The notes beneath the pieces were generated by a model. The model was not told the DNA's origin, did not search any database, and worked only from the letters and a program-made list of their open reading frames with translations. 29,235 nt of DNA from a virus: positions 1 to 29,235 of the IMG/VR virus record IMGVR_UViG_3300030339_000187, one strand, 5' to 3'. The position numbers and the translations under genes were made by a program. This document shows, piece after piece, positions 1-29,235 of the stretch. Position 1 is the stretch's first letter. Each line of letters begins with the position of its first letter.

Positions 1-51
1 CGCCGCAAGCGAACCGCAGCGTCTTTCAACCTCCGGAAGTACCTTTTTTCA

Positions 52-570
52 TCACAAAGCAGACACAATCAAGCCTGCTACTGTCCAAAATAGCCCGATA
101 TCCCTATCAAATCCTTTGATATCCTCTGCATATTGCTGTGCCTTATCATTAAGTAAGATAGCCTGTGATACATAACCCTTGTGCTTATTAACCACATCAA
201 GTAGCTTAGATGCCACTGATATGTCCCCGTTAGTCATAGCCGTTGAATAGGCAAAGCATATATCCTGATTAACCTTGGTCACATATTCAAGGAGCTTTGC
301 AAACATCTCCACAATACTACCGTACTGCGCTGAATCTTCTAAGACAGCCGGTCTATATACATCCTCATTGAATTCAAGCAGGGGTTCTGCCAGATCATCT
401 GCAATAAGGGGGTATTGATGTGCAAACCCTTGGTGTATGTACTGCACTGTATTGGTCATAACGAACTTAGTGGATGATACATAGTACATACGGTCTATTA
501 ATGCATTGGCCTGAAATGCGCTTGCTATAGCCGTCATTACAGCGCCTTTGGTTTTAGGGGATACTAACAT
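52..570 (-). CDS. Hypothetical all-helical protein (172 aa)
   Basis: I do not recognise the family. The 172-residue protein looks almost entirely alpha-helical, with two long helical stretches (about residues 12-50 and 85-150) and a hydrophobic C-terminal end. A four-helix ferritin-like bundle is possible because His and Glu recur in the first helices (His near residues 45 and 50), but no clear ExxH pair is seen. The ATG follows GGAAGG by about 11 bases. The start overlaps the end of the upstream 70-residue gene by 17 bases, so the two are probably translationally coupled. The pair lies downstream of a minus-strand terminator, apart from the early operon, and probably belongs to late or accessory expression. 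Confidence 0.6.
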   Translation of the reverse strand: MLVSPKTKGAVMTAIASAFQANALIDRMYYVSSTKFVMTNTVQYIHQGFAHQYPLIADDLAEPLLEFNEDVYRPAVLEDSAQYGSIVEMFAKLLEYVTKVNQDICFAYSTAMTNGDISVASKLLDVVNKHKGYVSQAILLNDKAQQYAEDIKGFDRDIGLFWTVAGLIVSAL

Positions 571-766
571 GATGTATCAATCCTTCCTTGTTAATAACTG
601 AGATAAGCCGCTCTATAAGTAGCTTTGAAAAACCGTTATTAGTTCCTTGCTGAATATATTCACGCTCATCTCCCCCAGTGAACAATAGTATTTTACTGTT
701 CTGAATGTCCAAACCGGGAGCTAATTTATCCAGCGCTGCTATTTGAACCGGTTGATTATCTGACAT
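554..766 (-). CDS. Hypothetical small phage protein (70 aa)
   Basis: Unrecognised 70-residue protein starting MSDNQPVQIAALDKL. A longer frame runs upstream to 865, but I chose the ATG at 766 because AAAGGA sits 8 bases before it, and the longer frame would read through the terminator at 792-817 and the promoter of the divergent lipoprotein gene. No membrane segment or known motif; a mixed alpha/beta fold is likely. It is coupled to the next gene, whose start lies inside its last codons. Confidence 0.6.
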   Translation of the reverse strand: MSDNQPVQIAALDKLAPGLDIQNSKILLFTGGDEREYIQQGTNNGFSKLLIERLISVINKEGLIHHVSIP

Positions 767-791
767 TAAAAACATCCTTTCTTTTAGGTAT

Positions 792-817
792 AAAAAATCC
801 GCCCTATAAAGGACGGA
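792..817 (-). terminator. Rho-independent terminator, minus strand
   Basis: The minus strand reads TCCGTCC, a six-base loop, GGGCGGA and then six Ts. The 7-bp stem includes one G-U pair. It would stop minus-strand transcription arriving from the right before it reaches the 70 aa/172 aa gene pair. No obvious promoter follows it for that pair, so those genes may depend on read-through or antitermination. Confidence 0.75.
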
Positions 818-821
818 AATG

Positions 822-850
822 TTGACATATTCTACTAAAAGATATAAAAT
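822..850 (+). promoter_or_regulatory. Promoter of the lipoprotein gene
   Basis: A perfect -35 TTGACA (822-827), a 17-bp spacer and -10 TAAAAT (845-850) precede the plus-strand lipoprotein gene. The ribosome site AAAGGGAT (868-875) follows. A self-contained promoter on a gene opposite to its neighbours is typical of phage moron cassettes. Confidence 0.75.
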
Positions 851-881
851 ATGAGTAAATAACAAATAAAGGGATGAAATT

Positions 882-1313
882 ATGAAAAAATTCGGAATTT
901 TACTAGTGGTGCTTATTGCGTCATGTTTTTTAAGTTCTTGTGAAGATTTTACGGCATCATCATCCTACAGCATTGATTACTCTTCTTTGTACGCAATGGT
1001 ATCTGGAGACTCATCGTCAAGTCCTGAAACATCGTCAGAGAATGTTAGCAGTTCATATCAGGTAAGTTCAGACTTCACACCTTCAACTCCAAGTAAATAT
1101 GTTGCTTCGTCTGATGTAGAAAGCTCCATAAGCCAGACCGTTAACAACGATAAGGAAGATAATAAGTCAACAATAGTCTACATCACAAAAACCGGTGAAA
1201 AATATCATCGCTCAGGATGCCGTTATTTAAGTCGAAGCAAGATTGCAATAGAACTTGGCGATGCAAAAAGCCAAGGGTACGCTCCTTGCAGTGTATGTGA
1301 TCCACCACAATGA
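882..1313 (+). CDS. Lipoprotein with C-terminal Ada-like His/Cys motif (moron)
   Basis: Predicted surface lipoprotein of 143 residues. Residues 1-20 form a lipoprotein signal peptide (MKK, hydrophobic stretch, lipobox LSSC with Cys20 as the lipidated residue). Residues 24-92 are a Ser/Thr-rich linker suited to crossing the cell wall. The last 45 residues carry His109, Cys113, Cys136 and Cys139 in a YHRSGCRYL ... CSVC layout, resembling the small Ada-like zinc modules found at the C-termini of secreted nucleases and lipoproteins of Gram-positives. It has its own promoter and terminator and faces opposite to the flanking genes, so expression from the lysogen is plausible. Role unknown; exclusion of other phages or host surface alteration are inferences only. 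Confidence 0.8.
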   Translation: MKKFGILLVVLIASCFLSSCEDFTASSSYSIDYSSLYAMVSGDSSSSPETSSENVSSSYQVSSDFTPSTPSKYVASSDVESSISQTVNNDKEDNKSTIVYITKTGEKYHRSGCRYLSRSKIAIELGDAKSQGYAPCSVCDPPQ

Positions 1314-1323
1314 TATAGAATTA

Positions 1324-1354
1324 CCCCGTCTGAATAAGGCGGGGCTTTAGTTTT
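1324..1354 (+). terminator. Rho-independent terminator of the lipoprotein gene
   Basis: CCCCGTC, loop TGAATAA, GGCGGGG, then CTTTAGTTTT, beginning 11 bases after the lipoprotein stop codon. It closes the one-gene cassette. Confidence 0.75.
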
Positions 1355-1374
1355 ATTAATAAATTGTTTGGTTA

Positions 1375-1920
1375 TTATCTGTTTTTAATATAATAGTAAT
1401 TGTTCACATATCCTTCTGATGAATTTTCTGAATCACAATTTATTAAACCGTCTTTGAGCAATTTGTTTATTTCAACAAGCACTTTTGTTTGAGGGACTCC
1501 AGTGATATGAGAAGATATTTCGCCAAGGGATATTTTAAATTTTGAATTTCTTAAATCTCGAAGTATTTTCTCCCTTAAATCACCCGTGAATCTCGAAGAA
1601 ACGGTTTCTAATATTAAGCTTAATAGCATTAATAACCCATCGTTTTCATTTTCCAACGCCATTTTGCGAACAACATCATGGTTTCTTGTAATCTGGCTAT
1701 TATCTCTAAATATCTCGTTCCAATCTTCAAGATTATACATGCTTTCATGCGTTATTGAAAAAAACTCTTCTCCGTACTTGGAAAATAAATAATCAAGGGT
1801 TTTACCGCTCTCGAATACTTTAATTAATTCATCAACGTTTTCTGTGTAACCCTTAGATATGAGATGCAGCACTTCATATCCGAGCAGTTCTAACCTGTCA
1901 GCCCATTCAAAAGCACCCAC
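1375..1920 (-). CDS. Hypothetical protein with C-terminal winged-helix domain
   Basis: 181 residues. The N-terminal two thirds is helical and unrecognised. The last 60-65 residues look like a winged helix-turn-helix: a helix, then ISLGEISSHITGVPQTKVL as the turn and recognition helix, then a beta-wing (DGLINCDSENSSEGYVNNYYYI). A GTG at 1929 also opens the frame, but it lies inside the ribosome site AAGGAG; the GTG at 1920 is 8 bases downstream and is the better start. It lies after the terminator at 2040-2066 and could be a transcription regulator. Target unknown. Confidence 0.6.
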   Translation of the reverse strand: MGAFEWADRLELLGYEVLHLISKGYTENVDELIKVFESGKTLDYLFSKYGEEFFSITHESMYNLEDWNEIFRDNSQITRNHDVVRKMALENENDGLLMLLSLILETVSSRFTGDLREKILRDLRNSKFKISLGEISSHITGVPQTKVLVEINKLLKDGLINCDSENSSEGYVNNYYYIKNR

Positions 1921-2039
1921 ATGAATCACTCCTTATATATGCATTTACCTCATGTTACCACATATTAGGACAAGTTACAATGCATTTCTAAAATTTTTAC
2001 CGCGTCCCCACCCCTGACTTTATCCGGTAATACCCCAAC

Positions 2040-2066
2040 AAAAAGAGCTGGTATTTACCCAGCTCT
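2040..2066 (-). terminator. Strong intrinsic terminator after the early operon
   Basis: On the minus strand AGAGCTGG, a 7-base loop and the perfect complement CCAGCTCT are followed by TTTTT. It begins about 11 bases after the start point expected for the -10 element at 2084-2089, and about 50 bases after the stop of the late-regulator-like gene. Confidence 0.85.
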
Positions 2067-2083
2067 CATTTGTCCACAGTAAT

Positions 2084-2092
2084 ATTATAGCA
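2084..2092 (-). promoter_or_regulatory. Extended -10 promoter just upstream of a terminator
   Basis: Minus-strand TGCTATAAT is a perfect -10 with an extended TGn element; no good -35 is visible at 16-18 bp. Transcription would start near 2077 and meet the terminator at 2040-2066 almost at once. This arrangement resembles a late promoter with an early terminator that is overcome by antitermination. Confidence 0.4.
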
Positions 2093-2118
2093 CTTGATTT
2101 TTCTACTTACACACAACT

Positions 2119-2574
2119 TTAAATCATACTCAGATTATTAGCAACGTACCAGAGGAAGCGGCAGCGCCAGCGGGAATAGGTGTTGGGGTGGGCATTGTAT
2201 GGTTGAAAACTACCCCGCTCTAAAACACTTGTCATTACACCTCTGCGATATTCACTTGGTATCATCGTTAACGCCTGTTCTATCGCCTCGCACCTTTTAC
2301 TTAACGCCTCTATACGCATCGCCTTCTCCTCTGTTGGATTACCTGGTGTAGAACCGTGCCCATAGTAAAACCGGCACTGATCTGCTGTTGGATCTTCGGG
2401 CGTTGCTGTAATTGCAGAGTCGGTATATGTAGAAAAGGTGGTGGCGCTTTCGTGCGGTATTTCGGAAATCTGTTTTTTCATCCGATCATAACCTCTAACC
2501 GCATAGATTGCTTGCATATAAATATCATCCGGTAATTTATATGGATTGTTTTTTTGCAGTTGATAAAATTGCAT
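2119..2574 (-). CDS. Putative late-transcription regulator (RinA/ArpU-like position)
   Basis: 151 residues. The C-terminal part (about residues 105-150; IPSEYRRGVMTSVLERG, then HPNTYSRWRCRFLWYVANNL) resembles the C-terminal helix-turn-helix-like segment of small proteins that end the early operon in many Firmicutes phages and act as late regulators of the RinA/ArpU/sigma-like kind. The N-terminus (NPYKLPDDIYMQAIYAVRGYDRM) also fits that type. It is the last gene of the early operon and lies directly before a promoter/terminator pair, which supports a role in switching on late genes. The start follows GAGGGG and comes one base after the upstream stop. The family assignment rests on pattern memory only. 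Confidence 0.6.
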   Translation of the reverse strand: MQFYQLQKNNPYKLPDDIYMQAIYAVRGYDRMKKQISEIPHESATTFSTYTDSAITATPEDPTADQCRFYYGHGSTPGNPTEEKAMRIEALSKRCEAIEQALTMIPSEYRRGVMTSVLERGSFQPYNAHPNTYSRWRCRFLWYVANNLSMI

Positions 2575-2575
2575 C

Positions 2576-2902
2576 TTATTCCCCTCTCTCTGGTATCTTC
2601 CCCATCTTCCTCAACCTCCATATCACACAATTAACCGATTGCTCCGTTCTCCCAATCATCGAGGCAATGCCGGCAACGGATATCTTGCCATGATAAGCAA
2701 TAATCTTCTCGATCTGCTCACGGGTGTATCTGGCTGACTTCTGATCTACTGGGGCAGGAGGCTTGTCCTTCAGCAAAACAAGATAAGGGCAGTCATACGG
2801 TCCGACGCATACCGGACCATCTATCAGGTAAAGGCATTTACCTGGGTATTCACAGCCTAGTGGAGGACGGGGTTGTCCGGGATACAGGATGAAGGGGTTC
2901 AT
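2576..2902 (-). CDS. HTH protein with N-terminal four-cysteine motif
   Basis: 108 residues. Residues 55-103 (YTREQIEKIIAYHGKISVAG through SVNCVIWRLRKMG) form a helix-turn-helix of the type found in phage regulators. The N-terminus holds four Cys at positions 17, 23, 32 and 38 (C-x5-C-x8-C-x5-C), a possible metal site. Next gene starts one base after its stop, so it is co-transcribed with the putative late regulator. Probably a DNA-binding regulator; exact role unknown. The start ATG follows GGAGG, and the first four bases overlap the upstream gene (ATGA). Confidence 0.6.
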   Translation of the reverse strand: MNPFILYPGQPRPPLGCEYPGKCLYLIDGPVCVGPYDCPYLVLLKDKPPAPVDQKSARYTREQIEKIIAYHGKISVAGIASMIGRTEQSVNCVIWRLRKMGKIPERGE

Positions 2903-3084
2903 GGACGGGCCTCCAATCTATTCGCGAACATCCAAGATATCACGGCGCATGCTATTGAGTCCGCTAAACTTGGTTGAACCTTGCCGAGTTCCAAAATGTC
3001 GGCGAACTGCCATATAAGGCTAATTATTACGAATAATCCAGAAAATAATATCACCCACTTCAAACTCTTATGTAGGTTAATCAT
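2899..3084 (-). CDS. Small membrane protein (61 aa)
   Basis: 61 residues with one clear transmembrane helix (about residues 9-27, WVILFSGLFVIISLIWQF) and a second weaker hydrophobic segment (about 42-54). Start follows AAGGAGG and overlaps the upstream stop (ATGA). It ends in EARP, as does the upstream gene, because the same ribosome-site sequence is reused at both junctions. Function unknown. Confidence 0.6.
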   Translation of the reverse strand: MINLHKSLKWVILFSGLFVIISLIWQFADILELGKVQPSLADSIACAVISWMFANRLEARP

Positions 3085-3443
3085 GGGCGGGCCTCCTTGG
3101 GTGGATTAAATGTTTCGAAACAGTATTGATATTCATCAGCGTCAACAAGAACAGTATCTTTATTTTTCCACCTTCGGCAAAGTTGGGCAACCATTGTGAC
3201 AGGCTCGTCGCACTTAATATCTCCGTTACCGTATGAATTTTGAAAATCAGCGAGTGAATATAATTCGCATGTTTTAAAATCGTCTGTATACCCAGCAAAG
3301 CAGCGTTCGCCATTATCCTCGGTTCTTTTGGTACCCCAAAGCGTATATCTCCCGACTTTCGGCTCTGATGGGCAATTTTGCAACCCTCTCTGCGAGTGTT
3401 TGATGCTAATAGCTATGTATTTTCTTTTGTTAACGTCAATCAT
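3081..3443 (-). CDS. Hypothetical phage protein (120 aa)
   Basis: 120 residues, mixed alpha/beta, with six Cys but no recognisable metal motif. I do not recognise the family. GAGGAGG precedes the ATG, and both ends overlap their neighbours by four bases, so it is an internal gene of the early operon. Confidence 0.55.
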   Translation of the reverse strand: MIDVNKRKYIAISIKHSQRGLQNCPSEPKVGRYTLWGTKRTEDNGERCFAGYTDDFKTCELYSLADFQNSYGNGDIKCDEPVTMVAQLCRRWKNKDTVLVDADEYQYCFETFNPPKEARP

Positions 3444-3688
3444 TTCTGCGCCTCCTCGTGCTCATGCCCTAAGCAGCCTTTTTTATAATCAAAATTGTCG
3501 CAATCAGTCATCGGGATAACCTCATGACCCTTTGCCAATTCATCCATAAAAAACTCCCTCACTTGATCGGCGGTTTGCAGGCGGACGCCATCAATTGTGA
3601 TACTCGGAGCCATACGCCTCAATTCAACCTTACTCATGCTTAACGCGCCTCTTACGCTCATGCTCATGTGGATTGTTTTATAACTCAT
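3440..3688 (-). CDS. Hypothetical phage protein (82 aa)
   Basis: 82 residues. The middle (LSMSKVELRRMAPSITIDG, then TADQVREFFMDELAKGHEV) and a Cys/Asp-rich tail (TDCDNFDYKKGCLGHEH) resemble a small conserved protein of Firmicutes phages without known function. The Cys/His tail (C63, C71, H74, H76 region) may bind a metal. Starts and ends with ATGA overlaps; ribosome site GGAGAAG. Confidence 0.55.
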   Translation of the reverse strand: MSYKTIHMSMSVRGALSMSKVELRRMAPSITIDGVRLQTADQVREFFMDELAKGHEVIPMTDCDNFDYKKGCLGHEHEEAQK

Positions 3689-3999
3689 GGCTTCTTCTCC
3701 TTCTCCACCATCGCCTTATAACACATCGCGGCAACCTGTACCCATTCAGCGGCGGCGTGCTCAGCGATCTCTTGCATTGTCGAAAGCATCGGATTTTTAT
3801 AAACATTTGATTTAATGCACTTCCAAAACAATGCTAAGCATTCGTTGAATCGTTCGCTGTCCTCTTGCGCCTCTTCAAACTCTTCCAATATCACCGAATA
3901 ACTCTCATGAGGGCTGTTGTTGGTAGGGCCGAATTTATCGGCGGCGCGGTCGTATTCTTGTTCAGCAAGTTTATGTACATCAAGCAATAAATTTTTCAC
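3685..3999 (-). CDS. MazG-like all-alpha protein
   Basis: 104 residues, all-helical. HESYSVILEEFEEAQED (about residues 31-47) followed by AAAEWVQVAAMCYKAM resembles the EExxE helix and second helix of the MazG/all-alpha NTP pyrophosphatase fold, which is common in phage genomes where it may clean up or adjust nucleotide pools. The complete catalytic ExxE/ExxD set is not certain, so activity is not assured. GTG start with GGAGG seven bases upstream; the GTGA overlaps the upstream stop. Confidence 0.5.
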   Translation of the reverse strand: MKNLLLDVHKLAEQEYDRAADKFGPTNNSPHESYSVILEEFEEAQEDSERFNECLALFWKCIKSNVYKNPMLSTMQEIAEHAAAEWVQVAAMCYKAMVEKEKKP

Positions 4000-4205
4000 T
4001 TTGATGCCTCCAATTCTGCGGAGTCTCCCAAAGTATAAGCATCCGTCAATTCCGTGTATTCCTTGCTGTTAATTTCTCTAACAGCACCTTTTTGCTTAAA
4101 ATGATCGCGTATTCTTTCGGGCGTTGCTAGTGCAGCGGCGGAACCCGATTCTACAACCACGCATAATGTGACCTTTGCATCTGGAAAATCAAAGTAACGG
4201 TTCAT
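3996..4205 (-). CDS. Hypothetical small protein (69 aa)
   Basis: Unrecognised 69-residue protein, probably alpha/beta, with N-terminal FDFPDAKVTLCVVVES. Ribosome site AAGGAGG lies seven bases before the ATG. Its upstream side is the divergent promoter of the plus-strand membrane protein gene, so minus-strand transcription continues past that small plus-strand cassette. Confidence 0.5.
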   Translation of the reverse strand: MNRYFDFPDAKVTLCVVVESGSAAALATPERIRDHFKQKGAVREINSKEYTELTDAYTLGDSAELEASK

Positions 4206-4217
4206 TTTGTTTCCTCC

Positions 4218-4245
4218 TTGATATTTTGTTGTGATATGGTATAAT
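4218..4245 (+). promoter_or_regulatory. Promoter of the plus-strand membrane protein gene
   Basis: TTGATA (4218-4223), 16-bp spacer, perfect TATAAT (4240-4245). The -35 touches the ribosome site of the divergent gene. The sequence from -35 to -10 resembles the promoter at 19081-19109 (shared TTGATATTT and TGTTGTG). Confidence 0.75.
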
Positions 4246-4269
4246 ATAGAATTAAGAGGGGTGAATTGT

Positions 4270-4500
4270 ATGGGTACGTTTGATTTTGATTTGAGTAAAA
4301 TGATATGGGATGCTTTTCTTAATGCATTACATATTTTATCGCCATATATTTATAATATTGTCTTTGAAAATGTAATAACAAAGATTGTTTGTATCATTGG
4401 TGCCGCAATTTTAATGTTATTAGGTTTCAAAAAAAAGAAAGCTTATTTAATAGCTGGATCTATTATTGCGTTATTTCCGCTGTTAACCTATTTTCGCTAA
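4270..4500 (+). CDS. Small two-helix membrane protein (moron)
   Basis: 76 residues from the ATG at 4270, which follows AAGAGGGGTG; a frame from 4231 would begin inside the promoter. Two hydrophobic segments (about residues 32-51 and 56-73) separated by the basic turn GFKKKKA suggest a hairpin in the cytoplasmic membrane. It is the only plus-strand gene within the minus-strand early operon here, AT-rich compared with neighbours, with its own promoter: a moron-type insertion. Function unknown; superinfection exclusion or toxin activity are possibilities, not supported directly. Confidence 0.65.
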   Translation: MGTFDFDLSKMIWDAFLNALHILSPYIYNIVFENVITKIVCIIGAAILMLLGFKKKKAYLIAGSIIALFPLLTYFR

Positions 4501-4502
4501 CG

Positions 4503-4922
4503 CTAGCAGACCTCCTTCGGTGCTTCAGGTAATGGCCGCCAGTGGGTGACGATGATTTCACAGCATTGGTCGTGAGTGTCGTACCATTGCCATTTATTTT
4601 TGCGATATCCAGTGGACACCCATTTATCTTTTTGGTGAGTGCAAAGAACTTCTTGTTTTATACCCGGTAACCACTCTGATATAGGTATCCACCTATCTCG
4701 CTCTTTTAGGGCGGCAAGTTCGGATTTGAGGGAGGTGATTTCTTTGGATTCTGTGCGGGTGTTCCATGCGTCAATCGCTTCTTGCTTTTCATCATATCCA
4801 GTTATTTTTGCACCACAATCACACCATACGCCCCATGTGTCAAATATTGAATCTGGCTTTGCTTTATACGCCGACGCATTGCATTCACCACAAAATGGGC
4901 AAGGTTTCAATTCCATCTTCAT
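4503..4922 (-). CDS. Lar-type restriction alleviation protein fused to DUF551
   Basis: 139 residues with two recognisable parts. Residues 4-58 match the Lar family: LKPCPFCG, then WCDCGA and EAIDAWNTR, a zinc-ribbon-like module named for relief of type I restriction in the Rac prophage. Residues about 80-136 match DUF551 (WIPISEWLP, then VTHWRPLPEAPKE). Fusions or neighbours of these two modules are common in phages. The start directly follows the stop of the HNH-like gene. Protection against host restriction is a family-based inference. Confidence 0.75.
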   Translation of the reverse strand: MKMELKPCPFCGECNASAYKAKPDSIFDTWGVWCDCGAKITGYDEKQEAIDAWNTRTESKEITSLKSELAALKERDRWIPISEWLPGIKQEVLCTHQKDKWVSTGYRKNKWQWYDTHDQCCEIIVTHWRPLPEAPKEVC

Positions 4923-5369
4923 TCATCCCCTTTTATGCTTTGCATTTTGCCTGCTCGTTGGTGTGAATATTGCGTCGCTTGGGTCCCACCCCCTGAATAG
5001 CCTTAGATATATTCTATCTTGATGAATTCCGATAAAATCAGCCCATTGCGCAACGGTTTTTGTATTCCCATCGATTGTAATAAATCTGTTAGCCCTGCAA
5101 TTATTTATTTGTTCTTTTTGCGTTGCCCATCTACAATTTGACGGCTCATATCCCATATTTACATTTATTCTGTCAATTGAGAGGCATTCATCATAGCCGT
5201 TAATAATAGCCCAATTATAAAATCCTTGAAATCCGCTCCACTCCTCGCACACATTTATTCCTCGCCCACCATAGTGCTTATAATTCGGCGCGTTTTTATT
5301 TTGACATCTTTCTTTCATATTTCCCCATATTTTATAAAGCTTTGTGTCGCAACGCCCATGCTTTATCAT
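4923..5369 (-). CDS. HNH/AP2-like phage protein (putative homing endonuclease)
   Basis: 148 residues. The pattern KIWGNMKERCQNKNAPNYKH, YGGRGINVCEEW, LSIDRINVNMGYEPSNCRWA and TQKEQINNCR is characteristic of a large phage family annotated as HNH- or AP2-type DNA-binding/homing endonuclease-like proteins. The C-terminus (about residues 96-137, VAQWADFIGIHQDRIYLRL) looks like a helix-turn-helix for target recognition. Located between two small early genes with minimal spacing. Whether it still cuts DNA cannot be told; it could also be a regulator derived from such an enzyme. Confidence 0.65.
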   Translation of the reverse strand: MIKHGRCDTKLYKIWGNMKERCQNKNAPNYKHYGGRGINVCEEWSGFQGFYNWAIINGYDECLSIDRINVNMGYEPSNCRWATQKEQINNCRANRFITIDGNTKTVAQWADFIGIHQDRIYLRLFRGWDPSDAIFTPTSRQNAKHKRG

Positions 5370-5370
5370 T

Positions 5371-5751
5371 TTAACAATCCCCTTTCGGTTCGATTCCGCG
5401 CCATTCCCAGCTGTCCCAATCTACTGCATCACATCTCTGACATGGTTCGCTTGGAATTGTTCTACCGTGAGCGTCACATTTATAATGCTTGCATACGCCG
5501 CAACCGGCTTCTCTTGCATCCAGCACCGCCGCATCCCGCTCCTTGGTCACGCGGTCGAGTTCCGAGATCAGGAATGGGATGTCAGAGCGTGAGTGGGCGA
5601 TAAAAGTGGCATCATCCCTCTTTCGGGTCATGGCAACGTTAAAACCCGTACCCGACACAACATAAGTTCCGTCTGGTCTATCTGTTTCCCACGGCCCCGG
5701 CGTTGCCCTCTCGCACAGCTCCCTAATTTCCTTGATTCTTTGATTTTCCAT
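5371..5751 (-). CDS. Ead/Ea22-like phage protein
   Basis: 126 residues. LCERATPGPWE followed by DATFIAHSRSDIPFLISELDRV is the hallmark of Ead/Ea22-like phage proteins, of unknown function. The C-terminal part contains a Cys/His cluster (CGVCKHYKC, then CQRC) that could bind zinc. I chose the ATG at 5751 because GGAGG lies nine bases upstream; the frame stays open to 5790. Confidence 0.65.
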   Translation of the reverse strand: MENQRIKEIRELCERATPGPWETDRPDGTYVVSGTGFNVAMTRKRDDATFIAHSRSDIPFLISELDRVTKERDAAVLDAREAGCGVCKHYKCDAHGRTIPSEPCQRCDAVDWDSWEWRGIEPKGDC

Positions 5752-5905
5752 CCTTTTCAACCTCCTCAATTGTTTCAACAAAATGTTCAACCATGGTCTT
5801 ACTATTGCCTTTCAGCCTCTTACCGGCCCTGACGGTATACCCGTTTTTTACGAGGATTGCGGCCACCGTCAGCCGGTCATCCTCCTTGGCAATAAATATT
5901 TTCAT
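5723..5905 (-). CDS. Hypothetical small protein (60 aa)
   Basis: 60 residues starting MKIFIAKEDD; start at 5905 follows GGTGGGG and overlaps the upstream stop as ATGA. A helix-loop pattern (LTVAAILVKNGYTVRAGKR) is similar to small phage proteins of unknown role. Its last 29 bases overlap the next gene. Confidence 0.5.
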   Translation of the reverse strand: MKIFIAKEDDRLTVAAILVKNGYTVRAGKRLKGNSKTMVEHFVETIEEVEKDGKSKNQGN

Positions 5906-6093
5906 AAATCCCCACCATTCAGCCATTCCGTACAAGCCTCATAAGTATCGAATTCTTCCGTCCATGCGTCGCTAGTGCTATTGTCAATCCCTATAAATTT
6001 TCCACGGCTATAAAAGTAAAACAGTCCAATAGGCTTGTAGGTGGCAATGATCGCGTTCGCTTCATGCTGGCTGATGTTTGTTATTAAACTCAT
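5902..6093 (-). CDS. Hypothetical small protein (63 aa)
   Basis: 63 residues. The second ATG (6093) is preferred because GGAAGGG lies seven bases before it. Contains GLFYFYSRGKFIGIDNSTSD, a pattern shared by small early phage proteins without assigned function. Internal gene of the early operon. Confidence 0.5.
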   Translation of the reverse strand: MSLITNISQHEANAIIATYKPIGLFYFYSRGKFIGIDNSTSDAWTEEFDTYEACTEWLNGGDL

Positions 6094-6095
6094 AA

Positions 6096-6419
6096 TCATG
6101 CCCTTCCATCAAATATTTTAATAATTCGCTTGCACAGTTCACACCCCGACTTCTCAACATCAGACTGCAAAGCCCTAATCCGTTGAAACCTCTCTTGCCC
6201 ATCCCGGTACATTTCAAGGGTCTGCTGAGCGGATTTAAACTGGTCCATGATGTGGGCCTTTTCTTTTTTGGCTTGCTCAGTGGTTATATAACCATCCTTG
6301 TGTGAGCGATAGAGCAACCGCAAGGAGAGGAACAGCCATTGTTCCGGGGATGTGAGGCCGGTAGGGAGTTCGGCGCCGGTTGATGCCGTCCGCTCTATTT
6401 CGGCAAGGTCAAATACCAT
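6096..6419 (-). CDS. Hypothetical phage protein with helical core (107 aa)
   Basis: 107 residues, mostly helical with a predicted coiled-coil stretch (about residues 45-85, TTEQAKKEKAHIMDQFKSAQ onward). LTSPEQWLFLSLRLLYRSHK followed by GYITTEQAKKEK is typical of a small early protein in Firmicutes phages, function unknown. Start at 6419 follows GGAAGGTGATCGA and overlaps the end of the nuclease gene by 25 bases. Confidence 0.55.
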   Translation of the reverse strand: MVFDLAEIERTASTGAELPTGLTSPEQWLFLSLRLLYRSHKDGYITTEQAKKEKAHIMDQFKSAQQTLEMYRDGQERFQRIRALQSDVEKSGCELCKRIIKIFDGRA

Positions 6420-6760
6420 TCGATCACCTTCCTCGCGCTGTCCCAGCCATGTGCGACCGTAGCATAATTTCCTTGCGCATTTAACTCTTCTCTCCACCAA
6501 ATTTGTTCCGGAGACTCTTCTCCATCCTCTGTTTTCATTTCGATGTAGAGGCTGTGATATTTTCCACGAGCGACCGGAAGGTGAAGGTCTGGGACTCCTT
6601 TTTTAAGCCCTTGCTGTTGTAAGTGCTTCGCCTCGATTGGGTCACGCTTGCCGCCGTTGGGAATGTGGTGTAAAAGCTTTAATTCGGGGTACTGCTGGCG
6701 GACGGGAACGGACAGCGCCCATTTGAAGAGGGCGGACTGGTGTTGGGATTCGGTGGCCAT
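6395..6760 (-). CDS. VRR-NUC domain nuclease
   Basis: 121 residues, one VRR-NUC domain (PD-(D/E)XK fold). Visible motifs: N-terminal ESQHQSALFKWA, PNGGKR, then GVPDLHLP (metal-binding Asp) and YIEMKTEDG (catalytic E-x-K). Stand-alone VRR-NUC proteins are common in phage replication regions and are thought to act on branched or flapped DNA. Start ATG overlaps the upstream stop (TAATG) with GGAGGG upstream. Confidence 0.85.
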   Translation of the reverse strand: MATESQHQSALFKWALSVPVRQQYPELKLLHHIPNGGKRDPIEAKHLQQQGLKKGVPDLHLPVARGKYHSLYIEMKTEDGEESPEQIWWREELNAQGNYATVAHGWDSARKVIEWYLTLPK

Positions 6761-7650
6761 TATCCAACCCTCCAGTCGTAATCTTCAAATTTGTCAACCG
6801 AATTGAAAATAATCCGATTATTTACCCATCTTTGCAATAACCTTGTTTCCCTTGGTGCCGTTTCTTTGTTGAAAACCATCACATACGGGTCAACCCCAAT
6901 TTCCTTCAGCTTATAAATCCGGTATAAATCTTGCTCGTGTGTGCTGTTAAAATTAGTGAGCACATATGCACATGGCCGTCTATGCTTTGACATTTTGGTG
7001 TGTTTTACAAAGAAGCTAAATTGCTGGCTTAAATCCTCATTTGGGTTATCCCAGGCAAAGTGAACGGATTTTATTTTGATGGAGTTTAAAAAGCTGATGT
7101 TGTCTGGTGTCACGAACCGAATATCAAGCCCCTGAGTGAAGTCCACCCATGCCCGGCTGTCAGAAAGCTGTTTCAAAAAAATCTCATGGTCTCTACTAGC
7201 TAAAAGGTTTGGGTCGAGCAATTTGATATTCTTTTCTCCGCTCCAAAATTCGTCTAGGTCTGAAACCCCGTGGCTAAACCGCCCCTCTTTTTGGCTTACA
7301 ACGCAGAATTTACAGCCTCGTGGGCATCCACGGGTGAGAAAGCCATAAGCGGTATTTTTGAATTGAGGGAATAAGGAGTAGTCGGGTCGGCTGTGTTCGA
7401 TTTCATACGGGCATCTTGATGTCAAGTCCCCGTATCCGGTACCGCTCTTTATGACCTGATCGGCATTGATGATTGCCCGATCATCTGCATCTGGAGTGAA
7501 ATCAAAGGTTTTTGAACAGTAAACAAGGTCGTATGTGTTAAGATGGTTAAGCATTTCAACCCTGTCACCTCGTTCTTGGTGGTACGCGGACAGCTTCATG
7601 AGCACTAAATTAGGGAAGTTATGCGAATCGCTCCATAATCCTATTTTCAT
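6760..7650 (-). CDS. Phage radical SAM protein
   Basis: 296 residues. Residues 1-65 look like a B12-binding-type Rossmann module (MKIGLWSDSHNFPNLVLMKL, then YDLVYCSKTFDFT). The radical SAM core follows with Cys109, Cys113 and Cys116 in TRGCPRGCKFCVV, the CxxxCxxC site for a 4Fe-4S cluster and S-adenosylmethionine. Similar proteins occur in phages of anaerobes; the substrate is unknown. It lies between the helicase and the VRR-NUC nuclease with four-base overlaps, so a nucleic-acid substrate or a replication-linked role is plausible. Not the peptide-type maturase found in the tail region: no SPASM cysteines here. Confidence 0.8.
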   Translation of the reverse strand: MKIGLWSDSHNFPNLVLMKLSAYHQERGDRVEMLNHLNTYDLVYCSKTFDFTPDADDRAIINADQVIKSGTGYGDLTSRCPYEIEHSRPDYSLFPQFKNTAYGFLTRGCPRGCKFCVVSQKEGRFSHGVSDLDEFWSGEKNIKLLDPNLLASRDHEIFLKQLSDSRAWVDFTQGLDIRFVTPDNISFLNSIKIKSVHFAWDNPNEDLSQQFSFFVKHTKMSKHRRPCAYVLTNFNSTHEQDLYRIYKLKEIGVDPYVMVFNKETAPRETRLLQRWVNNRIIFNSVDKFEDYDWRVG

Positions 7651-9155
7651 CCCGCCTTACCTCCCATCATAATTCGATTCAAAATCTGGCTCGCCTGCAT
7701 CTTCGTCAGCCCGTCAGTGTCAAACCCTTTTACCCGTTTCTGAATTAATTGCAATTGTTTATCGCTGGCTGGCTTTGACCCCCAATACTTCGCCTGTGCT
7801 AAATCCCAGATGTACCGAGTTTCCTCATGATTTTCACACAGATATTTGTAAGCACGGTCGAAAGCCTCTTGCATCGTGACCAACTCGCCGTTTAACACGG
7901 TCCGCCCCAGTTCGTCCTGACAAGGAATAATCATCTTCTTTTTCTCCGGTAGGCTGCAGATCATGGCGCCGTCCGGCATCTTAAACCAGTTGACATCGTG
8001 GGTGTTGTATTTCTGCTCTTGCGCCCACAGGTCGACGATTTTTATATTTCTTATCCAGCTCTCTGGAGAATCAGCAGCCCTGATGGCCTTTTCGGGTAAA
8101 TCAAATAGCATACCTTCAAGTTCGTTGGTCTTTTTTACCGGCACATCCTTCAGGTCAATACCCAGTAAGGACGGAGCGGTGCAGAGGCTAGCCTTGCCAG
8201 ACACACCAACACAATCAATCAGGTTTAGATTCTCCTTGCCCTCAAACAGCCGAAGTCCCCTGCCTACCATCTGAGTATATAAGCTGTCTGATTGGGTAGG
8301 CCGGGCGATGATAACAGTCTCGACCCGTGGGATATCGGTACCCTCGGTAAAAACCATACAGTTTACAATGCAGGGGATTTGACCGTCAGTGAATGCCTTG
8401 ATAATAGATGCCCGGTCTTTCGTCTCCCCTATGACTACAGCAGCACCCGGTATTCTCCCTGCTATTTCCTCCGCCTGATGCACCGACACAGCAAAGATCA
8501 GCGTCGCCCCTCTGCCCAATTCCCTGTACGCTTGGGCGATTGCATCAGCGGTACCGTCCATCGCCTCGTCCAGTTCGCCCGGAGCATAGTCACCGTGGGA
8601 GGTTCGAACACCTGACAGATCATACCCAATATTCACCCGGCGGCAGTAAATATCCGAAAGCCAGCCGTTTTTGATGCCCCATTTAAGGTCACGCTGAAAG
8701 ATGATGTCTTGATAAATATCATCCATCCGGGCAGAGTCGGAACGGTTTGGGGTCGCAGTAAAACCGAGTGTCAAGCGGGGTGTGAAGTGATCAAGGACAC
8801 GCCGGTAAGACTGCGCTGCGCTGTGATGGGCTTCATCCACGATCAGGATGTCGAATTCGTCTTGGCTGAATCTGTCAAGCCTGCGGGTTATTGATTGCAC
8901 TGATGCAGACACAACCTCGGCCATGGGGCCCGCATGATTCCCAGCCATTTCGATGTCAGTGAGACAATCAAAGTATTTTAACGGTTGATGTACAAGTTCT
9001 TCCCGGTGTGAAAGGATTAGCATCTTTCCATTCCGGGGGATATTCGCGAAGGTGACGGTCTTGCCGAGGCCGGTAGCCATTTGAATGAGGTAGCGGCCCG
9101 GTGCTTTTGACTGGATTATATCGATACATTCAGTTTGATAATCTCTTAAATTCAA
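7647..9155 (-). CDS. DEAD/DEAH-box (type III restriction-like) helicase
   Basis: 502 residues, a superfamily 2 helicase. N-terminal Q-like element (LRDYQTECI), Walker A ATGLGKT (27-33), DEAH box VDEAH (106-110), motif III FTATPNR (132-138) and motif VI QMVGRGLR (295-302) are all present, so it should be an active ATPase. It probably unwinds DNA during phage replication. The start is TTG at 9155, with GGAGG eight bases upstream; the iteron cluster begins just beyond that ribosome site. The stop overlaps the start of the radical SAM gene. Confidence 0.9.
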   Translation of the reverse strand: MNLRDYQTECIDIIQSKAPGRYLIQMATGLGKTVTFANIPRNGKMLILSHREELVHQPLKYFDCLTDIEMAGNHAGPMAEVVSASVQSITRRLDRFSQDEFDILIVDEAHHSAAQSYRRVLDHFTPRLTLGFTATPNRSDSARMDDIYQDIIFQRDLKWGIKNGWLSDIYCRRVNIGYDLSGVRTSHGDYAPGELDEAMDGTADAIAQAYRELGRGATLIFAVSVHQAEEIAGRIPGAAVVIGETKDRASIIKAFTDGQIPCIVNCMVFTEGTDIPRVETVIIARPTQSDSLYTQMVGRGLRLFEGKENLNLIDCVGVSGKASLCTAPSLLGIDLKDVPVKKTNELEGMLFDLPEKAIRAADSPESWIRNIKIVDLWAQEQKYNTHDVNWFKMPDGAMICSLPEKKKMIIPCQDELGRTVLNGELVTMQEAFDRAYKYLCENHEETRYIWDLAQAKYWGSKPASDKQLQLIQKRVKGFDTDGLTKMQASQILNRIMMGGKAG

Positions 9156-9173
9156 TATTTAGACCTCCTTTTT

Positions 9174-9439
9174 GTGGGACACTGTGGGACACTGTGGGAC
9201 ATATGTCCCACACTTTAAAAGGCTCAACCATGCGGGTTTGTGCTATGCTGTGGGACTGTGGGACAAATTTGCACATTTTCTCTATACGGGAAAAGGTATA
9301 CATACTATTGTTGGGGTGTGTATGTGTTTCATATAAAAGTCTTATGTTTTGTGTCCCACATGTCCCACAGTCCCACACCCGCACAACCATGCGGTTTTTC
9401 AGCGGTGGTCTGTCCCACGCTTGTCCCACACTGTCCCAC
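9174..9439. repeat. GTGGGAC/GTCCCAC iteron cluster (candidate origin)
   Basis: Twelve copies of the heptamer GTGGGAC fill the gap between the two helicase genes. Five are forward (start 9174, 9184, 9194, 9250, 9258) and seven inverted (9205, 9353, 9362, 9370, 9412, 9423, 9433). The first three have an exact 10-bp period, one helical turn. The last copy ends two bases before the stop codon of the DUF927-type gene. A second direct repeat, CAACCATGCGG, occurs near 9226 and 9385 and can form small hairpins (AACC/GGTT). No gene is supported in this stretch. Position and structure fit a replication origin. Confidence 0.8.
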
Positions 9440-9440
9440 A

Positions 9441-11267
9441 CTAAAACGGTAATTCTTCATATTCCCCATCCTTTTCAACCGTTTCGGTCGCCAGCTTGAG
9501 CACCACGCACTCGGTCAAAACGCCACCAATGCGCTTTCCTTTGGTGCTATTTCGGCCTCTCGTCTCTATCAGCCACTGCTGCTTCAAAAAGCTTAACAGC
9601 GCCACTGGTGAATACCCGCCGTCCTCGGCAGCCTTGCAGAATACGGACTTGATGATATACGCCCAGCTGCCATCCAGAACGCCATACACATCCCCCGGCT
9701 GGTCGGTCTTAAACTTATTAGAGTTCTGCGCCACCCAGTCCAGCATGAAATGATAACCACGATCTCCGGACGAAACAGCCGCCTTTGATTGCAGGAACTC
9801 GGATATCTCGCCAATGGTCAATGCCTTATTGTCCTTGAATATCCATTCAGTAGCCAATTTGTCGGCCACGATAATTGTCGCGGCGGCCATAGCCTGCTTC
9901 TCGGTTGTGTCGTTGTCAGATAAGTTTTTAAAAGCATCCTTGTACATCTCAGCGGCCTTTTCTGCCGCACCTTCCGCATACAACCGAAGAGCAAACTCCC
10001 GGCCAACATGACCATAATTCCGCTTTAGCTCGCTGGACACCGCATGGCCATCCTCAATGATTTTTTCAGTCGCCCGGCACTCTATTTCGATTACCCGGTT
10101 GACCGCTCCTGCACCACTCCCAGCGCTTGTGATGGGGCTTTCACCCGTTGTGATGATACAGTTCGCCCAAGTGGGCGTTCGCTCGATACCACCCGTCTTA
10201 GTGCCTCTGGTGCGGCCTACTCCCTCGGCCAGTGCGTAAACATCAAACATCAATTTCCCCCGGTTGTCCTTTGCGAGTTGGAGCTCGTCCACCAGAAGGG
10301 GTAAGTGGTTTAAGAAGGATGCCAGCTTTTCACGGCCGACAACCGTTGAGTTAAAAGTCTGTATGTACCTACCCATTTCAGGGGTGCCCCACACCGAAGC
10401 GGCCAGCATCAGGGCGACGGTCTTGCCGGTTCCAGACTCACCTCCCCAAAGGTGGACGAAGAACGGAAGCGAGCCGGTTGGCTTGACCAGTACAGAGGCG
10501 AACGATGCCGCGAGGACGATACGCGCCATTACATTACCCTGCCGAATTTTCAACGCCAAATCGAGCCACTTCTGACGCTGTCCGTGGGGCTTGATGCTTT
10601 CGAAGATGGTTCGAAAATTTGCGTCTCCGTCAAAGATCAAACCCTCGACATAGGGGGAAAATCCTTCCCCCTCGATCATCCCAAGTCGGGAAACGCTCTT
10701 GCTCTCCGGGATCAGTTCATAATTCAGATTTTCCATGTCCGCCAGGTATTTAATCATAAATTTGGCGTTTTCACTGTTGACTGCGATTCCCATGTCAGCC
10801 AGTGAGATGATGCTGTTTGCACTAGCTAGGGTCTTTTTGTCTGCAATGACCTCCCGCCATTTCTTACCCTTTGAATATGCGATCCTCAGCTTTTCAACGC
10901 CGGTGTCGATATTGACCAATCGTTCTACCGGTAGGATGGGGTGGCAGCAGGCGGTTTCTTCAAAGTTCCCATTGTATCTCGTAACCCCGAAGTCATCCGC
11001 CTGCCAGTCTCCGGTTTCAAGTTCTAATTCCTGCCCGCTGAAAGTTGTTACGCTGCGGGCGTAAATGGTTCCGCTTTGCTGCTTCAAGGACTTCTCATAC
11101 TCCGTCAGCATCTTTCGAAAACCTTTAAACTGCAACATCTTATCGGCGTAATCAGCCATTTCGATGATCGCCCGTTGCTTTTGAAAATTATTTTTAATTG
11201 CAACAATTTCCTCATACGGTGCCGGTGTCATGAAGTCCTCTTTTGTATATTCCGGAATGTTTATCAC
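9441..11267 (-). CDS. DUF927-type replicative helicase/primase-associated ATPase
   Basis: 608 residues. The C-terminal half is a DUF927-type ATPase with Walker A GESGTGKT (276-283), Walker B LPLLVDEL (322-329) and a downstream TTGESP sensor-like motif. The N-terminal 200 residues are unrecognised. It directly follows a separate CHC2 zinc-finger gene, so together they may form a split primase-helicase. The last residues, EYEELPF, match the acidic tip of single-stranded DNA-binding proteins and are nearly the same as those of the SSB-like protein (EEEELPF). The GTG at 11267 directly follows the upstream stop; an ATG at 11231 with AGAGG five bases upstream is an alternative start. Confidence 0.85.
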   Translation of the reverse strand: MINIPEYTKEDFMTPAPYEEIVAIKNNFQKQRAIIEMADYADKMLQFKGFRKMLTEYEKSLKQQSGTIYARSVTTFSGQELELETGDWQADDFGVTRYNGNFEETACCHPILPVERLVNIDTGVEKLRIAYSKGKKWREVIADKKTLASANSIISLADMGIAVNSENAKFMIKYLADMENLNYELIPESKSVSRLGMIEGEGFSPYVEGLIFDGDANFRTIFESIKPHGQRQKWLDLALKIRQGNVMARIVLAASFASVLVKPTGSLPFFVHLWGGESGTGKTVALMLAASVWGTPEMGRYIQTFNSTVVGREKLASFLNHLPLLVDELQLAKDNRGKLMFDVYALAEGVGRTRGTKTGGIERTPTWANCIITTGESPITSAGSGAGAVNRVIEIECRATEKIIEDGHAVSSELKRNYGHVGREFALRLYAEGAAEKAAEMYKDAFKNLSDNDTTEKQAMAAATIIVADKLATEWIFKDNKALTIGEISEFLQSKAAVSSGDRGYHFMLDWVAQNSNKFKTDQPGDVYGVLDGSWAYIIKSVFCKAAEDGGYSPVALLSFLKQQWLIETRGRNSTKGKRIGGVLTECVVLKLATETVEKDGEYEELPF

Positions 11268-11786
11268 CTACTTCCACGGTGTTTGAGTAAACCAATAATC
11301 AAAATAAGATATCCTATGAATCGCTTCCAGCCACTCTGGGTCAGGGTCCTCGCCAGGGAACGCTGGGGCCTTCCAGTTGAGCGCGTACCAGAGCCGCCGG
11401 TATTCGGCCACCTTCTGGTCGTACTCGTCTCTATAAGCCTGCAACTTGGCTTCCTCGGCTTCCTTTTCCCGCTTCCACTTTGCCACTGCCCTCCGATCAG
11501 GCTTTTCGTCCGATAGGCCGAGGTTAAAATCGGCGTTGATGCGGACTACTGCCTGCCGAAAGTCAATGTCAAACAGTTGCATCACGAAGTCGATGACCGA
11601 GCCACCGGCTCCGCATTCGCCGAAGCAATGAAAGCCTCGCCCCGGTTCTTTGTAGACTTTCATTGATGCGGTTTTATCGTTATGAAATGGACACGGTAGG
11701 AATCCGAAGCGGTTGGGGGTGAACCCATACCGCTCCGCGATATCCTGCATTGAAAGGCTGGATTTGATAATGTCGGCGGCGCCCAT
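11268..11786 (-). CDS. CHC2 zinc-finger primase-like protein
   Basis: 172 residues. The N-terminal 90 residues are a DnaG-type CHC2 zinc finger: Cys32 and His35 (CPFH), Cys54 and Cys58 (FHCFGEC), followed by GAGGSVIDFVM. Residues 100-135 are a charged helix. There is no TOPRIM catalytic domain, so this is the DNA-recognition half of a primase working with the next gene, or a regulatory remnant. The start overlaps the upstream stop (TAATG); its ribosome site is weak, implying coupling to the SSB-like gene. Confidence 0.85.
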   Translation of the reverse strand: MGAADIIKSSLSMQDIAERYGFTPNRFGFLPCPFHNDKTASMKVYKEPGRGFHCFGECGAGGSVIDFVMQLFDIDFRQAVVRINADFNLGLSDEKPDRRAVAKWKREKEAEEAKLQAYRDEYDQKVAEYRRLWYALNWKAPAFPGEDPDPEWLEAIHRISYFDYWFTQTPWK

Positions 11787-12358
11787 TAGAACGGAAGTTC
11801 TTCTTCCTCGACGTCGACATTAACAAACGAGGTGTTGGCGGATGGGGGGGTGGAGAAGGATGTGGAAGAACCCTGCGGCAGATATTTGTCTGCTGGCGGC
11901 TCAATACCCTTTTTAACAGCTTCAACCGAACGAATAAATAAGCATTTGGTCGCCCACTTCAAATCACCATTGTTCCCTGCGTACTGCTCTCTGCCAAATA
12001 TGGCGCCGACTTTTTTCCCCTTCAACTTGGTTTCGTCAAAATCCCATTTAAAACCGGAGTTCGAAAGTTCGATGCTCGTGATCATCCCCTTGAAAAAGGA
12101 AGTGCTGGTCCCATCGGTAACCTGACGGAAGGTGCCCGTCCACTTGCGATCAGCGCGGGCGTCCGCATCAAATCGCTTTTTGAAATAACCGGAATGTTCT
12201 CCCTCGGAAATATCGAGCGCTAGAACGAGGCATTCTCTGTCTGTGCTGGTCTTGTCCAACTTCGCCCCCTGAATGGTGCATATGTAAGCACCGGCGGGAA
12301 GGTTCTCAAAATCACCTGTAAAAGCTTGGGCTTCGTCGTATCCTTGCGGTTTGTTCAT
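11786..12358 (-). CDS. DUF669-like single-stranded DNA-binding protein
   Basis: 190 residues. The N-terminal 150 residues have an OB-fold-like, beta-rich pattern (GAYICTIQGAKL, CLVLALDISEGEHSGYF, VGAIFGREQY) typical of DUF669/phage SSB proteins. A flexible Ser/Pro-rich linker follows, and the C-terminus is DVEEEELPF, the acidic tip that SSBs use to recruit partners. Next to Sak4-like and exonuclease genes, as expected for the SSB of a phage recombination module. RBS GGAGG precedes the ATG. Confidence 0.75.
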   Translation of the reverse strand: MNKPQGYDEAQAFTGDFENLPAGAYICTIQGAKLDKTSTDRECLVLALDISEGEHSGYFKKRFDADARADRKWTGTFRQVTDGTSTSFFKGMITSIELSNSGFKWDFDETKLKGKKVGAIFGREQYAGNNGDLKWATKCLFIRSVEAVKKGIEPPADKYLPQGSSTSFSTPPSANTSFVNVDVEEEELPF

Positions 12359-12360
12359 AA

Positions 12361-12981
12361 TTATTTTTCCTCCTTATTTAATTCCCAGTAATTGCGTATG
12401 GTCTTGTCCACGAATTTCAGATCGTTGTCGATTTCTCGATCGAACATTTCAAGCGGACTTTTTGCAGTGGTATACCCATCAGACTGGGTAACAAATTTGT
12501 GCGTTTGCCCATCGGTGGTGCAGAGCAGGACAATGGAGAAAAGGCCTTCAACAGTCAGCTTTTCATCAAGCATCTTTCCAATGGTCTTGGCTTTGATTTT
12601 CCCATCGTCCGTGCGCTCACAGTGATGCAAAAAGTAAACGATCACATCCTTTGGTGTTTGGGATATGACAAATTGGATAAGATTTCGGAAATCCAGCGCC
12701 ATGTCTGTAAATTTGTTGTACCCGGTTTCTTTTGCCCGATCAAACATTGCGAAGGCCATGAGATATTGGCTGTCATCAATAACATAGGCCTTGCGAGTGG
12801 GGTTCGACAGCCCTTTGATAATACTGGTGTATGTGGCCCCGTCGTGCTTGGGTAACTTCTTTTTGAACGGCAGCGGCTTAGAAGCCACATTGAAGATTCC
12901 AATATCGTCCGGATCAAAATTGCGGAGTGAAGTGGATTTGCCGCTGCCGGACTCTCCGAGGATTAAAACTGGGATGCCCAT
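12361..12981 (-). CDS. Sak4-like AAA (RecA-fold) ATPase
   Basis: 206 residues. Walker A GESGSGKST (9-17), Walker B KAYVIDDSQYL (about 64-74) and a short RecA-like core correspond to the AAA_24 family of phage ATP-binding proteins, including Sak4-type recombinases that anneal or exchange strands with an SSB partner. Gene order SSB-Sak4-exonuclease supports this over a DnaC-like helicase loader, which is the main alternative. AAAGG lies upstream of the ATG. Confidence 0.75.
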   Translation of the reverse strand: MGIPVLILGESGSGKSTSLRNFDPDDIGIFNVASKPLPFKKKLPKHDGATYTSIIKGLSNPTRKAYVIDDSQYLMAFAMFDRAKETGYNKFTDMALDFRNLIQFVISQTPKDVIVYFLHHCERTDDGKIKAKTIGKMLDEKLTVEGLFSIVLLCTTDGQTHKFVTQSDGYTTAKSPLEMFDREIDNDLKFVDKTIRNYWELNKEEK

Positions 12982-12983
12982 AA

Positions 12984-13745
12984 TTACCTGACCTTTCTAT
13001 AATCTACGACTTCGCTTAATACTTTTGTGGACTTGCAATAATCACACATTTCGCACCGGCGGGGAGTGCCAACGCCCTGCTTTAACTGGTGAAATATCGG
13101 TGCCATCCTTTTCACTTCGTCAAGCGCATATCCGAGAATTTCATCTGGTATTCGCATAACAGATATATCAGGCTCTGGCTTTTCTTTGGTTGCGGCGGCG
13201 ATAATGAACGGCAGGCCATTACCTTCGATCTCTTGATAGATGGCCGCTTGGATGTCGTAACCCCAAGCTTCAACGAATGATACCTTACCCTTTCCATCTA
13301 CCCACACCGGGGCGAAGTCTTTCATGATTTTTAGGTCTACAATGGCCTCTGACGGGTGATAACTGTCTATTTTGATTTTGAAGGGAACACCAGCAATTTC
13401 GCCTGTTTTAATAATTTGCTTTTCACCGCTCATGGCCCATTCATAAAATAGGGTGTCGCGTTCGATTCTACGAATTATGTACTCGGCTTGCTTGTAATCT
13501 GCTTTCAACTCGCCTTTTAGCGTGAAAAGTTCGGGGTGTTTGGCTTTAAAAATATTGAGCGTACCCTCGAAATAAGCATCTACATAGGACCCGACAAGCA
13601 ACGCCGCTGACATCTCTTCCGAATATTCACCGTGTATCTTGGCAAGCGCCGCCGCCTCACATGACATGAAATCTTTGTATTGAGTTGAGCCCATGTACGC
13701 CATGTTCATTTCCTTGGAATAGTAGTTCTCGGCTGTTAATATCAC
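12984..13745 (-). CDS. RecE-like PD-(D/E)XK exonuclease (DUF3799)
   Basis: 253 residues. N-terminus LTAENYYS, then AYMGSTQYKDFMSC, is typical of the phage exodeoxyribonuclease VIII-like family. Nuclease motifs: Asp127 (KIKIDSYHP), Asp137 and Lys139 (VDLK), and the QAAIYQE helix with Gln166 and Tyr170. Cys29 together with Cys231, Cys234 and Cys237 (CEMCDYC) could hold a 4Fe-4S staple as in AddB/Cas4 nucleases. It should resect duplex ends to give single strands for the Sak4-like annealing protein. GTG start overlaps the upstream stop as GTGA. Confidence 0.85.
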   Translation of the reverse strand: MILTAENYYSKEMNMAYMGSTQYKDFMSCEAAALAKIHGEYSEEMSAALLVGSYVDAYFEGTLNIFKAKHPELFTLKGELKADYKQAEYIIRRIERDTLFYEWAMSGEKQIIKTGEIAGVPFKIKIDSYHPSEAIVDLKIMKDFAPVWVDGKGKVSFVEAWGYDIQAAIYQEIEGNGLPFIIAAATKEKPEPDISVMRIPDEILGYALDEVKRMAPIFHQLKQGVGTPRRCEMCDYCKSTKVLSEVVDYRKVR

Positions 13746-15175
13746 AGCTCTGTCACCACCAATTCATCATCATTCGTTGTTCTCGTCGCAATAAATTGCA
13801 ACCCCTTAGCTTTGCACTTCTCGTACAGCGCCGCCCGGCTCTTATCGTCCAGACGCTCGGCGCCGTCAATCAGAATGATCTGCAGACCGGACGGTTTTGA
13901 AATTGCCACATCAACACACAGGTCAAGCTTTTCCCCATCGCTCAAATTACTAAGCGGCAGCCCTCTGACCAGCGGAATACCGCCCTCGACCGTCAGCCCA
14001 TCGACCGGAATCTTCGCCTCTTTCAGAATGATACCGGGCAGCTTCCTAGCCAGTTCGATTTTATCGGTCAACTTGTCCGATTTTTCCTGCAGAGCATCGA
14101 CCTCGTCCTGCATACGCTTCATCCGGTAGTATTCGTTCAGATGCTTTTTCATGGCCTCGGCGTTATTGATCTCTGCGACCAGTTGGGCGGTATCGGTTGG
14201 CACCTTGTCAGCGTACTGGGCGGCAATGCCCACATTAGCATCCAGAGTAGCCTTAGCAGCTTCAAACTCTGATTCAGCGATCTTTGTCTTATCGACCAGT
14301 TTGCTGTCCAGTGCCCCGATCTGTCCCTCTGCAGAAATGATCTCAGCCTTTAGGCGTTCAATTGTCTTCAGTAACCCCTCCCGCTCGTTGGAAATGACCT
14401 CTTTGGCGGCTGACTTGGCAATGTCCCGATCTGCCGTGATACCTCGAAGCGCATTCTCATAACCAGCCTTGAACGCCTTGGACTTCTCGATGTTGGTATT
14501 GCCCAGGCGAATCTTTTCCAGCCGGGTGTATTTCTCGGCGGTGTCGTATGCCTCCCACTTCTCAGCGGTATAGCCGTCAGGGATGGAGGCAGCGATATCC
14601 TCGTACGATTTTTTCTTGAAAAGCTTTTCACTGTTGATCTGCTGCCGGGTCTGATAATAAACACCGTTTTCAGCCTGTATTTGCTGTAGGACGGTCAGGA
14701 TGTTTTGATGGTAATCAACGCCTTTCGGGATCTCCCCGAACTGTTCCTGTATCCATCCCATATCCCACGCATATTCGATTAGATCAAGGATGATCCGGTT
14801 CTGCTCTGCGATGGGCTTCTGGATGAATTCGACCGGGTTCAGTTGCAAGGGTGTGAGAATATCATTCAAAAAGGTTTGCGGTCGGGGAACATTCATACCG
14901 TTTTCCTTAAGGGTGAGGCTGCTGGTGTCCATGCCAGATTTAAGTTTGCGGTCAATGTGCAGGCCGGTATCCGTCTCAATGAGAATCTCGGCCTCGTCTG
15001 CGCCCTGCTTGACGATGTATGTACGATCAGACCGATTGGTCAGGGCGTAGCGGATGGCATCTAGAACGGATGATTTACCAGCGCCCTTGGGGCCTTTGAT
15101 TTCGACCGAACCGGTGCCGAGTTGAATCTCGGAAACACCGAAGGCGGTGCGAATTTTAATTAGTGATGTTTTCAT
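13742..15175 (-). CDS. SMC/SbcC-like AAA ATPase
   Basis: 477 residues. Walker A GPKGAGKSS (28-36) near the N-terminus, an extended coiled coil (about residues 200-375), ABC signature LSDGEK (411-416) and Walker B IILIDGAER (433-441) make this a short Rad50/SbcC/SMC-type ATPase. It is commonly found upstream of phage recombination genes, where it may hold or process DNA ends together with the exonuclease. Start ATG follows AAAGGATG; that region also contains the -35 element of a plus-strand promoter, so expression may be influenced by the antisense unit. Confidence 0.85.
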   Translation of the reverse strand: MKTSLIKIRTAFGVSEIQLGTGSVEIKGPKGAGKSSVLDAIRYALTNRSDRTYIVKQGADEAEILIETDTGLHIDRKLKSGMDTSSLTLKENGMNVPRPQTFLNDILTPLQLNPVEFIQKPIAEQNRIILDLIEYAWDMGWIQEQFGEIPKGVDYHQNILTVLQQIQAENGVYYQTRQQINSEKLFKKKSYEDIAASIPDGYTAEKWEAYDTAEKYTRLEKIRLGNTNIEKSKAFKAGYENALRGITADRDIAKSAAKEVISNEREGLLKTIERLKAEIISAEGQIGALDSKLVDKTKIAESEFEAAKATLDANVGIAAQYADKVPTDTAQLVAEINNAEAMKKHLNEYYRMKRMQDEVDALQEKSDKLTDKIELARKLPGIILKEAKIPVDGLTVEGGIPLVRGLPLSNLSDGEKLDLCVDVAISKPSGLQIILIDGAERLDDKSRAALYEKCKAKGLQFIATRTTNDDELVVTEL

Positions 15176-15209
15176 TTGACATCCTTTCGAATACTTGATA
15201 TAATCAAGT
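15176..15209 (+). promoter_or_regulatory. Consensus promoter with overlapping palindrome
   Basis: TTGACA (15176-15181), exactly 17 bp, TATAAT (15199-15204): both hexamers are perfect. The -10 sits inside the inverted repeat ACTTGATATAATCAAGT (15193-15209, 7-bp arms), which could be a repressor operator. No plus-strand gene follows; the only downstream element is a terminator, so the promoter seems to drive a small RNA. On the other strand the palindrome lies 18-34 bases before the SMC-like gene start. Confidence 0.8.
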
Positions 15210-15210
15210 T

Positions 15211-15261
15211 GTTATTAGGCTCGTCCGCTTTCAGTTGTGAAGAACTGGAGGCGGGTTTTTC
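15211..15261 (+). ncRNA. Candidate small RNA (about 50 nt) ending in intrinsic terminator
   Basis: Expected transcription start about 15211, seven bases after the perfect -10. The RNA folds into CCGCTTTCAGTT (15225-15236), loop GTGAAG, AACTGGAGGCGG (15243-15254): 12 continuous pairs including two G-U pairs, then TTTTT (15256-15260). The fold and T-tract are oriented for the plus strand only. It is antisense to the leader between the small membrane protein gene and the SMC-like gene. It could regulate that mRNA or act in trans. No known family recognised. Confidence 0.6.
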
Positions 15262-15452
15262 TATTCCATGAACGATTTCAAGCAAAAATATGTACCTCCG
15301 ATCAATCCAGCGCCGGATAATATCACATAAAACAGGTATGGGCGGTAATCATCCAGCTGGGACAGATAGGCGATTGCAATTAGGCTTGTGAAGATCAATA
15401 TGTAGCAGAGGAATAGGAAAAATGGGTGGCGGGTTATGGGTTTATGCTTCAT
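15261..15452 (-). CDS. Small two-TM membrane protein (63 aa)
   Basis: 63 residues with two hydrophobic helices (about 11-29 and 38-57; FFLFLCYILIFTSLIAIAYL and LFYVILSGAGLIGGTYFCL). Starts inside the end of the PP-loop gene, with GAGGTG upstream. Its stop codon abuts the T-tract of the plus-strand small RNA terminator. Function unknown. Confidence 0.55.
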   Translation of the reverse strand: MKHKPITRHPFFLFLCYILIFTSLIAIAYLSQLDDYRPYLFYVILSGAGLIGGTYFCLKSFME

Positions 15453-16527
15453 GGGTTTTCACCTCAACATTTCCATTTCGTCTATTTGACTTGTAATCGT
15501 TGTACTGCTGGCGGTATCTATAACTGTCGCCAAACACGTTCCACGCGGCTTTTACCAAATTTGGCTCATATGGCCTTATCTTTTCTAAGTCCTCTACCGC
15601 TCTTGCCGATATGGAACAACCGCAACAGCCGGTTCGCGTTAGGCCGTATACCTCGTAAGCGTCTGAATATCTGATTTTGTAGTAATCTTTGTACCATTGT
15701 TTATCCGCGTCGGAAACATAAAACAAGGGTCGGAGCCTGTGTTTCCCGTCAGCTGATTCAGTAAAGCACATTGAAGTATTGTCCTGGCGCGGAACTGACC
15801 TCATGCCGCCCTCGTCCCGGCGCTCACCTGTGATTACCATATCAAACGACTTTTGTGCATTGTGAGCCACATTCTTTTTACAATATGTACAACACTTGTT
15901 GCTAACCTTAAATGGGATAGGGTTTTCCTTTATGAAGTCCAACATGTATTTTGATGAATTTATGACTAATTGTATTTTGGGCCGTGACTCGCCTTTAGAA
16001 TTGCACCCGCATAAAAAGTTGATTGTTGATTCGCATTTGGGATAACGCGCTTTCAATTCTGCTCGTTTCGCAATTTTGTCTTCTGCTTCGGCGTATTCAT
16101 CAGCGATTGATAGCGGAATGTTTTTGTTTTGAACACCCTCTAAACCGGCGGACATGATTTTGGATACAAACGGTATACCGTGTTCGCGCGTAGATTGTAC
16201 TATTCCCTTTTTGGGTCGGTGTTCGGTGACTGTGACGCCATACTGTTTTTCTACCTCGCGAACGTGGCGCTTTATTGCCTCCATCTCAAGTCCGGTATTG
16301 AAAAAGCAGTATTGCACGGGCGGAAGATCAAATATTTTGCGTACCATCTCGATCATATGTAACATGATATCGCTGTCGCTTCCGCCAGAGTATGAGCAAA
16401 TTGCGTTCGGATGTTCTACCAACCTTTTAGCGATTATGCTTTTGATTGCTTCAAATTTATGTGGAGCGTCAAAGTCTGCATACGCTGGACGGTCTGTATA
16501 TACTTTGCTTTTATATGTGTCTTTCAT
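15442..16527 (-). CDS. PAPS reductase/PP-loop superfamily enzyme (DndC-like)
   Basis: 361 residues. PP-loop SYSGGSDSD (45-53) activates a substrate with ATP; FFNTGLEM (75-82) is the second motif of the PAPS reductase superfamily. Two Cys groups, Cys212/213/216 (CCTYC) and Cys301/302/304 (CCGC), could ligate an iron-sulfur cluster as in DndC and related sulfur-transfer enzymes. Phages frequently carry such genes; possible roles are sulfur modification of DNA or tRNA, or true sulfate assimilation. No dndB/D/E-like genes are in this window, so a phosphorothioation system is not supported. Followed by overlapping small membrane gene. Confidence 0.8.
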   Translation of the reverse strand: MKDTYKSKVYTDRPAYADFDAPHKFEAIKSIIAKRLVEHPNAICSYSGGSDSDIMLHMIEMVRKIFDLPPVQYCFFNTGLEMEAIKRHVREVEKQYGVTVTEHRPKKGIVQSTREHGIPFVSKIMSAGLEGVQNKNIPLSIADEYAEAEDKIAKRAELKARYPKCESTINFLCGCNSKGESRPKIQLVINSSKYMLDFIKENPIPFKVSNKCCTYCKKNVAHNAQKSFDMVITGERRDEGGMRSVPRQDNTSMCFTESADGKHRLRPLFYVSDADKQWYKDYYKIRYSDAYEVYGLTRTGCCGCSISARAVEDLEKIRPYEPNLVKAAWNVFGDSYRYRQQYNDYKSNRRNGNVEVKTHEA

Positions 16528-16679
16528 TTCCCAAACAGCCTCCTTGCACTCCGGCTTCTAATTTTGCCGTGGATGCGGAATAACGACTTGCCTGTTGAAA
16601 ATTTGAAGTCTCCGAAATATTGCCCGCCGATTCCAACTGCGGTGCCTAACAACTGTGCTAAAAGTCCTTTTGGTTTCAT
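16524..16679 (-). CDS. Short basic protein (51 aa)
   Basis: 51 residues, MKPKGLLAQLLGTAVGIGGQ at the start and a strongly basic C-terminus (FRIHGKIRSRSARRLFGK). The frame is bounded by a textbook ribosome site (AGGAGG, eight bases before the ATG) and by an ATGA overlap with the PP-loop gene. A short amphipathic or membrane-interacting segment (residues 5-20) precedes the basic tail. Function unknown. Confidence 0.6.
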   Translation of the reverse strand: MKPKGLLAQLLGTAVGIGGQYFGDFKFSTGKSLFRIHGKIRSRSARRLFGK

Positions 16680-16681
16680 TT

Positions 16682-16903
16682 TTATAACCTCCTGAAATAG
16701 TCAGCTTGCTCGCCGTCAACCCATTTAACAATCAACTTAGTCGGAGCAGCTATACCCTCAGAATATCTAGGCTCAATGCTCACAGACGCTTGAATTATTT
16801 CGATCTGCTTATGGCTTTTTTCACAATCCTTTATGTCTTCTTGATTGTCAGATCGGTTTCCACAGTATTCACAGGTGTAAGTGGTTACAATTGACACTTT
16901 CAT
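16682..16903 (-). CDS. Zinc-finger-like small protein (73 aa)
   Basis: 73 residues. YTCEYCGNRSDNQEDIKDCE gives Cys11 and Cys14, with Cys27 and His31 further on: a C2-CH zinc-finger-like layout. The rest is a small beta-rich region. Start follows AAAGGA; the end of the gene contains the ribosome site of the next one, so the two are translated together. First gene after a 281-base intergenic region. Confidence 0.6.
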   Translation of the reverse strand: MKVSIVTTYTCEYCGNRSDNQEDIKDCEKSHKQIEIIQASVSIEPRYSEGIAAPTKLIVKWVDGEQADYFRRL

Positions 16904-16964
16904 TGTTTTTTATCCTTTCTTATTTTGGTTCGGCTAACATTTTTGACCTGACCTCACCTCCAAC

Positions 16965-16982
16965 TTTCAATCTAAATTGAAA
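16965..16982. repeat. Inverted repeat TTTCAAT-CTAA-ATTGAAA
   Basis: Perfect 7-bp arms around CTAA in the AT-rich leader of the minus-strand operon. A half copy, TTTCAATCT, recurs at 17069-17077, about 104 bases away. This could be a regulator binding site or an mRNA hairpin; it has no T-tract to act as a terminator on the minus strand. Confidence 0.45.
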
Positions 16983-17028
16983 ATAAATAAAAATTTTATA
17001 GAAATTTTCCAAAATCCATTTGCATTAT

Positions 17029-17056
17029 TTTGTAGATTATGGTATTATGCTGTCAA
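17029..17056 (-). promoter_or_regulatory. Candidate early promoter, minus strand
   Basis: Minus-strand TTGACA (17056-17051), 16-bp spacer, TACAAA (17034-17029). The -35 is perfect; the -10 is poor, suggesting a regulated or weak promoter. It would serve the run of genes from 16903 leftward. The rest of the 16904-17184 gap is AT-rich and holds only the inverted repeat, a possible plus-strand promoter and the hairpin at 17105-17125. Confidence 0.35.
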
Positions 17057-17104
17057 TAAAGGTTGTATTTTCAATCTTTGTAAATCACTCCCCTTTTCAT
17101 CTTG

Positions 17105-17134
17105 CCGCTCTTGACTCAAGGGCGGTATTTCTTT
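17105..17134 (+). terminator. Hairpin followed by T-rich tail, plus strand
   Basis: CCGCTCTTG (17105-17113), loop ACT, CAAGGGCGG (17117-17125): nine pairs with one G-U, followed by TATTTCTTT. It is oriented as a plus-strand terminator. Upstream on the same strand, TTGCAT (17020-17025), 17 bp and extended -10 TGGTATTAT (17040-17048) could produce an 80-base RNA. No plus-strand gene is present. Confidence 0.45.
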
Positions 17135-17184
17135 GTCACCTCCATCCATAAAATCCGATTTGCAGGAGTAGGGACAGCAGGCGG

Positions 17185-17433
17185 TTAAGCAGTTTTTTCA
17201 TTGGGCTTGGCCTCCGAAGTGCTCTGATTGCTAGGATTTGTCTTTTGCCTATCAATCCATGACATTAAATCATCCTTGCTGACGGACCATTTCCTGTCGC
17301 CGTTTTTGAAAGCAGGGAACTTTCCTTTCTGCGCATCTTTTTTCAAGCACTCATAATTTCGCCCCAGAATCACACAGGCCAGTGCCAGATCAATAATCAC
17401 GGGGATTTGATTCCAGTTTGTAAATGTCTTCAT
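17185..17433 (-). CDS. Excisionase-family / MerR-like HTH protein
   Basis: 82 residues. IDLALACVILGRNYECLKKD followed by GKFPAFKNGDRKWSVSKDDL and MSWID is the winged helix-turn-helix pattern of excisionase-family (HTH_17) proteins: recognition helix, wing with the conserved basic pocket, then the final helix. It may be the phage Xis, bending DNA at attP, or a small transcription regulator. The ATG at 17433 follows GGGAG; a TTG one codon earlier is less likely. Overlaps the stop of the Rha gene. Confidence 0.7.
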   Translation of the reverse strand: MKTFTNWNQIPVIIDLALACVILGRNYECLKKDAQKGKFPAFKNGDRKWSVSKDDLMSWIDRQKTNPSNQSTSEAKPNEKTA

Positions 17434-18086
17434 CAACTCACTCTCCCGACCATCAGCCGTTCGGATAAAAGCGCTTTTATCTGCTGATAATCCATCCCAA
17501 GTTCATACAGGGTTGCGATTTTGCTCTGTACTTTGGCAATGGAGGCAATCTCTTCGGCGGCCATGTAGTCAATGGCGGTTGCGTTGGGTTCTGCCCCGCG
17601 ATCTTTGCGGAGGGTAGAGGCAATCTTGCCAGTGACAATTTTATACGCCAGATCGGTATACTGCTTAAACGCCCACTTGCTGTGTTCAGGGTTCTCTTGG
17701 ATAACATCGGTAAGTTCTCGGCGAATTGGTTTGAGTTCCTGCCGGTATGCTTTGCGGTTGAAGAGTTCTTGCTTCATGGCGAAAAACGCTTTGACGAGGT
17801 TAACCTTGAATTCAATTACCGGCTCGGTGTTTTTTAAGAAAGTGATCAGCAGGGTTGCTTGCTCTTCGTTCAAGCGATAAATTTTAACTTCCTGAACTCC
17901 ACCTTTTGTTTGGGAGGGTCGCATTTCAAATGATACCCTTCCGAATCTTTCAAGCTGGTTAATGTGCTTTTCAATCAATAAGTAAACAGAGCGATTTGCG
18001 ATGTTAGCAGATTGTGCGATAACATCAGATGTAGTAAATGGGATTGCTTTGACGCAATTTGGTTCGAGAAATACAAGATCGTTCAT
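17433..18086 (-). CDS. Rha family phage regulatory protein
   Basis: 217 residues. VIAQSANIANRSVYLLIEKH (about residues 22-41) followed by GGVQEVKIYRLNEEQATLLITFLKN and VIEFKVNLVKAFFAMK is the classic Rha (pRha) N-terminal domain, a winged helix-like DNA-binding unit. The C-terminal half is helical and unassigned (ELKPIRRELTDVIQ onward). Rha proteins of lambdoid phages interfere with infection of hosts lacking integration host factor and act as early regulators. Start follows AAGGAG, overlapping the upstream stop (TGATG). Confidence 0.85.
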   Translation of the reverse strand: MNDLVFLEPNCVKAIPFTTSDVIAQSANIANRSVYLLIEKHINQLERFGRVSFEMRPSQTKGGVQEVKIYRLNEEQATLLITFLKNTEPVIEFKVNLVKAFFAMKQELFNRKAYRQELKPIRRELTDVIQENPEHSKWAFKQYTDLAYKIVTGKIASTLRKDRGAEPNATAIDYMAAEEIASIAKVQSKIATLYELGMDYQQIKALLSERLMVGRVS

Positions 18087-18289
18087 CAGTCCACATCTCC
18101 TTCCTCGGTGATGTATTCAAGGTTGTCTGCTGCATATGTAACGGCTTTGCTAGCAACCTTTGATATTGACATTCCGGATTCATTCGCCATATCAACCAGT
18201 GCATCATATGCTTCTTTAGTCACTCTGACCGATGGGAACTTTGCGTCGCTGTGCAGGAGCTTGGGGCGGTGTAGTTTGAATTTTTGCAT
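18086..18289 (-). CDS. Ribbon-helix-helix (Arc/CopG-like) protein
   Basis: 67 residues. The stretch FPSVRVTKEAYDALVDMANE followed by SGMSISKVASKAVTYAADNL is a beta-strand plus two helices, as in Arc/CopG DNA-binding proteins (G-x-S between the helices). Likely a small dimeric repressor of early genes, co-translated with Rha. Start ATG with AAAGGAG nine bases upstream. It faces the divergent DUF2513 gene across a 58-base gap. Confidence 0.75.
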   Translation of the reverse strand: MQKFKLHRPKLLHSDAKFPSVRVTKEAYDALVDMANESGMSISKVASKAVTYAADNLEYITEEGDVD

Positions 18290-18305
18290 GAGGGTTGCTC
18301 CTTTC

Positions 18306-18334
18306 TTGATTTATTCGGGGATAAGTGGTAGAAT
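18306..18334 (+). promoter_or_regulatory. Promoter of the DUF2513 gene
   Basis: TTGATT (18306-18311), 17-bp spacer, TAGAAT (18329-18334). The 18325-18345 block is nearly the same as 19100-19120 in front of the KTSC gene: GTGGTAGAAT, then TTAG versus CTAG, then GGGAAAG versus TGGAAAG. Confidence 0.65.
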
Positions 18335-18347
18335 TTAGGGGAAAGGG

Positions 18348-18797
18348 ATGAATAATATGAAACTAAACCTTGATTGTATCCGCGACATATTAATAGTCAT
18401 TGAAAATGAGCAGCAGATGGAATTCATCGACCAATCATTTGTTGGCGAACCAGATGATGAATCGGGTATGCTTTTATCTGGTCGGCCCAAGGCCATGTAC
18501 AGCGACGAGTTGCTAAAAAACGAAAACCTTAAAAAATACACTCCCGACGACATTCTATATAGCATTAGACAAATGATCGAGAACGGATTACTTGACGATG
18601 ATGACGAGACGATTACGTGTGGGATAACTATATATTGCATATCAGATATCACCCCTCACGGTCATGAATTCATATCAAATCTTCAAAGCTCTAATGCTTG
18701 GGAAAAACTGAAATCCAAATTAAAAGTCATTGGCGGGGCCTCTTTGACAGTGATTGCTAAAATTGCAGCAGAAGAAGCTATTAAACATTTGATTTGA
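18348..18797 (+). CDS. DUF2513 family protein
   Basis: 149 residues. MKLNLDCIRDILIVIE, the internal YTPDDILYSIRQMIENGLL, and DITPHGHEFISNLQSSNAWE near residues 103-122 match DUF2513, a phage-related winged-helix-like family. It probably acts on transcription or as a host-interaction factor; function unestablished. The ATG at 18348 has AGGGG six bases upstream; a second ATG at 18357, where the family motif begins, has AAAGGG nine bases upstream and is equally possible. Single plus-strand gene among minus-strand genes. Confidence 0.8.
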   Translation: MNNMKLNLDCIRDILIVIENEQQMEFIDQSFVGEPDDESGMLLSGRPKAMYSDELLKNENLKKYTPDDILYSIRQMIENGLLDDDDETITCGITIYCISDITPHGHEFISNLQSSNAWEKLKSKLKVIGGASLTVIAKIAAEEAIKHLI

Positions 18798-19035
18798 CAA
18801 CTTCATCCCACATGATCTTGCAATCTTTACTTCCCAGTTTAGATTCTGACACAATCCGCTTTACGACCTCCATCCCGTTATAAAATTCTTGGATATCTTT
18901 TGTGTTAAAATAGCAGACCATGTCCCTGCTTAAAACGCTCAATATGTCGGCGGCCAGTAGCGCAGGGATTTCATGCTTTTTTAGAACATCAAGGATTTCT
19001 TGCTTGATTAGATGCGTTTTGTTTTCGTTTTCCAC
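18781..19035 (-). CDS. Hypothetical helical protein (84 aa)
   Basis: 84 residues from a GTG at 19035 with AAGGAGG eight bases upstream; the frame stays open to 19212, but that would cross the promoter of the KTSC gene. Helical protein of unknown function, with KHEIPALLAADILSVLSRD and EFYNGMEVVKRIVSESK segments. Its 3' end overlaps the convergent DUF2513 gene by 17 bases. Confidence 0.6.
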   Translation of the reverse strand: MENENKTHLIKQEILDVLKKHEIPALLAADILSVLSRDMVCYFNTKDIQEFYNGMEVVKRIVSESKLGSKDCKIMWDEVVKSNV

Positions 19036-19080
19036 GGTTGTTTCCTCCTTTCTGAGCTTCGTTCGTTGGTTGGGGGTTTC

Positions 19081-19109
19081 TTGATATTTCCTGTTGTGTG
19101 TGGTAGAAT
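19081..19109 (+). promoter_or_regulatory. Promoter of the KTSC gene
   Basis: TTGATA (19081-19086), 17-bp spacer, TAGAAT (19104-19109). Shares TTGATATTT and TGTTGTG with the promoter at 4218-4245, and the downstream GTGGTAGAAT block with the promoter at 18306-18334. Confidence 0.7.
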
Positions 19110-19138
19110 CTAGTGGAAAGAAGTGATTGTATTTGGAT

Positions 19139-19339
19139 ATGAAAGAAGTTTGTTCGACGAATATTAAAGCGGTTGGGTATGAAAACGGGAAGCTAATAAT
19201 TGAATTTAACACAGGCGGGGCGTATGCTTATCAAGATGTTCCAGAGAGTGTATACCTTGGATTTATGGTGGCCGGGTCGAAGGGTGGTTATTACGATGCT
19301 CATATCAAAGGCAAGTACCGATCAACAAGAGTTGGCTAA
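19139..19339 (+). CDS. KTSC domain protein
   Basis: 66 residues. STNIKAVGYENGKLIIEFNT followed by GGAYAYQDVPESVYLGFMVA, then SKGGYYDAHIKGKY, is the KTSC domain, a small module named for its Lys-Thr-Ser-Cys pattern and found in phage and RNA-associated proteins. In-frame TTG codons at 19127 and 19133 are alternative starts, and spacing from GGAAAG favours one of them. Its stop overlaps the convergent 55-residue gene. Function unknown. Confidence 0.8.
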   Translation: MKEVCSTNIKAVGYENGKLIIEFNTGGAYAYQDVPESVYLGFMVAGSKGGYYDAHIKGKYRSTRVG

Positions 19340-19503
19340 TCAGTAATAACCAAGATAACGGCTGGCCCTGTTTCATACATACCTTCGCTTACTGTGGTAA
19401 CTCCGAACTTTTCGTAAGGCCCTACCAAAAACTTATGTACAGCCTCACGCTTTGAAAGTTCTTCCACCAATTCTTTTGTGGGGGATTTTTTAAGATCGCT
19501 CAT
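19336..19503 (-). CDS. Hypothetical small protein (55 aa)
   Basis: 55 residues (MSDLKKSPTKELVEELSKRE at the start, ending VILVITD). The frame is supported by AAAGGAG six bases before the ATG, by its overlap with the upstream gene, and by an uninterrupted alpha/beta pattern. The C-terminal strand-loop-strand (FLVGPYEKFGV, then GPAVILVITD) resembles small phage proteins of unknown role. It runs convergently into the KTSC gene. Confidence 0.6.
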   Translation of the reverse strand: MSDLKKSPTKELVEELSKREAVHKFLVGPYEKFGVTTVSEGMYETGPAVILVITD

Positions 19504-19687
19504 TAGCTACTCCTTTCTTTTGGAAAATTAAATAACCGTCCATCTTTTTGACCACAATATCTTCCCGAACCATTGTTTCCAAACAGCTACTTCTCGGTTG
19601 CTGCTTGTCCTGTATTCCGAGTAACAGGTACATGGGAAAAACCACTTTATGAATTTTATAAGGCATTCCTCCTTTCTGCGTTTTCAT
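19490..19687 (-). CDS. Hypothetical small protein (65 aa)
   Basis: 65 residues, unrecognised. The ATG at 19687 has AAGGAG seven bases upstream. A second AGGAGG lies within the gene but too close to the next ATG to serve it. Downstream overlap of 14 bases with the 55-residue gene. Confidence 0.5.
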   Translation of the reverse strand: MKTQKGGMPYKIHKVVFPMYLLLGIQDKQQPRSSCLETMVREDIVVKKMDGYLIFQKKGVANERS

Positions 19688-19713
19688 TGGTTGCTCCTTT
19701 TTAAAAAGTAGGT

Positions 19714-19926
19714 TTAACTGGCGTTTTTTTCTCCTGCGTCAAAGAGATCCTCAAGTGAGATTTTACCTGGGAAAGCAGATTGAACTTTAAGCATCTCACC
19801 CCTAGTAAACTCCGAACGACCGTTTAACTTCATTAGCATTGTTTCGTACTTGATTTCACACTTTATTGCTAAATCTTTAATGGACATCCGTTGCCTCGCT
19901 CTCTCGATGTCGATTCTGACAAACAT
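19714..19926 (-). CDS. Cro-like HTH regulator
   Basis: 70 residues. RIDIERARQRMSIKDLAIKC followed by EIKYETMLMKLNG is a helix-turn-helix of the Cro/XRE type. It is divergent from the CI-like gene across a control region with three operators, and is the first gene of the minus-strand early operon, as Cro should be. The ATG at 19926 follows AGGAGG by eight bases; the frame opens with GTG three codons earlier, within the ribosome site. It likely represses the lysogeny promoter and switches to lytic growth. Confidence 0.75.
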   Translation of the reverse strand: MFVRIDIERARQRMSIKDLAIKCEIKYETMLMKLNGRSEFTRGEMLKVQSAFPGKISLEDLFDAGEKNAS

Positions 19927-19943
19927 TATTTTCACCTCCTAAA

Positions 19944-19957
19944 TACCATACATGGTA
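19944..19957. promoter_or_regulatory. Operator 1 (perfect palindrome)
   Basis: TACCATACATGGTA, a perfect 6-bp-arm palindrome, lies just upstream of the cro-like gene, between its ribosome site and the -10. With the operators at 19977 and 20019 it forms a set with consensus TACYWTRCAWRGTA, the kind of triple operator expected for a CI/Cro switch. Confidence 0.75.
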
Positions 19958-19970
19958 ATTCGTTGACATA

Positions 19971-19999
19971 ATAATATACCATGCAAAGTATATTGTCAA
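19971..19999 (-). promoter_or_regulatory. cro (lytic) promoter
   Basis: Minus-strand TTGACA (19999-19994), exactly 17 bp, TATTAT (19976-19971). Operator 2 (19977-19990) fills the spacer, so a bound repressor would directly block RNA polymerase. Confidence 0.8.
19977..19990. promoter_or_regulatory. Operator 2
   Basis: TACCATGCAAAGTA: imperfect copy of the operator palindrome with one conserved half site, located inside the spacer of the lytic promoter. Confidence 0.7.
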
Positions 20000-20018
20000 T
20001 AGGGGACAAAAAAATAAT

Positions 20019-20032
20019 TACTTTACATGGTA
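20019..20032. promoter_or_regulatory. Operator 3
   Basis: TACTTTACATGGTA: imperfect copy, with the conserved right half (ACATGGTA) shared with operator 1. It lies 9 bases upstream of the -35 of the CI promoter, where it could help activate or repress cI. Confidence 0.7.
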
Positions 20033-20040
20033 TTTAGTTA

Positions 20041-20068
20041 TTGCATATTAAAAATTATGTAGTATAAT
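20041..20068 (+). promoter_or_regulatory. Lysogeny (cI) promoter
   Basis: TTGCAT (20041-20046), 16-bp spacer, perfect TATAAT (20063-20068), then AAGGAGG before the cI start. The weak -35 next to operator 3 fits a promoter tuned by the bound repressor. Confidence 0.6.
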
Positions 20069-20099
20069 ATGGATATAGATGGTTAAGGAGGCATTATAA

Positions 20100-20747
20100 A
20101 TGACTTTTACTGAGAAATTAAACGGCTTAATGGTTAAAAAAGGTATAAATAGAAAGCAGCTGTCCGAACAGTCAGGAATACCATACATGACTATAATAAA
20201 TTTTTATGAAAAAGGGACAGAAAATGTAAAGCTATCCACCCTCAAAAAGCTGGCAATGTTTTTTGATGTTTCGCTTGACTATATAGCAGACGACAACGCC
20301 ATACTCAGCAGCAAGGCTACCCCTCAGGATTATGAAATTCCCATTGATCCCTCCAAATGGCACCCAATTCCGGTATATGATGGTATTGCCGCTGGTTCAC
20401 CAATATTCGCCGATGATTCGATTGCTGGTTACGAATATATTGATTGTACCGACCCGCTGGAGCACTTCATTCTGATGGTGCACGGTGACAGTATGATTAA
20501 CGCTCGCATATACGATGGAGACAGGGTCTTAATTCGCAGACAATCATGCGCAGAAGATGGGCAAGTTGTTGCTTGTCTTGTGAACGGAGACAGCGCCACA
20601 CTGAAAAGATATCATAGACAAGGCGATACAATCATTCTTCAACCCGAAAATTCCTCATATGCGCCTATTTTATTACCGACATCCGAATTTGACTCCGGGT
20701 ATGCAAGAATACTTGGGGTAGTTGAGCAAGTTATGTTTAAATTATAA
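20100..20747 (+). CDS. CI-like repressor (HTH-XRE plus S24 peptidase)
   Basis: 215 residues. Residues 4-60 are an XRE helix-turn-helix (RKQLSEQSGIPYMTIINFYE). Residues 88-215 are a LexA/CI S24 self-cleavage domain: cleavage site Ala98-Gly99 (IAAGSP), catalytic Ser131 (HGDSMIN) and Lys169 (SATLKRY). It represses lytic genes through the operators at 19944-20032 and should be inactivated by RecA-stimulated self-cleavage after DNA damage. ATG preceded by AAGGAGG. Followed by the DUF4428 gene, then integrase, on the same strand. Confidence 0.92.
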   Translation: MTFTEKLNGLMVKKGINRKQLSEQSGIPYMTIINFYEKGTENVKLSTLKKLAMFFDVSLDYIADDNAILSSKATPQDYEIPIDPSKWHPIPVYDGIAAGSPIFADDSIAGYEYIDCTDPLEHFILMVHGDSMINARIYDGDRVLIRRQSCAEDGQVVACLVNGDSATLKRYHRQGDTIILQPENSSYAPILLPTSEFDSGYARILGVVEQVMFKL

Positions 20748-20768
20748 TATTTTAAGGAGTGTGGCAAA

Positions 20769-21524
20769 ATGGGATTCTTCAGTGCAAAGGTCATTTGCTC
20801 GGTATGCAATAAAGAAACTGGGTTAAATCGTTTTAAGCTTGCCAATGATGGATGGATTTGCCCTGATTGTTTCAAAAAGTGCGGGTATACTGCGCTGACT
20901 CCAGTACGCAACATCACGCCAGAACAAGCAAAAAGCAGAATCGAAGGAATGCTGGCATTTGTACCGACTAAAAAAGTGGGGAATTATTTAGAAATAGACG
21001 AAAATAATAAAAAGTGGCTTGCGCACGAGGGAATGCTCGGAGGTCGAGGCGGCGCCGCCGTCCATTCATTCGATGAAATAGTTGATTTTGAGCTATTAGA
21101 AGATGGGTCTGTTCTTACAAAGGGAGGTGTTGGCAGAGCTGTTGTCGGCGCTGCGCTTTTCGGCGGAGTGGGCGCAATAGTTGGCGGTGTTACAGGTAAG
21201 AAATCAAACAGCGTCTGCAATTCTCTAAAAATCAAAGTAACGATAAATGACATGAACAACCCGGTTGCATATATTAACTTTTTTAACACGCAAACCAAAA
21301 AGGACAGCTTTGTTTATAAAACATCTTATCAATTCGCACAAGAGTGTTTGTCCGTTCTCCAACTCATTTGTAATAGCAACGAAGCAAGCAAGCCATTGTC
21401 ACCCAGCGGAACCCCTGCCCCATCAGATGCAGATGAATTATTAAAATTCAAATACTTGCTCGACGCTGGAGCGATTACCGAAGATGAATATAGCTTAAAG
21501 AAAAAGCAACTTTTAGGATTATAA
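20769..21524 (+). CDS. DUF4428/SHOCT domain protein (lysogeny-module moron)
   Basis: 251 residues. N-terminal zinc ribbon (CSVCNKETGLNRFKLANDGW, then CPDCFKKC) matches DUF4428. The middle (about 115-147, GVGRAVVGAALFGGVGAIVG) is a glycine-zipper-like hydrophobic segment. The C-terminus (ADELLKFKYLLDAGAITEDE onward) is a SHOCT domain. These are found in prophage and chromosomal proteins of Gram-positives and may sit at membranes. Directly after cI and before a terminator, so it should be expressed in the lysogen; a conversion or defence role is an inference. Confidence 0.8.
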   Translation: MGFFSAKVICSVCNKETGLNRFKLANDGWICPDCFKKCGYTALTPVRNITPEQAKSRIEGMLAFVPTKKVGNYLEIDENNKKWLAHEGMLGGRGGAAVHSFDEIVDFELLEDGSVLTKGGVGRAVVGAALFGGVGAIVGGVTGKKSNSVCNSLKIKVTINDMNNPVAYINFFNTQTKKDSFVYKTSYQFAQECLSVLQLICNSNEASKPLSPSGTPAPSDADELLKFKYLLDAGAITEDEYSLKKKQLLGL

Positions 21525-21533
21525 AAAAACAAT

Positions 21534-21561
21534 CCCCGCCTCCATCACGGGGCGGGGTTTT
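21534..21561 (+). terminator. Terminator between DUF4428 and integrase genes
   Basis: CCCCGCC (21534-21540), loop of ten bases, GGCGGGG (21551-21557), TTTT. On the other strand a run of seven Ts follows the stem, so it may work in both directions. The integrase ribosome site begins just after it, so the integrase is separated from the cI transcript. Confidence 0.8.
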
Positions 21562-21575
21562 GAACAGGAGGTTTT

Positions 21576-22844
21576 ATGGCAAGGAAGCAGAACAAACGGC
21601 GCGACGACGGACGAATTCCTGTACAGGTATATCTAGGTAGAAAAAATGGAATTCGGAAGTATAAAACCGTGTACGGTCAGACACAAAAAGAGGCCGATGA
21701 AAACGCCCAAAAAGTCAAAAACAGTTTATCAAAGGGTATTGATGTTGTTGCCGATCAAGACACATTTGGCAAATGGTCTGAGCGGTTTAATACCATGAAA
21801 AAGGCTGACGGACTTTCTACTTCTCAAATAAAATCATATAAAAATTATTGTAGAATACTTTCCAACCTTGATAACATCCAAATATCAAAAATCCGTCCTG
21901 GTCTAATACAGGATATTATCAATGATATCGCTGAGTGTAACCCCCACACGGGCAGGCCTACGGCCAAAAAAACACTTATTGCATTAAAAGGCACTGCGGA
22001 GCAGGTTTTTCAGCTAGCCGTTGATTCTCGGGTGATTGAGTACAACCCTGCCGCTTCCGTCAAAATACCAAAAGGCGCTCCGCAGTCTAGGCGTAGGGCA
22101 CTCACTGACGAGGAGCAGCAATGGATAATTGACACATACCACCGGGCGCAATTGCCCGCCATGCTGATGATGTATTCCGGTCTTAGGCGTGGGGAAGTCA
22201 TAGCCCTTACTTGGGATGATATAGACCTAAAAAATAAAACTATCCGGGTAAACAAAGCTGTTGAAATGATCGGCGGAAAGCCAAAAGTAAAGCCCCCAAA
22301 AACTCATGCAGGAAATCGCACTATTGATATGCCGCAGCGGCTTATAAATTTTCTTTCCCCGATAAGAGATGCCGATTTTGCAAAGTTCGCGGATGCAACA
22401 CCCATTAACTTACTTGTTTGCCGCTCAGCATCTGGCAAGATGCTGACTAATCAAGCATGGAAAACGATGTGGCAAAGCTACCTAACAGATCTCAATGTAA
22501 AATATGGCTACATTGGGAAGGTTAATAAGCTGGCTTCGCGCAAGAAGAACACGGACGGCACCGCACAGGGCAAGCTGATACTGGTTATCCCGAATATCAC
22601 CCCGCACTGGCTCCGGCATACTTTTGCAACTCTTCTATATCTCGCCGGGGTGGATATCCTCACCGCGCGCGACCAGCTGGGCCACACAGATATTAAAACA
22701 ACACTCGCCATATACACTCACCTTGATAAGATATACAAGCGAAAATCCATGAATAAACTTGACAGTTATCTAGACCCGAAAGTGGAATCTGATAGTGGAT
22801 GCAAGTCAGATGCAAGTCAAAGCGATTTTCAAATGCAGTCGTAG
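21576..22844 (+). CDS. int: Tyrosine integrase
   Basis: 422 residues. N-terminal AP2-like arm-binding domain (RRDDGRIPVQVYLGRKNGIR), a SAM-like core-binding domain (about 60-165) and the catalytic domain with Arg204 (SGLRRGE), Lys242, His344-x-x-Arg347 (HWLRH), His370 (LGHTD) and nucleophile Tyr380 (AIYTH): a complete set. Its gene ends next to attP. The last codons (about residues 408-415) include two copies of the arm-type repeat ATGCAAGTCA, so attP overlaps the coding region. ATG preceded by AGGAGG. It should recombine attP with a tRNA-Met gene of the host. Confidence 0.95.
   Translation: MARKQNKRRDDGRIPVQVYLGRKNGIRKYKTVYGQTQKEADENAQKVKNSLSKGIDVVADQDTFGKWSERFNTMKKADGLSTSQIKSYKNYCRILSNLDNIQISKIRPGLIQDIINDIAECNPHTGRPTAKKTLIALKGTAEQVFQLAVDSRVIEYNPAASVKIPKGAPQSRRRALTDEEQQWIIDTYHRAQLPAMLMMYSGLRRGEVIALTWDDIDLKNKTIRVNKAVEMIGGKPKVKPPKTHAGNRTIDMPQRLINFLSPIRDADFAKFADATPINLLVCRSASGKMLTNQAWKTMWQSYLTDLNVKYGYIGKVNKLASRKKNTDGTAQGKLILVIPNITPHWLRHTFATLLYLAGVDILTARDQLGHTDIKTTLAIYTHLDKIYKRKSMNKLDSYLDPKVESDSGCKSDASQSDFQMQS
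22799..22819 (+). repeat. Left arm-type integrase sites (2 copies)
   Basis: ATGCAAGTCA at 22799-22808 and 22810-22819, direct, 11-base period, within the 3' end of the integrase gene. Together with the two right copies they flank the attP core symmetrically. Confidence 0.8.
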
Positions 22845-22867
22845 AGCGGTTATACAGCGATTTAATT

Positions 22868-22917
22868 ACCGGCTCATAACCGGTTGGTCCCGGGTTCAAG
22901 TCCCTGAAGGCCCACCA
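22868..22917 (+). other. attP: attP core: 3' half of a tRNA-Met (CAT) gene
   Basis: The sequence contains the anticodon stem ACCGG, loop CTCATAA (anticodon CAT), CCGGT, the T-arm with TTCAAGT loop (one mismatched stem pair) and acceptor end AAGGCCC-A-CCA. The matching 5' part (D-arm and acceptor strand) is absent, so it is not a complete tRNA gene but the identity segment for integration. After integration the host tRNA would be rebuilt with this 3' half. The elongator Met label relies on the anticodon; a lysidine-modified Ile tRNA cannot be excluded. Confidence 0.85.
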
Positions 22918-22922
22918 GATAA

Positions 22923-22968
22923 ATACCGCACCATTAAGCCATTTTACGGCTGTTGGTGCGGTATTTTT
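22923..22968 (+). terminator. Terminator directly after the attP core
   Basis: ATACCGCACCA (22923-22933), inner hairpin AGCC/GGCT, TGGTGCGGTAT (22954-22964), then a T-run. The perfect 11-bp stem ends integrase transcripts. In the integrated state it would also lie directly behind the rebuilt host tRNA gene, insulating the phage from tRNA read-through. Confidence 0.85.
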
Positions 22969-22988
22969 GTTAGAGTAAATACCTTAAA

Positions 22989-23019
22989 ATATCGATAATT
23001 ACACGGTTTATATCGATAA
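22989..23019 (+). repeat. Direct repeat ATATCGATAA (2 copies)
   Basis: Copies at 22989-22998 and 23010-23019, 21 bp apart (two helical turns), between the attP core terminator and the right arm sites. Spacing in phase suggests Xis or host-factor binding. Confidence 0.6.
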
Positions 23020-23020
23020 C

Positions 23021-23042
23021 ATGCAAGTCAACATGCAAGTCA
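23021..23042 (+). repeat. Right arm-type integrase sites (2 copies)
   Basis: ATGCAAGTCA at 23021-23030 and 23033-23042, same orientation as the left pair, 12-base period. Paired copies on both sides of the core define a complete attP rather than attL or attR. Confidence 0.8.
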
Positions 23043-23054
23043 AAACATAAAAAA

Positions 23055-23090
23055 ACCGCCGACCGGATTTCTCCAGATCGGCGGTTTTTG
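23055..23090. terminator. Bidirectional terminator between int and lysis genes
   Basis: ACCGCCGA (23055-23062) and TCGGCGGT (23078-23085) with A-rich and T-rich flanks on either side: five As before and TTTTT after. It sits between converging transcription units and ends directly before the stop of the first lysis-region gene. Confidence 0.85.
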
Positions 23091-23091
23091 T

Positions 23092-23340
23092 TTATGCACT
23101 TTTCATATCTTCGCGCAGTTCGTCAATTCTTCGATTGGTATTTTCCGAACCTTTTTCAAGGCAGGACACTCGTTCCATGAAATTGTTGTGCTTTTCAACC
23201 TTTCCTTTCAGATCGTCAAACTTCTCTTCCAACCGAGCAATTTTAAAAGAGGTTTTTCGGTTGCTCATTAAAAGACCCACTATTTGTACCCCACCAGTCA
23301 TGCCCGCCGTTACAAGGGCTACGATCACTGCATCAGACAT
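23092..23340 (-). CDS. Membrane-anchored coiled-coil protein of the lysis cassette
   Basis: 82 residues: N-terminal transmembrane helix (about 6-25, IVALVTAGMTGGVQIVGLLM) and then a coiled coil (about 32-80, IARLEEKFDDLKGKVEKHNN onward). Such proteins accompany holins in many Firmicutes phages and may assist lysis, similar in position to XhlA but with the membrane helix at the N-terminus. Last gene of the late operon, stop next to the bidirectional terminator. RBS AGGAGG. Confidence 0.7.
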   Translation of the reverse strand: MSDAVIVALVTAGMTGGVQIVGLLMSNRKTSFKIARLEEKFDDLKGKVEKHNNFMERVSCLEKGSENTNRRIDELREDMKSA

Positions 23341-23348
23341 AGCCCCTC

Positions 23349-23636
23349 CTATTCATCCTTGCCGGACTGTTTAAAAATCTGATTAGCAAACACGCTTGCC
23401 CCCGCGCAAAGCACCCCCTGCGTGATGGCGGCAAACAGCCCCGCTGTGAGGTTTTTAATGCCGTACACATCAGTGGTGGATATAACCCACAGAATCGCAA
23501 GGGCTACGCCAGCCGCCCCCAGCAGGGTGGGAATAAACTTGTCGGGGAAAGCGGAGCGTTTCAGCCCAAGGCCGATCAAATAAAGCACTGGGATAAGGAT
23601 AAGCAGTTCGGGTTTGATGTAAGCAGAAAAATCCAT
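23349..23636 (-). CDS. Phage holin (Hol44-like)
   Basis: 95 residues from the ATG at 23636. About three hydrophobic segments (residues 12-26 LLILIPVLYLIGLGL; 36-53 IPTLLGAAGVALAILWVI; 66-84) and a short charged tail (FKQSGKDE) fit small holins found with Amidase_3 endolysins. It would form the membrane lesions that release the endolysin. The neighbours on both sides support this. A TTG six codons upstream is an alternative start. Confidence 0.8.
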   Translation of the reverse strand: MDFSAYIKPELLILIPVLYLIGLGLKRSAFPDKFIPTLLGAAGVALAILWVISTTDVYGIKNLTAGLFAAITQGVLCAGASVFANQIFKQSGKDE

Positions 23637-23672
23637 AAGTACACAACCTTTCAATTATTTATGGGACCATAT

Positions 23673-24347
23673 TTAATAAGTCAGCGTACCGGTCAGACCG
23701 GTAGTCTTAACTTTTGCAAGCGCGGCCTCCGCTTCGGCCTTGGTACCGTTTCCCTTGACGGTGATGGTATAGTTGACCTTGGGCACAGACACGCCATAGG
23801 CCGTTGCAACACCTGCCGCGATAACCTTGGCCCAATTTTTCAACTCGGCATCGGTATCGAAGTCCAAAGCATCCGATGAGTCCACAAATCCGAGTTCCAA
23901 TAAGATTGAGGTGATACCGCGAATTCTCGGCTCATAGAGCATACCGTAAAACTCGCGGGTATTGTCACTATTGGGCAGATATTTAATGCCTCTGGTCTGT
24001 TGGCCCGCACTGACTACCGCCGCCAATACATCAGTGGCAAGCTTTTTGCTGTTTGCCACAAGGTACTTGTCGCCATAAAACTGCGGGTAAACCTCGACGC
24101 CATCTCCACCCCCAGCATTGAAATGCAAAGACAAATAACCGATACAACCGGCAGCTTTAGCCCGCTGTGCCCTTACATCAAGTTCTGGTTTCTCATTTTG
24201 TGAACGGGTAAGCATGGTGTCAATGCCATAAGCCTTTAGTTCGGGTGCTAGATAATTGGCAAGTTTCCAGTTTTGTCGGGCTTCGTCGATAGAACCGTTA
24301 GCGCCTGTTCCGTCACCACTATGACCGGGGTCTAGTGCGATTTTCAT
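23673..24347 (-). CDS. N-acetylmuramoyl-L-alanine amidase endolysin
   Basis: 224 residues. Amidase_3 domain over residues 1-180: zinc ligands His9 (DPGHSG), Glu22 and His75 (LSLHFNAG), and catalytic Glu151 (LLELGFVD) are all present. The last 40 residues (VNYTITVKGNGTKAEAEAAL through GTLTY) resemble a SPOR-like or similar wall-binding motif. It cleaves peptidoglycan stem peptides from the sugar chain for host lysis; no signal peptide, so export relies on the holin. ATG follows GAGG. Confidence 0.92.
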   Translation of the reverse strand: MKIALDPGHSGDGTGANGSIDEARQNWKLANYLAPELKAYGIDTMLTRSQNEKPELDVRAQRAKAAGCIGYLSLHFNAGGGDGVEVYPQFYGDKYLVANSKKLATDVLAAVVSAGQQTRGIKYLPNSDNTREFYGMLYEPRIRGITSILLELGFVDSSDALDFDTDAELKNWAKVIAAGVATAYGVSVPKVNYTITVKGNGTKAEAEAALAKVKTTGLTGTLTY

Positions 24348-24366
24348 TGTATTTTCCTCTATTTCT

Positions 24367-24855
24367 TTATGAATTAAAATACGAATTACAGTTACATGAC
24401 GAACTCACGGCATTGCAAGTGCAAGCAGCCTGATAGGTATTGCATCCGCACCCAGCAGTCTGGGAGTTGCATGGACAATTGACAAATCCGTCGCACGTGC
24501 AACTTGCATCAAAGTCGCAAGTGCAACCATAATTCGGAACGCACGAACACCCGCCCACACTCTCCGATTGGCATGTACAGCTGTTCGGGTTGCATGTGCA
24601 AGCCGCCGTGTATGTCTGACAGGCGCACGTTTGGGCTTTCATGGCGTTTAATGCTGTTTGATAAGCCGAAAGGTCTTTTGTCGACGATATATTAAACTGA
24701 GTATTGCTGGGGCAATGCGGCGTCGCCGGAGCCCGGTTGGTATTCATTTCTGTCATGGCTCGGTAAAACTCCTGCAGCATGGTTGCCGCAGGTGCCGTCG
24801 TATACCCACCTTTGGAGATCGCAAGCGTCCGAAGAGTCGCATAATCAAGCGCCAC
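24367..24855 (-). CDS. Cys-rich CxC-repeat protein, candidate radical SAM substrate
   Basis: 162 residues in two parts. Residues 1-76 are an ordinary, mainly helical region with a single Cys48 (DYATLRTLAISKGGYTTAPA onward; possible leader). Residues 77-156 contain ten CxC motifs at 77, 86, 93, 103, 111, 119, 127, 136, 145 and 154, spaced 7 to 10 residues, 21 Cys in all. Middle residues are mostly Thr, Ser, Ala or Gly. The GTG start lies inside the last codons of the adjacent SPASM enzyme gene (11-base overlap), so the two are translationally coupled. No signal peptide. It may be modified to thioethers or hold metal, and could be displayed on the tail. Function unknown. Confidence 0.75.
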   Translation of the reverse strand: MALDYATLRTLAISKGGYTTAPAATMLQEFYRAMTEMNTNRAPATPHCPSNTQFNISSTKDLSAYQTALNAMKAQTCACQTYTAACTCNPNSCTCQSESVGGCSCVPNYGCTCDFDASCTCDGFVNCPCNSQTAGCGCNTYQAACTCNAVSSSCNCNSYFNS

Positions 24856-26002
24856 TCTGCTCCGCCCCCTTTATTAATATTTCAGTCAGCTCGACCAAGT
24901 TTTTTTCGTTCCGCTCTACTCTGGTTTCGATACTCCCCTTTGAAAAATGCTCGTCCGCATAAACTCTAGCCGCCTCCTGCCATTTCCGCTCGACCGTGGA
25001 CAACATGCACCGGATAGGCTTACCGACCTGTTTTGCGATATCACCATTGGTATTATAGTTGTCAGCAATGCATCGATAGCATTGTGTGTTAGGGCATCCG
25101 GTGCAGGAGTTGGACGCCGAGAACATCCCCAATTTTTCTGGGTTAGTGATGCCGTTAAATACGCTCCCAAATTTCAAACTTTCATCATTAAAATAAATGG
25201 AGTGGCAAGGGTGCAAATCCCCAACGGCGGTGATAGTGCAAAAGTCGGTTCCGGCGGCGCACGATTTATTTGGCATTACCTCACAACCATGTGGATGTGG
25301 TAACAAGTTTTCAATGGGTCGATAACCGTTTACAGTCCCACGCCCCGTCATATCCTCAAAAATAGCACCAAGGTGCTTGTCGTACAACATCACATCCTCC
25401 AAACTCCACTCCTCGGTGTGTACCGGCATAAACCACATCGAAGCGTCATACTGCTGTAAATACATATAGCTGTCTAAAAGGCGAGGAAGCGTCTGCTTGT
25501 TGATGCATCCGTGAATAGATAACCTTCGGCCGAAAACATCTCTGAATGTAGTGATGTTTCTTACTGCCGCATCAAACGTGCCTTTGCCTTCTTTGTCCAC
25601 CCGATATAGATCATGTGCAGTTTTGTTTCCATCGATTGAAAGCTGACAAGTAAAAAGTGGGTTTTTAGTTGCTTGACGGTAAAGCATTAATTCGATTTTA
25701 TCCGTCAAAACAGTTGCGTTCGTGATGATATGCGGTTTAAATGGGATACCAAAAAATTCTGATAGTTTCAGCCCATAGGACAATATCTCGTTGCAAACTT
25801 TTGGGTTCAATAGTGGTTCTCCGCCAAACAGGATAACGGATACCTCTTTTCTCCCGCCCGTGGTTGCGTTTCCAAATAAGAACTCCAGCCCCTTTCTGGC
25901 CACATCAACCGTCATGGCTTTGTTTGTACGATTTTTTTCAAAACAGTAAGTACAAGCCATGTTACATGCTTCACTCACTAAAAACGATGCTGATGTAAAC
26001 AT
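24845..26002 (-). CDS. Radical SAM/SPASM maturase
   Basis: 385 residues. Radical SAM site CNMACTYC (Cys13, Cys17, Cys20), the GGEP motif (LFGGEPLL, 59-65), then a C-terminal SPASM-type domain with Cys240, 248, 255, 266, 300, 303, 308, 311 and 332 for auxiliary 4Fe-4S clusters. This layout is that of anaerobic sulfatase maturase-like and RiPP-modifying enzymes, which alter peptides or proteins. Genes lie in the order tail protein, enzyme, Cys-rich protein, amidase, all on the minus strand. AAAGGAG lies seven bases before the ATG. Substrate inferred to be the Cys-rich protein; the alternative is a tail protein. Confidence 0.88.
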   Translation of the reverse strand: MFTSASFLVSEACNMACTYCFEKNRTNKAMTVDVARKGLEFLFGNATTGGRKEVSVILFGGEPLLNPKVCNEILSYGLKLSEFFGIPFKPHIITNATVLTDKIELMLYRQATKNPLFTCQLSIDGNKTAHDLYRVDKEGKGTFDAAVRNITTFRDVFGRRLSIHGCINKQTLPRLLDSYMYLQQYDASMWFMPVHTEEWSLEDVMLYDKHLGAIFEDMTGRGTVNGYRPIENLLPHPHGCEVMPNKSCAAGTDFCTITAVGDLHPCHSIYFNDESLKFGSVFNGITNPEKLGMFSASNSCTGCPNTQCYRCIADNYNTNGDIAKQVGKPIRCMLSTVERKWQEAARVYADEHFSKGSIETRVERNEKNLVELTEILIKGAEQSGA

Positions 26003-26014
26003 TTTGTCGCTCCT

Positions 26015-26266
26015 TTATTTGCTTAAAATATAGTCAAAATTGCCTATAAATGAGCCGGTATTGTATACTGTGAAATTGGTGGTTGTCTTGGCCACATAAA
26101 TATACCCCAGCGTTCCGCCGGGATCTGCTGTGGGTATAATCGCCACGGAAAACGAGGTGCTACCAACTGAGTGTGTAATAGCGCGACCTGTAGTTCCATT
26201 AAATGTAGAGGAACCAATTACAGCAGCTGATCCGCCACTACCGGCGGGGGATATTACAAGTCCCAT
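26015..26266 (-). CDS. Small tail-fibre-associated beta-rich protein
   Basis: 83 residues, Gly/Ser/Thr-rich and beta-strand rich. The pattern FNGTTGRAITHSVGSTSFSV followed by IIPTADPGGTLGYIYVAKTT and FTVYNTGS is found at fibre tips and appendages of phage tail proteins. GGGGGAT before the ATG. Between the fibre protein and the radical SAM enzyme; a possible receptor-binding or fibre-cap piece. Confidence 0.65.
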   Translation of the reverse strand: MGLVISPAGSGGSAAVIGSSTFNGTTGRAITHSVGSTSFSVAIIPTADPGGTLGYIYVAKTTTNFTVYNTGSFIGNFDYILSK

Positions 26267-26281
26267 TAAACATCATCCCCC

Positions 26282-27271
26282 TTATTTGTATTGAACATCG
26301 AACCAGCAATCCGCAGATCCGATTGTTTTTGTCGGGCCGGTTGAAGAATTGCAAACAACAATGCCCGTTGAAAAATACCGCCCGAACCTTCCAAGATCAA
26401 GCGAAAAGTTACTGGTGGCGGGAACGGTAAAAATGATTTTAGGAACCGAGGTATCAGCTGGCAATGAAGCGGCATCATGTAGCTGTATAAACTGCGCTGA
26501 AGCCTTAGAATTGTATCCGGTCACCATATACAGCGTACCAGCAGATGCTTTTACTACAAGAGAGGCCGCATAAGCAGCTGTGTCGGCGTTAGTTGGAGCG
26601 TAAGTAGACGATGAGTTTGGGTTCGACACAACCGCGCCAATAGCATTTGCCCCTGCCGGTATAGGAGAGTTGGGACTCAGACTCACAACCGCCGCAGGAT
26701 CTGCTGCTAACGCTGCTGTTGATGCTGCTTTGACAGCAGAGGTATTGGTACCGTCTGTTATTTTAACGCTACCGATGGTGTTTGTTCCAGCCGGTAATGC
26801 CGGAAGAGCAGTCACTCCAACAGTACCAATAGCATTTGATCCAGTCGTTAATGCGGGCAATGCTGACACACTAACAGATCCATCCACTGTGAGGGAGTTA
26901 CCGCCATCCGCAATATTTACCGCTCCGGAAGTCGTAGTCGAAATAACTCTGGCGCTCGTACCGTCAGAACCGTGGACTTGATAACCTTTAGCAAGTACAG
27001 CGGAACCAGGCACAGATATAACCTCCGAAGCATCATAATAAACTTGAAGTTTGTCCGTGTTTTGCATCCCTGATGCGGTATTGTAGGTCAGTGTAAGCAC
27101 GTTGCCGCTCACAGACCCACCAAGGGATGAATCTGCAAAATTGTAGATGATTATATTGCGGGTTACGTTTGTAATAAGGAGAACCTGATCTAGCGTAATG
27201 GATGCCTCACCAGCAAATGTGACTGTTTTTGCAGTTGCGCTGAAAGTATACGTCCGAAGTAATGTTTTCAT
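26282..27271 (-). CDS. Tail fibre/appendage protein with GxNxIG repeats
   Basis: 329 residues. Residues 1-100 are beta-rich ([20 protein letters not shown] through [11 protein letters not shown]). Residues 110-215 contain short repeats of the [16 protein letters not shown] / [13 protein letters not shown] type, typical of trimeric phage fibre shafts. The C-terminus (220-329) is a beta-rich domain ending in FDVQYK. Likely an adsorption-structure component. RBS AGGAGG. Confidence 0.75.
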
Positions 27272-27280
27272 CTTTCCTCC

Positions 27281-28090
27281 TCATCCTAAAGCAATAGCCA
27301 TTGCAATCGCTTTATTTGCTGCATCTTGAGCAGAAATCCCGCTTGCTGTCACCCATTTACCAAGAACCGAGTTATAGGTTACCGGTAAAAAAGCCCCGGT
27401 TTTGGCCCCGGTCTTAATATTGACTCCATCCTGCGTTATGATGTTTTTAGCGGTCCCGCCAGTCGCGGTAATAGTCGCACTGTCCGCAATATCCGAAATA
27501 AGTTTAAGGTTCACCTGATATCCATCGACAATGTCTGCTGCCGGAATGGCTATTGTAATTGCCGAAGCCGTGCCGCCTGCTGTCACCGGTTTGTTGTGGA
27601 CTGTTTTGTCAGCCATATGGGCCACAAAATTTGTATTAAGTGCGAAAGTATCACCGGATGAAATAGTAACGGAAATATTTGTGGCGCTTCCGACGGCAAC
27701 CGTGGCGAAAAGATATTTTTCAAGTCTGCTGTCCGTGAAAGGCGGGATATAGTCGCCTGCGCCACCTGCGTTCGAGTAGGCGTATAATATCTCTCCGAGA
27801 GTGGGATCGGTGGCGAATAAGCCCCATTCTCTCCACCAAAAACCGGTTGATATTAAGGTGTTGCTAAAAAAAGCCGCCAATTGATAAGCATTTGCCCCGC
27901 TAAAGCTTCCGTTTTCAGTTAACATAGTGGTTTTTTGAGATACTAAAGCATTCAGCCCGCTTATCGGCGTTCCATTTAACTCTCCGTCTCCGATCGCCAT
28001 TCGTGTAAATTGTAAAAGCTGACCACTCTGAACCTTGGCTTGCAAGGCAGTACCTTTATTTGTTAAAATCATTGCTGGAAAACTGGCCAC
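27281..28090 (-). CDS. Tail-collar fibre protein (gpH-like N-terminus)
   Basis: 269 residues. The N-terminal 150 residues (MILTNKGTALQAKVQSGQLL, FTRMAIGDGELNG, WWREWGLFA) match the phage tail-collar fibre N-terminal domain (DUF3751), which attaches the fibre to the baseplate. The C-terminal 100 residues are a Gly/Thr-rich beta domain. GTG start with AGGAGG eight bases upstream. In P2-like order after gpI. Confidence 0.85.
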   Translation of the reverse strand: MASFPAMILTNKGTALQAKVQSGQLLQFTRMAIGDGELNGTPISGLNALVSQKTTMLTENGSFSGANAYQLAAFFSNTLISTGFWWREWGLFATDPTLGEILYAYSNAGGAGDYIPPFTDSRLEKYLFATVAVGSATNISVTISSGDTFALNTNFVAHMADKTVHNKPVTAGGTASAITIAIPAADIVDGYQVNLKLISDIADSATITATGGTAKNIITQDGVNIKTGAKTGAFLPVTYNSVLGKWVTASGISAQDAANKAIAMAIALG

Positions 28091-28102
28091 GCTTCATTCC
28101 TC

Positions 28103-28651
28103 CTAAATATAAATAATTTCGGATGTTCTAACCACCCCCGCAAATGATAGATTAAGCTGTGCAACCGCCTCAACGATAACTAATTCAAGATGCGATCTAA
28201 TGTTTTGCGTCACCTTAATCAACCTATCAAACTCAGCCACCATCTCGTCACTAGTCCCTACATTTCCAGTATGCACTTTAAACATCCCAGCAGTACCGCT
28301 GTAGTCAAACCACTCTTCAACCCAGCCGTTGCCGAACACAGTTTTTACAACCTTTTCGACCGCAGATTTTGTACCGCGCTTTCTGTGGGTAAGAAAACAG
28401 TTTTTAATCATCTCGCGCTTGGAATCGATCGGTAGAATTGAATTGTATTCAATAAGATTAAACTGCCAAGCTAGTTCATCAAGCAAATCCTCCGAAAGCT
28501 CATCAATCCTCGCATATAGGTTGGCCATGTACACACCACCAGCCAGCGCACGCATTTGATTGTTCAATGCGTACACAATACCTGCAGCCGAAGGGTCGTC
28601 TCGCATCCATAGCGGAAGATGCTCAAATAGATCTGAATCTTTAATTATCAA
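28103..28651 (-). CDS. Phage tail protein I (baseplate)
   Basis: 182 residues. LFEHLPLWMRDDPSAAGIVY, then RIDELSEDLLDELAWQFNLI, SILPIDSKREMIKNCFLTHR and RKRGTKSAVEKVVKTVFGNG are standard features of P2 gpI-type baseplate proteins. With gpJ upstream it forms the baseplate wedge of a contractile tail. TTG start at 28651 with AAGGTGG upstream. Confidence 0.85.
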   Translation of the reverse strand: MIIKDSDLFEHLPLWMRDDPSAAGIVYALNNQMRALAGGVYMANLYARIDELSEDLLDELAWQFNLIEYNSILPIDSKREMIKNCFLTHRKRGTKSAVEKVVKTVFGNGWVEEWFDYSGTAGMFKVHTGNVGTSDEMVAEFDRLIKVTQNIRSHLELVIVEAVAQLNLSFAGVVRTSEIIYI

Positions 28652-28663
28652 GTGCTCACCACC

Positions 28664-28867
28664 TTATAAAATCATTGCATCGTTTAGATCAATTTGGTCT
28701 TTGTCAAACACAGCAACAACCACTTTGCCACCGACAACGGCCGTACTCGCCCCGCTGGGATTGTTAAATTTAAGCGGCGCCGTTACGGCGTTGTCGTATT
28801 CGGGTAGTATCACCTCGGCACTGTTGTCAGCCGTATTTATCTTAGATATAATCCCGCGCACTATCAT
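28664..28867 (-). CDS. Small beta-rich baseplate-region protein (67 aa)
   Basis: 67 residues. The ATG at 28867 is chosen because GGTGG lies just upstream and the longer frame overlaps gpJ. Beta-rich with GIISKINTADNSAEVILPEY followed by VGGKVVVAVFDKD, resembling a small OB-like barrel. Placed between gpJ and gpI, which are usually adjacent in P2-like phages, so it is an extra baseplate-associated piece. Function unknown. Confidence 0.6.
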   Translation of the reverse strand: MIVRGIISKINTADNSAEVILPEYDNAVTAPLKFNNPSGASTAVVGGKVVVAVFDKDQIDLNDAMIL

Positions 28868-28877
28868 ATATCCACCG

Positions 28878-29235
28878 TCAATTCGTGCCGTTGTAGGTGA
28901 CGGTCGTCGACGAGAATTGAGCGACAGCAGTATCACCAACAGTCGTTACAACGGGAGCCGTCACGGTAATCCTTGATGCCCCAGCGTTCAACATTCTCTT
29001 TCTGAGTTCGTCCGGGTTAATATCTCGGCCTATTTTCGTAGTTTGCCAGTCTTTATAACTTGCGACCGCCGCAGTGACTGCCGCTTGAATTTCGGCAGAT
29101 TTTGAAATGTCGTCCGCACTGATCCAATAAGCAACATTGATAGTCGTTGAAACAGCCGTTGCAGGAACGACGGTTAGCAAATCAGACAGGGGTCGAACGG
29201 TGTCCGCAGAGCAAGCCGTGCTGATTGCCGTAATA
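28878..29235 (-). CDS. Baseplate assembly protein J (C-terminal part, gene truncated by the window)
   Basis: The frame runs open to the right edge, so only the last 118 residues are seen. STACSADTVRPLSDLLTVVP, VSTTINVAYWI, then KSAEIQAAVTAAVASYKDWQ and TTKIGRDINPDELRKRMLNA are typical of gpJ. The last strand ends GDTAVAQFSSTTVTYNG. This is a structural wedge component of contractile tails. The start lies beyond 29235. Confidence 0.85.
   Translation of the reverse strand, partial: ITAISTACSADTVRPLSDLLTVVPATAVSTTINVAYWISADDISKSAEIQAAVTAAVASYKDWQTTKIGRDINPDELRKRMLNAGASRITVTAPVVTTVGDTAVAQFSSTTVTYNGTN

Follow-up and report, generated by a model that had tools for sequence, protein, structure and literature searches.

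A radical SAM/SPASM enzyme gene overlapping a Cys-x-Cys array gene in a temperate phage, a candidate protein-modification pair with relatives among tailed phages

Bacterial peptide systems are the main setting in which radical SAM peptide maturases are known. The SCIFF system has as its target a small six-Cys peptide of Clostridia, and the CXXX-repeat system curated in NCBIfam consists of a radical SAM/SPASM enzyme (TIGR04115) adjoining a large Cys-repeat protein (targets TIGR04114 and TIGR04117). In the ranthipeptide system the target, PapA, is a short precursor that contains the C-X3-D/E motif six times, and the enzyme PapB cross-links Cys-X(0-6)-Asp and also accepts Glu (PMC9413430). Among phages, Timms et al. 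(2010) described as highly unusual the 11-12 radical SAM proteins of the T4-like Campylobacter phages CP220 and CPt10, and they noted no intragenic repeat other than one of 21 bp in CPT_0180 (PMC2853527). Carvalho et al. (2012) proposed cofactor chemistry or DNA protection for the radical SAM proteins of Campylobacter phages (PMC3322345). In the parts of these two reports drawn on here, the radical SAM genes and the repeat protein are left unlinked (PMC2853527, PMC3322345). Searches of one collection of open-access papers for phage radical SAM genes together with Cys-rich proteins, RiPPs or CXXX repeats yielded no description of such a pairing.

The overlapping gene pair and its neighbourhood

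The window, by which we mean the whole stretch of DNA analysed, is an IMG/VR virus record of 29,235 bp that may be a fragment. It contains an integrase-like and a repressor-like ORF, and the phage is temperate. The features that concern the pair are as follows.

28103..28651, minus strand: phage tail protein I (PF09684), upstream of the pair
27281..28090, minus strand: tail-collar fibre protein (PF12571, phrog_7037), upstream of the pair
26015..26266, minus strand: 83-aa protein without a family match in Pfam, NCBIfam or PHROG profiles, between the fibre genes and the enzyme gene
24845..26002, minus strand: radical SAM/SPASM enzyme of 385 aa, with ATG at 26002 and AAGGAG at 26010-26015
24860..24869, minus strand: GGGGGCGGAG, the likely ribosome-binding site for the CxC gene, lying within the last part of the enzyme gene
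24367..24855, minus strand: CxC-array protein of 162 aa, the presumed substrate, with its GTG start at 24855 inside the enzyme gene
24628..24855, minus strand: N-terminal domain of the CxC protein (residues 1-76), homologous to the N-termini of the CxC proteins of loci L212 and L249
24388..24627, minus strand: array of ten C-x-C units (residues 77-156), nine of them followed by N, D or Q
23673..24347, minus strand: Amidase_3 endolysin (PF01520, phrog_435), downstream of the pair
23349..23654, minus strand: holin, downstream of the pair and beyond the endolysin

The enzyme gene and the CxC gene overlap by 11 bp, and a GGAG stands 4 nt ahead of the GTG of the CxC protein; we infer that translation of the CxC gene is coupled to that of the enzyme gene. 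An earlier note on this DNA had described both reading frames, the overlap, the GTG start, the ten CxC units and the CxxxCxxC and SPASM cysteines of the enzyme, and all of these were confirmed. It had also placed the pair between tail-fibre genes and the endolysin, which the Pfam and PHROG matches of the neighbours bear out, as the same strand encodes a virion-like protein, tail protein I and the tail-collar fibre upstream and the amidase endolysin and holin downstream. Elsewhere in the window, a tRNA-Met-like 3' end with CCA (22870-22917) directly follows the integrase-like ORF (21576-22844) and is probably the phage attachment site. A second radical SAM-like Cys motif (CPRGCKFC) is encoded among the early genes at 6760-7650 on the minus strand, in a protein that scores below the Pfam cut-off and has no Cys-rich protein adjoining it.

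The CxxxCxxC of the enzyme reads CNMACTYC (residues 13-20), and seven C-terminal SPASM-type cysteines, at 248, 266, 300, 303, 308, 311 and a last one near residue 332, align with those of its relatives. PF04055 (Radical_SAM) matched the enzyme at 34.7 bits, above its cut-off of 29.5, and PF13186 (SPASM) gave 14.6 bits versus a cut-off of 21.5, with the SPASM Cys pattern present and kept in relatives. The top NCBIfam match was PapB (NF047865), at 162.4 bits versus a cut-off of 340, and this was followed by the SCIFF maturase (TIGR03974; 115.8 bits versus 425), while the CXXX-repeat maturase TIGR04115 reached 92.2 bits versus 350. Profile comparison gave 5wgg, which we take to be the SCIFF maturase CteB, as the closest solved structure. 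Judged from its sequence, the enzyme is a radical SAM protein of the peptide- or protein-maturase type that lies outside every curated family. Since it scored well under every curated maturase cut-off, its chemistry cannot be read from family membership.

The presumed substrate has 21 cysteines in 162 aa, and 20 of them make up ten non-overlapping CxC units, placed at residues 77-154, with start-to-start spacings of 9, 7, 10, 8, 8, 8, 9, 9 and 9. Shuffling the protein 20,000 times produced a mean of 2.3 and a maximum of seven CxC, versus the ten in the real sequence. The cysteine codons are mixed (15 TGC and six TGT), which, with the varying spacing, argues against the array being a recent tandem duplication of DNA. 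The N-terminal domain aligned with those of L212 and L249 by hhalign (91 %, E 1e-6) and with that of L212 by BLASTP (E 3e-5), and no kinship was detectable between it and the N-terminal domain of the S74-bearing group of aquatic and gut proteins. Pfam gave no match to the CxC protein, PF13884 (Peptidase_S74) being absent at its C-terminus, and nor did NCBIfam, TIGR04114 included, the repeats being CxC. A direct search of viral contigs and INPHARED with this divergent, low-complexity protein found nothing, and no RiPP recognition domain was seen. Its AlphaFold2 model was uninformative (pLDDT 39).

Compared with the described systems, the pair is most readily set beside the CXXX-repeat system, with which it shares the placing of a radical SAM/SPASM enzyme beside a large Cys-repeat protein; it differs in that its target is CxC rather than CxxxC and has no TIGR04114 match, and in that its enzyme belongs to a CxC clade. 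The earlier note's remark that the pair fits no RiPP class that it could name was not fully accurate, as NCBIfam does hold the TIGR04115/TIGR04114 pair, with relatives from gut phages, whereas the window represents a different, CxC, branch. On these profile and motif comparisons, the pair appears to work like the CXXX-repeat radical SAM system, yet it scores outside that family and is a variant of it on the CxC branch. With PapA it has in common cysteines placed beside acidic or amide residues, and PapA bears many cross-links in one peptide, as the window protein would. Unlike that short precursor, the window target has ten CxC[N/D/Q] units in a 162-aa phage protein, and no CX3D/E unit was seen in it on inspection. 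It is also unlike the SCIFF peptide in being a phage repeat protein.

Relatives of the pair in other phages

In the tree, the window enzyme grouped with those of L212, L213 and L215 (branch values 100/99) and then with that of L207. All CxC-linked type-A enzymes, including that of the window, came together (98/92), apart from the CxxxC clade and the bacterial enzymes, and an earlier tree, built without the nearest relatives and without L004, had placed the window enzyme on the CxC side (90/82). The branches are long, so the deep order of the tree is less sure than the near one. Identity to the L212 enzyme was 36 % over 385 aligned positions and 39 % over the tree columns. The closest enzyme relatives found (up to 39 % identity), those of L212, L213 and L215 among them, come from phage contigs that also encode CxC-array proteins, such as a 313-aa protein with 19 CxC in L212 and, in the L213 record, a run of no fewer than seven CxC genes that lies about 4 kb upstream of the enzyme gene. 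Record G037 (L249, 45000-62500) encodes at least seven consecutive CxC-repeat proteins of 166-715 aa within about 9.5 kb, many of them with C-x-C-x-x-R-T units, and these genes lie upstream of two radical SAM genes.

A first enzyme scan of viral contigs returned enzymes at 25-29 % identity. A Cys-repeat protein is encoded just after the enzyme in L002, L003, L004, L005 and L010, the repeats being CxxxC in four of them and mixed CxC/CxxxC in L004. The gut-phage homologues fall in the CXXX-repeat system (TIGR04115 at 425 bits in L002 and 400 bits in L003, cut-off 350), and the L005 target matches TIGR04114. The neighbours of L005 and L037, judged from translations read without profiles, are baseplate, tail protein I-like and fibre-like, with lysis-like neighbours also in L037. 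A later profile scan using CxC-linked enzymes gave many more enzymes, and the best-scoring of these are mostly followed by a CxC protein, some of the partners holding only two to four CxC; L199, a strong enzyme match, had no evident partner in its locus. Human-faecal 'phage' records (H1-H16) were also matched by the enzyme. Five were examined (L021-L025) and resemble bacterial SCIFF-maturase loci, one of them with a SCIFF-like peptide upstream, and the set was therefore left out as phage relatives.

Other arrangements of radical SAM and Cys-rich genes were seen in passing. At L218 (3734-6128), two Cys-rich proteins with CxxC-type repeats (CDVCDSCQSC) are encoded immediately ahead of a radical SAM gene whose own product begins with Cys repeats. 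At L222 (4974-7747), a radical SAM gene overlaps the gene of a 563-aa protein starting with CxxxC repeats (CEGSCESTCESSC), possibly another enzyme/target pair. A CXXX-group enzyme at L011 (5032-7191) is preceded by a protein with C-terminal CGTCSATTTCGSSSSCSTC repeats, after fibre-like genes.

Co-occurrence was also quantified from the substrate side, using a scan of viral contigs with the DNA pattern CTC-x-CNY-CTC that was blind to the enzyme. This pattern gave 47 viral loci, and the reversed pattern, used as a control, gave none. Upstream DNA of 2 kb or more before the CxC ORF was available at 31 loci. At 27 of these a radical SAM gene precedes the CxC ORF on the same strand, in several cases with a gap of only 4-15 bp, and the same holds for 19 of the 22 CxC clusters formed at 80 % identity. 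A whole-record search of the loci without such upstream evidence found radical SAM matches in 14 of 19, weak ones in G006 and G018. A radical SAM gene is thus carried by 42 of the 47 CxC records (27 upstream, 14 by whole-record search, and L055). Four of the five exceptions (L065, L066, L069 and L089) are one related group of repeat proteins, and in L201, a relative, the enzyme gene begins 4 bp past the CxC gene; the fifth, L068, lacks a CxC ORF that reaches the required size. In a small control, none of six random viral records contained a radical SAM gene, and no Cys-repeat ORF was found in the retrieved flanks of 80 bacterial enzyme relatives. The earlier note had offered conserved co-occurrence in relatives as its own test, and the expectation held strongly in the upstream loci, in whole records and among the nearest relatives. 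The enzyme/Cys-repeat pairing is real, old and widespread in phages, and chance, bacterial contamination or an unrelated metabolic gene are poor explanations of it.

These data also bear on the idea of the Cys array as no more than a passive scaffold for metal or disulfides, with the radical SAM gene serving another purpose, such as anaerobic metabolism or tRNA or DNA chemistry. Metabolic or DNA-protection roles are indeed proposed in the parts of Timms et al. (2010) and Carvalho et al. (2012) drawn on here (PMC2853527, PMC3322345). However, the linkage to CxC genes is tight, on the same strand and repeated in unrelated phages, it is absent from the retrieved flanks of the bacterial enzyme relatives, and the enzymes sort in the tree by repeat type, all of which makes a passive scaffold very improbable.

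The Campylobacter group II phages themselves offer a counterpart to the window. CPT_0180 of CP220 is the CxC protein, and in the trees the enzyme encoded near it falls among the type-A enzymes. Phage IBB_35 also has a CxC protein (FDG52_s2gp10). As in the window, CP220 and CPt10 have a CxC protein with C-x-C-[NDQ] units and a nearby type-A enzyme, next to tail genes. Unlike in the window, the enzyme gene lies 2.3 kb downstream and does not overlap, and the protein is one of 534 aa with CDCNYCT repeats. At this locus (L183; CPT_0180 and CPT_0184), the only intragenic repeat of the genome is the one that encodes the CxC units. CPT_0180 is not among the published CP220 virion bands, of which only 11 are listed in the part of the report drawn on here (PMC2853527).

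Association with the tail and the proposed modification

Several observations connect the CxC proteins with phage tails. A Peptidase_S74 domain was found in seven of the ten related CxC proteins tested, and three S74-bearing CxC proteins match tail-fibre PHROGs. Peptidase_S74 is the chaperone domain of endosialidases and tail fibres, and many aquatic CxC proteins end in it, as do S74 tail fibres and spikes. An N-terminal domain that contains a conserved E-x-x-R-R-G stretch is common to the aquatic CxC and gut CxxxC proteins (hhalign 91 %). A model of the aquatic CxC protein of L070 (pLDDT 77) gave no significant PDB match. The window protein, by contrast, lacks S74 and its N-terminus shows no detectable kinship to that of the aquatic and gut proteins, so that its tail role rests on gene position and on the kinship of the system.

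The earlier note had left the modified protein either displayed on the tail or released at lysis. Of these two fates the tail is favoured, since related CxC proteins carry the tail-fibre chaperone domain. On the release reading, the phage would carry the pair as a lysogeny or late accessory gene for a large RiPP-like effector that is bacteriocin-like or host-directed and is set free at lysis without being part of the particle. The pair does adjoin lysis genes, its CxC protein is without an S74 domain and its enzyme is kin to RiPP maturases, each of which would suit an effector. Yet no protease, transporter or immunity-like gene adjoins the pair, the chaperone on related proteins points to tail fibres, at least seven CxC genes follow one another in a single record, and the pair is also found in lytic Campylobacter phages near tail genes. 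We therefore consider an effector improbable.

The candidate acceptor for a bond from cysteine is the residue after each CxC. This residue is N, D, Q or E in nine of the ten window units, in 7/7 of L004 and in 7/7 of CPt10 (outside its tandem array), compared to only 15 % in bacterial control-locus proteins. Among aquatic units with a middle residue other than Asn or Asp, N, D or Q follows in 96.5 %, the search pattern having fixed part of the other positions. In L212, CxC is mostly followed by Val, in units of CxCVxRT, so the N/D/Q rule is strong but not universal. The CxC-x-x-R-T units of L212 and L215 weaken Asn/Asp as a universal acceptor. By analogy, the use of Asp and Glu by PapB makes an Asp or Asn acceptor plausible.

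The explanation that we hold to be reasonably probable is that the enzyme modifies the Cys array of its tail-associated neighbour, probably by thioether cross-links. The two genes would then form a phage-encoded protein-modification pair, in which the enzyme acts on the Cys-x-Cys array and, in chemistry like that of PapB or the SCIFF maturase, most likely forms a bond between the sulfur of Cys and a carbon in a residue close by, for which the Asn, Asp or Gln after each CxC is the candidate. The product would be a rigid stretch resistant to proteases and redox change, the modified protein would be part of the phage tail or attached to it, and the N-terminal domain may serve as the handle for the enzyme, as the virion anchor, or as both.

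In most aquatic CxC loci (L050-L096), two or three distinct radical SAM genes adjoin one another, which suggests that the aquatic CxC proteins receive more than one modification each. It is conceivable, though rather unlikely, that the CxC protein is modified in some other way. The Asn, Asp or Tyr beside the Cys might, for example, undergo C-C or C-N cyclisation, epimerisation or a further kind of change, with the Cys pairs engaged in metal binding or disulfides. The linkage evidence suits any modification, and in the aquatic CTCNCNY repeats the conservation of Asn and Tyr is about equal to that of Cys. The multiple radical SAM genes of the aquatic loci, suggesting more than one reaction, also count in favour of this alternative, as does CxC being a common metal-binding layout. 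Nevertheless, the nearest named families, PapB and the SCIFF maturase, make Cys thioethers, in keeping with the thioether cross-links that we prefer.

At a broader scale, many tailed phages from the gut, from Campylobacter and from aquatic environments may use dedicated radical SAM enzymes on the CxC or CxxxC array proteins of their tail appendages. Such proteins would constitute a general, undescribed class of covalently cross-linked virion parts and would explain at least some of the Campylobacter radical SAM genes; we regard this generalization as evenly balanced between right and wrong. The conserved linkage of radical SAM enzymes with Cys-array proteins in phage tail regions suggests a part for radical chemistry in the building of phage particles. 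The linkage also leads to a direct, testable hypothesis on why Campylobacter phages, which are available as culturable isolates, carry their unexplained radical SAM genes. As substrates for enzymatic cross-linking, the array proteins are large and repetitive by nature.
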